Assembly: GCF_006149045.1 (NCBI RefSeq)
Contig: NZ_VBSN01000066.1
Location: forward strand, 186,001-250,000
From: Dyadobacter flavalbus
GTDB lineage: Bacteria; Bacteroidota; Bacteroidia; Cytophagales; Spirosomataceae
Length of the DNA: 64,000 nt
Direction: 5' to 3'
This document shows, piece by piece, positions 1 to 64,000 of this stretch. Numbering within the stretch: position 1 is the first letter of the stretch; each line of letters begins with the position of its first letter. A model generated the notes under the pieces. That model saw only the letters and a program-made list of their open reading frames with translations. It had not been told where the DNA came from and made no database searches. Both the position numbers and the translations under genes were made by a program.

Positions 1-1
1 T

Positions 2-532
2 GCGCCGGATTTGGCTTCACCTACGGCCGGACAGGGAATCATCATCGGTTATTCCGAAGTGCAGTTCATTCTGGCGGAAGCAGCGGAAAAAGGGTTTATT
101 GCAGGCGGAGCGGCAGCAGCGGAAACTTATTACAAAAACGGCATCAAAGACCAGTTCAAATATTACAGCAGCCGCATTCCGTCCAACTTTGCCACTTCTT
201 ACCTGAAACTGACGCCCGCAAGCATTTCGGTGAGCGACAGCTATTTTGCACAACCCGCCGTTGCATATGCCGGGACGCAGGCGCAGAAACTGGAGAAAAT
301 CGCCTTGCAGAAATGGATTTCACTGTATATGGTCGGTTACGAAGCATGGTCGGAATGGCGGCGGACCGGATTTCCCAATATTCCCGTCGGCCCGATTGGT
401 CCCGGTTATGTGCCCAGAAGAATTTTATATCCGGCGGATGAAATCAGGATTAATCAGGCGCATTACAATGAAGCCGTAAGCTGGCTGGGCGCGGACGATC
501 TGAAAACGCATGTATGGTGGGATAAACAGTAA
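2..532 (+). CDS. SusD-like outer-membrane nutrient-binding lipoprotein, C-terminal part
   Basis: This is the last 176 residues of a gene whose start lies left of the window; the frame is open from base 2. The tail resembles the SusD-like_2 family (SusD/RagB lipoproteins that cap a SusC porin at the cell surface): it has a SEVQFILAEAA helix, then LEKIALQKWISLYMVGYEAW, EWRRTGFP, a VPRRILYP segment and a KTHVWWDK terminus, all typical for the C-terminal region of this family. A SusC partner would be expected immediately upstream, outside the window. It ends 13 bases before the phosphohydrolase gene, so the two are probably co-transcribed. The family call is firm; the ligand is unknown. Confidence 0.85.
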   Translation, partial: APDLASPTAGQGIIIGYSEVQFILAEAAEKGFIAGGAAAAETYYKNGIKDQFKYYSSRIPSNFATSYLKLTPASISVSDSYFAQPAVAYAGTQAQKLEKIALQKWISLYMVGYEAWSEWRRTGFPNIPVGPIGPGYVPRRILYPADEIRINQAHYNEAVSWLGADDLKTHVWWDKQ

Positions 533-545
533 AAAACCAATATTT

Positions 546-2210
546 ATGTTATCAAAAGTATTGTGCGTGCTGTCATCGGTAACTTTGCTGATGACGGCAT
601 GTACTAAAAGTTCCGAAGAAAAGCCTTCCGGCATTGAGCATGTCATTGTCATCGGCGTGGACGGGCTGAGCCCGGACGGAATTCAAAAGGCCGAAACGCC
701 AAATCTCGACAGTATGATCGCCAACGGAAGTGTCAAATGGAATGTGCGTTCCGTACTTACTTCCAGCAGCAGCCAGAACTGGGCTTCCATGATCATGGGC
801 GCCGGTCCGGAGCAGCACGGCATCATCAACAATGACTGGGAAATGGACGATCATACGATGCCCCCGATTGTGGAGGAAGCAGACGGACGTTTTCCGACCA
901 TTTTCAGTATTCTGCATAAGAACAAACCCGAAGCAGAAATCGGAGTCGTTTATCACTGGGATGGATTTGGCCGGCTGTTTCAAAAAAATGCCGTCAATTA
1001 TGACAAGCGTTTTTCAACCGAAGATTCCACTGCTGCCGATTTTATAAACTATATAAAGGCAAAAAAGCCCGTTCTCGGCTTCGTCCATTTTGATCACGTA
1101 GATCATGCCGGGCATCACGGCGGGCATGGGTCGCCGGAATATTACGAAGCCGTTACCAAAGCGGATTCGCTGATCGGAAAAATTCTGGACGGGATCAAAG
1201 CAGCGGGAATGGAAGATAAAACCCTGGTGATTGTTTGGGCGGATCACGGCGGGATCGGTTACGGACACGGAGGCGCAACGCCGCAGGAAGCCGAAATTGC
1301 CGGAATTTTTTACGGAAAAGACATTAAGAAAGGGTATAAAATAGAGCAGCAGGTTTATACGTACGACCTGGCCGCAACAATCGCCTTTGCGCTGGGCATT
1401 CAGCAGCCTTACGCATGTATCGGACGTCCGGTAAAGCCGGTTTTTGAAGGTTTTTTAGAGCCGGAAAACCTTTGGCTGGGTGAAAAAAGGATTGCTTCGC
1501 CCGTCATTTATCCCGAACGGAAACTATATGAACAGGCCGGCGGATTGTATGTGGATCAAACGGCAACGGTTAAAATTGAAACCAAAGCGGAAAACAGCGT
1601 GACAAGATACACAACGGACGGAAGTGAGCCGGACAGCACATCGGCGGTTTATAAAAATCCTTTTAATGTAGATAAAACAACGGTTGTAAAAGCAAAATCA
1701 TTTGATAGAGAAGGCCGGGAAAGCTTATTGGAAACGGCCTATTTCAGAATGGTGAAATCGGGCTCCGGCAACGGGCTGAACACTTCTTTTTATCAGGGAA
1801 AAAATCTGGAAAAGTTGCCTGAATTTGCTACATTGAAAAAAGGAAAGTCCTGGACGAGTGCCGAGTTCCATATCAGCCGGGATCAGCTTAATGCCATTCT
1901 GGAAAAAGACAATGCCAGCTTTGCATTGCAGTTTGAAGGTTTTATTCGGATCGACAAGCCCGGAAAATACCTTTTTGCAACACAGTCGGACGATGGCAGT
2001 AAATTGTATATTTACGGCAAGGAAGTTGTGGATAACGACGGAAATCACGGCGTTACGGAAGCAACCGGAAGCATTGAACTGACTGCCGGAAAACATCCGA
2101 TCAAAGTTGAATATTACAACAATGGCGGCGGATTCTGGCTGGATGCCTTTTACAAAGGCCCCGGATTGCCCAAACAACTGATTCCTGCCGACAAGCTTTT
2201 TGTGAAATAA
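546..2210 (+). CDS. Alkaline-phosphatase-superfamily lipoprotein with chitobiase-C and PA14 domains
   Basis: A 554-residue predicted surface or periplasmic lipoprotein. The start at 546 is chosen because it gives a lipoprotein signal ending in LLMTAC (Cys19); an upstream in-frame ATG at 510 overlaps the susD-like gene. Residues 30-310 look like an AlkP-superfamily phosphodiesterase or pyrophosphatase: metal-binding Asp in VIGVDGL (D39), a Ser-rich nucleophile patch (about 73-76), HFDHVDHAGHH and VWADHGGIGYGHGG. Residues about 340-405 resemble a chitobiase/hexosaminidase C-terminal domain (YTTDGSEPD), and about 410-554 a PA14 carbohydrate-binding domain (SDDGSKLYI, WLDAFYKGPG). The substrate is unknown; phosphodiesters or phosphorylated glycans are plausible. 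Confidence 0.8.
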   Translation: MLSKVLCVLSSVTLLMTACTKSSEEKPSGIEHVIVIGVDGLSPDGIQKAETPNLDSMIANGSVKWNVRSVLTSSSSQNWASMIMGAGPEQHGIINNDWEMDDHTMPPIVEEADGRFPTIFSILHKNKPEAEIGVVYHWDGFGRLFQKNAVNYDKRFSTEDSTAADFINYIKAKKPVLGFVHFDHVDHAGHHGGHGSPEYYEAVTKADSLIGKILDGIKAAGMEDKTLVIVWADHGGIGYGHGGATPQEAEIAGIFYGKDIKKGYKIEQQVYTYDLAATIAFALGIQQPYACIGRPVKPVFEGFLEPENLWLGEKRIASPVIYPERKLYEQAGGLYVDQTATVKIETKAENSVTRYTTDGSEPDSTSAVYKNPFNVDKTTVVKAKSFDREGRESLLETAYFRMVKSGSGNGLNTSFYQGKNLEKLPEFATLKKGKSWTSAEFHISRDQLNAILEKDNASFALQFEGFIRIDKPGKYLFATQSDDGSKLYIYGKEVVDNDGNHGVTEATGSIELTAGKHPIKVEYYNNGGGFWLDAFYKGPGLPKQLIPADKLFVK

Positions 2211-2243
2211 CCCACTATTCCTAAACCTTTTGATCCATCAAGT

Positions 2244-2270
2244 CCCCGGATGAAAGTCCGGGGCATTTTT
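2244..2270 (+). terminator. Hairpin with T-tract after the phosphohydrolase gene
   Basis: CCCCGGA and TCCGGGG form a perfect 7-bp stem with a 6-base loop, followed by CA and five T. The T-tract ends four bases before the ATG of the next gene, so the hairpin may act as a leaky terminator or leader structure for that gene. Confidence 0.75.
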
Positions 2271-2274
2271 AAAA

Positions 2275-3633
2275 ATGACACAAACCCATAACAGAACTGA
2301 AGGCGATATCAACCTTTCTGACGCAAGGCGAAACTGGTATTCCGTCATGAATGACCCGGATACGCAGCATTACCTTCAGGAGGACGCGGAGTATTTTTTA
2401 CATCAGGCCTTGTCAACGCCTTGCCTGGATGTGCTCGCTTCATGCGAAGGCATTTATCTGACCGACATTCAGGGAAAACGCTATATGGATTTTCACGGGA
2501 ACAACGTGCATCAGCTTGGCTACCGCAATCCTTATATTATTGATAAGTTGAAGCAGCAGCTCGATGTGCTGCCTTTTTCGCCGAGACGGTTTACAAACGT
2601 GCCGGCTATTGAACTTGCAAAAAAACTGGGCAGTCTTTTACCCGCTGATCTGAACCGCGTGCTTTTTGCGCCCGGCGGCACTTCTTCCATCAGTATGGCG
2701 CTTAAACTGGCGCGCATTGTAACCGGAAAGCATAAAGTTATTTCGCTCTGGGATTCTTTTCATGGTGCGTCGCTGGATGCCATTTCCGCAGGCGGCGAGC
2801 TGGATTTTCGCAAAGATATGGGTCCGCTGATGCCCGGCGTAGAACGCATTCCGCCGCCCATGACGTACCGCGGGCCGTTTCTGGCGGCGGGCAGCGGCGA
2901 TCTTCCGTATGCGGATTATCTTGAGTACGTTATTGAGAAAGAAGGCGACATCGGCGCATTCATCATTGAAACGATCCGGAATACGGATGTGCAGATTCCT
3001 TCGCAGGCTTACTGGAGCAAAGTCCGGGAAATATGTACAAAGCACAAGGTTTTACTGATTCTGGATGAAATTCCGATTGCTTTCGGGCGCACCGGGAAAA
3101 TGTTTGCATTTGAGCATTATGGCATTGAACCCGATATTATTTGTCTGGGAAAAGGGCTGGGCGGAGGCGTGATGCCGATGGCGGCCATTGTGGCAAGAAA
3201 TAAATACAACATTGCCCAAAGCATTTCGCTCGGTCATTTCACGCATGAAAAAAGCCCGCTCGGAAGCGTAGCGGCGCTGGCCATGTTCGAGTTTATGGAA
3301 CAGAATCATATTCTGGAAAAAGTGCAGCAGGACGAAAGGTTCATGGCATCCGAAATGGAAAAACTGATGGATAAATTCCCGCTGATCGGGGATGTGCGGG
3401 GGATCGGATTGCTTTGGGGCGTAGAACTTGTGAAAAACAGGCAAACCAGGGAAAAAGCCGTTGAAGCAGCAGAAACCGTGATGTATGAATGTCTGAAAAA
3501 CGGACTGAGCTTTAAAGTTTCACAAGGAAATGTGCTGCAATTGTCGCCTCCGCTGATTATTAACAGGATTGAGCTGAAAGAAGCATTGCGGATTCTTGAA
3601 AATGCCATCAGTACTGCTTCGGGTATTGTTTAA
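2275..3633 (+). CDS. Class-III PLP enzyme, probable (R)-1-hydroxy-2-aminoethylphosphonate ammonia-lyase (PbfA-like)
   Basis: A 452-residue fold-type-I PLP enzyme of the class-III aminotransferase family, cytoplasmic. Visible family marks are GGTSSISMALKLAR (cofactor phosphate loop), the Asp of LILDEIPIAFGRTG and the PLP lysine in CLGKGLGGGVMPM. The N-terminus (TEGDINLS, then YFLHQALSTPCLDVL and MDFHGNNVHQLGY) resembles, from memory, the subgroup linked to PbfA, which eliminates ammonia from hydroxy-aminoethylphosphonate to give phosphonoacetaldehyde. That specific function is inference; a general aminotransferase is the alternative. It lies between a phosphohydrolase and a transporter gene. 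No phnW, phnX, phnY or phnA is visible in the window. Confidence 0.6.
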   Translation: MTQTHNRTEGDINLSDARRNWYSVMNDPDTQHYLQEDAEYFLHQALSTPCLDVLASCEGIYLTDIQGKRYMDFHGNNVHQLGYRNPYIIDKLKQQLDVLPFSPRRFTNVPAIELAKKLGSLLPADLNRVLFAPGGTSSISMALKLARIVTGKHKVISLWDSFHGASLDAISAGGELDFRKDMGPLMPGVERIPPPMTYRGPFLAAGSGDLPYADYLEYVIEKEGDIGAFIIETIRNTDVQIPSQAYWSKVREICTKHKVLLILDEIPIAFGRTGKMFAFEHYGIEPDIICLGKGLGGGVMPMAAIVARNKYNIAQSISLGHFTHEKSPLGSVAALAMFEFMEQNHILEKVQQDERFMASEMEKLMDKFPLIGDVRGIGLLWGVELVKNRQTREKAVEAAETVMYECLKNGLSFKVSQGNVLQLSPPLIINRIELKEALRILENAISTASGIV

Positions 3634-3649
3634 ACCTAAATTCCGGACT

Positions 3650-4945
3650 ATGCGTCTGAAAGAAATGCTGTTGCGTTCCAACGCGCTTTTTATTTCGTGG
3701 GCTGTTATTGCTTCGTTTGGTACCTATTTCTGCATGTATGCATTCCGGAAGCCGTTCAGCGCGGGGCTTTACGAGGGTCTGGAAATAGGAAATATCGGTT
3801 ACAAGGCCATACTGATTATTTCTCAGGTTGCCGGTTATACGCTGTCCAAATTTGCCGGTATCAAGGTCATTTCCGAGCTCAGGCACCATTCCAGAATCCG
3901 GCTTATTATTTTACTGATCCTTATTGCGGAAGCTGCGCTGCTGCTGTTCGGGCTGGTGCCGTTTCCGTACAATTTCATTTTTCTTTTTATCAACGGTTTG
4001 CCGCTGGGCATTGTTTACGGCATTGTGTTCAGTTTTCTGGAAGGAAGGCGGTTTACGGAAATGCTGGCACTCGGGCTTAATATCAGCGTGGTGGTTGCGT
4101 CGGGAATCCTGAAAACCATTTACATAGAACTGCATGGATTGTTTCCGGTTATTTCGGAATTCAGTATGCCTTTTTTTATCGGATTGCTGTTTTTACCGCT
4201 GTTTCTGATCTTTGTATGGATGCTTTCGGTGATTCCGGAGCCGAATGCGGAAGATATCCGTTTAAGGACGGAAAGGCTGCCCATGACGCAGGAAGACAAG
4301 CGCGCCGTCATGCGGCAATTCGGATTTCCGATCGTTTGTCTGGTTATTTTCTACGCTTCCATGGTCGTACTGCGCGATTTCAGGGACAACTTCACCATCG
4401 AGATCTGGAACGAAATCGACATGCACTGGGCGAGCAGTGTTTTGACCACAACCGAAATGATCAGCGGCATCATCGTGCTCGTCATCATCGGCAGTCTGGC
4501 CTTTGTCCGGGACAATGTAAAAGGTTTCAGGTTAACGAATTTTATTCTCTTCCTTTCAATCTGTCTGATCGGCGCGGGCACTTTGCTGTTTCAGAAGGCG
4601 CTCGTCAGCGGTTTTTTATGGATGCTGCTTGTAGGTTTGGGAACATTTCTGGCTTACACCGTTCTTCAGACTGTTATTTTTGATCGCATGATCGCACTGT
4701 TCAGGATCAAGGCCAATGCCGGTTTCTTTATTTATATCTGCGAAAGTATCGGTTACATGGGCAGTGCCGGATTGCTGCTGTACAAAGAATTTTTTATGAA
4801 GAAAATGAGCTGGTCTGCAGTTCTGATGCAGTTTACATACGTTCAGTTTTGTACCGGGTTCCTGCTGCTTCTGGCGAGCAACATTTTCTTTGAACGTTAC
4901 AGGCAGCAAAAAGAGCCGGAAAGCGGGCCGTTGACGGCAGTATAA
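3650..4945 (+). CDS. DUF5690-like MFS membrane transporter
   Basis: A 431-residue integral membrane protein with about 12 hydrophobic helices. It resembles the DUF5690 family, a branch related to the major facilitator superfamily; the first helix region FGTYFCMYAFRKPF recalls organophosphate:phosphate antiporters. The start at 3650 is preferred because it lies 16 bases after the preceding stop; an in-frame start at 3596 would overlap that gene. The two genes are surely one transcription unit, so the transporter probably moves the substrate or product of the PLP enzyme across the inner membrane. Direction and substrate cannot be read from the sequence. Confidence 0.7.
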   Translation: MRLKEMLLRSNALFISWAVIASFGTYFCMYAFRKPFSAGLYEGLEIGNIGYKAILIISQVAGYTLSKFAGIKVISELRHHSRIRLIILLILIAEAALLLFGLVPFPYNFIFLFINGLPLGIVYGIVFSFLEGRRFTEMLALGLNISVVVASGILKTIYIELHGLFPVISEFSMPFFIGLLFLPLFLIFVWMLSVIPEPNAEDIRLRTERLPMTQEDKRAVMRQFGFPIVCLVIFYASMVVLRDFRDNFTIEIWNEIDMHWASSVLTTTEMISGIIVLVIIGSLAFVRDNVKGFRLTNFILFLSICLIGAGTLLFQKALVSGFLWMLLVGLGTFLAYTVLQTVIFDRMIALFRIKANAGFFIYICESIGYMGSAGLLLYKEFFMKKMSWSAVLMQFTYVQFCTGFLLLLASNIFFERYRQQKEPESGPLTAV

Positions 4946-4954
4946 ACCTTTCAA

Positions 4955-4988
4955 CAAAAAAAGAGAGAACAAGCCGTTCTCCCTTTTT
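4955..4988. terminator. Bidirectional hairpin between convergent genes
   Basis: GAGAAC-AAGCC-GTTCTC forms the core stem, extended outward by A-rich sequence on the left and T-rich sequence on the right with one mismatch. It lies between the DUF5690 gene and the convergent small secreted-protein gene, so it can serve both strands. Confidence 0.7.
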
Positions 4989-5023
4989 AAATCTCAATTC
5001 ACCTTAATAACTTGTTTACTTCA

Positions 5024-5251
5024 CTATTTTGCTACTTTAAGTGCTACAATAGATGCTTTTTGTGTGGGCGTATATTTCCCGTAATCAATGCTGGTTTTGG
5101 TACGCTGCGGTGCCGGTGTTTCCAGAGCAGGTCCGGCTGACGGCAGCAGGTTTTTCCCTGCATACTTGCTTTTTTCTTCGATATGGCCCGCAAATGCGAA
5201 AGAAGTGCTCAGCGCCATGGCGCAAACGAACGTTGTTATTATATTTTTCAT
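5024..5251 (-). CDS. Small secreted hypothetical protein
   Basis: A 75-residue protein beginning with a clear Sec signal peptide (MKNIITTFVCAMALSTSFAFA, cut here after residue 20 or so) followed by a polar, proline- and lysine-containing region of about 54 residues with no recognisable domain and no cysteine after the signal. The gene is supported by the signal peptide, a good Bacteroidota promoter upstream on the same strand and a terminator-like hairpin downstream. It is monocistronic. No function can be assigned. Confidence 0.65.
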   Translation of the reverse strand: MKNIITTFVCAMALSTSFAFAGHIEEKSKYAGKNLLPSAGPALETPAPQRTKTSIDYGKYTPTQKASIVALKVAK

Positions 5252-5294
5252 AGCTAAAATTTTTAAATTCTTGTCTTTGTCTTATTTGACAATG

Positions 5295-5323
5295 CAAATC
5301 TAGAAAGCCGTAAAGTACCGGCA
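5295..5323 (-). promoter_or_regulatory. Promoter of Bacteroidota type for the small secreted protein
   Basis: On the minus strand TAGATTTG (5295-5302) matches the -7 consensus TAnnTTTG exactly, and a TTG lies 19 bases further upstream (about 5321-5323), as expected for the -33 element. The predicted 5' leader is about 38 bases. Confidence 0.6.
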
Positions 5324-5518
5324 ATTCAAGTGTTGAACAAGCGATCCATATTCCAGATAAATGGTTTGAACTGATGATGAGTTATTTAATGGGAAGGTGT
5401 TGTCTTGGTTTTACCTCATTTTTTCAGTTTCGGCATCTTTGATTCCTTACGGATATTTACGGAAATAATGCAAATTGCCAGGCAAATGCTGTTAATATTT
5501 TTTCCTTAAATTGCCTGC

Positions 5519-6718
5519 ATGGAACAATTTATCAATCTCAAGCCGTTTAAAGAATTTGTAAAATCAGGTTCGTTCGGAGGCGTAATCCTTATCGTTTGTG
5601 TGATCGTTTCGCTGATCATTGCCAATTCAGCAACAGGGCCCGGTTTTGAACAGTTGCTGACGACCGAACTTGGTTTTGAAACAGCCCGGATTCATCTGAA
5701 ATATTCCATTCTGCTCTGGATCAATGACGGACTGATGGCCATTTTTTTTCTGATGGTCGGGCTGGAAATTAAAAGAGAACTGATCGAAGGAGAACTTTCT
5801 TCACTGAAAATGGCGGCCTTGCCGGTTTTTGCGGCACTCGGCGGTGTCATTGCGCCTGCAACCATTTATTTTCTGCTGAATAAAAATACGGAAACGGCTG
5901 CGGGCTGGGGAATTCCGATGGCAACGGATATTGCATTTGCGATTGCCGTCATCACCATGCTTGGTAATAAAGTGCCGCCTTCTCTCAAAATATTTCTGGC
6001 CGCGCTCGCCATTGTAGACGATCTCATGGCTATTCTGGTGATTGCCGTTTTCTATTCATCCGATCTGCATTATACTTTTCTGCTGTATGCGGCGGGGATT
6101 TTTGCCGTACTGCTGGTTATTAACAAACTGGGTGTCAAAAGTCTGGCAGCGTATCTTGTTCCGGGTATTTTTATATGGTATTTTATTCATCATTCGGGCG
6201 TGCATGCCACCATTGCCGGTGTCCTCACCGCTTTTGCCATTCCGACCAACCCGGTTTCAGAAGAATCACCGCTGGAAAAACTGGAACATATGCTCGTTAA
6301 TCCGGTGAATTTTTTCATTATGCCGTTGTTCGCGCTGGTTAATACAAACATCCGGTTTGAACAGGAAATGCTAGCCGGACTTACAAACACGCTCGGACTT
6401 GGAATCATCCTTGGCCTTGTTGTAGGCAAGCCTTTGGGAATTGCTTTACTTTCCTGGATTTCCGTCAAAACGGGCATCAGCACAAGACCAAAAGGAGCGG
6501 AATGGGCGCATATAATCGGCGTCGGTATGCTGGGCGGAATTGGCTTCACGATGTCCGTTTTCATCGCCTTGCTTTCTTTTTCCGGCAAACACCTCATATT
6601 GTCGGAAGCCAAATTTTCCATCCTGACCGGCTCCATCTTATCCGGCTTGCTGGGTTATATTACGCTTACCATGATTAGTAAAAGAAATTCGGAAAACAGG
6701 ATCAGAAGTAATAATTAG
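5519..6718 (+). CDS. nhaA: Na+/H+ antiporter NhaA
   Basis: A 399-residue inner-membrane antiporter exchanging sodium for protons, for pH and salt homeostasis; the length fits the family. Visible marks are NDGLMAIFFLMVGLEIKREL (TM2 region), the Asp of GIPMATDIAFA (D137), the paired ion-binding aspartates of AIVDDLMAIL (D167, D168) and GGIGFTMSVFIALLSF near the end. It is monocistronic. Its 3' end overlaps the convergent DUF5916 gene by 17 bases, with no terminator hairpin between them. Confidence 0.95.
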   Translation: MEQFINLKPFKEFVKSGSFGGVILIVCVIVSLIIANSATGPGFEQLLTTELGFETARIHLKYSILLWINDGLMAIFFLMVGLEIKRELIEGELSSLKMAALPVFAALGGVIAPATIYFLLNKNTETAAGWGIPMATDIAFAIAVITMLGNKVPPSLKIFLAALAIVDDLMAILVIAVFYSSDLHYTFLLYAAGIFAVLLVINKLGVKSLAAYLVPGIFIWYFIHHSGVHATIAGVLTAFAIPTNPVSEESPLEKLEHMLVNPVNFFIMPLFALVNTNIRFEQEMLAGLTNTLGLGIILGLVVGKPLGIALLSWISVKTGISTRPKGAEWAHIIGVGMLGGIGFTMSVFIALLSFSGKHLILSEAKFSILTGSILSGLLGYITLTMISKRNSENRIRSNN

Positions 6719-8939
6719 CCTTAACTGTGATTCCTTTATCCTGAATATGCATGCCGTTTTCAGATAAATAATTGTCCTGATAAACAAAAAACAAATCGGA
6801 AAGCGGAAGAAATCTCCATTGCAGCTTTCCGTATACACCCAGATTTCTGGAGATTGAGTTATACTGAACGGAAGTAGCCAAAAATAAATACCGGTTGAAG
6901 GAAATGTCATTTCTTGCTGTAAGAGTCCAGACATGATTGCTGCTGTAAGGAGAAGGAAGCTTTATGATATTGTAATTGTAAAGAACCGACATAATGCCAT
7001 AAGGCTGCATTTTGTAATTGACATCACCCGAAAGCCCGTAGCGGTGACCATTATAATACTGGCCGCCAACCGAAGAAACCCTCATGAAAAAAGTCTTTCT
7101 GCGATCGGACTGATAAGTAATACGGCTGTTGTAATAAACATGCTCACTGCCGGAGGCCAGCTGTTTTCCTCCGGACAGACCCGGATCAAAGTCAAAAGAA
7201 AGTTTTGTAAAGTACTTGTTAAAATAAACGCTCAGCTCGGAAGTATTCCTGAAAGAAATGTCGCTTGAAAAATTCAGGAAATCGTCCGTCATGCTCCATT
7301 TTACCGTATTGAAGCGTTCATAGTACAAGTCTGCGGTATACCGATTGAGGCGTCCGCTTGTATTTTTTGGATAAAAGTAATTGTTAAAGGATAAGAAGTT
7401 ACTGATATAACCTGTTCGCGGCGTAAATCCTGCTTCGCTGTTGTAATGTTCGCCGGTATAAACCGTTCCGAAAGCAAGCAGAAATCGCCGGTTGTTGTAA
7501 GACAAATTTCCTCCATGCGACATATGCGTCAGATTGTACTCCAGAGATTTATTGTTTGCTCCGGTCAGGGTTCCTGAATGAAAAAGCTTTCCGTTCCAGT
7601 TGCCATTGGTGGAACCCAGATTGAAATCGATGCTGTAAGCCCTGTTGAATGCATTTTTCCGATTAGCCTTTTCGTCAAATGACTGATTGTTGACAAAAAT
7701 GGCACCGATGCTGGAACGTTTGAAAACATTCTGCTGAAATGCAAGTGTGGTAAAATTCCTGCCCGAAATAGAGGACTGGGCCGGATCTGCAGTGTTGATT
7801 TTTATCTTTTTGGTCTGAACAGACATCAGCCCGATCTGCAGTTTGGGATTGATCTTGCCGTAAATCCTCAATCCTCCCAAAACCGGCTGCTGTTCATAGC
7901 GGTCTTTTGCGGCATTATACTCAATTCCGATTCTTCTGGAATAGAAAGGCAGCACCGGTGAACCGCCCATTCCTGAATACCCAAAGCCTGCAAACAATTC
8001 GCTGTTCTCTACAAAGAACTGCCGCTTTTCCGGATAAACGAGTTCAAACCGCGTGATGTTGGCCTGTTCGATATCCACTTCGGCCTGTGAAAAATCGGGG
8101 TTTAATGTAAGGTCTGCAACCATGGAAGAGCTGAGTCTTATCTTGGCATCCAGTGATGGAACTACTTTCAGTGTTTTTTTTGCATCGTTTGTGTATTGTC
8201 TTACATAATTGGTTGTCAGGCTGGGTATCAGGTTTATTCTTCTTTTTGATCCGGAAGGATATTTTTCGATGTAAAATGGCTGTGTAAATGCAGCATCGCC
8301 GACATACCTGCTTCTCGGGGTTGGTGTCCATGATGCATATTCGTTGATGTTGTTGTCAATCCGTATAAAATTGATCAGCCATGGAGCAGCAGAAACGGGA
8401 AAGCGTATACTGGAAAACGGAATAGCCATTTCTGCAGTCCAGTAATCGGCATGGCGAACGGTGGCGGAATACCATTTCTGGTCCCATGTGATATCAAAAT
8501 TATCACCGTTTGAAATCTGGGATTCATTCTGTACTCCGTACGGATTCAGGTAAAACGAGTATCCATTCAGTTTGTCTGCGCTTGGATTGACAATGAAGCC
8601 GAACAAATCATTTTCGAAATCAGGAAAATCCCTTTTTAAAGATGATACCGTGTACTTGAAAGGAGCGCCGGGCTTTGCATACATGGTGGCGCTTACGTAA
8701 ATAAAATCATCATTATGAAGTATTCTGACAACCGTTCGTGATTCCGCAGGCGTATTATCTGCATTGTAGATCTTGTAAAATGTGCTTACTGAATCTGCTT
8801 GCTGCCAAACCGGTTCATTGCTATTGCCGTCCACTGCAATTCTGTCACTGGTAAAAGCTGCATGCAAGGGTTTCTCATTTTGTGAAATGGATGTAAGCGC
8901 ATGGAAAGACGCCAGCAGCAACAGGAGATATTTTTTCAT
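6702..8939 (-). CDS. DUF5916 protein with carbohydrate-binding family 9-like domain
   Basis: A 745-residue exported protein with a signal peptide (cleavage expected near SISQNEK). Residues about 20-210 form a CBM9-like beta-sandwich (IAVDGNSNEPVWQQAD; NDDFIYVSATMY; WTAEMAIPFSSIRFP), and the remainder is rich in alternating aromatic beta-strands ending in KANYYF, as expected of the DUF5916 outer-membrane barrel-like domain. The family is common in Bacteroidota and its biochemical role is not established. The gene is monocistronic, with a candidate promoter just upstream. Confidence 0.85.
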   Translation of the reverse strand: MKKYLLLLLASFHALTSISQNEKPLHAAFTSDRIAVDGNSNEPVWQQADSVSTFYKIYNADNTPAESRTVVRILHNDDFIYVSATMYAKPGAPFKYTVSSLKRDFPDFENDLFGFIVNPSADKLNGYSFYLNPYGVQNESQISNGDNFDITWDQKWYSATVRHADYWTAEMAIPFSSIRFPVSAAPWLINFIRIDNNINEYASWTPTPRSRYVGDAAFTQPFYIEKYPSGSKRRINLIPSLTTNYVRQYTNDAKKTLKVVPSLDAKIRLSSSMVADLTLNPDFSQAEVDIEQANITRFELVYPEKRQFFVENSELFAGFGYSGMGGSPVLPFYSRRIGIEYNAAKDRYEQQPVLGGLRIYGKINPKLQIGLMSVQTKKIKINTADPAQSSISGRNFTTLAFQQNVFKRSSIGAIFVNNQSFDEKANRKNAFNRAYSIDFNLGSTNGNWNGKLFHSGTLTGANNKSLEYNLTHMSHGGNLSYNNRRFLLAFGTVYTGEHYNSEAGFTPRTGYISNFLSFNNYFYPKNTSGRLNRYTADLYYERFNTVKWSMTDDFLNFSSDISFRNTSELSVYFNKYFTKLSFDFDPGLSGGKQLASGSEHVYYNSRITYQSDRRKTFFMRVSSVGGQYYNGHRYGLSGDVNYKMQPYGIMSVLYNYNIIKLPSPYSSNHVWTLTARNDISFNRYLFLATSVQYNSISRNLGVYGKLQWRFLPLSDLFFVYQDNYLSENGMHIQDKGITVKANYYF

Positions 8940-8961
8940 AAATGTGTATAAGTGTGGACGG

Positions 8962-8969
8962 CAAAAGTA
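8962..8969 (-). promoter_or_regulatory. Candidate -7 element for the DUF5916 gene
   Basis: TACTTTTG on the minus strand matches TAnnTTTG and would give a leader of about 17 bases. I see no convincing -33 element at the right distance, so this is only a candidate. Confidence 0.4.
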
Positions 8970-9145
8970 GGCATGCCGGAATCAGCAGAAAAAAAATATC
9001 GCTGAATGGAAAGCAAGTGCAGACAAGCAGCAAAAGAACCTGATATGCATTTCAGCGAAAGACAAGTGCCGTTGGTTAAGCGATGCCAGCCGTTTGGCGA
9101 ATAAATAATGAGTTCGGCAATGCTTGTATTTTAATTTGCAGAACC

Positions 9146-10252
9146 ATGATTGGACACGCCAGAGACATATTGCTATCTTCCTCGTTGGACGTTGTCAAGC
9201 CGTCTTTTGAAATGGTAGGCAGGATCTTCTCCAGAAGAATTGCATATCACGGGATTTTCTGGGCATGTGTTTTTGTATTCAATGCCTTTTATCTGGGTTA
9301 TATAGAAGAAGATATTGGAAAAACGGCTTACGGCTTTTCAATCCGGTTTCCTTTTATCCTTGGCATCTGCTATCTGAATCTTTATTATCTGATTCCTGAA
9401 TATTTTCATGCAAACAGGTACGTCCGGTATCTTGGTTTGCTTATCATGCTGATCCTCATCGTTAATGCGGTCAATTTATGGTTACTGGATGCTCTGATTG
9501 ATGCCGAACTGTGTCCGAAGAGTTATGAAACCTATTCCAGGTTTACGTTTACCAATTATTCATACAAACTCTTTTTTCTGTCCACCATAACGGGGCTGAC
9601 AAGCGGCATCAAACTTTCGAAACAATATGCCGAACAGAAAATGCAGATTGCCCATGCAGAAAAGGCAAGACTGACAACCGAACTGCAGTTGCTGAAATCG
9701 CAGATTCAGCCGCATTTTTTCTTTAACACCCTGAATAACCTTTATGCATTGAGCATTAAAAAGTCGCATCTGGCGCCGGAAATTATCCTTAAACTTTCAG
9801 GACTGATGAGCTATATCCTTTATGAATCGGATGAAGAATCAACTCCGGTTGCAAAGGAAACCGGTCATATACAAAGCTACATTGATCTGGAAAGTCTCCG
9901 ATTCGGAAAAGAACTGATCATTGATTTTCAGGTTCAGGGAGATACAAACAAAAGAATATTTCCATTGTTGCTGCTTCCTTTTATTGAAAACAGTTTCAAA
10001 TACGGCGGAAAATCATCACTGGGTTTGATTGTGATTAAAATCCTGATCCGGATTGAAGACAATTATCTTGAACTTTTTACGGAAAACCCGTATCAGGAAT
10101 ATTCCGGCAGCTCTACCATGCGGAACAATGTCGGGATCGGCATTGCAAATGTAGAACGGCGACTTCAGATTCTTTTCAGCAAAAATTACACGCTGAGCAT
10201 CAGCAAGAGCAATCAGATATTTAAGGTTTATTTAAAAATTCCGGTTTCATGA
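9146..10252 (+). CDS. LytS/AlgZ-type sensor histidine kinase
   Basis: A 368-residue membrane kinase. The N-terminal half has four hydrophobic segments without a recognisable ligand domain. The kinase core follows: the phospho-acceptor histidine lies in KSQIQPHFFFNTLNNLYAL, and the ATPase part contains LLPFIENSFKYG (N box) and GIGIANVERRL (G box), the signature of the His_kinase/HATPase pair of the LytS group. The ATG at 9146 is preferred over an upstream start at 9083. It overlaps the response-regulator gene by four bases (ATGA), so the two are translationally coupled. The signal and targets are not evident from neighbouring genes. Confidence 0.88.
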   Translation: MIGHARDILLSSSLDVVKPSFEMVGRIFSRRIAYHGIFWACVFVFNAFYLGYIEEDIGKTAYGFSIRFPFILGICYLNLYYLIPEYFHANRYVRYLGLLIMLILIVNAVNLWLLDALIDAELCPKSYETYSRFTFTNYSYKLFFLSTITGLTSGIKLSKQYAEQKMQIAHAEKARLTTELQLLKSQIQPHFFFNTLNNLYALSIKKSHLAPEIILKLSGLMSYILYESDEESTPVAKETGHIQSYIDLESLRFGKELIIDFQVQGDTNKRIFPLLLLPFIENSFKYGGKSSLGLIVIKILIRIEDNYLELFTENPYQEYSGSSTMRNNVGIGIANVERRLQILFSKNYTLSISKSNQIFKVYLKIPVS

Positions 10253-10971
10253 TTCGCTGTATCATTATTGAAGACGAGCCCTACGCAATCGAAATACTTG
10301 AATATTATATTTCGCAAATCAGGCAACTGCACTTGATGAAGACATTCTCGAATGCAATTGACGCTTTGTCATACATTGAAAATGAAGCCGTTGATCTGAT
10401 TTTTACTGACATTGAAATGCCCTTATTAAGCGGGCTGGATCTTCTTAAAACATTGAAACTTAAACCCAAAGTAGTCATTGTTACTGCTTACCGGGATTAT
10501 GCGGCAGAAAGCTTTGAACTTGAAGTGATCGATTATCTTGTAAAGCCTGTGTCCTTCCCGCGGTTTATCAAAGCTGTAAATAAAGCCCATTCTATGTCAG
10601 AAGGATTTTTTCAACAGCCTGAGCTGATATCCATGCCGCTGAAAATTGAAAATCCAGTTGCTGACAACAACATCTGGATTAAAGTAGATAAAAAGATTGT
10701 AAGAATATCCGTTGAAGATATTGTTTACATAGAAAGTTTAAAGGATTATATACGTATATGCGCCGGGAAAAATAATCTGGTAACGCATCAGTCTTTAAAC
10801 GGGATTCTTGAAAGACTTTCCGCTGATAAATTTGTACGGATTCACAAGTCATTCATTGTAGCACTTCACAAGATTGATCTGATTGAAGGAAATATTGTTA
10901 TCATAAAGGACAGAACAATTCCCATCGGCCGTCAGTACCGGCAGGAACTTTTCAGTCATATCAATCTGTGA
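10249..10971 (+). CDS. LytTR-family response regulator
   Basis: A 240-residue cytoplasmic DNA-binding regulator. The receiver domain (1-120) has the acidic pair IEDE (8-10), the phospho-acceptor D54 in FTDIEMP, a TAY switch and YLVKPVSFP. The C-terminal LytTR domain (about 138-240) shows DIVYIESLKDYIRI, VRIHKSFIVA and IPIGRQYRQEL. It is the partner of the kinase gene that it overlaps. The stop is two bases from the stop of the convergent membrane-protein gene, without a visible terminator. Confidence 0.92.
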   Translation: MIRCIIIEDEPYAIEILEYYISQIRQLHLMKTFSNAIDALSYIENEAVDLIFTDIEMPLLSGLDLLKTLKLKPKVVIVTAYRDYAAESFELEVIDYLVKPVSFPRFIKAVNKAHSMSEGFFQQPELISMPLKIENPVADNNIWIKVDKKIVRISVEDIVYIESLKDYIRICAGKNNLVTHQSLNGILERLSADKFVRIHKSFIVALHKIDLIEGNIVIIKDRTIPIGRQYRQELFSHINL

Positions 10972-10973
10972 AA

Positions 10974-11480
10974 CTACTCCGTCTTGCTCTTGATCAGGAT
11001 GTAATCTATATCGTTGCCGTTGGCGAAGGCTGAGATTTGCGTGTATTTTTCATAATTGTCCCACTGCTTCAATTCGTCATCATCGATTTTTGGTTTGATG
11101 CTGTCTTTCAGATTAAGCAATCCCAGAATGACGCGGTTTTCAAAATCAAAGTCTGAAAGATTATTCAGGGTAATTCTGTCCGCAATGTCATTGATAAATA
11201 TGATTTCGACTTTTCCCTCTTTATAAATCATCTTGGGACATTTGTCGCAGCCGGCTTTTTCATCCTTGTAATAGCTGTCCAGTTTTCCCGGCCCCAGAAC
11301 GGCTTCCACTTCTTTTTCACTACGCAGCGCAATTCTCGGCAAATCCATTTCCACGGTTACAGGCGCATTTTCATCCCCGTCGCCCATGACAAAGAACTTG
11401 ATAAAAACGGCAATCAAAATCAGGATAAATGCAATAAACTTCCAGTTTGCCCACTTGCGTTTCAGTGTAACGTTATTCAT
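10974..11480 (-). CDS. Membrane-anchored hypothetical protein
   Basis: A 168-residue protein from the ATG at 11480 (a GTG start at 11528 is possible but adds an extra hydrophobic leader). It has a short basic N-terminus, one transmembrane helix (about 14-32) and a polar domain. That domain has a PRIALRSEKEVEAVLG segment and a CDKCPK pair of cysteines, which could bind a metal or form a disulfide. No family was recognised. The gene stands alone, back-to-back with endonuclease V. Confidence 0.6.
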   Translation of the reverse strand: MNNVTLKRKWANWKFIAFILILIAVFIKFFVMGDGDENAPVTVEMDLPRIALRSEKEVEAVLGPGKLDSYYKDEKAGCDKCPKMIYKEGKVEIIFINDIADRITLNNLSDFDFENRVILGLLNLKDSIKPKIDDDELKQWDNYEKYTQISAFANGNDIDYILIKSKTE

Positions 11481-11549
11481 GAATGGCTTGGTTTTTGATA
11501 TAAACAGAACAATAAATAGTGTAAACACGAAATATCATGCCAGCTGCCT

Positions 11550-12278
11550 ATGAATTCAATTACTGACACTCCGGAATCAAATTATGATATGCTTACCATT
11601 ACTGAAGCAACACTTATTCAGAAAAACCTGAGAGAACAGCTGAATCTGAAGCCGCTTCAGTCACCGATCCGCACCATTGCCGGAGCAGATATATCTTTAT
11701 CGCTTTACAGTGAAACCGTTTATGCAGGAATGGTCATCCTCAGCTTTCCTGATCTGCAGCCTGTTGCGTATTCACTTGTGAAAAGCAGCACCACATTTCC
11801 GTATGTGCCCGGCTTTCTGGCTTTTCGTGAAATACCGTCGTTGCTGAAAGTTTATGAACAGATTCCGGTAAAGCCGGATGTGATTATGTTTGACGGAAAC
11901 GGCATTATACACACAAGAAGAATGGGTATTGCTTCTCATTTCGGTGTACTGACGGACTCGGTTACAATGGGCTGCGCCAAGAAAAAACTGACGGGCCAAT
12001 ATGAAGATCCGGGCGAGAACAGGGGAGAATATTCACTGCTTACTGACAAAGGCGAAACGATCGGGTACGTGCTGCGAAGCAAGAATAATGTAAAGCCGGT
12101 TTTTATTTCGCCGGGACACAATATGAGCCTTGACGACAGCCTGAACATTGCCATGAAATGCATTAACAAATACCGGCTTCCGGAGCCAACACGTAAAGCA
12201 CATGAATTTGTAAATCTTTTCAGGACGGGCGAGCTGAAAGAAGGGTATCATGAAATCGGTTCATTGCAGCTGTTCTGA
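11550..12278 (+). CDS. nfi: Endonuclease V (deoxyinosine repair)
   Basis: A 242-residue nuclease that cleaves near deoxyinosine in damaged DNA. The metal-binding and wedge residues of the family are all visible: AGADIS (D47), FPYVPGFLAFRE (Y85, E94), DGNGIIHTRRMGIASHFG (D115, H121), the lysine-rich GCAKKKL and the SPGHNMSLDDS loop. An internal ATG at 11589 fits the start of other family members better, so the first 13 residues may not be translated. It appears to be a single gene. Confidence 0.92.
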   Translation: MNSITDTPESNYDMLTITEATLIQKNLREQLNLKPLQSPIRTIAGADISLSLYSETVYAGMVILSFPDLQPVAYSLVKSSTTFPYVPGFLAFREIPSLLKVYEQIPVKPDVIMFDGNGIIHTRRMGIASHFGVLTDSVTMGCAKKKLTGQYEDPGENRGEYSLLTDKGETIGYVLRSKNNVKPVFISPGHNMSLDDSLNIAMKCINKYRLPEPTRKAHEFVNLFRTGELKEGYHEIGSLQLF

Positions 12279-12353
12279 ATATAAGATTGAAGCAAAGTTA
12301 TTTGTTGTCACATTGAGCATGGAAGGTCACTTTTTGTACCGGAATGTCATGGA

Positions 12354-12431
12354 TTGTCATTTATTGTTTCAAAAGACATTCATTGTCATTTGTTGTCATT
12401 TATTGTCATTTGTTGTTTTAAATGTCATTTA
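12354..12431 (+). repeat. Short tandem repeat of TTGTCATTTR, 10-bp period
   Basis: Three contiguous copies of TTGTCATTT(G/A) occupy 12383-12412, with single copies at 12354-12363 and 12422-12431 and degenerate fragments between and upstream (TTGTCA at 12304). The period equals one helical turn. It lies in the 242-base space between the endonuclease V and chitinase genes, at the 3' ends of both. Confidence 0.75.
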
Positions 12432-12520
12432 TGGTTTTTATTGGTGACTTGTGACCGGATGTTTTGCTCAATGTGACTTTTTTGTTGAAATAAAATTTTA
12501 ATAAACCTTTGTAAAGCTGC

Positions 12521-13687
12521 TTACTTTAAAGATTTGTCAATTTCATCCAGCAGATAATTTTTCGGGTCCGAAGTGGATTCCCAGAACATAACGCCGGCCA
12601 TTTTATGATCTAAAACATACTTGCATTTTTCCCGTACCGATTCCTCATCGTCGTAGCTGAGTATGGCGCCGGTCGCTGCATTCATTAAGTAAGGCGCTTT
12701 TGCAACGGTATCGCGGTATTCCTTGAATCCTTTTTTATTAACCAGACTGTCTTTGATGTAAGTATAACCGTCAATATACTCCTGCGAAATCTGCTTTTGT
12801 CCCAAACCTTTTTCCAGCTTGCTTACCTTGAACATGCGGCCATAGAACGGAAGTCCCATTACGAGCTTTCCGGCAGGAACACCGGCAGCCGTAAACGCCT
12901 TGAAAGCATTGTCGGCCGATCTTTCCGATTTATATATTTTGCTTGGATACAAGCTTGCGTGATGCACGACGGTATCACCCTGAAAAAGGTCGTAAGTCAT
13001 TAGATTAACGTAATCCAGATATTCCTGGGCTTTGCCCATTTCGGTCACATTCAGGAAGCTGGCAAAGCCGGCGACGGCGGTAGTCAGCAGCTTTTTTTCA
13101 TTTGTTTCTTTTTCCAGCTTGTCAAGTTCGCTGCGGATTTCCTGAAACATCCGTGTAAAATTCTGCTTGTCTTCCGGGCGGAAAACGTTTCCTTCTTCGC
13201 CGGGCATTCCGGGATATTCCCAGTCAATGTCAACGCCGTCCAGATCGTATTTTTTAATAATGTCAACAGAACTTGCGGCAAACACTTTCCTGGAAGAATC
13301 CGTTAGAACTGCGTCGGAAAAGTTCTCGCTCCATGCCCAGCCGCCAATGGAAATCAGGATTTTAAGCTCCGGGTTTTTATCTTTCAGTAGTTTAAGTTTC
13401 CGGAAATTCGTAGAATCCGTTTTTTCGTTGGTCAGAAAAGCCTTGCCGCCTTTTACGTCCACAAACGCATAATTGATATGTGTCAGTTTTTCCGCTTTGA
13501 TGTCGTCCGTATTGATCAGACCTTTGAACCCGCCGACATAACCGATTACAACAGGCCGGGATTTTGTTTCAGACTGCTGTTCGGTTTTCTCATTGGAACC
13601 GCACGACGTTAAAAGGAAAGATGAAAAAGCAACGGATAAAAGTGCGGAGGAAGACAGGAATGTTTTAATATTTTTAAAAAGGTACAT
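12521..13687 (-). CDS. Glycoside hydrolase family 18 chitinase-like lipoprotein
   Basis: A 388-residue lipoprotein from the ATG at 13687; the signal peptide ends in FLLTSCGS (Cys29). The GH18 TIM barrel follows: VIGYVGGF (strand 1), THINYAFVDV, ILISIGGWAWSENF (strand 3) and LDGVDIDWEYPG with the catalytic acid E157 in the DxxDxDxE motif; late barrel strands show VNLMTYDL and AGVMFWESTSD. It probably hydrolyses chitin-type or other GlcNAc polymers at the cell surface; a peptidoglycan or N-glycan endo-hydrolase is possible. It follows ku on the same strand after 84 bases. Confidence 0.9.
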   Translation of the reverse strand: MYLFKNIKTFLSSSALLSVAFSSFLLTSCGSNEKTEQQSETKSRPVVIGYVGGFKGLINTDDIKAEKLTHINYAFVDVKGGKAFLTNEKTDSTNFRKLKLLKDKNPELKILISIGGWAWSENFSDAVLTDSSRKVFAASSVDIIKKYDLDGVDIDWEYPGMPGEEGNVFRPEDKQNFTRMFQEIRSELDKLEKETNEKKLLTTAVAGFASFLNVTEMGKAQEYLDYVNLMTYDLFQGDTVVHHASLYPSKIYKSERSADNAFKAFTAAGVPAGKLVMGLPFYGRMFKVSKLEKGLGQKQISQEYIDGYTYIKDSLVNKKGFKEYRDTVAKAPYLMNAATGAILSYDDEESVREKCKYVLDHKMAGVMFWESTSDPKNYLLDEIDKSLK

Positions 13688-13771
13688 ATAAGAGTGGTTT
13701 AGAAGGAAGCTAAAAATAAACATTACTTCCAAACAACTCCTAATGGATTTACCCAAAACGACAAAATTGCG

Positions 13772-14545
13772 TCAGGATGCTTTCCGCTTTGGTGCGTTGA
13801 GGCTCTCTTTGAGCTGCGCAAGCAAATCCTGGCTTTTCGAATGTACTACTTTCATGCGCGGAGCAGTTGTTTTCTGGCCTTTTGCCTTCGCCATGATCAG
13901 TTTCATAAGCTTGTCATTATACGTATCTTCATATCTGGAAATGTCAAAATCGGTGCTCAGCTGATCAATCAACTGAACGGCCATTTCCATTTCTGCAGGC
14001 TTTAAATCAACTTCCGGCACTTCAAGATCTTCTGGATTGCGTATTTCCTGCTGAAACCGGATTTTGTTAAGAACAAGTAAATCGCCGGCCGCTTTGATCA
14101 GCACCAGACTTTCCCTGTTCCGCAGCACATACGTTCCAAGTCCGGCTTTCCCGGTTTTCTTAAGTGCTTCACGGAGCAATGCATAAGGTTTTGCACCTGC
14201 TTTGTCGGGCTGAAGATAATACGGCGTTTCGTAGTAAATACTGTCAATATCCTTTTCATCAACGAATTCGGCAATTTCGATCGTCTTTGTTTTTTCAGGA
14301 CTTGCTTTTTCAAAATCACTTTCGTCCAGCACAATATAAGTGTCATCGACTTTAAAGCCCCTCACAATATTTTCCCATTCCACTTCTTTGCCCGTATTGG
14401 CATTGATGCGTTGGAATTTAATATTGGCGTGATCTTTTTTGTCCAGCATATCAAGGTCCAGTTCGCTTGCCTGAACTGCGCTGAAAAGTTTGACGGGAAT
14501 ATTAACAAGGCCAAATCCGATAGCCCCGGACCATATTGCTCTCAT
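13772..14545 (-). CDS. ku: Bacterial Ku protein for non-homologous end joining
   Basis: A 257-residue protein that would encircle DNA ends as a homodimer and recruit the LigD ligase. The N-terminus IWSGAIGFGLVNIPVKLF is the hallmark of bacterial Ku, followed by the beta-barrel core (ETPYYLQPD, GLGTYVLRNRESLVLI, IRFQQEIRNP) and a basic, lysine-rich tail. The length is typical. No ligD is present in the window, although it is often adjacent in other genomes. Confidence 0.95.
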   Translation of the reverse strand: MRAIWSGAIGFGLVNIPVKLFSAVQASELDLDMLDKKDHANIKFQRINANTGKEVEWENIVRGFKVDDTYIVLDESDFEKASPEKTKTIEIAEFVDEKDIDSIYYETPYYLQPDKAGAKPYALLREALKKTGKAGLGTYVLRNRESLVLIKAAGDLLVLNKIRFQQEIRNPEDLEVPEVDLKPAEMEMAVQLIDQLSTDFDISRYEDTYNDKLMKLIMAKAKGQKTTAPRMKVVHSKSQDLLAQLKESLNAPKRKAS

Positions 14546-14682
14546 ATTTTTCTTAAAAAAAATGACCAGATAATTACAGAAAAATATTGCTTTAAAAATC
14601 CGTGCCTTTGTTGAATTTCACGCCCGCCGTCGCAACTGCAGACATAATCTGAAAGGTTTTTGCACCTGTATTTCCAAAGTAT

Positions 14683-15435
14683 TTATTGTCCGAGCCAGCT
14701 TTTGAAGGGGCCCATTTTTTCCCGGCTGATCAGAATGTCGTTGTCCGTGCAGTTTTCAAGATGTATTTTCAGGCGGCTGCCGGAGTAAGTGAAAACGTCT
14801 TTGATAGCGGCTACGGAACTGATGTATTTTCTGTTCAGCCTGAAAAAACTGTCCGGTGAAACCATATTTTCCAACTCGTCCAGCGTGTAATCAATGATGA
14901 ATTTTTTGCCTTGCCGGGTTTGAAGGAGCGTTGCCTTGTCTTCACTGAAGAAAAAGGCAATTTCCTGCACATCAACAGTTTGTATGCGTTCGCCGGTTTT
15001 TACGAGAAATCTGTTTTTAAACGTTTTCTGCGTATTGTGAATCAGATTCCGGATTTCGTCCAGCGAAACGGCAGGGGCTTTCCGGCCAGACTGGAACTTG
15101 TTCAATGCCTGCGCCAGCTCATCCGGATCAACAGGTTTCAAAAGGTAGTCGATGCTGTTGAGTTTGAACGCTTTGATTGCATACTGGTCATATGCCGTGC
15201 AGAAAATGATCGGAGCCGTTACTTTCACCTTTTCAAATATTTCAAAACTGATGCCGTCTGCCAGCTGTATGTCCAGAAAAACAAGGTCGGGATGCGGATT
15301 TTTGTTCAGCCATTCCACAGCGGAAGTAACCGTATCGATGTTGCCGTATATTTCTGCTTCCGGCAATTTTTCGGTAATCAGCTGAGCGAGCCTTCTGGCT
15401 GCGGGTTTTTCATCTTCGATAATCAGGATTCTCAT
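14683..15435 (-). CDS. LytTR-family response regulator
   Basis: A 250-residue regulator with receiver domain (IIEDEKPAARRL; phospho-acceptor D55 in VFLDIQLADG; CTAYDQYAIKAF; DYLLKPVDPDEL) and a C-terminal LytTR DNA-binding domain (about 140-250; EIAFFFSEDKATLL, FFRLNRKYISSVAAI). It lies 18 bases after the kinase gene and is the last gene of a four-gene minus-strand array with a TonB receptor. It may control that array, but no binding site could be identified. Confidence 0.92.
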   Translation of the reverse strand: MRILIIEDEKPAARRLAQLITEKLPEAEIYGNIDTVTSAVEWLNKNPHPDLVFLDIQLADGISFEIFEKVKVTAPIIFCTAYDQYAIKAFKLNSIDYLLKPVDPDELAQALNKFQSGRKAPAVSLDEIRNLIHNTQKTFKNRFLVKTGERIQTVDVQEIAFFFSEDKATLLQTRQGKKFIIDYTLDELENMVSPDSFFRLNRKYISSVAAIKDVFTYSGSRLKIHLENCTDNDILISREKMGPFKSWLGQ

Positions 15436-15453
15436 TGTAATTCTGGAAAGCTT

Positions 15454-16617
15454 TTAGAGCCGGAAATCAGGTTTTGCAGTTTGTCGGGGTTCGGGAAAGA
15501 GTTGCTTTTGCTGTTCGGGAATTTCGAGCAAGGGAAGTTTTACAACAAAGCTCCCGCCGGTATCCTGAATGGAAATCGTTTGATTGCTGAGCAGTTCATA
15601 CCTTTTAACAATATTCATCAGCCCGATCCCGGCCGAGTTTTCAGGCATACTGCTTTTCAGCTGAAGATTGTTTTTTACAACTAATTCCTGATTTTCCATA
15701 AAAATCCCGATCCGCAACGGATTTTCAGTGGAAGCAATATTGTGCTTGATCGCATTTTCCAGCAGCAACTGAAGGGAAAGCGGCGGCAGATTTCCGGACG
15801 TGTTTTGATCTATGCGGATTTCATACTGAAGGCTGTCTTCAAACCGGATTTTCTGCAAAGACAGATAATCTGCGGCAAAGTCAAGTTCCTTTTCCAGTGA
15901 AACGAGTTCTTCATGCTGCACGTCCAGCACATAGCGGTAAATGCGGGATAACCTGTGCACGAACTTGGCAGCCGTATCCGGGTTTTCATAAACCAGATTG
16001 CTCAGCACATTCAGCGAATTGAACAGGAAATGCGGATTCAACTGATCTTTCAACGATTGGTACTGACGCGCAAACCTTTCCGTTTTCAGCTGTTCCGCTT
16101 CAATGGCCGCTTTCCGCCATTCCATCAGAAAAGACCTGCTGATGAATACAAATGAAATGAAGAATGCAATCTGCATGGGAAATTTGGTCCAGAGTACGAG
16201 CTGCTTCCACGGAATATTGTTCAGTGTGAAACTTTTTGTGACCAGCCATGTAAAAAGAAATATCAAAGCCAGACTTGCGCAGAAAACATAGATGAAATAA
16301 CTCGCAGATTCCAGAACAAGCCTTTTGAGCGGATACTGAATCCATGACAGTTTATCGTCGTAGTAACTTTCAATCAGAAATCCGCCGTAACTCAGCGTGG
16401 TTGAAAGCAGGAAGGCAAGTAACAAGTCATCCGCCGCGCCCCGCATGCGGTTAAGGTCGGCCATGCAGGACGGGTCGGAAAGCAATGTTATGGCCAGCGC
16501 AATCACCAAATTGATTCCAATGAAACCGGGAGAAAAGTTCCAGAACTTTCTGGTGCCTTTGATGGAAATGTTAAAGGTCATGATGCGGGGTCCGTTTGTC
16601 GTTTTGCTCCGGAACAT
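15454..16617 (-). CDS. LytS-type sensor histidine kinase
   Basis: A 387-residue membrane kinase with four hydrophobic helices in the first 170 residues, a coiled linker (WRKAAIEAEQLKTERFARQ) and the His-kinase core: KDQLNPHFLFNSLNVLSNLVYE carries the phospho-acceptor histidine, LLLENAIKHN is the N box and GIGLMNIVKRYELL the G box. A second ATG at 16581 would shorten it by 12 residues; neither start has a clear ribosome-binding site. It lies seven bases after the TPR-like gene and 18 before its cognate regulator gene. Confidence 0.88.
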   Translation of the reverse strand: MFRSKTTNGPRIMTFNISIKGTRKFWNFSPGFIGINLVIALAITLLSDPSCMADLNRMRGAADDLLLAFLLSTTLSYGGFLIESYYDDKLSWIQYPLKRLVLESASYFIYVFCASLALIFLFTWLVTKSFTLNNIPWKQLVLWTKFPMQIAFFISFVFISRSFLMEWRKAAIEAEQLKTERFARQYQSLKDQLNPHFLFNSLNVLSNLVYENPDTAAKFVHRLSRIYRYVLDVQHEELVSLEKELDFAADYLSLQKIRFEDSLQYEIRIDQNTSGNLPPLSLQLLLENAIKHNIASTENPLRIGIFMENQELVVKNNLQLKSSMPENSAGIGLMNIVKRYELLSNQTISIQDTGGSFVVKLPLLEIPEQQKQLFPEPRQTAKPDFRL

Positions 16618-16624
16618 TCCTGAA

Positions 16625-17278
16625 TTATTCGCAACTTTTCGACATACTCTCTGCTATTCTTCTTCCCCATGTCGGCTTCATTGCTGCTTTTAAAACTTCT
16701 TCGTCCTGAGCGGCAAATATAGCCATACTTTGCTTTGCCAGACTACATGCTTTTTCCATTCCCGATCCGAAAAACCGGGCTATACCGGCTTCCATTTGCG
16801 CCATTAATATCAATGCCCGCGGGTTTTTGCTGTCTATGGCCAGTGATCTGCCGAATTCCGCAAGCGCCTGCCCCGACAAGCTTTGTCCTCTGCCGGCAGG
16901 ATCGGCACTTACTTTTGCCATTGTAATAAAGCCTTTTAAGGCGATGATTTCAGAATTGTCTGCGGATATCCCTTCAGCCTTTTTTGCAAGATCTTCTGCT
17001 TTGGCCAATGCTTCGTCTTTTTGATCCAGCGTCAGTTTGTTGCTCAAACCCTGAAAAGTACAGGCCAGTGCATGATAATACAACGGCTGCCATTCGGTCG
17101 GATTGAGTTCGGCAATGCGTGAAAAGGCATTGGCCGATTGCTGAAACTGCGCAAGAGAATCCGCCTTGTTTATTTTCTCGATTTCCTTTTTCATGATTTT
17201 CTGAAAAGGAGAATCCTGTGCTTTAACGGACAGAACAGAAAGCAGTAGAACGGTGATGATGAAAGTCAGCTTTTTCAT
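16625..17278 (-). CDS. Periplasmic TPR-like hypothetical protein
   Basis: A 217-residue exported protein from the ATG at 17278, with signal peptide MKKLTFIITVLLLSVLSVKA. The mature part is nearly all helical, with TPR-like repeats (PTEWQPLYYHALACTFQGL; LAEFGRSLAIDSKNPRALIL). It has no catalytic signature. It sits between a TonB receptor gene and a LytS/LytTR pair in close array, suggesting an accessory role for the receptor or a periplasmic partner of the sensor; this is inference from position only. Confidence 0.75.
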   Translation of the reverse strand: MKKLTFIITVLLLSVLSVKAQDSPFQKIMKKEIEKINKADSLAQFQQSANAFSRIAELNPTEWQPLYYHALACTFQGLSNKLTLDQKDEALAKAEDLAKKAEGISADNSEIIALKGFITMAKVSADPAGRGQSLSGQALAEFGRSLAIDSKNPRALILMAQMEAGIARFFGSGMEKACSLAKQSMAIFAAQDEEVLKAAMKPTWGRRIAESMSKSCE

Positions 17279-17355
17279 TTGTGAATTTGATTGGATGGTT
17301 AAAAAAGACAGAGAGTTTAAAGCCTGCATGTAATTGGAACATTTCAGACTGTGAT

Positions 17356-19521
17356 TCAGAGATTATTGAGCTGATTGGCATTTTTATCTCTTGAAATGGT
17401 AATGAACAAAGCTGCAAAAGCAAATCTTTTCGCACCTTGTCCGACCGGCAGGCCGGCATAAGTGCCGCTTTCGTCCGGCTGTGAAGCGTAGCGGTATCCA
17501 AAGACATTGTTTCTGCCCAGCACATTGGAACAGGCCACATGTAAAATGATATGGGGTCGTGGCAAATAACTCCAGCTGATGCTCAGGTCGCTGTACATTT
17601 TTGTTTTTTGCTGCATATCGTCCGTTCTGTTCGGGTTGCTGAAAGGGTAGCCGCTGTTCCACGACCATGAAGTTCCGAGCTGCGATTTCAGTGCGGATGC
17701 AAAATGCTTTACTACGATAGAGCCGTTGTGTTTCGGAGCAAATGAAGGCTGTACGCGGGTTTCGTATGCGGCATATTTTCGCCTGCTGTCTACAAAACTG
17801 TAAGTAATCCAGAAATCGGTTTCTTTGATACTTTTCCGGTCGCGGTAAAAGAAATCCACGCCTCTTGCATAGCCTGAGCCGTTTTGAGAGAAGTTACTGT
17901 AATTTCCAGCAGCGTCGTCATACGTGACAAGATGATCGTAAATCTTGTAAAATGATTCCGCGCGGAATGTGCGGTTGTTGCTTGCAAAGAAATAGTTAAG
18001 GATATAATGCGTTGCGGCGGTATTCTGCAGATTGTTTTGCAATACCCTGATTTTCTCTTCCGGAAGTTGTTTGAACTTTCCGGCTGCAAAGGAAAATTGT
18101 CCCTGATTATCCAGTTTCCAGGCAACGGAAAATCTCGGCGTCATCCAGAACTGTTTTGCCAGCGAACTGTGCCCGCTTCTGACGCCGGCAACCATAATCA
18201 GGCGGTTACTGAAATAATAAGTGGCTTCTGCAAAATGATTAGGCTGATGATCGGTATAACTTCTTTTCAGATTGACATCCGTCAGAGCTTCCGAATAAGC
18301 TTTTACAAACCATTCCAGCCCGTTTTTGAATGAGAACCGAGGTGAAAAATCTTTTACCGCAACCAGTTTGGCATGTGCAAGCTGATTAATCCGGCAAAGC
18401 GGGTCGGCATTCAGTTTCAATGCATCGCTGTTGTGCGAAAAAGCAACTCCGCCGTAGAAAAACCAGTCTTTTTTACCCGAATGACGAAAAGAAATGTTGG
18501 AATAACTGTAACGGTTACGGAGCTGAACACGGTCGCCGCGGCTATTACCGCCCGGAATTTTTTGCCAGATCGTCATCCGGTTTCCTTCTGTGTGGAAATA
18601 GGCTTTGATGAAACCTGCTTTACCATTTGAGGCATTTCCCCACTTGTGACGCAACGAGATTTCCGAATCCCAGCTTTCAGGACTTTTTTCCCAGTCGAAA
18701 TCCTGTTTTACAAGTGACTGATACGGTGCAAGGTTATAATAGTTAGCTGAAGCCGTTAATGCATTTTGTTTCCCGGTCAGCGTTTGGGTATAGCCGCCGC
18801 CAACCGACATGATGCTGACATCGCCCTGACTTCTCAGCGGAAGGTCAAGCGTGTTGAGCGCCAGTGCGGAGGAAAGCGCTTGGCCGTATTCCGCAGAATA
18901 ACCGCCGGTACTGAAAAACGAACCTTTGAAAAGATTGGCACTGAACCGGTTCCGCGTGGGAACGTTGGAAGCTGTGCTGCCGTATGCATTGCCAACCTGC
19001 AGTCCGTCAATAAAAATGGAAGTTTCGGAAGCATCGCCGCCGCGAACAAACAGCCTGCCGTCATTTCCGACTGTGGAAGTTCCCGGCAATGTAAGCAGCG
19101 CACCGGTGATATCGCCCATCGCGCCGGAAGTTGTGACAATGTCCAGCGGTTTCAGCACGACTGACTTTTTTTCGTCTCCGGCTTCCATTGCCCCGGCTGT
19201 AACCGTAACGGCGGTAAGCAGGTTGATGCTTTCAGAAAGCTTTATTTCAAGTTCAATAATTTGTCCGGCACATTCAATAACGGTTTCCTGCGGCTTGAAA
19301 CCCAGCGCCTGCACCATCAGAATCTGTTTTCCTGAAGAATCTGTTTCAAATGAAAAATTCCCGTTCACGTCCGAGGATGTGCCGTCGTAACTTCCTTTGA
19401 TATACACATTGGAGCCGGGAACAGCCTCGCCTTTCTGATTTGTCACGATGCCCGAGATTTTTGTACCGGCGCTGGCGGCAAACGCGGTGAAAAAGATCAG
19501 GATTGTAAAATACAGTTTCAT
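17356..19521 (-). CDS. TonB-dependent outer-membrane receptor with carboxypeptidase-like domain
   Basis: A 721-residue outer-membrane protein from the ATG at 19521 (signal peptide ending AFAASAG). The N-terminal carboxypeptidase-regulatory-like domain (ISGIVTNQKGEAVPGSNVYIKG) is followed by a plug (DIVTTSGAMGDITGALLTLPG; GRLFVRGGDASETSIFIDG) and a beta-barrel ending in FAALFITISRD. It lacks the long SusC-type build and has no SusD partner. It is the first gene of a four-gene minus-strand array with a TPR-like protein, a LytS kinase and a LytTR regulator. The substrate is unknown; siderophore, vitamin or peptide uptake are all possible. Confidence 0.88.
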   Translation of the reverse strand: MKLYFTILIFFTAFAASAGTKISGIVTNQKGEAVPGSNVYIKGSYDGTSSDVNGNFSFETDSSGKQILMVQALGFKPQETVIECAGQIIELEIKLSESINLLTAVTVTAGAMEAGDEKKSVVLKPLDIVTTSGAMGDITGALLTLPGTSTVGNDGRLFVRGGDASETSIFIDGLQVGNAYGSTASNVPTRNRFSANLFKGSFFSTGGYSAEYGQALSSALALNTLDLPLRSQGDVSIMSVGGGYTQTLTGKQNALTASANYYNLAPYQSLVKQDFDWEKSPESWDSEISLRHKWGNASNGKAGFIKAYFHTEGNRMTIWQKIPGGNSRGDRVQLRNRYSYSNISFRHSGKKDWFFYGGVAFSHNSDALKLNADPLCRINQLAHAKLVAVKDFSPRFSFKNGLEWFVKAYSEALTDVNLKRSYTDHQPNHFAEATYYFSNRLIMVAGVRSGHSSLAKQFWMTPRFSVAWKLDNQGQFSFAAGKFKQLPEEKIRVLQNNLQNTAATHYILNYFFASNNRTFRAESFYKIYDHLVTYDDAAGNYSNFSQNGSGYARGVDFFYRDRKSIKETDFWITYSFVDSRRKYAAYETRVQPSFAPKHNGSIVVKHFASALKSQLGTSWSWNSGYPFSNPNRTDDMQQKTKMYSDLSISWSYLPRPHIILHVACSNVLGRNNVFGYRYASQPDESGTYAGLPVGQGAKRFAFAALFITISRDKNANQLNNL

Positions 19522-19901
19522 TTTGCTCTTTGTTTGATCCAAAATTGAGCAGAATGAAAAACGGGAAAAACTGAAACCGGCCGAAGTGCAGAATGGGGCG
19601 GATGAAGTTCACAGGATGCTGACCAAAGTGCATTTTCAGCAGTAACCGGAAAGGTTTCCCGGAACAAATCAACACTTTTTCAGGGGGATCAGGAATATTT
19701 TTCTGCGTTTTTTCAAATTTTTGTAAATATTTTCAAATTCCTTGCTATCAGATATTTAATTTGATAAATTCAGTATATTCTTCCTTCATGAAGCTGTAAA
19801 ATGACCTTTGTGTTTCCGGAGTTTATGCCAGCTGGCATATTTATTTATAAAACAGATTCAGAACAATTACACTGTAAGACTAACTCTTAATTTAGTATAA
19901 C
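19522..19901. other. 380-base divergent intergenic region
   Basis: It separates the TonB receptor array (minus) from two small genes (plus) and must carry both promoters. It is AT-rich around 19690-19780 and contains a perfect 14-bp palindrome listed separately. I see no exact TAnnTTTG at a convincing distance from either start and no open frame that looks coding. Confidence 0.6.
19825..19838. promoter_or_regulatory. Perfect 14-bp palindrome, possible operator
   Basis: ATGCCAGCTGGCAT reads the same on both strands and lies 64 bases upstream of the small gene at 19902. It has no loop, which suits a dimeric regulator better than a transcript hairpin. Function is inferred from symmetry and position only. 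Confidence 0.35.
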
Positions 19902-20114
19902 ATGATAGCGACACTTGAAAACAATGCAATAAGTACATTAAAGCCTGGCGCAGTTCTTTCCGTTACAGGAGCAGACAACGAAACAGATGCTCAGAGAGAA
20001 GTGGCGGATTTTCTGCAATCAAGCAACAGAACTGATCTAGGTTATTTTCATATTTCGAAAAACTATTTCTTGTTGTATCTAAAACCAGGAAGTCTGGCTG
20101 GTGGAATTGCATAA
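19902..20114 (+). CDS. Small hypothetical protein
   Basis: A 70-residue soluble protein with no signal peptide or membrane segment. A predicted helix around residues 27-40 (ETDAQREVADFLQSS) is followed by an aromatic stretch (YFHISKNYFLLYLKP). No family was recognised. It is 27 bases upstream of another small gene on the same strand, with which it probably forms an operon. Support as a real gene comes from spacing and from the shared downstream terminator rather than from homology. Confidence 0.5.
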   Translation: MIATLENNAISTLKPGAVLSVTGADNETDAQREVADFLQSSNRTDLGYFHISKNYFLLYLKPGSLAGGIA

Positions 20115-20141
20115 GGCATTCACATTTCACATTATATTAGC

Positions 20142-20336
20142 ATGGTACAATCAGGTACATTTCAGTTGCTGGGACAGAAACTCATCAACATCATTATTCA
20201 CAAAGAAGACGTAGTTAAAATAGCACCGATCAAAAAAGGACGCGGATGTGTTATTTACCTTAAAAACAAGGTTCCCTATGCAGTGAGCGAGAGCGAACGG
20301 GAGGTTTATAAAAAACTGGATTGGGTTGCCGCTTAG
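20142..20336 (+). CDS. Small hypothetical protein
   Basis: A 64-residue basic protein, cytoplasmic by appearance. Its pattern of short beta-strands (INIIIHKEDVVKIAPI; GCVIYLKNKVPYAVSE) followed by a helix resembles a small beta-rich nucleic-acid or ligand domain, loosely like the end of a LytTR domain, but too weakly to name. It follows another small gene by 27 bases and is followed by a terminator hairpin, consistent with a two-gene operon. Confidence 0.55.
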   Translation: MVQSGTFQLLGQKLINIIIHKEDVVKIAPIKKGRGCVIYLKNKVPYAVSESEREVYKKLDWVAA

Positions 20337-20364
20337 ATAGTTTTCTTTTACATTACGATATACC

Positions 20365-20397
20365 GGAGATTCCATAGACATGGGGTCTCCTTTTTTA
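20365..20397 (+). terminator. Terminator of the small-gene operon
   Basis: GGAGATTCC and GGGGTCTCC pair over nine positions (two G-U), with an eight-base loop and six T directly after the stem. Confidence 0.8.
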
Positions 20398-20480
20398 TTT
20401 TATTATGCTGCTTTACCGAACCGGACAATAAATATCCCTGTTATCAGCACTTAACATACAGACTACGCCACAATATTCAG

Positions 20481-21710
20481 ATGTCTAACAGAACGTACTT
20501 TTTTCTCATCCTCATTTTAGGAAGTTTAACTGCACTCGGGCCTTTTTCAATTGACATGTACCTGCCCGGTTTTCCTGCGATTGCAAAAGATCTTCATACC
20601 ACAGCTGCCAAAGTTTCCCTTTCCCTGTCCGGGTTTTTCATCGGTATTTCCCTGGGCCAGCTGCTTTACGGTCCGTTGCTGGACCGGTTCGGAAGGAAAA
20701 AACCACTTTTCATTGGTCTTTGTATTTACATCCTTGCATCTGCCGGCTGTGCCGTTGCAACCAGCATTGACCAGCTGATTTTACTCCGGATTATTCAGGC
20801 GATCGGAAGCTGTGCGGCTACGGTTGCGTCCGTAGCCATGGTCCGCGATCTGTTTCCGGTCAGTGACAATGCAAAGGTTTTTTCATTGCTTTTACTCGTT
20901 GTGGGCGTTTCACCGATGATTGCACCGACGGTAGGCGGCTATGTAACGGCTGCATTCGGCTGGCATGCAGTATTTATGATCCTTACGGTAATGGGCGTGG
21001 CGATCCTGGCCGCAACGGTGCTCTGGCTTCCCGACAGCTACAAACCGGACACATCGCTTTCGCTGAAACCCAGGCCGATCCTGATGAATTTTTTCAATGT
21101 GATCCGCGAGCCGCAGTTTTACACTTATTCACTTACGGGTGCCATTGCATTTGCAGGATTGTTCGCGTACGTTTCAGGTTCTCCGCTCGTATTTATGGAA
21201 GTTTTTCACACGGATGAAAAAGTTTACGGCTGGATTTTCGCATTTCTGTCTATCGGATTTATTGGTTCCAGTCAGTTGAATACCCTGTTTTTACGTAAAT
21301 ACAGCAGTGAACAGATTGTTAATATTGCATTGATTTGTCAGGTAATAATCGGTTTTACTTTTCTGGCCGCTGCGCTGAACGGCTTGCTTGATCTGAAAAT
21401 GACGCTTGTGTTCCTGTTTTTATTTCTTTGCTGCATTGGCTATACTTACCCGAATGCCGCCGCACTTTCTCTGGCTCCTTTTACCAAAAATGCCGGCAGC
21501 GCTTCCGCCTTGATGGGCGCTTTCCAGATGGGAATGGGAACACTTATCTCGGTCCTGATCAGTCTTTTTGAAGAGCCTTCCATTGTTCCTATGGTTTCGG
21601 CCATGGCTGGTTCCGCGTTTCTGGCGCTTGTGGTGCTGCTGTTCGGAAGACGTTTTATTACCCGGAAAGTGGAAGTCCAGCAAGGTGCAGACGCAGGCAT
21701 GATGCATTAA
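20481..21710 (+). CDS. Bcr/CflA-family drug efflux MFS transporter
   Basis: A 409-residue inner-membrane transporter with 12 hydrophobic helices. LGPFSIDMYLPGFPAIAKDL in helix 1 and LYGPLLDRFGRKKPL in the first cytoplasmic loop (the MFS A motif) are characteristic of the Bcr/CflA subfamily of proton-driven multidrug exporters; a later loop shows SVAMVRDLFP. The substrate cannot be predicted. It is followed within 30 bases by the helicase gene, but an exact -7 element between them suggests separate transcription. Confidence 0.9.
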   Translation: MSNRTYFFLILILGSLTALGPFSIDMYLPGFPAIAKDLHTTAAKVSLSLSGFFIGISLGQLLYGPLLDRFGRKKPLFIGLCIYILASAGCAVATSIDQLILLRIIQAIGSCAATVASVAMVRDLFPVSDNAKVFSLLLLVVGVSPMIAPTVGGYVTAAFGWHAVFMILTVMGVAILAATVLWLPDSYKPDTSLSLKPRPILMNFFNVIREPQFYTYSLTGAIAFAGLFAYVSGSPLVFMEVFHTDEKVYGWIFAFLSIGFIGSSQLNTLFLRKYSSEQIVNIALICQVIIGFTFLAAALNGLLDLKMTLVFLFLFLCCIGYTYPNAAALSLAPFTKNAGSASALMGAFQMGMGTLISVLISLFEEPSIVPMVSAMAGSAFLALVVLLFGRRFITRKVEVQQGADAGMMH

Positions 21711-21712
21711 TG

Positions 21713-21720
21713 TACTTTTG
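21713..21720 (+). promoter_or_regulatory. Candidate -7 element for the helicase gene
   Basis: TACTTTTG matches TAnnTTTG and lies 16 bases before the ATG at 21737, giving a very short leader. No clear -33 element is seen. Confidence 0.35.
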
Positions 21721-21736
21721 TTGATTTTCTTTGTAC

Positions 21737-23659
21737 ATGGATTATTTTAAAAAGCTTTCCGATCTGTTGAAAACAGAAAGGGAAGAAGACCGGCAATCTT
21801 ACCTCAGACTTACTGAAACGACTTCTGTTTCCGAAAGGCGCGCCAACGGACTCGCATGGTACCCGATCGCGATCAGAGGATCGGAAATGAGCCGAGGCGA
21901 TTATCTGACGGTGGAAGTGGAGCGTACAACGCATCAGGACATTTCGCATCAGCTTCGTTTTGGAATGCCGGCTGTGCTTTTTTCCAATCACGATGCCAAA
22001 AAGGACAGGCTGGAAGGAATTGTTTCACATCAAAGCGGTAACCGGCTGAAAATTACCTTGCGTACCGACGAACTTCCGGAATGGTCGCGTGACGGAAAGC
22101 TCGGGATCGACGTCCTTTTTGATGACAACAGCTATGATGAAATGCAGAATGCGCTTAAAGCTGCCGGCATTCTTGCAGAAAACGATAAAGAAGGACGCCT
22201 TGTGCAAATACTGACCGGTGAGAAATCGCCTGCATTTCAGTCCAAAATTCCTGAAATCCGCATTCCGCAACTGAATCCGTCGCAACTGGAAGCAGTTAAG
22301 AAAATTGTATCAGCCAACGAACTGGCCATTGTCCACGGCCCGCCCGGAACCGGAAAAACGACAACATTGGTGCAGGCCATAAAGGCATTGATCAGCCATG
22401 AGCACAAGCAGATTCTGGTTGTAGCGCCTAGTAATACAGCAGTGGATCTGTTGAGCGAAAAGCTTAGTGACGAGGGGCTTAACGTACTTCGGGTTGGAAA
22501 TCCGGTTCGGGTTTCAGAACGATTGATGTCTCTGACGCTGGACAGTAAAATGAATGCGCATAGCCGTATGAAGGACGTTAAAGCACTTAAAAAGCAGGCT
22601 AACGAATTCAAGAATATGGCGCACAAATACAAACGGAATTTTGGCAAGGCCGAGCGTGAACAGCGAAAAGCACTTTTTGATGAAGCGCATAAAATCATGA
22701 AGGAAGTCGGTACTATTGAACAATATGTAATTGATGACCTTATTTCCAAAGCGCAGGTAATTACCGCAACGCTGGTCGGGTCCAACCATTATACAGTCAG
22801 AAATCTGAAATTCGGAACCGTAGTAATCGATGAAGCCGGACAAGCTATTGAGCCTGCCTGCTGGATACCTGTTTTAAAAGCTGAAAAAGTAATCATGGCC
22901 GGTGATCATTTGCAATTGCCGCCAACGATCAAATCTGCCGAAGCTGCCAGAAACGGTCTGAGTACAACTTTACTGGAAAAAAATGTCGCGGCACATCCTG
23001 AATCCGTTGTGTTGCTGGAAGAACAATACCGTATGAACGAGATTATTATGGATTTTTCTTCCAAAGTGTTTTATGAAAACAGGCTTGTGGCGCATGCTTC
23101 AGTCGCACGCAGGCTACTTTTTCCGGAAGATTCGCCATTGGCATTTATTGATACCGCAGGTTGTGGATTTGATGAAAAAAAGGAAGGAACAAGTACGACA
23201 AATCCTGAGGAAGCAGCATTTCTGTTTAAACACCTTTCACAGCTTGTTTCTGAATTTGTTCAGACCCAGACGGTTTTGAATCAGGATAATTTAAAAAGTT
23301 TCCCGACTGTGGCAGTAATTTCTCCATACAAGGAACAGATTAATATTCTTAAAGAGCAGTTGCTGCATGCGGATACTTTGCAACCTTATTTGTCCAGCAT
23401 TTCAGTAAATACCATCGACAGTTTTCAGGGCCAGGAACGTGATATCGTTTATATCAGCATGACGAGGAGTAATCCGGAAGGCGAGATCGGGTTTTTAGCA
23501 GATGTCCGCCGAATGAATGTAGCCATGACGCGTGCAAGAAAAAAGCTTGTTGTGATTGGTGACAGCGCCACGCTTTCGCAATCGGTATTTTACCGGGACT
23601 TTATCGAATATGCCGAACGTTTCAATGCATACCAGAGTGCCTGGGAATTTGCAGATTAG
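21737..23659 (+). CDS. Upf1/SMBP2-like superfamily 1 helicase
   Basis: A 640-residue DNA/RNA helicase of the SF1B Upf1-like group (IGHMBP2/SMUBP-2 relatives). An N-terminal beta-barrel (about 30-130) precedes the motor: Walker A GPPGTGKTTTL (about 203), a helical insert rich in lysine and glutamate (about 270-330), Walker B VIDEAGQAIEPACW (about 365), motif III GDHLQLPPT, and the second domain with ISPYKEQI, NTIDSFQGQERDIVYISMTRSN and VAMTRARKKLVVIGD. The ATG at 21737 is used, two codons inside a TTG start. Its physiological role in bacteria is unclear. Confidence 0.9.
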   Translation: MDYFKKLSDLLKTEREEDRQSYLRLTETTSVSERRANGLAWYPIAIRGSEMSRGDYLTVEVERTTHQDISHQLRFGMPAVLFSNHDAKKDRLEGIVSHQSGNRLKITLRTDELPEWSRDGKLGIDVLFDDNSYDEMQNALKAAGILAENDKEGRLVQILTGEKSPAFQSKIPEIRIPQLNPSQLEAVKKIVSANELAIVHGPPGTGKTTTLVQAIKALISHEHKQILVVAPSNTAVDLLSEKLSDEGLNVLRVGNPVRVSERLMSLTLDSKMNAHSRMKDVKALKKQANEFKNMAHKYKRNFGKAEREQRKALFDEAHKIMKEVGTIEQYVIDDLISKAQVITATLVGSNHYTVRNLKFGTVVIDEAGQAIEPACWIPVLKAEKVIMAGDHLQLPPTIKSAEAARNGLSTTLLEKNVAAHPESVVLLEEQYRMNEIIMDFSSKVFYENRLVAHASVARRLLFPEDSPLAFIDTAGCGFDEKKEGTSTTNPEEAAFLFKHLSQLVSEFVQTQTVLNQDNLKSFPTVAVISPYKEQINILKEQLLHADTLQPYLSSISVNTIDSFQGQERDIVYISMTRSNPEGEIGFLADVRRMNVAMTRARKKLVVIGDSATLSQSVFYRDFIEYAERFNAYQSAWEFAD

Positions 23660-23664
23660 TTTTT

Positions 23665-24240
23665 GCCGCAGCGCGGCACCCTGTTTATAGCAATGGGTTG
23701 TTTTGAAAAATTCATCATGCAAGGAGGCTCCTGCGGAGCCGCCTGATTATGTGAGATGCGTATTTTCTACAAACAGAAGGCTCCGCCGGAGCCTTGCGTG
23801 ATGCCAATTTATACCTTTCTGCAAACAGGATGCTACTCCGTAGCAAGTTGAATTTTGCCGCGGAGCGGCATCCCGTTTATAGCCATGTGTTGTTTTGGGA
23901 AATTCATCATGCAAGGAGGCTCCTGCGGAGCCGCCTGATTATTTGAGAAGCACATTTTCTACAAGCAGCGGGCTCCGCCGGAGCCTTTCGCGATGCCAAT
24001 TTGTATCTTTCTGCAATCCGGGTGCTGCTCCGTAGCAAATTGAAACTTGCCGCAGCGCGGCACCCTGTTTATAGCCATGTGTTGTTTTGGGAAATTCATC
24101 ATGCAAGGAGGCTCCTGCGGAGCCGCCTGATTATTTGATATGCGTATTTTCTACAAACAGAGGGCTCCGCCGGAGCCTTTCGCGATGCCAATTTGTATCT
24201 TTCTATAAACTGGATGCCACTCCGTGGCGGAATCTATATC
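23665..24240. repeat. Three tandem 192-bp repeats, each with four GC-rich hairpins
   Basis: Units begin at 23665, 23857 and 24049 with exactly 192-bp spacing. Each holds a GCCGC/GCGGC hairpin, GGCTCC-TGC-GGAGCC, GGCTCC-GCC-GGAGCC and a final stem (GCTAC/GTAGC, GCTGC/GTAGC and GCCAC/GTGGC in units 1, 2 and 3). The last stem varies in a way that keeps pairing. The array fills the space between the convergent helicase and FAD-dehydrogenase genes and has no open frame of note. It may be a REP-like element or a structured 3' region; no transposase lies nearby. Confidence 0.9.
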
Positions 24241-24266
24241 AAACAATGTAATATAATGTCAACAAA

Positions 24267-27242
24267 CTAAATCATTGCTTCCCACAAAATTTCTGCCGGG
24301 TGCATGGCTTTTCTTCCAGTTCCGTCATGAATCTGATGGCGGCAGCTTGTTCCGGGCGCGGCAATAATCACTTCTTCAGGCTGCTGGCGAACGGCCGGGA
24401 AAAGTACCAGTTCCCCAATTTGCATGGAAATATCATAATGCTCTTTTTCGTACCCGAAAGATCCCGCCATTCCGCAGCATCCCGAAGGAATCAGCTGAAC
24501 CGTATAATTTTCCGGAAGTGAAAGCATTTTCTTTGTCGGAACCATACTTGAAATGGCTTTTTGCTGACAATGTCCATGCAGTTTGATAAGACGTTTTTCC
24601 TTGGTAAACCGGTCTTTTGAAATATGTTTCAGTTCAATTTCCCTTGCAATGAACTCATCAAACTGAAGTGCATTCTGTGCCAGTTTCTTGGCTTCTTCCA
24701 CCAGTTCGTCGCTGACAAGATCGGGATATTCATCGCGAAATGTCAGGATAGCAGACGGCTCGATGCCCACTAACGGTGTATCGTAGGAGATGATGTCTTT
24801 TAACAAACGGATATTTTCCTCCGCAATCTTTTTGGCATCTTTTAACAGCCCTTTGGAAAGCTGTGGCCGTCCGGATGGGCCGTGATCTGGAATAATCACT
24901 TCATAGCCCAGTTTTTCCAGCGCAAGAATGGATTTTTTCCCTATTTCAACATCATTATAATTGGTAAATTCATCACAGAACAGATAGACAAGGCGGGAGC
25001 CTGACTTTACGCTGTTGTTTTTTCTCTGTTCATACCACTTTTTCAACGTTGTACTATGCAGCAACGGCATCGTGCGTTCCGGGTGAAAACCAACCATGCG
25101 GTTTGCCATTTTTCGCAGCGGCGCATTTTTGAACACCATATTATATGCCCACGGAACATAACTGGCAATGCCGGTCATTTTTGAGAAATTACCGACCAGC
25201 CATGATCGCATCGGAACACCGTGAACATCATGATACTGCTGCAGAAATTCCATTTTCAGCTTGGCAACGTCTACATTGGAAGGACATTCTCCTTTGCAGC
25301 CTTTGCAGGCAAGGCACAAATCGTAAACTTCCTTGATTTCCTCATGGTCAAAACGGTTTTCTTTCGGAGAACGCGTCAGCATTTCGCGGAGGATATTGGC
25401 GCGTCCGCGGGTTGTGTCTTTTTCATTCCGCGTGGCCATAAAGCTCGGGCACATGGTTCCGCCGCTCATCTGCGTCTTGCGACAGTCGCCCGAACCGTTG
25501 CACTGCTCGGCATGCTGAAGAACATCCTGATCATGAAAACGGAAATACGTTTTGAACTCAGGCGTTTTCTGATCTGCTTCGTACCGCAGGAAAGTATCCA
25601 TCGGAGCAGTATCCACAATTTTGCCGGGATTGAAAATATTATTCGGGTCCCACGCTTTCTTGATTTCCTTGAACAGCCCGTAATTATGTTCACCAACCAT
25701 TTTCGGAATAAATTCTCCGCGCAACCGTCCGTCGCCGTGTTCGCCGGACAATGAACCGTCATATTTTTTAACCAGATCAGCAATTTCCTCTGCAATCATC
25801 CGGAACTGGCGGTGACCTTCGCTGGTCTTCAAATTTATAATCGGGCGCAAATGGATTTCACCCGTTCCGGCATGCGCATAATGAACGGCCGACATGCCAT
25901 GTTTTTTCAGGATCACATTGAAATCACGGATGTAGTCAGGCTGATCGTATACGTCCACAGCAGTATCTTCAATTACAGCTACTGCTTTATCATCGCCCGG
26001 AATGTTGGCCAGCAAGCCAAGACCGGCTTTGCGCAGCGACCAGATTTTCTTGGTGTCTTCACCAAAGAGCAGCGGATAATGAAAACCGATTCCTGCTTCC
26101 TGCAGTTCTTTTGTCATTTCTGCAGCAAGCGATTCCACTTCGTCCTTTGTTTCACGCGAAAGGTCAACAACCAGAATGGCAGGAAATTTCCCGTCCGGCT
26201 TGTTCTTGACAAAAAAGGCGTTCTTCTTCTGTTCCGCATTGGTTGTAGCACATTCCAGCACGTAATCGTCGATCAGTTCCACTGCGTGCGGCTGATATTT
26301 CAGTGTCAGGATTGTTGCCCTCAGTGCTTCGTCTATTGTATCGCAATGGATGCAAACAAGTCCCGGCGTCTTGGGCGGAAGCGGAACAAGGTTTAATTTT
26401 ATTTCTGTTAAAAAACAAAGTGTTCCTTCTGAACCGGCAATCAGGCTGCACATGTTGAAGGGCTTTACAGATTCCTTTTCGGCCAGATACGGTTCCGTAT
26501 TGAGCAGCATATCCAGTGCATAACCGGTATTTCTCCTTTCAATACTTGGCTTCGGAAAATTTTTCCTGATTTCGGCCTGGTTTTCAGGCGAGTTCAGAAT
26601 CTCGTTTGTTTTCAGGTATATTTTGTCAAGAAGCGTGGCGCTGCCGTTTTTCTGCTGCGCATGGCTTATCAGATTTTGAAAGTCCTTTCCTTTGATACTT
26701 TTAAACTCCGCTTCCGAACCGTCGGCCAGAACTGCTTTTACTTCCAGCGTATGTTCCCGGGCGCTTCCGTAAACAATCGAATTGGAGCCGCAGGAATTAT
26801 TGCCGACCATTCCGCCGATCATGGCGCGGTTGGCCGTTGAAGTTTCCGGGCCGAAATACAGGCCGTAAGGTTTGAGGGCCATGTTCAGTTCATCACGCAC
26901 AACGCCGGGCTGCACACGTACCCATTTTTCCTCTGCATTGATTTCCAGTATTTTGGTAAAAGTTCTGGAAACATCCACAACAATACCGCTACCAACAACC
27001 TGACCAGCAAGTGAAGTTCCGGCTGTACGCGGAATCAGCGAAATGCTGTTTGCCGTTGCGTAGGAAATCAGCGTCTTGATGTCTTTTATGCTTTTGGGCA
27101 TTGCTACCGCCAGCGGCATTTCGCGATAGGCAGAAGCATCGGTAGCGTAAAGGGTCCGCATGGTATTGTCGAAATACAGATCACCTTCAAGTTGTCTCGC
27201 AAGTAAGCTTAAATCAGAATGGGTTACAGACGGCAATGTCAT
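24267..27242 (-). CDS. FAD-binding and Fe-S domain dehydrogenase (YdiJ/GlcD-GlcF-like fusion)
   Basis: A 991-residue oxidoreductase, probably cytoplasmic or membrane-associated, oxidising a 2-hydroxyacid such as D-lactate or D-2-hydroxyglutarate. Residues 1-550 form the FAD_binding_4/FAD-oxidase part (IPRTAGTSLAGQVVGSG; GGMVGNNSCGSNSIVYGSAREH; YAHAGTGEIHLRP; SGEHGDGRLRGEFI). The C-terminal half is the iron-sulfur part with CNGSGDCRK, CLACKGCKGECPSNVD (about 647) and the CCG-type SGCCGMAGSFG (about 920). The length and order match E. coli YdiJ. The start at 27242 removes an upstream hydrophobic extension that begins at 27290. Monocistronic. Confidence 0.88.
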   Translation of the reverse strand: MTLPSVTHSDLSLLARQLEGDLYFDNTMRTLYATDASAYREMPLAVAMPKSIKDIKTLISYATANSISLIPRTAGTSLAGQVVGSGIVVDVSRTFTKILEINAEEKWVRVQPGVVRDELNMALKPYGLYFGPETSTANRAMIGGMVGNNSCGSNSIVYGSAREHTLEVKAVLADGSEAEFKSIKGKDFQNLISHAQQKNGSATLLDKIYLKTNEILNSPENQAEIRKNFPKPSIERRNTGYALDMLLNTEPYLAEKESVKPFNMCSLIAGSEGTLCFLTEIKLNLVPLPPKTPGLVCIHCDTIDEALRATILTLKYQPHAVELIDDYVLECATTNAEQKKNAFFVKNKPDGKFPAILVVDLSRETKDEVESLAAEMTKELQEAGIGFHYPLLFGEDTKKIWSLRKAGLGLLANIPGDDKAVAVIEDTAVDVYDQPDYIRDFNVILKKHGMSAVHYAHAGTGEIHLRPIINLKTSEGHRQFRMIAEEIADLVKKYDGSLSGEHGDGRLRGEFIPKMVGEHNYGLFKEIKKAWDPNNIFNPGKIVDTAPMDTFLRYEADQKTPEFKTYFRFHDQDVLQHAEQCNGSGDCRKTQMSGGTMCPSFMATRNEKDTTRGRANILREMLTRSPKENRFDHEEIKEVYDLCLACKGCKGECPSNVDVAKLKMEFLQQYHDVHGVPMRSWLVGNFSKMTGIASYVPWAYNMVFKNAPLRKMANRMVGFHPERTMPLLHSTTLKKWYEQRKNNSVKSGSRLVYLFCDEFTNYNDVEIGKKSILALEKLGYEVIIPDHGPSGRPQLSKGLLKDAKKIAEENIRLLKDIISYDTPLVGIEPSAILTFRDEYPDLVSDELVEEAKKLAQNALQFDEFIAREIELKHISKDRFTKEKRLIKLHGHCQQKAISSMVPTKKMLSLPENYTVQLIPSGCCGMAGSFGYEKEHYDISMQIGELVLFPAVRQQPEEVIIAAPGTSCRHQIHDGTGRKAMHPAEILWEAMI

Positions 27243-27659
27243 AAAAGTATTATACTGGAAAATAATGGCTGCAAAGTTACGCACAAGCAAGATGGTTTTC
27301 CAGCAAATATTTTCATAGGATATGATTCACCGTCAATCGGGTTGCACAGAGGTTTGATTATGTAACCGAACGGGTTTGTTTTGTATTTTTCAAATAGCAC
27401 TTTTGTGCTATAATCAGATATACTGAATGGTTGTAAAATATTGCGATTAAAGTGAACAAATTTGGGGTAATCGTATTGTATTATTCAAGCCATTTATATT
27501 ATTTTGTACGATCGCTAGTGTAAAACTTCTACTTTTTCGCCCTTTAATTCACTAAAAAGCTGTGTTTGTTTAATACAGATGTATTTTTTAAAATGAAAAA
27601 GGCGGAATGTTGAAATGATACAACAGCGATGCATTCAGACCTAATTAATTATATAACCT
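27243..27659. other. 417-base divergent intergenic region upstream of susC
   Basis: It lies between the FAD-dehydrogenase gene (minus) and susC (plus). It is AT-rich, with a hairpin listed separately. Near-matches to TAnnTTTG occur (TATTTTG about 27500, one base short), but no exact promoter for susC could be fixed. No coding frame or RNA gene was recognised. Confidence 0.6.
27394..27411. promoter_or_regulatory. Perfect inverted repeat in the susC upstream region
   Basis: ATAGCAC-TTTT-GTGCTAT, a 7-bp perfect stem with four-base loop, about 250 bases before the susC start and 150 before the dehydrogenase start on the other strand. It lacks a long T-tract, so an operator or a leader hairpin is as likely as a terminator. 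Confidence 0.35.
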
Positions 27660-30600
27660 ATGATGAATTTATCCTTTCATTTATTCAATGATCGAAGTGC
27701 CCGTTATGCCTCTGATTCAAATGCTAAAACAAGCCGCAGCAGAATTTCAGTAAGTTTCTGTGCCTTGTTGGTTGCCTTGATGACGCTTGCAGGCGGCGTG
27801 TATGCACAAGATGTAAACGTATCCGGCAAAGTTTCGGATGCAAAAGGTTCTGGCCTTCCGGGCGTATCCATTACTGTTAAAGGAACGACAAGAGGTGCAA
27901 ATTCGGATATGGATGGCAATTACACCATTGAAGCTCCTGCCAATTCAACGCTTGTTTTCAGCTTCATCGGATTTGCAACCCAGGAAATTGCAGTTGGAAA
28001 TCAATCCAAAATTGACATTACGCTGAGTGATGACGTAAAAGCACTGGAAGAAGTAGTAGTAGTGGGATACGGAACGGCCAAAAGAAAGGACGTAACCGGA
28101 TCTGTTCAGTCTGTAACTTCCAAAGACTTCAACGCCGGTGTAAACCCGAACCCGCTTCAGGCTATTCAGGGAAGAGTGGCAGGTTTGACGATCACACAGC
28201 CTAACGGTGATCCGAATACAAGCCCTACTGTAAGGCTTCGCGGTTATACCTCACTGGCAGGCGGCAGCGATCCATTATATGTTGTTGATGGAATCATCGG
28301 TGTTCCGATCAGTACAATTTCTCCGACGGACATCGAAACAATGGATGTTCTGAAAGATGCATCGGCATCTGCAATTTATGGTTCCCGCGCTGCAAACGGT
28401 GTAATCATCATTACCACAAAGCGCGGAAAGTCAGGGCGTGCATCGGTATCATTCAACAATTACGTAGGTGTTGATGTTATTTCAAATAACCTGAAACTTC
28501 TGGATGGTCCGGGCTATATCGCCGAAGTACAGCGCATTAAAGGTGAATCTTCTCTTTCGGATTCACAGCGTTTCCCGAAAGATGCAAACGGAAACTTTTA
28601 TAACACAGACTGGTGGGATGAAATTTCCAGAAAAGGCGTTACAAACAGCCACGACCTTGCAGTAGCCGGCGGATCTCCGACTTTTTCTTACCGCGGATCT
28701 GTAAACTATACAAAACGTAATGGTATCATCAAAAATACAGGATTTGACCGTTTGACCGGAAGGATCAACCTGGATCAGAAAGCGCTGGATAACCGTTTGA
28801 ACATTCAGTACAGCCTTTCCTATACCAATACCAATTCCGATCTTACAGACGGCGGTATTCTTGCAAATGCGACTTTGTTCCTTCCAACCTTGCCGGTAAA
28901 AAATGCAAACGGTTCCAATTATGAAATTCCTGGTGCTTTTGACCTGAACAACCCGGTTGCCATGCTGGAAAATGAAGTTTTTCAGCGTCAGAAAAACACG
29001 CTGGTTGGAGGTGTAAACCTAAAGTATGAATTGTTCAGCGGATTTACCCTTGGTGTGAACGGAGCAATCAAAAATGATCAGGAAGTAACAAGCCGTGCAC
29101 GTGACAGGTCTGTAAAAGCTTTCCAGATCACAAACGGAGAAGCCTCAAGAAACCTTGGCCAGATTAATGACAAACTGCTTGAACTTACAGCGACTTACGT
29201 AAGAGGCTTTGGTGAAAAAGGAAGTAATTTCTCGTTGCTCGGCGGTTATTCTTATCAGGATATCGTAAATGACGGATTCGGAGCCAACAACACGCAGTTT
29301 GTTGCAACAGGTCTTGGGTATAACAATCTGGGTCTTGGATCTGGATCGCTGATTCTACCAAAAACATCTTATACAAGTTCATATAGAAATCAGACAAGCC
29401 TTGCTTCATTCTTTGGTAGAGGTACATTAAACTTCAACGAAAAGTATAACCTTACTGCCACTTTAAGGTATGACGGAAGTTCCAAATTCGGTGCAAACAA
29501 CAAATGGGGCCTTTTCCCGTCTGTAGCCGGTGGATGGACACTTTCTGACGAATCGTTCTTTCCGAAGTCAAACGCATTCAATTATCTGAAACTGCGTGCA
29601 AGCTGGGGACGTACAGGAAACTCGGAAGGTCTGGTTCCTTATCAGTCGCTTCAGCTTTACGGCCCAACGACTTCTTACTATGACGGCAGTATCAATAACT
29701 TCCTTCCGGGATACGCAATTACCCAGAATACCAATCCTAACCTGAAATGGGAAGTTGTTACGCAGACGAACCTTGGTCTTGATTTCCAGTTTGTAAACGG
29801 ACGTTTCTCAGGATCGCTTGATTTCTTCAACAAGAAGACAAACGACATGCTTTACAAATATTCTGTACCTGCTGACGGTGTGAAATATTTTACAAACTTT
29901 ATCTGGGCTAACGTAGGTTCCATGAGCAATAAGGGAATTGAGGTTTCCTTTGGTGGAGCAGTTATTGAAAAAGATAATTTTACATGGACAAGCCGTTTGG
30001 TTGGATCTTATATCAAGAACTCCATTCTTAATTTGAAAAGTGATGATTTCGATTCCGGAATTATCCGCTTCAATGCATTCGGTGGAAGAGGTTTATCAAA
30101 CGTTTATGCCTCAATCCTGACGCCGGGGCTGCCTTTGGGAAGTTTCAACAACGTAGGTCACTTCGTAGGGTTTGATGACAAAGGCCAAATGTTGCTGCAA
30201 GGCAAAGACGGCGCAGCTCCGGTTACAAACCCGGCAGATGCACAGCTGAATTTCAAAGACAATCCACAGCCTTATATGACAGGCGCATGGGTGAACAGCT
30301 TCACTTACAGGAAATTTGATCTGAGCTTCCAGTTGAGAGGTGTATTTGGAAACAGCATCCTGAACAACCTTCGCTCCAACCTTTCCATTCCGGGATCTAT
30401 TCTGGAAACAAATATGCTGGAAAGCGTGAAAGAAGTCCCTGCCAATTTCAGTACCAATGCATTGTCTGATTACTGGCTTGAAAAAGGAACCTATATTCGT
30501 CTTGACAACTGGCAGATCGGATACAATGTTTCGCTTGAAAGCAAATACCTTACCAATGCAAGGATTTATCTGGGCGGAAACAACCTGTTTATTATTACAA

Positions 30601-30743
30601 AGTACCGTGGTGTAGACCCTGAGCTTGAAGTTAAAGGAGATTTCAACAATGACAACTCTGCACCAAACAGCCTTGGTCTGGATGCTACCGGTATTTACCC
30701 GAAAACCCGTACATTCCAGTTAGGAGTTAATCTGACATTCTAA
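27660..30743 (+). CDS. SusC/RagA-family TonB-linked outer-membrane transporter
   Basis: A 1027-residue outer-membrane importer. A long N-terminus leads to a signal sequence ending GGVYAQD. The carboxypeptidase-like domain follows (VSGKVSDAKGSGLPGVSITVKG), then the SusC signature VVVGYGTAKRKDVTGSV, the plug (RLRGYTSLAGGSDPLYVVDG; DVLKDASASAIYGSRAANG VI) and a beta-barrel ending TFQLGVNLTF. Length and order are typical. It works with the SusD lipoprotein encoded next. No polysaccharide-degrading enzyme follows, so the ligand need not be a glycan. Confidence 0.96.
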   Translation: MMNLSFHLFNDRSARYASDSNAKTSRSRISVSFCALLVALMTLAGGVYAQDVNVSGKVSDAKGSGLPGVSITVKGTTRGANSDMDGNYTIEAPANSTLVFSFIGFATQEIAVGNQSKIDITLSDDVKALEEVVVVGYGTAKRKDVTGSVQSVTSKDFNAGVNPNPLQAIQGRVAGLTITQPNGDPNTSPTVRLRGYTSLAGGSDPLYVVDGIIGVPISTISPTDIETMDVLKDASASAIYGSRAANGVIIITTKRGKSGRASVSFNNYVGVDVISNNLKLLDGPGYIAEVQRIKGESSLSDSQRFPKDANGNFYNTDWWDEISRKGVTNSHDLAVAGGSPTFSYRGSVNYTKRNGIIKNTGFDRLTGRINLDQKALDNRLNIQYSLSYTNTNSDLTDGGILANATLFLPTLPVKNANGSNYEIPGAFDLNNPVAMLENEVFQRQKNTLVGGVNLKYELFSGFTLGVNGAIKNDQEVTSRARDRSVKAFQITNGEASRNLGQINDKLLELTATYVRGFGEKGSNFSLLGGYSYQDIVNDGFGANNTQFVATGLGYNNLGLGSGSLILPKTSYTSSYRNQTSLASFFGRGTLNFNEKYNLTATLRYDGSSKFGANNKWGLFPSVAGGWTLSDESFFPKSNAFNYLKLRASWGRTGNSEGLVPYQSLQLYGPTTSYYDGSINNFLPGYAITQNTNPNLKWEVVTQTNLGLDFQFVNGRFSGSLDFFNKKTNDMLYKYSVPADGVKYFTNFIWANVGSMSNKGIEVSFGGAVIEKDNFTWTSRLVGSYIKNSILNLKSDDFDSGIIRFNAFGGRGLSNVYASILTPGLPLGSFNNVGHFVGFDDKGQMLLQGKDGAAPVTNPADAQLNFKDNPQPYMTGAWVNSFTYRKFDLSFQLRGVFGNSILNNLRSNLSIPGSILETNMLESVKEVPANFSTNALSDYWLEKGTYIRLDNWQIGYNVSLESKYLTNARIYLGGNNLFIITKYRGVDPELEVKGDFNNDNSAPNSLGLDATGIYPKTRTFQLGVNLTF

Positions 30744-30760
30744 GAAAAAGTTAAGCATTG

Positions 30761-30780
30761 CAGCCTAGGGTTTCAGGCTG
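30761..30780 (+). other. Intercistronic hairpin between susC and susD
   Basis: CAGCCT and AGGCTG form a 6-bp stem around an 8-base loop, 17 bases after the susC stop. No T-tract follows, so it is more likely a processing or stability element than a terminator. Confidence 0.4.
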
Positions 30781-30807
30781 ATCCAATACCTTAAATTAAA
30801 TAATACA

Positions 30808-32283
30808 ATGAAAATAAAAGTAAAACATATATTATTAGGTTCCGCTTTATTGCTGACCGGTCAGGCTTGTACTGATCTGACAGAAACGCCTTATGACGTT
30901 ATTCCAACCGACCAGTTTGGCTCGACTCCTGCGCAGCAAGCGGCTTTGCTTGGTCCTTTGTACAGCTCATTGGGTGATTATTTCGGAAGATTTGCGGAGT
31001 TAAATACCGTTACGGACGAGCAGGTGATACCTACTCGCGGGGGTGACTGGAAAGACGGTGATGCATGGAAGCGCTTAAAACAGCATACCTGGACTCCAAC
31101 CGGAGATGACGATAAATTTAACGGTATGTGGACGTGGTGCTATAACAGCATTACTTCCATTAACCAGCAGCTGAGCAATCCGGAAATTACGGATGCAGGA
31201 ACCCTTGCAGAATTGCGTGCACTCCGGGCATTCTATCATTATCTGCTGCTGGATCAGTTCAGAAATGTGATCATTGCCGAAAAGCTGGGCGGAGAAGGAC
31301 CGGTTCAGAAAACGGGACCCGAGGTTTTTGCGTGGATTGAAAAAGAACTTAAAGAAGTCTATCCAAATCTCAGCGAAACCACGGGTGGGGCTTATTACGG
31401 ACGTTTCAACAAGTATGTTGCAAACATGATCCTGGCCAAGCTTTACCTTAACGCCGAAGTTTACACCGGAACACCGAAATGGGCAGAAGCAAAAGCTGAA
31501 TGCGATGTGGTTATTGCATCCGGCAAGTATACGCTGACAGCCGATTTCTTCAGTAACTTCTCTACGCAGAATCAGGCATCCAAAGAAAATATTCTTGCCA
31601 TTCCGTTTGATGCTTCCAAAAGAGGCGGCTTTAACATGAACATGCGTACGCTGCATTATTTGAGCCAGCTTACTTACAATACGCCTCAGGCACCATGGAA
31701 CGGATACTGTACGGCCACTGAATTTTATAATTCTTTCAAAGAAGGTGATAACAGAAAGAATATGTGGATCGTTGGACAACAGTATTCCTCTGATGGCAAG
31801 CCGCTTACTGATGACGGTAAACCGTTTATCTTCACGCCGGAAATCCCTGCATTTGAAATGCCTGCAGGCCCGGTTGCAAGGTTGGCCGGTGCAAGAAGCC
31901 AGAAGTATGAAATTCAGCGAAACGGAGCCAGCAATGACCAGGATAACGACTTTGTTCTTTTCCGCTTGGGCGATACATATCTGATGAGAGCAGAAGCAAA
32001 CCTTCGTCTGGGAAAAGTTGCTGATGCCATCAAGGATGTTAACATCATTCGTGATCGTGCAGGAGCAACTCCGGTTACAACGCTTACATTGGACGGCATG
32101 CTTGCAGAAAGAGGCTGGGAAATGGCCTGGGAATATACAAGACGTCAGGACCTTATCCGTTTCGGCCAATTCAACAAGCCCTGGCAGTTCAAGGATGCAT
32201 CACCTGCATTCAGAAATATTTTCCCGATTCCGGCTACGCAGCTTTCTCTGAATCCGAACCTGAAGCAAAACCCAGGTTACTGA
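30808..32283 (+). CDS. SusD/RagB-family nutrient-binding lipoprotein
   Basis: A 491-residue surface lipoprotein; the signal ends in LLLTGQACTDL (Cys21). The TPR-helix scaffold of the family is seen in ITSINQQLSNPEI, ELRALRAFYHYLLLDQF and ANMILAKLYLNAEVYTG, and the C-terminal part shows FRLGDTYLMRAEANLRLG, VNIIRDRAG and ERGWEMAWEYTRRQDLIRFG before NPNLKQNPGY, all standard. It caps the SusC barrel encoded 65 bases upstream. A terminator-like hairpin follows the stop. Confidence 0.95.
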   Translation: MKIKVKHILLGSALLLTGQACTDLTETPYDVIPTDQFGSTPAQQAALLGPLYSSLGDYFGRFAELNTVTDEQVIPTRGGDWKDGDAWKRLKQHTWTPTGDDDKFNGMWTWCYNSITSINQQLSNPEITDAGTLAELRALRAFYHYLLLDQFRNVIIAEKLGGEGPVQKTGPEVFAWIEKELKEVYPNLSETTGGAYYGRFNKYVANMILAKLYLNAEVYTGTPKWAEAKAECDVVIASGKYTLTADFFSNFSTQNQASKENILAIPFDASKRGGFNMNMRTLHYLSQLTYNTPQAPWNGYCTATEFYNSFKEGDNRKNMWIVGQQYSSDGKPLTDDGKPFIFTPEIPAFEMPAGPVARLAGARSQKYEIQRNGASNDQDNDFVLFRLGDTYLMRAEANLRLGKVADAIKDVNIIRDRAGATPVTTLTLDGMLAERGWEMAWEYTRRQDLIRFGQFNKPWQFKDASPAFRNIFPIPATQLSLNPNLKQNPGY

Positions 32284-32321
32284 TGCACTGATAAAAATCA
32301 TGTAATTCCAGTTTATTCCGA

Positions 32322-32363
32322 ACAGGGGCAGCCTCCTTCATGGCTTGCTCCTGTTTTATTTTA
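32322..32363 (+). terminator. Terminator-like hairpin after susD
   Basis: ACAGGGGCAGCC pairs with GGCTTGCTCCTGT (one mismatch, one bulge) around a short loop, followed directly by TTTATTTTA. It lies 38 bases after susD and overlaps a -7 promoter element for the next gene, so transcription may end and restart here. Confidence 0.65.
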
Positions 32364-32369
32364 CATTTG
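32362..32369 (+). promoter_or_regulatory. -7 promoter element before the first FG-GAP gene
   Basis: TACATTTG is an exact TAnnTTTG match giving a leader of about 32 bases to the ATG at 32407. A good -33 box at the standard distance is not obvious, the only TTG (32345) being too close. Confidence 0.45.
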
Positions 32370-32406
32370 TGCCAGATCTGCATTTTACCAGTAAAGAAAT
32401 TGATTA

Positions 32407-35400
32407 ATGATTCGTTGCAGTAATATATTGTTGGTTTGTGGGCTTGGTATTTTCATGTTTCTGTCCTGTTCAAAAGACAATGAAAAGGATCGTTTGTTTG
32501 AAGAAATGTCTTCCTCCGAAACAGGAATAAGCTTTGAAAATACAATTACAAACAGTGAAGAATTCAATATCTTCAATTACAGAAATTTTTATAATGGCGG
32601 CGGCGTAGCAATCGGAGATGTTAATAATGATAACCTTCCGGATATTTATCTGATTGCCAATCAGGGCTCCAACAAGCTGTTTTTGAATAAGGGCAATTTC
32701 CGCTTTGAAGATATTACAGATAAAGCCGGCGTGGCCGGAACCAAATCGTGGAGTACGGGTGCAACGTTTGCCGACGTAAACGGAGACGGATTTCTGGATT
32801 TGTACGTTTGCAATGCAGGCCGTTCAGAAGAACGCAGTAATGAACTGTTTATCAATAAAGGCAACGGGACTTTTGTTGAAAAAGCAAAAGAGTACGGCCT
32901 TGACGATCATGGATTTTCCACACATGCCGCTTTCTTTGATTTTGACCGGGACGGAGATCTGGACATGTTTTTGCTTAACAACAGTTTCACGCCTGTCGGC
33001 CGCCTTGCGTATGCAAATATCCGTAATCAGCGGGATAAGGAAGGCGGGCATAAATTATTCAGGAATGATGGTTCAAAGTTTACAGACATCAGCGAACAAG
33101 CCGGAATTTACGGAAGTCTGATCGGATTCGGGCTTGGAATTACAATCGGTGATGTCAATAATGACAACTGGCTGGATCTTTATATTTCCAATGATTTCTA
33201 CGAACATGATTACTTGTATATCAACAATCATGACGGTACTTTCAAGGAGTCTATTCAATCGGCCATGCAGCATACGAGCTTGTCTTCCATGGGTGCGGAT
33301 ATTGCGGACATCAACAACGACGGGAAACTGGATATTTATGTTACAGATATGCTTCCGGCTTTTGACCGGAGGTTAAAACTCACATCCACTTACGAAGGGT
33401 ATGACTTGCTGGCCTTGAAAGTATCCAGAGATTTTCATTATCAATACATGCAGAATACGCTGCAGTTGAATCAATCGGGTGCGCCGGACGGTAAAACCTG
33501 GTTTAGCGAAATCGCACGTTTCAGCGGGACACATGCAACGGACTGGAGCTGGGGCGCTCTCATCTTTGACATGGATTCGGACGGTGAAAAAGACATTTTT
33601 GTTGCCAATGGAATCTACAAAGATCTTACGAATCAGGATTTTGTCGCATTCCTTGCGGACCCTTCGAATATTGCGGAAGTCAGCCGTACAAGGCAGTTTG
33701 ATTATAAAATGTTTCTTGACAAAATGCCTTCCGAGCCGCTTTCCAACTATGCTTTTAAAAATAAAGGTGATTTGTCTTTTGTCAACCAGGCAACAGAATG
33801 GGGTTTGAACAAGCCTTCATTTTCAAACGGGGCGGCTTACGGCGATCTTGACAATGACGGTGATCTGGATCTTGTTGTCAATAATGTAAACAACCCGCTT
33901 TTTGTTTATAAAAACAAATCCGATGAGCGCAAGGACTTTCACTATATCAAGTTCAGATTAAACGGCGAACAAAATAACAAAGACGCAATCGGTACCAAAA
34001 TATACGTGCATCAGCAGAAAAGGACGCAAATGCTTCAGCAAATGCCAAACCGGGGATTTGAGTCATCTGTTGACCTGCGGCTTGTTTTTGGCTTGGGCAC
34101 CAATCCGGAAATTGATTCGGTTACAGTGCTGTGGCCAAACGATAAGCAACAGGTCATTAAAAAGCCGGCTGCGGACTCGACGTATGTTCTGGATCAGAAA
34201 AATGCCTCCGTTCCATGGAAACCTGAAAGTGATAAAGGTAAAGGCAAGTTTGCCGAAGCAACGGAAAGTGGAATTGATTTTACACACAAGGAACTGGATT
34301 ATGTAGACTACAATCAGAATCCACTCATCAAGCAAATGTATTCCAGACTTGGTCCGGCCATTGCAGTCGGAGATGTAAACGGCGATCAGCTGGATGACGT
34401 ATTTACGGGAGGAGCATCGGGCCAGAGCGGTAAGTTGTTCATTCAGAAAAAGGACGGAAACTTTGCTGAAAAAACGCCCGAAGTTTTTGCCAAAGAACTC
34501 GAGACAGAAGCAATTGACGCTACATTTTTTGATGCAGACAATGACGGTGACCAGGATTTGATCGTTGTGTCCGGAAGTAATGAGTTCAAGGATAACGACA
34601 ATGCTTTGTTGCCGCAACTTTATCTGAATGACGGAAAAGGTAATTTCAGTAAGAGCAGCGGGCTTCCGGGTTTAAATATAAACGCCTCCTGCGTTGCTGT
34701 GAGTGATTTTGACAAAGATGGTGACACGGATGTTTTTATCGGGTCAAGATTGAAATCCGGTCAGTACGGAATTGATCCGCCAAGTTATCTGCTTACCAAT
34801 GACGGTACCGGTAATTTCAAGAATTATACAAAACGATACATTCCGGAAATCGGCAGTTTGGGAATGGTTACAGATGCAGTATGGGCCGATTTGAACGGAG
34901 ACACTTATCCTGAACTGATTGTTGCGGGTGACTGGATGCCGGTGATGATTTTTAAAAATAACAGAAACAAACTGGAACTGCAGTCCACTGAAAATGTGAA
35001 GAATGTAAAAGGCGAAGCCGTCAAAACCAACGGCTGGTGGAATACCCTGGCAGTTGCGGACATGGATAATGACGGCGATCAGGACATCATTGCAGGAAAT
35101 CTGGGAACGAATACACGGCTGAAAGCAACGCAGCAAAAACCGGTCGACATGTATGTGAAAGATTTTGATAACAACGGCATCACTAAGCAGATTATAACCT
35201 GTCCGGATGAAACCGGCGTTTCTTATCCGATGGTTATGAAGCCGGATTTGTTGCGTGCAATGCCGTCGCTTAAAAAGAAATTCGTTAAATACGAGCAGTA
35301 TGCGGGTAAAACTGTAGAGGACGTAATCAGTAAGGAAGATCTGGCAAGTGCAGTGAAAAAGGAAGTCTATACTTCGGAATCGGTTATATTGAGAAATGAA

Positions 35401-35739
35401 TCAAAGGGAACGGCATTTACAATGATTCCATTGCCGGTACAGGCGCAGTTGTCACCTATTTACAGCATCATTCCTTCAGATTATGATCAGGACGGAAATA
35501 TGGATCTGATCGTAGCAGGAAATTATTATGATGTGTTGCCGGAAATCGGAAGGTACGATGCGTCTAAAGGTCTGATTTTACGTAACAATAAAGGCAGTTT
35601 TGAAGCTTTGCTTCCATCCGAAACCGGTTTCTGGGCGGAAGATCAGGTCCGGAATATGCGGCAGCTTAGACAGGGCCAGTTGATTCTTGGCAAGAACAAC
35701 AGCAAGGTTCAGGTATTCAGACCGGTTATTAAAAAGTAA
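32407..35739 (+). CDS. FG-GAP/VCBS-repeat lipoprotein with ASPIC/UnbV domain (CRTAC1-like), first copy
   Basis: A 1110-residue lipoprotein (signal ends FMFLSCSKD, Cys21). Residues about 50-500 carry FG-GAP/VCBS repeats of a beta-propeller with calcium-loop motifs such as DVNNDNLPD, DVNGDGFLD and DFDRDGDLD. An ASPIC/UnbV domain follows (about 513-594: FRLNGEQNNKDAIGTKIYV; MPNRGFESS; VTVLWPNDKQQ), then a second set of propeller repeats (about 650-1090). This order is typical of large CRTAC1-like proteins of Bacteroidota. They are predicted to bind ligands or partners, and no enzyme activity is known to me. It is followed 78 bases later by a paralogue of the same build. Confidence 0.9.
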   Translation: MIRCSNILLVCGLGIFMFLSCSKDNEKDRLFEEMSSSETGISFENTITNSEEFNIFNYRNFYNGGGVAIGDVNNDNLPDIYLIANQGSNKLFLNKGNFRFEDITDKAGVAGTKSWSTGATFADVNGDGFLDLYVCNAGRSEERSNELFINKGNGTFVEKAKEYGLDDHGFSTHAAFFDFDRDGDLDMFLLNNSFTPVGRLAYANIRNQRDKEGGHKLFRNDGSKFTDISEQAGIYGSLIGFGLGITIGDVNNDNWLDLYISNDFYEHDYLYINNHDGTFKESIQSAMQHTSLSSMGADIADINNDGKLDIYVTDMLPAFDRRLKLTSTYEGYDLLALKVSRDFHYQYMQNTLQLNQSGAPDGKTWFSEIARFSGTHATDWSWGALIFDMDSDGEKDIFVANGIYKDLTNQDFVAFLADPSNIAEVSRTRQFDYKMFLDKMPSEPLSNYAFKNKGDLSFVNQATEWGLNKPSFSNGAAYGDLDNDGDLDLVVNNVNNPLFVYKNKSDERKDFHYIKFRLNGEQNNKDAIGTKIYVHQQKRTQMLQQMPNRGFESSVDLRLVFGLGTNPEIDSVTVLWPNDKQQVIKKPAADSTYVLDQKNASVPWKPESDKGKGKFAEATESGIDFTHKELDYVDYNQNPLIKQMYSRLGPAIAVGDVNGDQLDDVFTGGASGQSGKLFIQKKDGNFAEKTPEVFAKELETEAIDATFFDADNDGDQDLIVVSGSNEFKDNDNALLPQLYLNDGKGNFSKSSGLPGLNINASCVAVSDFDKDGDTDVFIGSRLKSGQYGIDPPSYLLTNDGTGNFKNYTKRYIPEIGSLGMVTDAVWADLNGDTYPELIVAGDWMPVMIFKNNRNKLELQSTENVKNVKGEAVKTNGWWNTLAVADMDNDGDQDIIAGNLGTNTRLKATQQKPVDMYVKDFDNNGITKQIITCPDETGVSYPMVMKPDLLRAMPSLKKKFVKYEQYAGKTVEDVISKEDLASAVKKEVYTSESVILRNESKGTAFTMIPLPVQAQLSPIYSIIPSDYDQDGNMDLIVAGNYYDVLPEIGRYDASKGLILRNNKGSFEALLPSETGFWAEDQVRNMRQLRQGQLILGKNNSKVQVFRPVIKK

Positions 35740-35817
35740 TATTTGGGTGTTTATTTATCAATGGTGATTTCTGATTATAAGAAAATCCGCTTTGATAAAA
35801 TCAGGATTAAATTAAAA

Positions 35818-38800
35818 ATGAAGAAAATAAATCTGGCAGTAATTCTTGTCACGGCGCTTATTTTTCAGGCATGCAGTTCAAAGGAAAAAAGCAGTGAAAA
35901 ACCATTGTTTGAAGTCAGGGATTCAGCGAGCACCGGAGTCGGATTTGTAAATCAGGTTGTTGGCAACGAAAAGGTTAACCTGATGGATTACCTTTATTTT
36001 TACAATGGCGGCGGTGTAGCGACGGGCGATATCAACAATGACGGACTGGCTGATGTTTATTTCGTTTCCAATCAGGGCAAAAACAAGCTGTATCTGAATA
36101 AAGGCAATTTCAGGTTTGAAGATATTTCCGAAAAAGCAGGCGTGGAAGGCTTTTCCGACTGGCAGACCGGCGTTACCATGGCCGATGTCAATGGCGACGG
36201 GTTACTGGATATTTATGTTTCGGCCGTAGGCAATTTCCGGGGAATGGAAGGCTCCAATGAACTGTATATCAATAACGGCGATCTTACATTTTCTGAAAAA
36301 GCAGCGGATTACGGACTTGATTTTACAGGCTTTTCCACGCAGGCAGTGTTTTTTGATTATGACCGGGACGGCGATATGGATTGTTATCTCTTGAATCATG
36401 CGGTGCATACATCGCGCAGTTATGATCGCGTAAGTACCCGTCATCTGCGCAACAACGAAGCCGGAGATTATCTGTATGAAAGTCAGATGAGTGATCAGAA
36501 AGCAGGTCCGGATAAAGCTGTAAAATTTAAGGATGTAAGCGCAGAAGCCGGAATTTACGGCGCTGCCATGGGTTATGGGCTGGGTGTTGGCATCGCCGAC
36601 CTGAACAATGACGGCTGGGACGACATTTATGTTTCCAACGATTTTCATGAAGATGATTATTGCTACATCAACAATGGCAACGGAACTTTTACCAATAAAA
36701 GCGATGAAATGTTCCGCTATACAAGCCGGTACTCTATGGGAAACGATATTGCGGACGTAAATAACGACGGTTATCCGGATGTAATGACGCTGGATATGTA
36801 CCCGGAAGACGAATACGTGGAAAAGTCATCCATAGGCGAGGATGCACTCGATATTTATTTGTACAAACTTTCATTCGGTTATATGCCGCAGCTCAGCAGG
36901 AACTGTCTGCAGATCAACCTTTCTGGAAAGAAATTCATGGAAGTGGCTGCCATGTCCGGCGTGGCTGCAACGGACTGGAGCTGGTCGCCGTTGCTGGCAG
37001 ATTACGACAATGACGGAATAAAGGATTTGTTTGTAAGCAACGGAATCGCGCACCGCCCGAATAATCTTGATTATGCAAAATATGCTGCGGACGATTCGTT
37101 GAGGTATGCCTCTGAAACGTCACTGGAACTGGACAAAAAAGCACTTGACTTAATGCCGGAAGGAAAAGTCCATAATTATTTGTTTAAAGGAACCAAGGAG
37201 CTCAACTTTCAGAATAAATCGCTTGAATGGGGTTTTGAAGCAAAAAATATCTCTAACGGAGCAGCGTATGCAGATTTTGACAATGACGGCGATCTGGATC
37301 TGGTGACCAACAATCTGAACGAGCCTTCTGTTTTTTATCAGAATCATGCCAATCAAATGCCCGGTTCTGGGTTTCTGAGGGTCAGGCTGGAAGATTATCC
37401 CGGCAACCGTTTTGCAATTGGGGCAAAAGTGGTTATTAAAAGTAAAAGCGGGCTTCAGATGCAGCAATTAGCCATGACAAGAGGATTTGAGTCGTCCAGC
37501 GAGCCGGTTGTGCATTTTGGTGTTGGTGGGCAAAAAGTCATTGACAGCCTCATCGTAGTCTGGCCAGATCAGCATGAACAGGTGCTTACGCAGGTAAAAA
37601 CAGGACAATTGCTTAAAATCAAATACGACAAAACTTCCGCAGCAGAGAAAAACATCCGGATTGTAAAAACACCTGATCAGCAACGGTTTGAAGATGTAAC
37701 GGACCGATTCAAAATTCCTTACAAGCATGAGGAAAACCAGTACTTTGATTTCTACAGAGAAAGCCTGATGCCGTTTCTGGTTTCCACAGAAGGGCCGAAA
37801 GTTGCCGTGGCTGATGTAAACGGCGATGGGTTGGAAGATATGTACGTAGGCGGCGCCAAATGGCAGATCGGAGCATTGTACCTGCAGACGCCGGCCGGTA
37901 AATTCGTGAGAAGCCTGCAACCGGATTTCAGAACCGATTCAACTTATGAAGATGTGGATGCCGTGTTCTTTGATGCCGATAAAGACGGTTTTCAGGATCT
38001 TTATGTAGTTACCGGCGGAAATGAATTTTATGATAAAATGCCGCAGCAGTTTGACCGTTTATATATGAACGACGGAAAGGGAAATTTCAAAAGAAAAGCC
38101 AATGCCCTGCCGCCGATGTTTGATAACAAATCCTGTGTACGGCCATTTGATCTGGATAAGGACGGCGATCTGGACTTGTTTGTAGGAGGCCGGGTCGTTG
38201 GTTTTCAATACGGAATGGCTCCAAATTCTTACATTCTGATCAATGACGGCAAAGGGAACTTTACAGATAAAACCAATGAGCTTGCGCCTCAGCTCCGGAA
38301 TATTGGCATGGTTACGGATGCATTGTGGGCAGATATTGACGGCGACAAGCAGAACGATCTGGTGGTTGCCGGAGACTGGATGCCGGTTACTGTTTTCTTT
38401 AACAAAAAAGGAAAACTGAGCCGTGATCAATCTGGCAACTTTACTGCTCCGGCGGGATTCTGGCAGTGCATAAAAGCAGCTGATTTTGATCAGGACGGCG
38501 ATATCGATCTGATTGCGGGAAATCTGGGAAATAATAACAAGTTCAGAAAAAGGCCTGATACCCATTTGAAAATGTGGGTCAAAGATTTTGATAATAATCA
38601 GGGACTGGAACAGGTTCTGGCTTATAGCGTTGAAGAAAAATGGTATCCGGTGGCTTTCAAGGACGAACTTGGAAAACGTATTCCTTCCATTATCAACAAG
38701 AGATTTACGGATTACAAGTCTTTTGCAGGAAAAACAATTGATGATATTTTTGAAACCGGTGAGTTAAAAGATTCCAGGTTACTGGAAGTTGAAAAGTTCG

Positions 38801-39171
38801 GTTCCGTTTATCTGGAAAACAAAGAGGGGCGTTTTGTCATGCATGACTTGCCGGCAGAAGCACAGGCTTCCAAACTGTTTGCCATGACCATTACGGATAT
38901 AGACGGAGATGGCAGGCCGGATGTGCTGGGCGGCGGGAATTATCAGGGCGTAAGCACTTATCAGGGTCGTTATGATTCCAGTTTCGGGCTGGTGCTTTTA
39001 AACAAGGGAAAAGGAAATTTCGAAGCACTTTCACCGGTGGACACCGGGTTTTTACTGGAAGGTGAAATAAGGGATATCAAGCGTATACAGGCGGGCAATG
39101 AATCTTTGTGGATGATAGCACGTAATAATCTGCCATTGACCATCATGAAGCCTTTACGCTGGGAGAAGTAA
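35818..39171 (+). CDS. FG-GAP/VCBS-repeat lipoprotein with ASPIC/UnbV domain (CRTAC1-like), second copy
   Basis: A 1117-residue lipoprotein from the ATG at 35818, chosen because it begins a clean lipoprotein signal (LIFQACSSK, Cys19); an upstream in-frame start at 35743 would add 25 polar residues. Architecture matches the preceding gene: FG-GAP repeats (DINNDGLAD, DVNGDGLLD, DYDRDGDMD), ASPIC/UnbV domain at about 518-598 (LEDYPGNRFAIGAKVVI; MTRGFESSSEP; VVWPDQHEQ) and a second propeller (DVNGDGLEDMYVGG, DLDKDGDLDLFVGG, DFDQDGDIDLIAGN). The pair arose by duplication. Both lie between a SusCD pair and a kelch/DUF4249/TonB-receptor set. Confidence 0.9.
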   Translation: MKKINLAVILVTALIFQACSSKEKSSEKPLFEVRDSASTGVGFVNQVVGNEKVNLMDYLYFYNGGGVATGDINNDGLADVYFVSNQGKNKLYLNKGNFRFEDISEKAGVEGFSDWQTGVTMADVNGDGLLDIYVSAVGNFRGMEGSNELYINNGDLTFSEKAADYGLDFTGFSTQAVFFDYDRDGDMDCYLLNHAVHTSRSYDRVSTRHLRNNEAGDYLYESQMSDQKAGPDKAVKFKDVSAEAGIYGAAMGYGLGVGIADLNNDGWDDIYVSNDFHEDDYCYINNGNGTFTNKSDEMFRYTSRYSMGNDIADVNNDGYPDVMTLDMYPEDEYVEKSSIGEDALDIYLYKLSFGYMPQLSRNCLQINLSGKKFMEVAAMSGVAATDWSWSPLLADYDNDGIKDLFVSNGIAHRPNNLDYAKYAADDSLRYASETSLELDKKALDLMPEGKVHNYLFKGTKELNFQNKSLEWGFEAKNISNGAAYADFDNDGDLDLVTNNLNEPSVFYQNHANQMPGSGFLRVRLEDYPGNRFAIGAKVVIKSKSGLQMQQLAMTRGFESSSEPVVHFGVGGQKVIDSLIVVWPDQHEQVLTQVKTGQLLKIKYDKTSAAEKNIRIVKTPDQQRFEDVTDRFKIPYKHEENQYFDFYRESLMPFLVSTEGPKVAVADVNGDGLEDMYVGGAKWQIGALYLQTPAGKFVRSLQPDFRTDSTYEDVDAVFFDADKDGFQDLYVVTGGNEFYDKMPQQFDRLYMNDGKGNFKRKANALPPMFDNKSCVRPFDLDKDGDLDLFVGGRVVGFQYGMAPNSYILINDGKGNFTDKTNELAPQLRNIGMVTDALWADIDGDKQNDLVVAGDWMPVTVFFNKKGKLSRDQSGNFTAPAGFWQCIKAADFDQDGDIDLIAGNLGNNNKFRKRPDTHLKMWVKDFDNNQGLEQVLAYSVEEKWYPVAFKDELGKRIPSIINKRFTDYKSFAGKTIDDIFETGELKDSRLLEVEKFGSVYLENKEGRFVMHDLPAEAQASKLFAMTITDIDGDGRPDVLGGGNYQGVSTYQGRYDSSFGLVLLNKGKGNFEALSPVDTGFLLEGEIRDIKRIQAGNESLWMIARNNLPLTIMKPLRWEK

Positions 39172-39215
39172 AAGTAGCGGGTGCAATACTGCAATTCACA
39201 GATCAGCAGGCGCAT

Positions 39216-40544
39216 ATGAGAACAGGCTTTACAGTGACGGGATATTTCCTTTGCCGTATATTTACAGCGGCTATGTTCTTCATTTTATTTTCCTGTGAGA
39301 AAAAGACTTTTCCGCCAACCGGGATTACCGAGGATATCATTGTTCCTGTTTCCATTGTTTCCATTGAACAGAATGCAGCCGGCACTGCTGAGATTACGGT
39401 CAAAACGTCCAATGTTGCCGATAACAACTTTGAACTTAAGCTACTGACGGATTCAGGTGCAGAAATTCCGATTCAGGCCGGCAGCAACGAGGTGGTAAGT
39501 GTTTTCAAGCTGACTATGTATACAAGCGGTAAGTTACAGGGCGGGAAAACATATACTTTGCAGCTGAACTACAAGAACGATCAAGGCAAAGATATTGCGA
39601 TCCGCAGAGGTTTTACTGCTAAATTAACCGGAAGCTGGAAAAAACTGCCTCATGCCCCGATAGCCGACGGTGATTTTACCGGTGCCGCTCTGCTTTCTCC
39701 GCTTTACAATTCAGAACTGGCCGTTTACAGATACGCGGATGCTGTTAAATGGGATATTTTAAAGTTCGATGGAATGTGGAGGAGTGTAGAGAGCAAGAAG
39801 CCGGTTCCGAGGCATAATGCCATTGCTTTTCCATTGGGGCAAGCTGGCGGAAGAGAGCTGATTTTCATGGGATTCGGTTTTATAAATGATGACAAGCTTC
39901 CAAGTAAAAAAGCATATCTGAACGACTTTTGGTGGACAGTCAATTACTATTACATCGGCGAGCATGCCGGTGTTGTTTTTCCGCTTTATACCGATATCGA
40001 CAGAGATGTAAAGTTTTTTCTGACTTATGATCATGCATTCATGCTTAAAGAAGATTTTACAGGTGCAATGCGCTCCATGGATGTAAAATGGGATCAGAAA
40101 GAATGTCAGCCGCTTCCTGAAAAAACCGGAAAGCTGGCCGCAGTTACAATAAACGGAACTGGCTATGTCATTAACCAGACGGCAGGAAAAGCTCCTCATC
40201 TTTATGCCTATTCTCCGGAGCAGGACAAGTGGACAAGAATGGCTGATTTTCCGGGCGTTGCCCGTGAACTGGGTACAGCGTTTTCGGCAGCAGGAAAAGG
40301 ATATTTCGGACTGGGAATTGATGCGCACGGAAACGGATTGAGGGATATCTGGCAATATGATCCGGCCAAAAATGCATGGAGCTATCATTCGGAATATCCG
40401 GGACAGGGAAACCGTTTGCTGGTCTCGTTTTCGGATAAGAACAAGGCTTATCTGGGATGGGGTTATGAAAGTCGGCAAATAGAGGGTTCTGCTGCCAGAC
40501 AGCAAATTGGATGTACAGATTTTTGGGAATTCGATCCGCAATGA
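39216..40544 (+). CDS. Kelch-like beta-propeller lipoprotein
   Basis: A 442-residue protein with a lipoprotein-type leader (FFILFSCEKK, Cys27). Residues about 40-130 look like an immunoglobulin/IPT-like beta-sandwich; from about 145 to the end kelch-type blades appear (WKKLPHAPIADGDFTGAALL; KPVPRHNAIAFPLG; DKWTRMADFPGVARELGTAF; NDFWWTV and TDFWEFDPQ). It is probably exported to the surface and binds a ligand or partner. Its last four bases overlap the start of the DUF4249 gene, so the two are coupled. Confidence 0.8.
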   Translation: MRTGFTVTGYFLCRIFTAAMFFILFSCEKKTFPPTGITEDIIVPVSIVSIEQNAAGTAEITVKTSNVADNNFELKLLTDSGAEIPIQAGSNEVVSVFKLTMYTSGKLQGGKTYTLQLNYKNDQGKDIAIRRGFTAKLTGSWKKLPHAPIADGDFTGAALLSPLYNSELAVYRYADAVKWDILKFDGMWRSVESKKPVPRHNAIAFPLGQAGGRELIFMGFGFINDDKLPSKKAYLNDFWWTVNYYYIGEHAGVVFPLYTDIDRDVKFFLTYDHAFMLKEDFTGAMRSMDVKWDQKECQPLPEKTGKLAAVTINGTGYVINQTAGKAPHLYAYSPEQDKWTRMADFPGVARELGTAFSAAGKGYFGLGIDAHGNGLRDIWQYDPAKNAWSYHSEYPGQGNRLLVSFSDKNKAYLGWGYESRQIEGSAARQQIGCTDFWEFDPQ

Positions 40545-41593
40545 AATATACCGTTTTGCAAACTTTCAAAAGATATTCTGTTTTTCTTTTTCTGGCCTGC
40601 TGGCTGCCGGCATGTGTGGATGAAGTTCAGCTTCCGTCCAGATCGGTGGAGTCACGGCTAGTCGTTGAAGGGCTTATTACAAACGAAAAACCGCCTTATA
40701 CGATCAAGCTGACTTTTACGGGAGCTTACAATTCCTTGATTTACGGACAAACTGAAATCCCTGTGAACGGAGCACTCGTCAGTATAACCGAAGTTGGCGG
40801 GAACACTGTTTTTCTGGATCAGGACCCGCTTACGCCAGCCAATTACTGGATGCGGGATACGGCTTTTACCGGCAAGCCGGGTAAAAGTTATCAGCTTAAA
40901 ATTCAGCTTGAAAACGGCGTTACTTACGTTTCTGAACCGGAAATGTTGAATCCGGTTGCTGATATTGACCGTATTTACGCTGAGTTCCGGGAACGGCCCA
41001 ACGACGAATTTTTTGAACCGGACCATTATGTAATTCTGCTGGATACCAAAGATCCTTCAACAACGGGAAATTATTATCGCTGGTCGGGATACGGGTATGT
41101 GCCGAGGCTTTCCACCGGCGAGCCGATCGGAATGGGCCGTTGCTGCAACTGGTGCTGGGTTCCGGTTTACAGCTCCCGTTCCGATGTACTTTCCGATGTG
41201 CTTGTAAATGGCAGCAGCATCAGCCGCAGGCCCGTTATGTCATCTCCGATTTATTACGCCGGCCGGCATTACATTGAAGTAAGGCAATATTCACTTACCA
41301 AGTCGGCATATCAGTTCTGGCTGAACTTTGAGGAACAGCGTAAAAGAAACGGATCGTTATTCGATCCTTTGCCGGCTTCCATTGAAGGAAATGTTCACCG
41401 TGAAGACGATGCGAGCGTACTTGCGCTTGGCTATTTCGGCGCATCGGCCGTCAGCATAAAAAGAACGGTTATTCCGGGGGATACCCTGAATGCACAGCGG
41501 ATCGCCATCAAATACAGCAACGTTTTTATTGAAGACGGAAATTGTCAGTTGGTATACAGTCAAGGTCAGCTTACGCCTCCGGCAAACTGGTGA
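40541..41593 (+). CDS. DUF4249-family lipoprotein
   Basis: A 350-residue lipoprotein from the ATG at 40541 (signal FLACWLPACVDEV, Cys25), which overlaps the preceding stop by ATGA; a start at 40511 would lengthen the overlap. The first domain (RLVVEGLITNEKPPYTIKLTFTG; VNGALVSITEVGG; YQLKIQLENGVTY) is the beta-sandwich typical of DUF4249. A cysteine cluster (MGRCCNWCWVPVY) is a family hallmark. DUF4249 proteins commonly accompany a TonB receptor gene, as here, where the next ORF starts one base inside this stop. Function unknown. Confidence 0.88.
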   Translation: MKYTVLQTFKRYSVFLFLACWLPACVDEVQLPSRSVESRLVVEGLITNEKPPYTIKLTFTGAYNSLIYGQTEIPVNGALVSITEVGGNTVFLDQDPLTPANYWMRDTAFTGKPGKSYQLKIQLENGVTYVSEPEMLNPVADIDRIYAEFRERPNDEFFEPDHYVILLDTKDPSTTGNYYRWSGYGYVPRLSTGEPIGMGRCCNWCWVPVYSSRSDVLSDVLVNGSSISRRPVMSSPIYYAGRHYIEVRQYSLTKSAYQFWLNFEEQRKRNGSLFDPLPASIEGNVHREDDASVLALGYFGASAVSIKRTVIPGDTLNAQRIAIKYSNVFIEDGNCQLVYSQGQLTPPANW

Positions 41594-43983
41594 TGGAAAA
41601 TCAGCGCAACACATTTTTCTGCTCATTAATTAAAATGCTGCTACTTGCGGCAGTGATTGTTTATTTGCCTCAAAAAGGTTTCGGACAGGCAAACTGGATT
41701 TTGAAAGGCAGGGTAAGTGATGCTTCTTCCGGAAAAGGCGTGCCGAATGCATCCGTCGTTTCGCGCATATCCAAAACGGCAGTTACAACGGACAGCACCG
41801 GATATTTCGAATTATCGCTGAAAGCAGGTGAACAGCTTGTGAATTTTTCATCAGTCGGCTATTTCAGTCAGGCAAGGAACATAACTTATAAAGAAACTTT
41901 TTCAGAGCTGGAAATAAAACTGGCTCCCGAAATCCGGCAATTACAGGAACTGATCGTGAAAGAAAAAGCCCCGGATGAAAACGTTCGTTCCAGCCAGATG
42001 AGCGTTTCCCGGCTGGATATCAGAAATTTGAAAAATATTCCGGTCGTATTCGGAGAAGTGGACATTCTGAAAGCACTTACCTTACAGCCGGGCGTCAGTA
42101 CGGTAGGCGAGGGAACGGCCGGTTTCAACGTGCGCGGCGGCAGGACGGATCAGAACCTTGTATTGCTGGATGGAGCGCCGCTTTTCAACACATCTCATTT
42201 GCTGGGTTTTCTGAGTAATGTCAATGTGGATGCCGTCCGGGATGTTACTTTGTTCAAAGGCGACATTCCTGCATCATACGGCGGACGCCTTTCTTCTTTG
42301 CTGGCCATCAATACGCGTACGGGAAGCAAGGAACGGGTTAATCTGACAACCGGAATCGGCCTGATGACGGCAAGCGTTATGGCTGACGGTCCGCTTACCC
42401 GAAACAGACGGCTGACCTTTCTCGCAGGCGGCAGAATTGCTTATCCCGATATTCTTATCAAACGGTTTCCTGCTCCTGTCAACAAGAACAAGGCTTTCTT
42501 TTTTGACCTGAACGGACGTTTATCCTATGAAATTTCAGCAACCAGCATTGTGTCCGTTACAGGTTATTACAGTTTTGACCATTTCAAATTTCCTGAAGAT
42601 ACGCTTTACGGCTGGAAATCGGCAGCTGCTACATTTAACTGGAACAAACAGATCAACAAAGCATTGTCTATGGAAGTCGGTGCCAATTTAAGTAAATATA
42701 CTTTTATGCTGGAAGGGATTGCGCCGACGAACCAATATCAGTTCAGTTCAGGAATCAATCAGTATGACGGACATATACGGTTTTTATGGCAGCCGCTTTC
42801 AGCCCATAAAATGGAAGCCGGTGCCAGTATAACGCGTTACAGTCTTTCTCCCGGCAACGTAGCCCCGGTGAAAGAATCCAACATCACGCGCATTGATCTG
42901 GAAAATGAGCAGGCTCTGGAGCAGGCATTATACCTTTCCGATGAATGGAATCCGTTTGCCTGGCTGGCAGTTAATGCAGGAATCCGCTATGTACACTTTG
43001 CGAATGTCGGTGCGGGAAGCGTTTTTCAGTACGAGCATGCCGTTCCGCGCAGTTCCGAGTCCATTCTGGATACACTTGTATTTGGCAAAGGAAAAACAAT
43101 TGCCGGTTTTGGCGGATTTGAGCCTCGTTTATCTGTCAGGATCAATACGGGGAAATCCAGTTCTGTCAAGATGAGCTATACCAAAACCCGTCAGTATCTG
43201 CATCTTATTTCCAATACAACTGCCATTTCACCAGTCGATTTCTGGAAACTTGCCGACGGATTTGTGCCGCCACAATCTTCTGTACAGTGGGCTGCGGGTT
43301 ATTTTAAAAACTTCGGGGACAATACTTTTGAAACTTCTGTAGAAGTGTACCGTAAAAATCTGGCCAATCTGGTTGAATATAAAAACGGTGCAACACTACT
43401 GCTTAATGCTGCACTTGAAACGGATCTGCTCCCTGCCAAAGGAAAAGCTTACGGCGTTGAAGTCAGCATTCAGAAAACCAAAGGAGTTGTATCGGGTTTG
43501 ATTGCTTACACTTACAGCCGGACTTTTGCAAAAGTCAGTTCCATTTATCCGACGGAGCAGATCAATCGGGGAAACTGGTTTCCTGCTACTGTAGACAGAC
43601 CGCATAACATCAATATTTCCACGCAATGGAAATGGAGAAAAGGCTGGACGTTCGGTACCAATTTTGTTTATACATCAGGCCGGCCACTGACCTTTCCGGA
43701 TGGTACTTACCGGCTGAACGACGTTGTAGTACAGGATTATTCATCCAGAAACCTGGACCGCGTTCCGGATTATCATCGGATGGATGTTTCTTTTACCAAA
43801 GACACACGGATTAAAACGGATCAGCCGAGTTATACTTTATGGTCGTTTTCGATTTATAATTTATACGCTAGGAAAAACCCTTATTCCATTTACTTCCGTC
43901 AATCGGGTTCAAGGCTTGTCAGCTATCGGCTTTCCGTATTTGGGACGCTTATTCCATCCATTAGCTGGAAGCATTACTTTTAA
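41593..43983 (+). CDS. TonB-dependent outer-membrane receptor with carboxypeptidase-like domain
   Basis: A 796-residue receptor from the ATG at 41593, which shares one base with the DUF4249 stop (TGATG). After a signal ending KGFGQANW, a carboxypeptidase-like domain (LKGRVSDASSGKGVPNASVV) leads to the plug (VDILKALTLQPGVSTVGEG; GFNVRGGRTDQNLVLLDGAP; FKGDIPASYGGRLSSLL) and a barrel ending LIPSISWKHYF. It is the third partner of the kelch-DUF4249-receptor set and probably imports what those surface proteins bind. It differs from the SusC protein upstream and has no SusD of its own. Confidence 0.9.
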   Translation: MENQRNTFFCSLIKMLLLAAVIVYLPQKGFGQANWILKGRVSDASSGKGVPNASVVSRISKTAVTTDSTGYFELSLKAGEQLVNFSSVGYFSQARNITYKETFSELEIKLAPEIRQLQELIVKEKAPDENVRSSQMSVSRLDIRNLKNIPVVFGEVDILKALTLQPGVSTVGEGTAGFNVRGGRTDQNLVLLDGAPLFNTSHLLGFLSNVNVDAVRDVTLFKGDIPASYGGRLSSLLAINTRTGSKERVNLTTGIGLMTASVMADGPLTRNRRLTFLAGGRIAYPDILIKRFPAPVNKNKAFFFDLNGRLSYEISATSIVSVTGYYSFDHFKFPEDTLYGWKSAAATFNWNKQINKALSMEVGANLSKYTFMLEGIAPTNQYQFSSGINQYDGHIRFLWQPLSAHKMEAGASITRYSLSPGNVAPVKESNITRIDLENEQALEQALYLSDEWNPFAWLAVNAGIRYVHFANVGAGSVFQYEHAVPRSSESILDTLVFGKGKTIAGFGGFEPRLSVRINTGKSSSVKMSYTKTRQYLHLISNTTAISPVDFWKLADGFVPPQSSVQWAAGYFKNFGDNTFETSVEVYRKNLANLVEYKNGATLLLNAALETDLLPAKGKAYGVEVSIQKTKGVVSGLIAYTYSRTFAKVSSIYPTEQINRGNWFPATVDRPHNINISTQWKWRKGWTFGTNFVYTSGRPLTFPDGTYRLNDVVVQDYSSRNLDRVPDYHRMDVSFTKDTRIKTDQPSYTLWSFSIYNLYARKNPYSIYFRQSGSRLVSYRLSVFGTLIPSISWKHYF

Positions 43984-44026
43984 GCTATAATTATTCTGAT
44001 CTTTAAACTCGTTAGCACGGAGCATT

Positions 44027-44815
44027 TTACATACTCTCCGTTTTTCCGCCGTCCACAGGCAGATTTACTCCGTTGATGCTTGCTGCCGCCGGACTGCAGA
44101 GGAATGCAACTGCTGCTGCGACTTCTCTGGCTTCACTGAAACGGCGGATCGGAATGGATGCCTGCATTTCAGCAGCAATTGCTTCACGGGATTTGCCTTG
44201 TGCCTTGCTTCTCATTTCAAGAACGGCGTCCAGGCGTGCTGTTTCGGTATAGCCGGGCAGAACGTTGTTGGAAGTAATCCCGAATTGCCCAAGTTCCAGC
44301 GACAAGGTTTTTGACCAGCTTGCAACGGCTCCTCTGATCGTATTGGAAACCCCGAGGCCGACAATCGGCTGTTTAACGGAAGTGCTGATGATATTGACTA
44401 TTCTTCCGAAACCTGCCTTTTTCATAAACGGAACCACCGACTGAACCAAATAATGATTGTTGATCAGGTGCATCTGAAAGGTTTTTAGAAACTGGTCAGT
44501 TTCTGCTTCTATAACAGGCCCGCCCGATGGTCCGCCTGTATTGTTGATCAGGATGTGAACTTCCGGACAAAGGCGGAGGTAATTTTCAATGGCATCTTTT
44601 ACATTTTCATTATCGGAAAAATCGGCAACTACGTAGCGGTGCAGCTGGCCGGCCGATGTATCCAGCGTTTCTACGGCTTCCCGCAGTTTTTCTTCATTTC
44701 TGGCGACGAGTGTAACATTTGCGCCCATTCCAGCCAGTTCCACTGCCGTGGCAAGTCCGATTCCCTGTGTGCTTCCGCAGACGAGAGCTGTTTTTCCTGT
44801 CAGGTTAAGATCCAT
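44027..44815 (-). CDS. SDR-family oxidoreductase lacking the usual YxxxK
   Basis: A 262-residue Rossmann-fold protein. The nucleotide-binding glycine motif is seen in LVCGSTQGIGLA (13-22), the NNTGG motif at 91-95, the catalytic-type serine region NIISTS (141-146) and the C-terminal INGVNLPVDGG. Where the catalytic Tyr-x-x-x-Lys is expected the protein has SNTIR (157-161), followed by the usual helix (GAVASWSKTLSLELG). It belongs to a divergent SDR subgroup that has a similar change; dehydrogenase activity is therefore uncertain. Monocistronic, convergent with the TonB receptor gene. Confidence 0.88.
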   Translation of the reverse strand: MDLNLTGKTALVCGSTQGIGLATAVELAGMGANVTLVARNEEKLREAVETLDTSAGQLHRYVVADFSDNENVKDAIENYLRLCPEVHILINNTGGPSGGPVIEAETDQFLKTFQMHLINNHYLVQSVVPFMKKAGFGRIVNIISTSVKQPIVGLGVSNTIRGAVASWSKTLSLELGQFGITSNNVLPGYTETARLDAVLEMRSKAQGKSREAIAAEMQASIPIRRFSEAREVAAAVAFLCSPAAASINGVNLPVDGGKTESM

Positions 44816-44900
44816 CGTTTTTGATTTTGTCTTTTGATTTCAAGTTACGGCGCTTCGGATATTTAGTACTTTCCTCTTCAGACTTCGTACTTTTTTCATC

Positions 44901-44908
44901 TATCTTTG
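44901..44908 (+). promoter_or_regulatory. -7 promoter element upstream of purH
   Basis: TATCTTTG matches TAnnTTTG exactly and would leave a leader of about 93 bases before purH. No clear purine-type riboswitch fold was recognised in that leader. Confidence 0.45.
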
Positions 44909-45006
44909 CGGCTTATTTTCAGTCCGGAAATATTGAACAGCAAGAGAATTCGTTAACTTGGCTACCAAAATTTCCGAATTTGTAATTTTACAGCAAACAT
45001 TCCGAA

Positions 45007-46542
45007 ATGTCTAAAAAAATCCAATCCGCGCTTATATCTGTATACTATAAGGACGGACTTGAACCTTTGGTTCGTCTTCTTCATAATAACGGAGTAAAAA
45101 TTTACTCAACCGGCGGTACTCAGACCTTCATTGAAAGCCTGCAAATTCCAGTTACTGCTGTGGAAGAACTTACGGGTTATCCGTCTATTTTCGGCGGCAG
45201 GGTAAAAACGCTGCACCCGGCAGTGATGGGCGGGATTTTATACCGTCGTGACGATTCAGGTGATCTTGAACAGGCGCAGCAATATAATATTCCGGCTATC
45301 GACCTTGTTGTGGTGGATCTTTATCCTTTTGAAGAAACTGTTGCATCCGGCGCAGATGAAGCGGATATCATTGAAAAAATAGACATAGGCGGCATTTCGC
45401 TGATCCGGGCAACTGCAAAGAATTTTAAAGATACGCTGATCGTATCTTCACGCAGCCAGTATGAAGAAGTTGTGGAACTGCTTTCTGCAAAGGCCGGTAC
45501 CACTGATCTGGAAGACCGCCGTTATTACGCCGGACTTGCTTTTGCAGTTTCTTCACATTATGACGGTGCCATCAACCGTTTTTTTACGGCGGACAAGGAG
45601 AAATCGGACAGCGATCTTTTCAATTTCACAAGCCTTTCTTCGCAGACTTTACGTTACGGTGAAAATCCGCACCAGAATGCTACGTACTACGGCGATCTGG
45701 AAGGGATTTTTGACAAACTGCATGGCAAGGAATTGTCTTACAACAATCTTGTTGACGTAGACGCATGCGTTAACCTGATTGATGAATTTGAAGGTGCGCA
45801 ACCTACTTTTGCGATTATCAAACATACGAATGCTTGCGGAATCGCTACGGCTGCAACTGCAAAGGAAGCTTATGACAATGCGCTGGCCTGCGATCCGGTG
45901 TCTGCATTCGGCGGTGTTGTGATCACCAATTCAAAAGTTGATCTGGCCACTGCCGAAGAACTGAACAAGCTGTTTATGGAAATCCTGATTGCGCCGGAAT
46001 ATGATGAAGAAGCGCTTGATCTGCTGAAATCCAAGAAAAACAGGATTCTTCTGAAACGTAATGCTGTAAACCTGCCGCAGATAATGTTTAAAACCATTCT
46101 GAACGGGGTTTTGGTGCAGGATAAGGATTTGTCTACCGAAACTGCTTCCCAGTTTACAACCGTAACGGAAAAGGCGCCTTCTGAAAATGAAGTTACGGCT
46201 ATGGAATTTGCATTAAAGGTTTGTAAACATACCAAATCCAATACAATTGTTCTGGCGAAGGAAAACCAGCTTCTTGCCAGCGGAACGGGTCAGACTTCCC
46301 GGGTAGATGCTTTGCGTCAGGCTATTGACAAGGCAAAGGCATTTGGGTTCGACCTGAACGGTGCGGTTATGGCTTCCGACGCTTTTTTCCCGTTTGCAGA
46401 CTGTGTTGAAATTGCACAGCAGGCCGGTATTACTGCGGTAGTACAGCCGGGCGGTTCTATTCGTGACAAGGATTCCATTGCGTACTGCAATGAACACGGC
46501 GTTTCAATGGTCACAACCGGAATCCGCCACTTCAAACATTAA
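45007..46542 (+). CDS. purH: Bifunctional AICAR transformylase / IMP cyclohydrolase
   Basis: A 511-residue cytoplasmic enzyme for the last two steps of IMP synthesis. The N-terminal IMP cyclohydrolase part (1-200) shows STGGTQTFIESL, FGGRVKTLHPAVMGGIL and LVVVDLYPFEETV; the AICAR transformylase part shows LRYGENPHQNATYYG, KHTNACGIA and VSAFGG, and the C-terminus VQPGGSIRDKD and TGIRHFKH. Length is typical. It appears monocistronic. A palindromic repeat follows seven bases after the stop. Confidence 0.97.
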   Translation: MSKKIQSALISVYYKDGLEPLVRLLHNNGVKIYSTGGTQTFIESLQIPVTAVEELTGYPSIFGGRVKTLHPAVMGGILYRRDDSGDLEQAQQYNIPAIDLVVVDLYPFEETVASGADEADIIEKIDIGGISLIRATAKNFKDTLIVSSRSQYEEVVELLSAKAGTTDLEDRRYYAGLAFAVSSHYDGAINRFFTADKEKSDSDLFNFTSLSSQTLRYGENPHQNATYYGDLEGIFDKLHGKELSYNNLVDVDACVNLIDEFEGAQPTFAIIKHTNACGIATAATAKEAYDNALACDPVSAFGGVVITNSKVDLATAEELNKLFMEILIAPEYDEEALDLLKSKKNRILLKRNAVNLPQIMFKTILNGVLVQDKDLSTETASQFTTVTEKAPSENEVTAMEFALKVCKHTKSNTIVLAKENQLLASGTGQTSRVDALRQAIDKAKAFGFDLNGAVMASDAFFPFADCVEIAQQAGITAVVQPGGSIRDKDSIAYCNEHGVSMVTTGIRHFKH

Positions 46543-46548
46543 TTTTCA

Positions 46549-46617
46549 AGCCACGAATACACGGATTCACACGAATATTTCAGCATTGCATTCGTGTTTG
46601 TTGGTGTATTCGTGGCT
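46549..46617. repeat. 69-base palindromic element, REP/MITE-like
   Basis: AGCCACGAATACAC (46549-46562) is perfectly complementary to GTGTATTCGTGGCT (46604-46617). Inside, ACACGAAT (46569-46576) pairs with ATTCGTGT (46590-46597) across a 6 x 6 internal loop, leaving a 13-base apical loop. The wording resembles dispersed CCACGAATACACG-type repeats I recall from Bacteroidota genomes. It follows purH and contains the GTG start of the next gene. Confidence 0.85.
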
Positions 46618-47520
46618 GATAAAACCTATCCCAAAGCATTTCTTTTGAAAGCCGGAAATCCAGATCAAAAACCTTTTTTCCACTGGGGAAAATTTCTTTT
46701 GACCGGATTGCTGATCATCCCGGGAAGTCTTTTTTTTCTTTACCCACAAATATTTTACTGCGAGTTCATCCGTTTTTCCGGATTTGTTTCTGTTGACGGA
46801 AAAACCTATTTCAGTCCTGATATCAAACCGCCATCATATAATGTACTGCGGAAGATTATCCGGCAGTCAGCAGTGCGGGTGGATTCATTTTACAACGGCA
46901 GGAAATCAGATCCGGTGCTGATCATATGCAGCGATTCCCGGCAGTATCAGAAATACTGCAACAGCACAGAAGGAGCCGGGTGCAGTTTGGGAACACCCTG
47001 GGGCAGTTCATATGTCATCCTGAATGCGCAGGGAATGAATGCAGACGTGATCAGTCATGAGATGAGCCATACGGAATTGCTGGAACGGCTTGGCTGGTGG
47101 ACAATCGCCAATGAAGTCCCGCAGTGGTTCAATGAAGGAACTGCGCTGATGCTGGACAGAAGGTTTGTAAATAATCCGGATGCAGCCGGACGGTATCTGG
47201 ATTACATGGAAGAGTGGCTTTATTATACCGGCGGAGGCCAGCAGATACTTGAACTCGAAAATATAACATCCATCAAAGGATTTTTCAGCGGAGGGCAGCG
47301 GCAGGTGATGCTTGCCTATATGTCCTCGGGAATGGAAGTTTCCTACTGGCTTGCCGTTACGGGAAAAAACGCTTTGCAGGATTTAATTACACGTATAAAC
47401 AACGGGCAGACTTTCGCGGAGGCTTATGCCGATATGCAAAAGAAAGAAGATGCTTTGATGAAGAAACAATTGCCTGCCAATCCGCTGCGGGTTCGGGAAG
47501 TAAAGAAAATAGCAGAGTAA
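46594..47520 (+). CDS. Membrane-anchored zinc-metalloprotease-like protein (gluzincin type)
   Basis: A 308-residue protein if begun at the GTG at 46594, or 291 residues from the TTG at 46645; there is no usable ATG. One transmembrane helix lies at about 34-50. The catalytic-type zinc motif is H155-E156-M-S-H159 (VISHEMSHTELLERLG), with a downstream glutamate in PQWFNEGTALML (E181), the arrangement of the peptidase MA / gluzincin group. The substrate is unknown. The GTG lies inside a palindromic repeat, so the N-terminus may have been altered by its insertion. The frame is the same as purH but separated by a stop. Confidence 0.7.
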   Translation: MFVGVFVADKTYPKAFLLKAGNPDQKPFFHWGKFLLTGLLIIPGSLFFLYPQIFYCEFIRFSGFVSVDGKTYFSPDIKPPSYNVLRKIIRQSAVRVDSFYNGRKSDPVLIICSDSRQYQKYCNSTEGAGCSLGTPWGSSYVILNAQGMNADVISHEMSHTELLERLGWWTIANEVPQWFNEGTALMLDRRFVNNPDAAGRYLDYMEEWLYYTGGGQQILELENITSIKGFFSGGQRQVMLAYMSSGMEVSYWLAVTGKNALQDLITRINNGQTFAEAYADMQKKEDALMKKQLPANPLRVREVKKIAE

Positions 47521-47684
47521 AGCATCGGGAATATGTCCTTGTAGCTATATTTATGAGCAGCTAACAAAAAACAAAAAGTATTCAGCATTATGGTTGTTCG
47601 GATTTTGTACTATTTTCCGAAAATAATGTACCTTTCGATTTAAACTAACAAGCGATATCTATTCATTCATTTTTAATATCTGAA

Positions 47685-49304
47685 ATGCAACAATTACAGA
47701 CCCTTGATTACATCGTTTTCTTCTTTTACTTCATTGTAGTTTCCGGTTACGGTTATTGGATTTATCAGCGAAAGAAATCAACTGCTGAATCGACAAAAGA
47801 CTTTTTTCTGGCAGAAGGCTCGCTTACTTGGTGGGCAATCGGAGCCTCACTGATTGCTTCCAATATTTCGGCAGAGCAGTTTATCGGAATGTCGGGAAAC
47901 GGCTTTTCAATGGGATTGGGTATTTCGACTTACGAATGGATGGCAGCAGCGACACTGGTGATCGTCGCTGTATTTTTCATGCCCATTTATCTTAAAAACA
48001 AGATTTATACAATGCCTCAGTTTCTGAGTCAGCGTTATAATCCCACGGTAAGTCTTATCATGGCCGTGTTCTGGCTTGCGCTTTACATTCTGGTCAATCT
48101 TACCTCCATCCTTTATCTGGGGGCGCTTGCTGTATCGGGCATATCCGGGCTTAATTTCCAGTTTTGCATGATTGCGCTTGCTGTTTTTGCAATCATCATC
48201 ACAATCGGCGGGATGAAAGTAATTGGCTTTACGGACGTAATTCAGGTTTTCTTTCTTGTAATCGGCGGTTTGGCAACAACGTATCTGGCGATTAATCTGG
48301 TTTCCGGTGATGCCGGACTTGACGGCGTCATAAGCGGGATCAAAATGATGCGTGAAAACCATGACGATCATTTTCATATGATCTTTCCAAAAACCAGTCC
48401 GTTTTACATGCAATTGCCCGGACTGGCAGTTTTGCTCGGCGGGATGTGGATTGTTAACCTGAACTACTGGGGATGTAACCAATATATCACACAACGTGCT
48501 TTGGGCGCGGATCTGAAAACAGCAAGAAACGGTATTTTATTTGCGGCTTTTCTGAAACTGCTTATGCCCGTTATCGTGGTTCTGCCCGGGATCGCTGCTT
48601 ACGCATTATATAACAAAGGTATGTTCCAGGCCGAAATGATGGGATCGGATGGCGTAATCAATGCAGATAAAGCATATCCTGTGTTGCTGAACCTGCTGCC
48701 TTCTGGTCTGAAAGGACTTTCATTTGCTGCTCTTACAGCCGCCGTTGTAGCTTCGCTGGCCGGAAAAGCCAACAGTATTTCAACCATTTTTACACTGGAT
48801 ATTTTCAAAAATTACATTGGAAAAAATGCAGATGAAAAAACGCTTGTAAGAATCGGAAGGCTTGTTGTCGTAATTTCCATGATTCTGGCAATTCTCGTTT
48901 CTCCGTACATGGGAATCGATAAAAAAGGCGGTTTTCAGTTTATTCAGGAAATGACCGGGCTTCTTTCGCCGGGGATTTTTGCAGCTTTCATCATGGGCTT
49001 TTTCTGGAAACGCACCAATTCGGCAGGCGCTTTGTTCGCCATCGTCGGCGGTTTCCTGATCGCACTTGCCATGCATAACAACTATTTCCCGTTTGCCGAC
49101 TGGACACAGGTTCCGTTCCTGGACCGTATGGGCATTGTATTTCTGATATGCGTTTCGGTTATGTTTATTTTAGGTCTTGTATTGCCCGATGAGCGCAAAG
49201 GACTTGCCATTGACGCTTCCATGTTTATTCCGCACCGTACATTCATCATCGGCGCAGTAAGCGTTATTGCAATCATAAGTTTTCTGTATGCACATTTCTG
49301 GTAA
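47685..49304 (+). CDS. Sodium:solute symporter (SSS/SLC5 family)
   Basis: A 539-residue inner-membrane symporter with about 14 helices. The early segment (FFLAEGSLTWWAIGASLIASNISAEQFIG, here split) and GNGFSMGLGISTYEWMAA, YLKNKIYTMPQFLSQRY, and the later SFAALTAAVVASLAGKANSISTIFTLDI are typical of sugar-type SSS proteins of Bacteroidota such as SglT-like transporters. It probably imports a sugar or a related solute with sodium. Monocistronic, with a strong terminator downstream; its leader contains a weak promoter-like TACCTTTC. Confidence 0.93.
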   Translation: MQQLQTLDYIVFFFYFIVVSGYGYWIYQRKKSTAESTKDFFLAEGSLTWWAIGASLIASNISAEQFIGMSGNGFSMGLGISTYEWMAAATLVIVAVFFMPIYLKNKIYTMPQFLSQRYNPTVSLIMAVFWLALYILVNLTSILYLGALAVSGISGLNFQFCMIALAVFAIIITIGGMKVIGFTDVIQVFFLVIGGLATTYLAINLVSGDAGLDGVISGIKMMRENHDDHFHMIFPKTSPFYMQLPGLAVLLGGMWIVNLNYWGCNQYITQRALGADLKTARNGILFAAFLKLLMPVIVVLPGIAAYALYNKGMFQAEMMGSDGVINADKAYPVLLNLLPSGLKGLSFAALTAAVVASLAGKANSISTIFTLDIFKNYIGKNADEKTLVRIGRLVVVISMILAILVSPYMGIDKKGGFQFIQEMTGLLSPGIFAAFIMGFFWKRTNSAGALFAIVGGFLIALAMHNNYFPFADWTQVPFLDRMGIVFLICVSVMFILGLVLPDERKGLAIDASMFIPHRTFIIGAVSVIAIISFLYAHFW

Positions 49305-49320
49305 CAGCTTGCATACCAAC

Positions 49321-49353
49321 AAAAAATGCCCGGGACTGTTCCGGGCATTTTTT
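49321..49353. terminator. Strong bidirectional terminator
   Basis: AAAATGCCCGG and CCGGGCATTTT form an 11-bp perfect stem with a short loop, flanked by A's on the left and T's on the right, between the convergent symporter and cyclophilin genes. Confidence 0.92.
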
Positions 49354-49372
49354 GTTTACGAACCAGATGCTT

Positions 49373-49819
49373 TCAGGCTTCTGTCTCTTCGATAATTGTT
49401 ACTTTCTGGATTTTGTCACCCTGACGGATCAAGTCCACGGTTTCAACACCTTCCACAACTTTTCCGAAACAAGTGTGGTTTCCGTCCAGATGCGCCGTAT
49501 TTCTGCGGCCATGACAGATGAAAAACTGAGAACCTCCTGTATCGCGTCCGGCATGTGCCATGGACAATACGCCACGGTCATGATATTGGTTACCGCCGTT
49601 CAGTTCACATTTGATTTTGTAACCCGGACCTCCGCGGCCAGTTCCCGTCGGATCGCCACCTTGTATCATAAAGTCAGGAATTACACGGTGGAAAATAGTA
49701 CCGTCATAAAATCCCTTTTTCGATAAGTCAACAAAGTTTTTCACTGTGGCAGGAGCATCCTCATCGTAAAATTCGATCAGCATAGTCCCTTTGTCAGTGA
49801 TCATTTCTGCTTTTGTCAT
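49373..49819 (-). CDS. Cyclophilin-type peptidyl-prolyl isomerase
   Basis: A 148-residue cytoplasmic cis-trans prolyl isomerase from the ATG at 49819; an upstream in-frame start at 49888 would add 23 residues that do not look like a signal peptide. Cyclophilin marks are GFYDGTIFHRVIPDFMIQGG, RGVLSMAHAGRDTGGSQFFI and a truncated HLDGNHTCFGKVVEG segment. It is a small, signal-less member and so probably acts in the cytoplasm. It converges on the symporter gene with a shared terminator. Confidence 0.93.
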   Translation of the reverse strand: MTKAEMITDKGTMLIEFYDEDAPATVKNFVDLSKKGFYDGTIFHRVIPDFMIQGGDPTGTGRGGPGYKIKCELNGGNQYHDRGVLSMAHAGRDTGGSQFFICHGRRNTAHLDGNHTCFGKVVEGVETVDLIRQGDKIQKVTIIEETEA

Positions 49820-49943
49820 ATTATAAGAGCATTTAAATAAGTTTACATTGTTATTCAGCAATGTTTTCGCTGATTGCAATAACAACACAAAGAAAAGGAT
49901 ATTGTAACCTTTTCTATTAATTTAATGCCAAATAATTGATTGA

Positions 49944-50726
49944 TCAGGAGTCGGCGGAAATTTTAATCATTTCTTCTTCCAGCGCCATACGGATTTTGCT
50001 TTGTTCCGTCCGGTATTCCGAAAGCTTTTCTACCACATTTCCGCTTACCCATTCCCTGCTTCTTTCCGGATTGGAAAACCATTCCTTCACTGCAAGCAGC
50101 TTGTAAATGTATTTTGTAGTTTCTGAATTTAATTTTAGCTTGAAATAATCATCCTTGTTCTGGGAGTCCATTCTGTTCTGAATGCGACTCGGGCCGGCAT
50201 TGTATGCGGCTGCTACGAGCGTCCATGAGCCAAGTTGCCGGTGCAGGCTTCGGAGGTATTTGCCAGCGGCATGCGTTGATTTAACGAGATGTTTGCGGTC
50301 GTCTCTGGTTGAGTTGACAACCAGACCAAGCGATTTTGCTGTGGATGGCATCAGTTGCCAGTAGCCGGCAGCACCGCGGTGTGATTTGACATCATCGCTC
50401 ATTGCGCTCTCGATAAGGGGAATATATTTGAAATCGGCTGGTACTCCGTACTTTTTAAGAATGGGTTCAATGATTTTCATTCTTTTCTGGGTCTTTGTCA
50501 TCAGCTTACGAAAGGCGGGATTGTCGTAATTTCTGATCGTTTTCTGGTATCGCTCGGCAATTCGAAGCTCTGATAATGGTATCGCTTCGCCACAGAAGTC
50601 AATAGCAAGAAGATCTGAATCAATAATGGTGTTTTCTTTCAGCTCCTTCTTTTCCACCTTCACCTCGCTCAGGGGCGATTTGCCCATTATTGCAATTGAG
50701 AAGGCCATAAAGATTAGTCTTATCAT
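49944..50726 (-). CDS. MltD-like lytic transglycosylase
   Basis: A 260-residue exported peptidoglycan lytic transglycosylase. A short N-terminal leader (MIRLIFMAFSIAIMGKS) suggests export. The SLT (goose lysozyme-like) domain at about 90-200 has the catalytic glutamate in YIPLIESAMS (E106), then AAGYWQLMPSTAKSLGL and VAAAYNAGPSRIQ. No LysM domain follows, unlike full MltD. Probably anchored in the envelope and acting in cell-wall turnover. It lies upstream of the cyclophilin gene on the same strand but 124 bases away. Confidence 0.88.
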   Translation of the reverse strand: MIRLIFMAFSIAIMGKSPLSEVKVEKKELKENTIIDSDLLAIDFCGEAIPLSELRIAERYQKTIRNYDNPAFRKLMTKTQKRMKIIEPILKKYGVPADFKYIPLIESAMSDDVKSHRGAAGYWQLMPSTAKSLGLVVNSTRDDRKHLVKSTHAAGKYLRSLHRQLGSWTLVAAAYNAGPSRIQNRMDSQNKDDYFKLKLNSETTKYIYKLLAVKEWFSNPERSREWVSGNVVEKLSEYRTEQSKIRMALEEEMIKISADS

Positions 50727-51196
50727 GCATTTTTTATTTCGTGAAACATCGGTTTATGGCATAAAGCCGGGGTGTAAAGATAACGGTATAGAATTAAAAA
50801 TATTCAACATTTTGGTAAATATCTGATTTAGAACTATTTGTACGTTTGTAGTATAGAATTAAAACAAGGACGTCCGATTTGGCGGGATTTGCAGTTCAGC
50901 AATGAATACAATTGGCATTTTACCAGTCTGTAAAATTTATCATGGCTGTTGGGAAAATTTACAGAACGGCTTTTCTGACGCATTTTGGAAGGATTGATAA
51001 AGCAAAAAAATATTTTTTTAAGCTACTTAGCTGATTATGAAATAATTGTACAAAGTGCATTTTCGGATACGATGTACTTTTCTTCTAAAATTTTTAAATA
51101 TTTTAAAAACCTGCAAAATTTTTAATCATTTTCCGGAAATGTAAATGAAGTTCCGCGATGTGTTAACTTGCAGAAATGATCTTTAACAAAGCATTT
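50727..51196. other. 470-base divergent intergenic region upstream of moeA
   Basis: It lies between the transglycosylase gene (minus) and moeA (plus) and is strongly AT-rich near 51000-51130. An exact TAnnTTTG (TACGTTTG, 50841-50848) occurs but is 350 bases from moeA; a near-match (TACTTTTC, 51075) is closer. I could not fold a convincing molybdenum-cofactor riboswitch here, and no coding frame stands out. Confidence 0.55.
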
Positions 51197-52387
51197 ATGG
51201 TAACAGTAAACGAGGCCAAACAAAGGATTTATTCCGAAACCGTACTGAATGCCACGGAAACCAGACCAACGACGTCAGCAGCAGGATTTGTACTGGCGGC
51301 CGACATTGCCGCGCCGCTTTCCATGCCTTCTTTCCGGCAGTCGTCCATGGACGGATATGCCATTCTTCATTCCGACATTATTCAAAAAGACGTTTTCCTG
51401 AAAATAACCGGAGAGTCCAGAGCCGGACAGTCCGAACTGCAGCCTTTGATCTCGGGAAATGCAATCCGGATTTTTACCGGGGCGCCCGTTCCCGACGGCG
51501 CAACGGCCGTTATTATGCAGGAGCATACTTCGGTGCAAAGCGGACAGGTTATCATTCATGAATTCCCGGTTCCGCCTGGAAAAAATGTCAGGGAAGTCGG
51601 AAAACAGATCAGGCAAGGAGCGATTGCATTAAAAAAAGGCACTTATCTTACCCCCGGGAGCATAGGTTTTTTGCTGGGCATGAATGTGCAGGTCGTAGAA
51701 GTGTACAGCAAGCCGAAAGTAGGTTTGCTGGTGACAGGCGATGAACTGCTCAAACCCGGCGAGCCGCTTGTGCACGGCAAAGTATACGAATCCAATTCCG
51801 CCATGCTTATTGCGGCTTTGCAGCAGGAAGGCATTTCTGATATTGAAATCAAGTATGCCAAAGATGACTTTCAGTCCACTGTAGATGCGCTTGAAGAACT
51901 TTCGCAAATCAATGATCTTGTGCTGGCAACAGGCGGCGTATCCGTCGGCGATTACGATTTTGTGGAAAAAGCTTTACAGGAAATTAGCGCTGAAACCATT
52001 TTTTATAAAGTAAGGCAAAAACCCGGAAAGCCGCTTCTTTTTGCAAAAAGGCAGGAAAAGCTGTTTTTTGCCCTGCCGGGAAATCCGGCTTCGTCGCTCG
52101 TTTGTTACTACGAATACGTGCTTCCGGCCATCCGTAAAATAACGGGCAGAACGGATATGTTTCTCAGAAAACTGAAAATGCCTGTCAAGCATGCTTATTC
52201 ATTCGACGGTGAAAGGGATGAATTCCTGAAAGCATTTGTAGAAGAAGATTACGTAGTTCCGCTGGATGGGCAGGAGTCGTTTGCGCTGCGTTCTTTTGCC
52301 ATTGCGAATGCAATTATTTATCTTCCGGTAACGCAGAATGTCATTTCGGAAGGCGACCTTGTGGAAGTACATTTGCTGCCGTTCTGA
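51197..52387 (+). CDS. moeA: Molybdopterin molybdotransferase MoeA
   Basis: A 396-residue cytoplasmic enzyme inserting molybdate into adenylated molybdopterin. The start at 51197 (MVTVNEAKQRI) is preferred over 51176. Family marks: FRQSSMDGYAI, RIFTGAPVPDGATAVIMQEH, VGLLVTGDELLKPGEPL, ATGGVSVGDYDFVEKAL and FALPGNPASSLVCYYEY. It opens a five-gene run of molybdenum-cofactor genes. Confidence 0.95.
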   Translation: MVTVNEAKQRIYSETVLNATETRPTTSAAGFVLAADIAAPLSMPSFRQSSMDGYAILHSDIIQKDVFLKITGESRAGQSELQPLISGNAIRIFTGAPVPDGATAVIMQEHTSVQSGQVIIHEFPVPPGKNVREVGKQIRQGAIALKKGTYLTPGSIGFLLGMNVQVVEVYSKPKVGLLVTGDELLKPGEPLVHGKVYESNSAMLIAALQQEGISDIEIKYAKDDFQSTVDALEELSQINDLVLATGGVSVGDYDFVEKALQEISAETIFYKVRQKPGKPLLFAKRQEKLFFALPGNPASSLVCYYEYVLPAIRKITGRTDMFLRKLKMPVKHAYSFDGERDEFLKAFVEEDYVVPLDGQESFALRSFAIANAIIYLPVTQNVISEGDLVEVHLLPF

Positions 52388-52556
52388 ATTTCATTTTCGA
52401 AATGTGTGTTTATGGTTTCAGGAGCTGTTGGCAATCAGCATTAAGCTGTCAGGAAAATGTATATCGGATAGAGAAAATTCTGTAAAAACGTTTAATCCGG
52501 ACTGATTGTAATCAACTGCTTAACAGGAAATAACCAAGCTTAAAAATACGGAATAA

Positions 52557-52796
52557 ATGAGCGTGCATGTGATGTATTACGGAATGCTGGCGGAAATAAC
52601 CGGCCACGCCAACGAACTCTGGATTTCGGATGAAAACCTTACCGTAGGAAAATTTCGCAGCCAGATTCTGGAAAAATATCCGGCGTTGCGTGAAAAAAAG
52701 TTTAAAGTTGCCGTCAACCAGAAAATAGCAGAAGACTTTGCACCGATTGATCCGTCAGCCGAAATTGCGCTTTTACCGCCTTTTGCCGGTGGATAA
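52557..52796 (+). CDS. moaD: Molybdopterin synthase sulfur carrier subunit MoaD
   Basis: A 79-residue ubiquitin-fold protein that carries sulfur on its C-terminus for molybdopterin synthase. The diagnostic C-terminus PPFAGG is complete, and YYGMLAEITGHANE and ALLPP fit the MoaD/ThiS family. It lies 38 bases before moaE, its partner subunit, and 169 bases after moeA. MoeB for adenylation is not in the window. Confidence 0.93.
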   Translation: MSVHVMYYGMLAEITGHANELWISDENLTVGKFRSQILEKYPALREKKFKVAVNQKIAEDFAPIDPSAEIALLPPFAGG

Positions 52797-52834
52797 ATCC
52801 AGATTTTCTTGTTCAGAAGTATAAATCCGAGTGA

Positions 52835-53284
52835 ATGGAAAAGATACACAAGCCCAAAAAAGTATTTGTTCAGGGACCGATCAGCCCCGAGTTCGTTTCA
52901 AAATCCATTGCCAGCCACCATTCCAAAACCGGTATCGGTGCGCATGCTATTTTTCTGGGGCAAATCCGTGCGGACCAGAAAGAGAGCGGGACTGTTACTG
53001 CAATTGAATATTCTGCTTACGAAGAAATGGCCGAACATGCATTTCACGAGATCAGGGAAAAAGCATTTGCCCGGTTTGAACTGACTTGCATGCATATTTA
53101 TCACAGCCTGGGAACGGTGCCGGTCGGCGAAATCAGCCTGTTTGTTTTTGTTTCTTCTCCGCACCGCCGTGCCGCTTTTGAGGCTTCCGAGTTTGTTGTT
53201 GAAGAAATTAAGGCCAATGTTCCCGTTTTTGGAAAAGAACTGATCGGAGAAAACGGAGCATACGTCTGGAAAGAAAATAGTTGA
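52835..53284 (+). CDS. moaE: Molybdopterin synthase catalytic subunit MoaE
   Basis: A 149-residue catalytic subunit that converts cyclic pyranopterin monophosphate to molybdopterin with MoaD. Recognised by GAHAIFLGQIRADQKESGTV, EYSAYEEMAEHAF, IYHSLGTVPVGEISLFVFVSS and HRRAAFEASEFVVEEIKANVP with a conserved Lys near the end (FGKEL). Runs directly after moaD. Confidence 0.94.
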   Translation: MEKIHKPKKVFVQGPISPEFVSKSIASHHSKTGIGAHAIFLGQIRADQKESGTVTAIEYSAYEEMAEHAFHEIREKAFARFELTCMHIYHSLGTVPVGEISLFVFVSSPHRRAAFEASEFVVEEIKANVPVFGKELIGENGAYVWKENS

Positions 53285-53321
53285 GCTCCGGCTTTCCGCT
53301 AATGAATTTTACTGATTTTTG

Positions 53322-54230
53322 ATGGTCGATATAACGCATAAAACCAATACTTTACGGATTGCCACCGCACAGGCAACGGTGCAGGTCAGCAAACCCGAAA
53401 CCATTCAGGCAATTCAGGACCGGGCCGTTCCCAAAGGCGATGTTTTTGAAATGGCCAAAGCAGCGGGATTCCTGGCAGTAAAGAAAACGCCGGACCTTTT
53501 GCCGGACTGTCACCCGATTCCGGTGGAATATACCGCTGTAAATTACAGAATCGAAAATCTTTCCATTGTAATTGAACTGACCGTCAAGACGATTTATAAA
53601 ACCGGCGTGGAAGTCGAAGCCATGCACGGCGCATCGGTTGTGGCCCTGACGATGTACGACATGCTCAAACCGATTGACAAAGGCGTTGAAATCAACAACA
53701 TTAAGCTGCTGGAAAAGAAAGGCGGAAAAAGCGACAGAAAAGCAGTTCCGGAAAATCTGAAAACGGCTGTTGTGGTTTGCTCCGACAGCATTTCAAACGG
53801 AATCGGTGAAGATAAATCGGGCAGGAAAATCATTGAAAAACTGGACGCCATAAAAATCAGTGTAAGCGATTACAGCATCATTCCCGACGATAAAAGCAGC
53901 ATTCAGGACAAGATACGAAGCCTTTGCGATGCGCAGTATCAAATGATTTTGATCACGGGCGGAACCGGTTTGTCGCACCGCGATGTTACACCGGAAGCTG
54001 TCAGTGAATTGCTGGATCGTGAAATTCCCGGAATTGCAGAAACGGCGCGGCAATATGGCCAGGAACGGATTCCAACGGCCATGCTTTCACGGTCTGCGGC
54101 CGGTTTAATCAAGGAAACGCTGGTGATCACCATGCCGGGAAGTACAGGCGGCGTTACAGAATATATGGATGCTCTTTTTCCGCATGTTCTGCACGTTTTC
54201 AGCGTTTTAGAAGGCACAAAGCATACATAA
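53322..54230 (+). CDS. moaCB: Fused MoaC-MoaB (bifunctional molybdenum cofactor protein)
   Basis: A 302-residue fusion. Residues 1-148 are MoaC, cyclic pyranopterin monophosphate synthase (VDITHKTNTLRIATA; LLPDCHPIPV; VEVEAMHGASVVALTMYDMLKPI). Residues about 150-302 are a MoaB/MogA-type molybdopterin adenylyltransferase (VVVCSDSISNGIGEDKSG; LITGGTGLSHRDVTPEAV; LVITMPGSTGGVTEYM). The start is the ATG at 53322; a TTG lies just upstream. Joining two steps of the pathway in one chain is a known arrangement in several Bacteroidota. It lies between moaE and moaA. Confidence 0.93.
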   Translation: MVDITHKTNTLRIATAQATVQVSKPETIQAIQDRAVPKGDVFEMAKAAGFLAVKKTPDLLPDCHPIPVEYTAVNYRIENLSIVIELTVKTIYKTGVEVEAMHGASVVALTMYDMLKPIDKGVEINNIKLLEKKGGKSDRKAVPENLKTAVVVCSDSISNGIGEDKSGRKIIEKLDAIKISVSDYSIIPDDKSSIQDKIRSLCDAQYQMILITGGTGLSHRDVTPEAVSELLDREIPGIAETARQYGQERIPTAMLSRSAAGLIKETLVITMPGSTGGVTEYMDALFPHVLHVFSVLEGTKHT

Positions 54231-54259
54231 CTTTTGCTCATTTGAATTCCAGTCCATCC

Positions 54260-55252
54260 ATGTCATTGCCCATTGTAGATACATTTGGCCGTAAGCATAC
54301 TTATCTGCGGATTTCGCTGACGGATAAGTGCAACCTGCGCTGTACATACTGCATGCCGCAGGAAGATATGCAGTTTATGCCGTCCAAATGGCTGATGCAG
54401 GCAGATGAAATTAAAATGCTTGCAGGCATATTTGTAGAAATGGGCGTGGATAAAATCCGTCTGACCGGCGGAGAACCGCTGATCCGCAAAGATGCAGGCC
54501 ATATTATTTCGGATCTTGGCAAATTGCCGGCTTCGCTTACGCTTACAACCAATGCCGTTCTGATCGATCAGTTTATAAATAATCTGAAAGATGCAGGCGT
54601 AAGTTCGCTGAATGTAAGTCTGGATACTTTGAGGGAAGAACGGTTTGCCGGCATTACAAAACGCAGTCATTTTACCAAAACGCTGGATAACATCCGGTTG
54701 CTTCTGACAGAAGGTTTTGTTGTCAAGATCAACATGGTTGTAATGCGCGGGATTAATGATGACGAGGTCAGTGATTTTGTAAGACTTACGGTTGACGAAC
54801 CCAATCTGCATGTCCGGTTTATAGAGTTTATGCCGTTCAACGGCAATCAGTGGGATATGTCCAAAATTGTTTCCTACAACGATCTGCTTTCCGGTATCAG
54901 CAATCATTTTGACTTTCAGAAATTACCCGGAGAATTGCAGGATACCGCACACCGTTTTCAGGTAAATGGCGGCGCAGGCACTTTCGGGATTATCGGAACC
55001 GTTACGCACCCGTTCTGCTCGGGGTGCAACCGAATTCGGCTGACGGCTGACGGAAAACTGAAAAACTGCCTTTTTGATACGACTGAAATCGATTTACTGA
55101 CGCCGCTGCGCGCCGGAAAAGACGTTCGTGCCTTGATCTATTCGCATTTTCATAAAAAACATTTTGCTCACGGCGGACATGCAGGCTTCACTGAAAAACA
55201 TGCCAAATCGGACTACGAGCAGAACCGCACCATGATTGCAATCGGAGGATAA
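54260..55252 (+). CDS. moaA: GTP 3',8-cyclase MoaA (radical SAM)
   Basis: A 330-residue radical-SAM enzyme for the first step of molybdenum-cofactor synthesis. The start at 54260 (MSLPIVDTFGR) is preferred over a TTG at 54242. The N-terminal cluster motif is C24-N-L-R-C28-T-Y-C31; TGGEPLIRKD is the SAM-binding GGE motif. The second cluster is in HPFCSGCNRIRLTADGKLKNCLF, and the functional C-terminal GG is present (MIAIGG). It is the last gene of the operon. Confidence 0.96.
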   Translation: MSLPIVDTFGRKHTYLRISLTDKCNLRCTYCMPQEDMQFMPSKWLMQADEIKMLAGIFVEMGVDKIRLTGGEPLIRKDAGHIISDLGKLPASLTLTTNAVLIDQFINNLKDAGVSSLNVSLDTLREERFAGITKRSHFTKTLDNIRLLLTEGFVVKINMVVMRGINDDEVSDFVRLTVDEPNLHVRFIEFMPFNGNQWDMSKIVSYNDLLSGISNHFDFQKLPGELQDTAHRFQVNGGAGTFGIIGTVTHPFCSGCNRIRLTADGKLKNCLFDTTEIDLLTPLRAGKDVRALIYSHFHKKHFAHGGHAGFTEKHAKSDYEQNRTMIAIGG

Positions 55253-55364
55253 ACCGTTCAGCATCCTTAATTCACCGTTTAAACAAAGCATGCAACATGG
55301 CCTGAAAGGAAGGCATCATTGGTGAAAATTATCCCAAACTTTCACTGATAACCTTTGTTCGGCC

Positions 55365-55778
55365 ATGAAAAAAATGCTCACATCACTTGCTGCAGCAGCT
55401 TTCGGAATTTTGCTGCTAAGCTCCAACGTTTCCGCGCTTCCTGTTGAAACCAAAGCGGAATGCAAAAACAACAGTTGCAGGAATTTCCGCATGGGAATGT
55501 ATCAGATCAGAAATACAGTGACCATGAAAGTCCTGATTGAAAAGGCGTTGGGCGAACGGATGGCAATACGCCTGATGAACGATAAAGGTCAGGTTCTGCA
55601 TGAAGAACACATCGGAAAAGCGACAAGAAAATTTGGCCGCAAACTGAATTTTTCAGAAATACAGGACGGCAATTACACGCTGGAAATTTCGGATAATCAG
55701 GAAAGAATTGTAAAATACATACGCCTTGCCACGAAAGATGTCAGTGAAGTGAGCCGTACACTGGTGGCGATGAATTGA
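55365..55778 (+). CDS. Small secreted hypothetical protein
   Basis: A 137-residue exported protein with a signal peptide (LLLSSNVSA). The mature part starts with ECKNNSCRN and ends in a beta-rich domain (MAIRLMNDKGQVLHEEHIG; NYTLEISDNQERIVKYIRL) like the T9SS-tail or DUF3244-type beta-sandwich found in many secreted Bacteroidota proteins. It has a strong terminator downstream, so it is monocistronic. Function unknown. Confidence 0.7.
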   Translation: MKKMLTSLAAAAFGILLLSSNVSALPVETKAECKNNSCRNFRMGMYQIRNTVTMKVLIEKALGERMAIRLMNDKGQVLHEEHIGKATRKFGRKLNFSEIQDGNYTLEISDNQERIVKYIRLATKDVSEVSRTLVAMN

Positions 55779-55790
55779 AAACATATGAAT

Positions 55791-55830
55791 GCGTTGCAGG
55801 CAAGATCCGATACCTGCAACGCTTTTTTTT
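55791..55830. terminator. Strong bidirectional terminator
   Basis: GCGTTGCAGG and CCTGCAACGC form a 10-bp perfect stem, followed by eight T. It lies between the small secreted protein and the convergent glycosyltransferase gene, whose stop codon overlaps the T-tract. Confidence 0.92.
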
Positions 55831-57013
55831 ATAATACCTTTTCCGTTTCTTCTCTTGGCAGTAACCTGCCGAATAGCATATCATAAATAATTTTTCCCCA
55901 GATCAGAATACACGGAACTGCTTTTGCAACATAGGGTTTCATCCATTCGTCGCGAATGAATTTCGGGAAAATATCCGTCGGTGACAAAGCAGTAAACACA
56001 AATGCCAGAACAAGTAAAGCATAGTTTTCTTTTTTGGGAAACTGTGCGTAATACCAGAGCGCCACGCCGCTGATCGCAATGATAAAAGTCGGCGATTCTG
56101 CGCGGTGATTAAAAATTACAACCCAGACCAAAATGGAAGAAAGCATCAGAATCCGGAATACAAAGTTCTGGTATGATCTGATTTTCAGTAGCGGAATGCA
56201 GAAAAGCACCACGCCCGCCAGACTTACATACGTTTTATTCACCTGCCAGCCAAACCACGATTTCAGCCAGCCGATCACAGAAAGTCCGTCCGAAATGGAA
56301 TGATCGTTCTGCAACAAATTCGCCCAGCTTTTATAAAGAAAGACAAACTGCTCCCAATCAATGACAAGCAACGGCAGAAACGTAAAAAATACAACCCAGA
56401 AAGCCGTCGTATAAGCCAGTTTGAACTTATTGGGGTAAAGTAAGAAAAGGGCCAGCGCAACAATGCCGAACACTTTGATGAAAATCGTTGAAACCACGCA
56501 TAAAGTGGCCATCCAGTATTTTCCTCTTTCCAGAAAGCCAAAGCTGAAAATCAGTAATCCTGCAATCAGCGCGTTGCTTTGTTCATTCTGCACCGAAGTA
56601 AGCAGTTCGACAAGCATAAAAACGAGGATCAGCCCTTTGGTCCGGATGTCGATACGCGGCAGATAATACACCGAACAGAACAAGACGAATGCATTCAGAA
56701 TGTTCCATAAAGAAAGTCCCAGAACGTCCGGAAGAATCGAAAGCATGCCGAAGATCAGTGCAAAGCTCGGGCTGTACTTGAATAAGTCGCCTTGTTCTTC
56801 AACGAATTGCGCGTACAGGTCCTTGTTTTCAAGCAGGTGGAAGAAAGACTGTTTGAAAATGATGTAATTGTTGTAAGTCGTATAAAGATGGCCACCTTCC
56901 ACAAAACTTTTCAAACCTCCGAAATAGGACTGCAGACTGGCAAATACTGCAACGCCCAGAAATACGAACAGAATGGATTTCGGGTTAATCAAAAAGCGGT
57001 TTACGGCATTCAT
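55829..57013 (-). CDS. GT87-like integral membrane glycosyltransferase
   Basis: A 394-residue protein from the ATG at 57013 (another in-frame ATG lies six codons upstream). About ten hydrophobic helices, with an early periplasmic-loop segment GGHLYTTYNNYIIFKQSFFHLL and DLYAQFVEEQGDLFKYSPSFALIFG, resembles the GT87/DUF2029 family of polyprenyl-phosphate-mannose-dependent transferases. Exact sugar and acceptor are unknown. It is followed by the esterase gene upstream on the same strand with 64 bases between, so they may be co-transcribed. Confidence 0.8.
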   Translation of the reverse strand: MNAVNRFLINPKSILFVFLGVAVFASLQSYFGGLKSFVEGGHLYTTYNNYIIFKQSFFHLLENKDLYAQFVEEQGDLFKYSPSFALIFGMLSILPDVLGLSLWNILNAFVLFCSVYYLPRIDIRTKGLILVFMLVELLTSVQNEQSNALIAGLLIFSFGFLERGKYWMATLCVVSTIFIKVFGIVALALFLLYPNKFKLAYTTAFWVVFFTFLPLLVIDWEQFVFLYKSWANLLQNDHSISDGLSVIGWLKSWFGWQVNKTYVSLAGVVLFCIPLLKIRSYQNFVFRILMLSSILVWVVIFNHRAESPTFIIAISGVALWYYAQFPKKENYALLVLAFVFTALSPTDIFPKFIRDEWMKPYVAKAVPCILIWGKIIYDMLFGRLLPREETEKVL

Positions 57014-57077
57014 GGCAAAGACTTTGTTCAACAGACTGAATTTTCGTTCAAATCTATTGATAAATCAGGGCTTATCA

Positions 57078-58007
57078 TTATTTCTTCATATAACCCATGG
57101 ATTTCAGCCAGCCTTCCATCGCCGCAGGCCAGTTGGCAAGCGATCCTTTTCCTTCCGTGCGCATGCCGTAACCGTGGCCGCCAATCGGGTATAAATGCAT
57201 TTCAGCGGCTATTTTATGTTTTTTCAGTGCAAGATAATACTCAATGCTGTTCTCGACCGGAACGGCACCGTCGTCCATGGCATGCACGAGAAATGCCGGC
57301 GGCGTCTGATCGCTGACCTGTAATTCATTGGAGTAATATCTGATCAGTTCGTCCGACTTTTCAGCGCCAAGCAGATTGTCCCGCGAGCCGCCGTGCGAAA
57401 TGGAAGGCAGAAATGAAATCACCGGATAAAGCAGAATGGAAAAATCAGGCTTGGATTCCTGCGAAGCTTTCGGGCCCATATTGTAGTGCGTGGAAAGGGT
57501 CGCAGCAAGATGTCCGCCGGCAGAAAAGCCCATTACACCGATTTTGTTCGGATCAATATTCCATTTGGCCGCGTTCTGACGGATCATTTTCATTCCCTGC
57601 ATGGCATCCATCAAAGGAACTTCATGCTGGTGCGTCATGGCTTTTTCGTTCGGAAGCCTGTATTTCAGTACAAACGCAGAAATGCCGCGTTCGTTAAACC
57701 ATTTGGCAAAATCGCTGCCTTCATGCGATGCAGCCAGAATCCCGTAACCGCCGCCCGGGCAAATCATGACGGCTGCTCCGGTCGCATTTTCTTTAGGCGC
57801 AATATAGGCGGTCAGGGTCGGAACGGTTACGCCGCTGATGCGCAAAATGTTGCTTGCATCCGTTTCGGATTTTTCAGCAACGCTGCTCGTTTTGAAATTG
57901 GGGATTTTGCCTTCCGGCCAGAGGTTCATTGTTTCGGTTTGTGCCGTTACAGCCATACTTATTGTCATTAGCCAGCAGAATACCGGCAGTGAAATAACTT
58001 TTTTCAT
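57078..58007 (-). CDS. Secreted alpha/beta-hydrolase, probable carbohydrate esterase
   Basis: A 309-residue exported enzyme (signal peptide ending MAVTAQTE). The alpha/beta-hydrolase core has the oxyanion segment ICPGGGYGIL (83-90), the nucleophile S162 in VMGFSAGGHLAAT, an acid in VHAMDDGAVPVENS and the histidine in YPIGGHGYGM, an arrangement like the BD-FAE/acetyl-xylan-esterase-like hydrolases. It probably removes acyl groups from sugars in the periplasm. Its start at 58007 is clear. Nothing links it firmly to its neighbours. Confidence 0.85.
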   Translation of the reverse strand: MKKVISLPVFCWLMTISMAVTAQTETMNLWPEGKIPNFKTSSVAEKSETDASNILRISGVTVPTLTAYIAPKENATGAAVMICPGGGYGILAASHEGSDFAKWFNERGISAFVLKYRLPNEKAMTHQHEVPLMDAMQGMKMIRQNAAKWNIDPNKIGVMGFSAGGHLAATLSTHYNMGPKASQESKPDFSILLYPVISFLPSISHGGSRDNLLGAEKSDELIRYYSNELQVSDQTPPAFLVHAMDDGAVPVENSIEYYLALKKHKIAAEMHLYPIGGHGYGMRTEGKGSLANWPAAMEGWLKSMGYMKK

Positions 58008-58114
58008 CGGAAAAGATTTTACTGCAAAAGCACCGTCCGGTTTTAACCTACCTTAAAAATATTGACTTCCGTTCTCTGAAGGCGGTTTCTGATTTTAAAA
58101 TCCAGATAAAAAAA

Positions 58115-58705
58115 TCAGGGTTTTGCGGGATTGATCATAATGTGGGCGCGGTGCGTTCCGGGGTCCATAATCCACGGCATGCCGGCAACATCGGGTTTCA
58201 GCGGCAATCCGGTACTTTCCGCAGTGGCATACGGAATGTAAATCACATAGCGAAGGTAACTGTTTTTTAACGTGCCGTCGGCTGCATTGTAATTGTCTTT
58301 TGTGCCGGAAAGTACGTATAAAGTGGAAGGCTGTTTGGGCATGCTCAGCTTTTTGCTTTTGGCTTCATTTTCCCGGATGTCAAAAATTTCCTTTGCGTTT
58401 TTACCTTCTTTGCTGAGTATCCTGCCGCGCTCCATAAACGGTTCCAGGTCCGCATGGTAACACGAAACGCTGATATCTTCTTTTTTCGGGTCATCGGCAA
58501 GGCATACCAGATCATTGGTTCCGTTCCGGAGTATTTTAAAAGTCCCGTCAGGCGCATAGCCGTAAACTTTGGCTCCTTCCTGCTTTTCAGACGGCGCTGC
58601 CAGCACGGCTGTTCTGATCTGGATTTCGGCTGCGGGAATGGCTGTCTGTGCGTTGGCCTGCAATGAGATGCAAATGGCAGCGGCGTAAAAAAAAGTCTTG
58701 CTCAT
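58115..58705 (-). CDS. Secreted hypothetical protein
   Basis: A 196-residue exported protein from the ATG at 58705 (another in-frame ATG is five codons upstream). It has a signal peptide ending LQANAQT. The mature part shows KVYGYAPDGTFKILRNGTNDLVCLADDP and a C-terminal MPWIMDPGTHRAHIMIN segment; two cysteines may pair. No family was recognised. Transcribed away from the large heme-protein gene at 58811. Confidence 0.75.
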   Translation of the reverse strand: MSKTFFYAAAICISLQANAQTAIPAAEIQIRTAVLAAPSEKQEGAKVYGYAPDGTFKILRNGTNDLVCLADDPKKEDISVSCYHADLEPFMERGRILSKEGKNAKEIFDIRENEAKSKKLSMPKQPSTLYVLSGTKDNYNAADGTLKNSYLRYVIYIPYATAESTGLPLKPDVAGMPWIMDPGTHRAHIMINPAKP

Positions 58706-58810
58706 AATAGTAAATGACATGTAGATAAACTCTTATAGATCTAAAATTAGTAATCTTTATTCAAGAATGGCGCAGACCGGCTGCAATACAGTCCATAATT
58801 ATTTTACCAA

Positions 58811-61800
58811 ATGAACTTCAAAAAATCCTTATTGCTTTTTCCCGCCGGCTGTATGTTGCTGGGTTTAATGGTAAGTACTTACCAGCGATCCAATCCGAGC
58901 ACTTTTCAGAGTTCCGTGCTGGACAGCCTGTACAAAGACCTGACCGATGAGCAGAAAAGGTCACCGAAATATGCTGTTGCCGGATTGTCTGTAACCAACG
59001 GTCTGGAAGCCACGCTTTTTGCCTCCGAACCCGTCATCACCAATCCTACGAATATCGATGTCGATCATCTGGGCCGGGTGTGGGTTTGTGAAGCTTACAA
59101 TTATCGTCCGGCCATTAACGGCAATCCTACCAAAGATGAAGGCGACCGCATTTTGATCCTGGAAGACAGCAACGGGGACGGGAAATCGGACAAGACAACC
59201 GTTTTTTATCAGGGAAAGGAAATCAATTCGCCGCTGGGAATCTGGGTAATGGGAAACAGAGTTGTCGTATCCCAAAGTCCTTACGTATGGCTTTTTACGG
59301 ATGAAAACAATGACGGCAAAGCGGATAAGAAAGAAGTGATTTTTGAAGGCGTCGGCGGTGAGCAGCACGATCATGGCATGCACGCTTTTGTTTTTGCCCC
59401 GGACGGAAAGCTGTATTTCAATTTCGGAAATGAGGGCGGCCAGTTACTTGACGGTAAAGGAAAGCCGATTGTCGGAAAAGACGGCGAACCGATTGATTTC
59501 AAAAAGCTGAAACAGGGAATGGTGTTTCGCTGCGATCCTGATTTTAAAAATATCGAGGTACTGGCAAATAATTTCAGAAATAATTATGAAGTCGCTATTG
59601 ACAGCTACGGAACCATGTGGCAGTCCGACAATGACGATGACGGCAATAAAAGCGTAAGGATCAATTACGTAATGCAGCACGGAAATTACGGCTATACCGA
59701 TGAACTGACCGGCGCAGGCTGGCGTGCAAACCGTACCAATATGGAGGATTCCATTCCGTTTCGTCACTGGCATTTGAACGATCCCGGCGTTGTCCCGAAC
59801 TTGCTGCAGACCGGCTCCGGTTCGCCGACCGGAATGGTCATTTACGAAGGCCGTCTTTTGCCGAAAGCATTCTGGGATCAGATGATTCACTGCGAACCCG
59901 GTCACAACGTAGTCCGTTCATATCCTGTTCAAAAGGCTGGCGCAGGCTATTCTGCCAAAATCGTTAATCTTGTGGACGGCAAACGCGATCAATGGTTCCG
60001 GCCTTCGGATGTATGCGTGGCGCCGGACGGCTCGCTGATTGTTTCCGACTGGTACGATCCGGGCGTAGGCGGGCATCAGGCCGGAGACCAGAACAGAGGC
60101 CGTTTGTTCCGGATAGCACCTTCCAATACGCCTTACCGTATTCCGAAAAATGATTTTTCCACGCCTGAAGGCGCTGTTACTGCTTTGCAAAGCCCCAACT
60201 TATCAGTTCGTTATCTTGCATGGCAGGCACTGGAAAAAATGAACACATCGGCTGTTCCTGCTTTGGAAAAACTGTTCAATGATCCGAAAGCCAATTCGCG
60301 TATGCGTGCAAGGGCTTTGTGGATGCTGAGCAAATCGCCGGAGGCTGGCAAAAAAGCCATTGATACCGCCATAAAAGACAGCAACCCGGATATGCGGATC
60401 GCTGCTTTGCGTGCTGCAAGCGAAACCAATTATGCAGATCTGACAAGCTATATCAAAATGCTTGTGAACGACAAAGAACCGCAGGTCCGCAGAGAATGTG
60501 CATTAATGCTTCATCATAACAAATCTGCAGAAGCTCCGGCATTATGGACCGCGCTTGCCCGGCAATACGACGGCCAGGACCGCTGGTATCTGGAAGCACT
60601 GGGAATCGGAGCAGACGGACAATGGGATTCGTTTTTCAAAGCATGGGTTGCAGAAGCCGGCGTCGATCCGGTGGCGACAAAAGCAGGAAAAGATATTGTG
60701 TGGCGTTCCAGAAGCAAGGAATCAATTCCGTTGCTGGCTTCACTGGCTGGCGATCCGAATATGGATCTGAAAAGCAGACTGCGGTATTTCCGCGCATTTG
60801 ATTTTAATCCGGGAGGAAAAGAAAAGTCTACGGCTCTTTTGCAGATCATGAAAGGGAGTGCCGCCAATCAAAGCAAAATTAATGAACTTGCATTGCGGCA
60901 TTTGGATCCCGATTTTGTAAAACAAAGCCCGGAAGCAATGGCGGCAGTTAAAAAACTGCTGGACGCTTCATACGGAACCGCTCTTTACCTTGAACTGGTT
61001 GCGCGCTACGAACTGGAATCCGAAAACAACCGCTTGCTCGATCTTGCCATTGCGCAGGCTTCCACCAGAACAGGCGGTGCAGCAGCAGCGCAGCTTATGA
61101 AACAGAACGGGTCAGAGCTGGTCTGGAATGTGATCAAAGGAAAAGATGCCGAAAAAAGTGAAAATATCCTGACCGCTTTAAAAGGTGTCGGAAGTAAGGA
61201 ATCGCTGGAAATGCTGGAAACGGTATCGCTGGATAAAAAATATCCCGCCGGTATGCGACTGGTTGCAGTGAAATCACTCGGCGGTACAATGAGCGGTGAA
61301 GATGAAGTGCTTGAACTGCTTAAAGAAAACAAGCTGGAAGGAGAAATGAAAACTGCAGCAGTGCAGGGATTAAGCGGTGCATGGCGGAAATCGGTCAAGA
61401 TGGAAGCGGCAAAATACCTGGAAGGTGGAAGCATAGTCGTTAAAAAACATCCTGAACTGAAAGAACTGGTGGGCATGAACGGCAGTGTTTCCAAAGGCAA
61501 GGAAGTATTTTCTTCTTACTGTTCGGTTTGCCATCAGGTGAACGGCGAAGGAATGGATTTCGGGCCGAAACTGTCTGAAATCGGAAGCAAGCTGCCCAAA
61601 GAAGCACAGTATGCGGCTATTTTCGAGCCAAGTGCGGGAATTGGTTTCGGGTATGAAGGGTTTGAAGTGAAGTTTAAAGACGGCTCCGAAGTTTCCGGCA
61701 TTATCGCCAGCAAAACAGAAACCGACCTGATCATGAAATTCCCCGGCGGCTCGACGCAGGAATACAAAATGTCGCAGGTAAAGTCCATCAAACAGCTGAA

Positions 61801-61894
61801 TGATTCCATGATGCCGGCCGGATTGCAGGACGCCATGAGCACCGAAGAATTGGTTAGTCTGGTGACTTATCTGAGCAATCTGAGAAAGAAATAA
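58811..61894 (+). CDS. PVC-type heme-binding dehydrogenase-like protein with HEAT repeats and cytochrome c
   Basis: A 1027-residue exported protein. After a hydrophobic leader, residues about 55-440 form a sugar-dehydrogenase-like beta-propeller (LEATLFASEPVITNPTNIDVD; RVWVCEAYNYRP; ILILEDSNGDGKSD; APDGSLIVSDWYDPGVGGHQ). HEAT repeats occupy about 460-860, and a C-terminal cytochrome-c domain holds C904-S-V-C907-H908 with a candidate axial methionine at 1000-1001. The family is abundant in Planctomycetes and Bacteroidota; the substrate is unknown. It is followed by a strong terminator and then a truncated paralogue. Confidence 0.88.
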   Translation: MNFKKSLLLFPAGCMLLGLMVSTYQRSNPSTFQSSVLDSLYKDLTDEQKRSPKYAVAGLSVTNGLEATLFASEPVITNPTNIDVDHLGRVWVCEAYNYRPAINGNPTKDEGDRILILEDSNGDGKSDKTTVFYQGKEINSPLGIWVMGNRVVVSQSPYVWLFTDENNDGKADKKEVIFEGVGGEQHDHGMHAFVFAPDGKLYFNFGNEGGQLLDGKGKPIVGKDGEPIDFKKLKQGMVFRCDPDFKNIEVLANNFRNNYEVAIDSYGTMWQSDNDDDGNKSVRINYVMQHGNYGYTDELTGAGWRANRTNMEDSIPFRHWHLNDPGVVPNLLQTGSGSPTGMVIYEGRLLPKAFWDQMIHCEPGHNVVRSYPVQKAGAGYSAKIVNLVDGKRDQWFRPSDVCVAPDGSLIVSDWYDPGVGGHQAGDQNRGRLFRIAPSNTPYRIPKNDFSTPEGAVTALQSPNLSVRYLAWQALEKMNTSAVPALEKLFNDPKANSRMRARALWMLSKSPEAGKKAIDTAIKDSNPDMRIAALRAASETNYADLTSYIKMLVNDKEPQVRRECALMLHHNKSAEAPALWTALARQYDGQDRWYLEALGIGADGQWDSFFKAWVAEAGVDPVATKAGKDIVWRSRSKESIPLLASLAGDPNMDLKSRLRYFRAFDFNPGGKEKSTALLQIMKGSAANQSKINELALRHLDPDFVKQSPEAMAAVKKLLDASYGTALYLELVARYELESENNRLLDLAIAQASTRTGGAAAAQLMKQNGSELVWNVIKGKDAEKSENILTALKGVGSKESLEMLETVSLDKKYPAGMRLVAVKSLGGTMSGEDEVLELLKENKLEGEMKTAAVQGLSGAWRKSVKMEAAKYLEGGSIVVKKHPELKELVGMNGSVSKGKEVFSSYCSVCHQVNGEGMDFGPKLSEIGSKLPKEAQYAAIFEPSAGIGFGYEGFEVKFKDGSEVSGIIASKTETDLIMKFPGGSTQEYKMSQVKSIKQLNDSMMPAGLQDAMSTEELVSLVTYLSNLRKK

Positions 61895-61903
61895 GAACGC
61901 CGG

Positions 61904-61950
61904 TCCTGTGAAATACAGCCGTAAAGTTGTATTTCACAGGATTAATTTTT
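61904..61950 (+). terminator. Strong terminator between the two heme-protein genes
   Basis: TCCTGTGAAATACA and TGTATTTCACAGGA form a perfect 14-bp stem with a ten-base loop, followed by TTAATTTTT. Separates the two paralogous genes into different transcripts. Confidence 0.92.
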
Positions 61951-62045
61951 GATCCGGCTTCATTCCTTCCAAGTTCATTTTATTATTCCCGAAACAACAG
62001 GTAATTTTATGCGAGTTTGAATATCCCGCATTATAAAAGTCTGTT

Positions 62046-64000
62046 TTGAAATCAATTCATTTTAAGAAATCCACACTATTCATTGCCGTCCATTGCCTTC
62101 TGCTGAATTTCTGCGGTTTTGGCCAAACAGCTGATTCTGTAACTGTTGTTCCTGAAATCGTCGTTACGGATCCCGACAGCATCTATGCAGCACTTTCCGA
62201 ACCTGAAAAACGGTTTTCCAGAAATGCCATCGCCGGTCTCAAAATGGCCGACGGCCTGGAAGCCACGCTCTTTGCATCCGAGCCCGATGTAATCAACCCC
62301 ATTAATATCGATGTAGACCATCGCGGAAGGGTATGGGTTTGTGAATCCTATAATTACCGTCCTGCCGTTAACGGAAAGTCCGAACTCGGCGTCGGTGACC
62401 GCATCCTGATCCTTGAAGACAAAGACGGTGACGGAAAATCGGACGTTACCAAAGTTTTTTACCAGGGAGCCGAAATCAATGCACCGCTGGGAATCTGGGT
62501 CATGGGAAACAAGGCCATTGTTTCGCAAAGTCCGTACGTTTGGCTTTTTACGGATACGGACGGAGACGACAAGGCGGATGTAAAAGAGGTGCTTTTCAAG
62601 GAAATCGGCGGCGTCCAAAACGATGCGGGCGTACATGCTTTTGTATTCGGCCCGGACGGAAAATTTTATTTTAATTTTGGAAACGCCGGCAGGCAGCTTG
62701 TAGACGGCAAAGACCGTCCTTTGCTGGATAAATACGAAAGGCCGCTTGATTTCAGGCAATTTAAACAGGGCGTGGTTTTCAGGTGCAGCCAGGATTTTAC
62801 CAAAGTTGAAATCCTGGCGCAGAATTTCCGAAACGGCTTTGAAGTAGCCGTGGACAGTTACGGAACCATGTGGCAGCCAGATCAGGAAGAGCCGGGAAAT
62901 GGCGCTGACCGCGTTTCCTATGTTATGGAAAACGGCAATTTCGGGTATATTGATGAAATGACAGGCGCAAGCTGGCGGCTCAACAGGACCAATGTAGAAG
63001 ATGAAATCCCGCGCCGTCACTGGCACCAGAATGATCCCGGCGTTGTGCCCGACTTGCTGGAAACAGGTTCCGGTTTTCCGATGGGACTAACCGTTTATGA
63101 AGGAGAATTGCTTCCGCGACGTTACTGGGACCAGATTTTGCTGGCCGATGCAGGCCAAAACAGCATTAACGCCGTTCAGGTCCGGAACAGTGGCGCCGGT
63201 TACAAATCGGACGGTATCATTCCGGTTGCAGAAGGAAAGCGCGACAAATGGTTCAGGCCGACGGACGTATGCGTGGCACCCGACGGCTCGCTGATCGTTT
63301 CCGACTGGTATGATCCCGTAATTGGTTCGCATAAAATGAAGGATAAAAGCCGGGGAAGACTGTTTCGCATTGCGCCGGCAGGCGTACCTTACAACATTCC
63401 GGTTTATGACCTTTCTATTCCCGAAGAAGCCGTAAAGGCATTGCGCAGCCCCAATTTGTCCATGCGTTACATGGCGTGGAATGCCTGCGTAAAACACGGC
63501 TGGGCAGCAGAACCGTATCTTGAAAATCTTTTCCGTGAATACAATGCGAACCCGAAACTGCGCGCAAGGGCACTCTGGGTTTTAAACAATATCGAAGGGT
63601 TTAATTACCGCAACCTCGACATCGCTTTCCGCGAACTGAACCCGAACCTGAGAATTACGGCATTGAGAGCCGTGCGGCAGCGGAACAGCGATCCTACCGA
63701 ATACATCAAGCGGCTCACTTCCGATCCGGACCCGCAGGTAAGAAGAGAATGTGCGCTGGCGATCAACCATAATCATACTTACGAGGCGCTGGATGTATGG
63801 CTGCAGCTTGCAAAACAATACAAGGGAAATGACCGCTGGTCGGTGGAAGCATTGAGCATAGGCGCTTTTGAGCAATGGGAACGCATTTTTCCGGCATGGC
63901 TGGAAAGGGCAGGAGCGAACCCCGAAGCAACGGATGCGGGAAAAGACATTATCTGGCTTGCAAGAACAAGACGCGCCATTCCATACCTGACCAATCTTGC
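62046..64000 (+). CDS. Second PVC-type dehydrogenase-like protein, N-terminal part
   Basis: An open frame of 651 codons that runs off the right edge. The only good start is TTG at 62046, since an in-frame stop lies at 62034 and the next ATG (62244) is inside the propeller; TTG gives a signal peptide (FIAVHCLLLNFCGFGQ). The propeller closely parallels the preceding gene (ADGLEATLFASEPDVINPIN; RVWVCESYNYRPAVNG; APDGSLIVSDWYDPVIGSH) and HEAT repeats begin near 470. The cytochrome-c end expected for the family lies outside the window. It is a tandem duplicate of the gene at 58811. Confidence 0.85.
   Translation, partial: MKSIHFKKSTLFIAVHCLLLNFCGFGQTADSVTVVPEIVVTDPDSIYAALSEPEKRFSRNAIAGLKMADGLEATLFASEPDVINPINIDVDHRGRVWVCESYNYRPAVNGKSELGVGDRILILEDKDGDGKSDVTKVFYQGAEINAPLGIWVMGNKAIVSQSPYVWLFTDTDGDDKADVKEVLFKEIGGVQNDAGVHAFVFGPDGKFYFNFGNAGRQLVDGKDRPLLDKYERPLDFRQFKQGVVFRCSQDFTKVEILAQNFRNGFEVAVDSYGTMWQPDQEEPGNGADRVSYVMENGNFGYIDEMTGASWRLNRTNVEDEIPRRHWHQNDPGVVPDLLETGSGFPMGLTVYEGELLPRRYWDQILLADAGQNSINAVQVRNSGAGYKSDGIIPVAEGKRDKWFRPTDVCVAPDGSLIVSDWYDPVIGSHKMKDKSRGRLFRIAPAGVPYNIPVYDLSIPEEAVKALRSPNLSMRYMAWNACVKHGWAAEPYLENLFREYNANPKLRARALWVLNNIEGFNYRNLDIAFRELNPNLRITALRAVRQRNSDPTEYIKRLTSDPDPQVRRECALAINHNHTYEALDVWLQLAKQYKGNDRWSVEALSIGAFEQWERIFPAWLERAGANPEATDAGKDIIWLARTRRAIPYLTNL

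Follow-up and report, generated by a model that had tools for sequence, protein, structure and literature searches.

The repeat array at 23661-24236 of the stretch of Dyadobacter DNA analysed here (64 kb; the window) is probably a cluster of non-autonomous, REP/BIME-like modules that belong to a class 1 Y1 transposase (subclass 1.2 by motif) encoded at C1:973516-973974. To judge from the sequences compared, the pairing of a Y1 enzyme with a hairpin family of its own appears to recur across the Bacteroidota.

Organization of the array

The array is a 576-bp stretch of three copies with an exact period of 192 bp (starts at 23661, 23853 and 24045; spacing 192 and 192), the second and third being 88% identical to the first. 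Each unit carries four GC-rich hairpins with 3-nt loops, twelve in total, and those of unit 1 lie at 23664-23678, 23726-23740, 23777-23795 and 23831-23845. Stems are mostly 6 bp long, with 3 of the 12 reaching 7-9 bp. The original prediction had described the period, the number of hairpins and the position between convergent genes, all of which hold, the last from the open reading frames on both sides. It had also traced the last stem from GCTAC/GTAGC through GCTGC/GTAGC to GCCAC/GTGGC in successive units, and these changes do preserve the stem. The change of the first loop from AGC to GGA is likewise present, but the order by unit is AGC, GGA, AGC. The features are as follows.

21731..23659, + strand: upstream convergent gene, helicase-like ORF of 642 aa, named from its translation
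23661..23852, no strand: array unit 1, 192 bp, from repeat comparison
23853..24044, no strand: array unit 2, 192 bp, 88% identical to unit 1
24045..24236, no strand: array unit 3, 192 bp, 88% identical to unit 1
23664..23690, - strand: module 1a, hairpin TGCCGC-AGC-GCGGCA plus tag, reading CTATAAACAGGGT followed by GCCGC-GCT on the - strand; counterparts at 23856-23882 and 24048-24074
23726..23752, - strand: module 1b, hairpin GGCTCC-TGC-GGAGCC with the variant tag ACATAATCAGGCG (on the - strand) in the same register, lacking CTAY; counterparts at 23918 and 24110
23767..23795, + strand: module 1c, tag CTACAAACAGAAG, 13 nt ahead of hairpin GCTCC-GCC-GGAGC; counterparts from 23959 and 24151
23819..23845, + strand: module 1d, tag CTGCAAACAGGAT and hairpin TGCTAC-TCC-GTAGCA; counterpart in unit 2 (24023-24037) TGCTGC/GTAGCA, and in unit 3 (from 24203) CTATAAACTGGAT followed by GCCAC-TCC-GTGGC
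23819..23882, no strand: inverted pair over the border of units 1 and 2, CTGCAAACAGG-hairpin-spacer-hairpin-CCCGTTTATAG
24267..27290, - strand: downstream convergent gene, FAD-linked oxidase/Fe-S-like ORF of 1007 aa, named by reading the translation alone

A single unit thus holds modules of both orientations, and the inverted pair at the unit border is a BIME/REPIN-like composite that is also present in other arrays. Strict matches to CTAY, nine bases and a hairpin number seven in the 64-kb window, all of them inside the array. The variant tag ACATAATCAGG at 23740-23752 and its counterparts stands in the same 13-nt register, in place of CTAYAAACAGG, at one hairpin per unit. A CRISPR array, with repeats of 24-48 bp and unique spacers, was considered and rejected, since entire 192-bp units are 88% alike. 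A search for tRNA and tmRNA genes found none.

A genome-wide family of tagged hairpins

Queried with one unit, the 6.48-Mb genome to which the window belongs (G000) gave 124 matches at many sites. What they share, in one orientation or the other, is the tag CTAYAAACAG, then three bases and a short hairpin, rather than the 192-bp unit. The basic module is a single tagged hairpin, CTAY-N9-[5-bp stem, 3-nt loop], with the tag CTAYAAACAGGNN on either strand in the window array. The 192-bp period is local; other arrays have unit lengths of, for example, 68, about 160, about 186 and about 225 bp. Inverted pairs of the form CTAYAAACAG-hairpin-spacer-hairpin-CTGTTTRTAG are frequent, and a second, related tag, ATAATCAGG, is found at other hairpins of the arrays.

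The strict pattern CTRYAAACAGNNNGCTCCNNNGGAGC, which combines the tag with the GCTCC hairpin, has 64 copies in the genome against none for its reversed control, mostly in about 32 intergenic arrays; arrays were scored as having at least 2 tags and at least 2 hairpins with overlapping ORFs set aside, so that their intergenic status partly reflects this choice. Searching for the tag alone gives 208 occurrences, compared with 51 of the reversed control. On contig C1, which was read whole (arrays on other contigs were read in pieces), 27 of the 51 tags fall within the 0.7% of the DNA made up of the hairpins with 60-bp margins.

Among copies chosen by the tag alone, the 5-bp stem is paired in 91% of cells, as against 33-50% when it is slid by 1-2 bases. 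Stem covariation is two-way at pair 3 (T-A 85, C-G 76) and three-way at pair 4 (C-G 99, G-C 38, A-T 24). These counts, taken over related copies in several genomes, represent sequences rather than events. The compensatory change first noticed within the window therefore extends to copies elsewhere, which keep their stems paired. Nor is the family confined to one genome, as tag and stems are also present in other species. Of the findings that the original prediction named as weakening its idea, those accessible from sequence were thus not made.

The partner transposase gene

The original prediction noted that no transposase stands beside the array. This is true locally but misleading, as a matching gene with the same hairpins on its flanks lies elsewhere in the genome. 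Three PF01797 genes are present, one of which, the Y1 HUH transposase gene at C1:973516-973974 on another contig, has this tag and these hairpins on both sides. Its product (153 aa) matches Pfam PF01797 and scores above the cut-off of the NCBIfam IS200/IS605 model, and the nearest solved structures are IS200/IS605-type transposases. The motifs DHVH, WQ and YILNQEEHH are those given for subclass 1.2, so that by motif the enzyme would be an IS200-like class 1 transposase of Quentin subclass 1.2.

Orthologues of this gene (clade A) occur in 14 of 48 Dyadobacter genomes, one gene per genome and mostly at one locus. The tag or the same hairpins flank all 14 clade-A loci, while this tag is found at none of 16 other Y1 loci. 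Some genomes without a clade-A gene have kept 1-12 strict copies. The other two Y1 genes of the window genome, L032 (C1:584035) and L273 (C1:564051), carry a few CTAY-N9 hairpins, of other families. The exact patterns of three other hairpin families have no copies in the window genome.

A common spacing rule and its relation to Y1 clades

Since the clade-A loci are mostly orthologous and represent one line of descent, the rule was tested at other Y1 genes. CTAY lies 13 nt ahead of the hairpin foot at 18 of 18 other Dyadobacter Y1 loci in the set tested first (73 hits), at 11 of 14 loci from other genera (41 hits) and at 19 of 27 loci sampled phylum-wide (57 hits). The rest of the tag differs around these genes; CTAY and its spacing are constant. 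At most other spacings CTAY gives about one or two hits, and neither the reversed tag YATC nor GTRG, used as controls near Y1 genes, gave a peak at 13 nt. A scan of all 4-mers at all offsets over the 27 loci, made with no prior pattern, returned CTAC at 13 nt together with its overlapping context. Hairpins of at least 6 bp had left the other-genus case open (5/11 near the Y1 genes vs 1/11 far, p 0.15), and the CTAY-anchored scan with 5-bp stems settled it.

The distance between tags and stems tracks that between the Y1 proteins (Mantel r 0.59, p 1e-4, n 44). Four hairpin families were counted by exact patterns in 48 Dyadobacter genomes, with Y1 clades assigned solely from protein identity. High copy numbers of a family are found mainly in genomes that encode the corresponding Y1 clade. 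In these tests, which ignore phylogeny, each family is most strongly associated with that clade (1.1e-5 for A, 4.2e-11 for T, 1.2e-7 for G and 1.3e-6 for S); of the 12 non-matching pairs, three likewise fall below 0.05, namely A hairpins with clade T (0.001), G hairpins with clade T (0.005) and S hairpins with clade G (0.02). The motifs DH[VIL]H, WQ and Y---Q--HH are found together at 58 loci, and 15 further loci read DHTH or DHAH by tblastn, 14 of them with Y---Q--HH.

The CTAY-N9 rule is not universal among related Y1 genes. The element is absent beside 22 Y1 loci of the genus with the same Y---Q--HH motif (among L314-L357, e.g. L338, L341 and L352), these loci having been picked because they lack it. 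They appear to have other hairpins, for example with GCAC 21 nt before the foot in 13 of the 22. There is perhaps an even chance that class 1 IS200-like enzymes have given rise, independently of the class 2 RAYTs, to a phylum-wide REP-type system in Bacteroidota in which each CTAY-N9-hairpin family is matched to one clade.

Gene context and alternative explanations

The 32 arrays lie between convergent (11), same-strand (15) and divergent (6) genes. Convergent spacers are over-represented (11/32 arrays vs 73/481 spacers, p 0.011), and there are seven loose terminator-like matches where shuffles lead one to expect 1.3, as would suit an array that acts mainly as a bidirectional terminator or mRNA 3'-end block between convergent genes and is under selection as such. 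This is nevertheless unlikely, because 21 of the arrays have divergent or same-strand neighbours, because the stem is followed by the conserved tag (CTGTTTRTAG) and not by a U-run, and because such a role predicts neither the fixed 13-nt spacing of CTAY nor the tandem arrays nor the association with Y1 clades. The termination or boundary structure offered in the original prediction is left with a secondary role at most, and the context of the arrays fits tolerance in spacers, leaning to gene ends, better than a dedicated terminator.

A simple tandem duplication of local intergenic DNA, lacking any functional partner and with hairpins that are incidental, would account for the variation of unit length and sequence at orthologous sites, as slippage or unequal exchange would give. 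It is highly improbable, given that dozens of unrelated sites, and other species too, have the tag and stems with compensatory changes, that they match the flanks of the Y1 gene, and that pairing is preserved where duplication alone predicts its loss in most copies. The least probable reading is a structured RNA or small-RNA locus, for although the array folds strongly as ssDNA (z = -8.7, with 0 of 100 shuffles as good) and its stems covary, neither property separates DNA from RNA, both module orientations occur in one unit as in a DNA element, and an Rfam scan of the window gave no match, leaving the small RNA first proposed without support. The option favoured by the evidence is the REP-like element, whose pairing is kept and whose hairpins are shared with the transposase gene.

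Under this REP-like interpretation, the Y1 enzyme would bind the modules as single-stranded hairpins and cleave them beside the tag, the CT of CTAY being the probable site, and may in this way have spread them. The analogy is with E. coli TnpAREP, which cleaves at a CT adjoining its REP (PMC8266576) and so suggests this CT as a reasonable candidate. The local 192-bp tandem could have arisen by replication slippage or by unequal recombination between modules, and any influence that the arrays have on where transcripts of convergent genes end would be a by-product.

Relationship to known systems

Like canonical REP/BIME (REPIN) sequences and their RAYT/TnpAREP enzymes, the Dyadobacter modules are intergenic, multi-copy, short tagged hairpins, often arranged as inverted pairs or tandem clusters; a single-copy Y1 transposase gene is flanked by them, as in a REPtron, and different families go with different enzymes. 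Canonical REPs are defined by GTAG or GTGG 0-2 nt from a hairpin with a stem of 7-20 bp and by an enzyme with Y---NP (PMC6006769). In Dyadobacter, the tag is instead CTAY with nine bases before the hairpin, and GTRG at adjacent offsets (4-6) near Y1 genes gave nothing beyond one or two hits. The conserved core stem is 5 bp, short of a basal stem of at least 7 bp, and the enzyme has Y---Q--HH (YILNQEEHH) in place of the Y---NP of class 2 TnpAREP. The repeats thus seem REP/RAYT-like in their working, yet depart from canonical REPs in tag, stem and enzyme class.

The enzyme class is shared with IS200/IS605 elements. Unlike these, clade A is represented by one gene in each genome, mostly at the same locus, along with many gene-free copies, and its hairpins are inverted and repeated instead of forming one fixed left and one fixed right end. 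Several near-identical mobile units with the gene between fixed ends, as expected of an insertion sequence, were not found. A further counterpart is subclass 1.2 of Quentin et al. 2018, with the same DHVH, WQ and Y---Q--HH motifs, about 150 aa and the same phylum. In that survey no REP was reported for subclass 1.2, and its members were described as generally without typical IS200 terminal structures, whereas a linked hairpin family is now found at many of its loci. Modules with CTAY-N9 and a 5-bp stem would escape the search pattern of the survey, which required GTAG or GTGG at 0-2 nt from a stem of at least 7 bp. No earlier description of such repeats was found in the open-access literature searched.

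Subclass 1.2 therefore gains a defined candidate DNA partner, in a form (CTAY, N9 and a 5-bp hairpin) that can be searched for in any genome. The four pairings of enzyme and hairpin within one genus offer natural specificity tests for hairpin recognition by Y1 enzymes.

History of the arrays

Among the genomes compared, the closest match to the helicase-like gene is that of Dyadobacter sediminis (94% identical). Downstream of the same helicase at 18 other Dyadobacter loci, no comparable hairpin array was seen. In the nearest relative, G025, all 15 array regions examined have flanks that match array loci of the window genome (for one region, on one side only). The arrays in the collinear segment of C1 match likewise, and the 15 include no observed case of insertion into an empty site. 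Recent spreading thus lacks support from the comparison of sites. The content of shared sites differs: the window site has three units of 192 bp in G000 vs repeats of about 103 bp in G025, and C1:495282 has several copies in the former vs one tagged hairpin in the latter. Shared sites with differing content indicate that, across a nucleotide divergence of roughly 10%, the sites stay in place but their units turn over, making the arrays a system for the study of repeat persistence. At C26:60540-63540 (L205), G025 has about 3 kb of extra sequence relative to C1:495180-496070 of the window genome, which has a hairpin array only; the long open frames of this extra sequence read like a methyltransferase and a glycosyltransferase.
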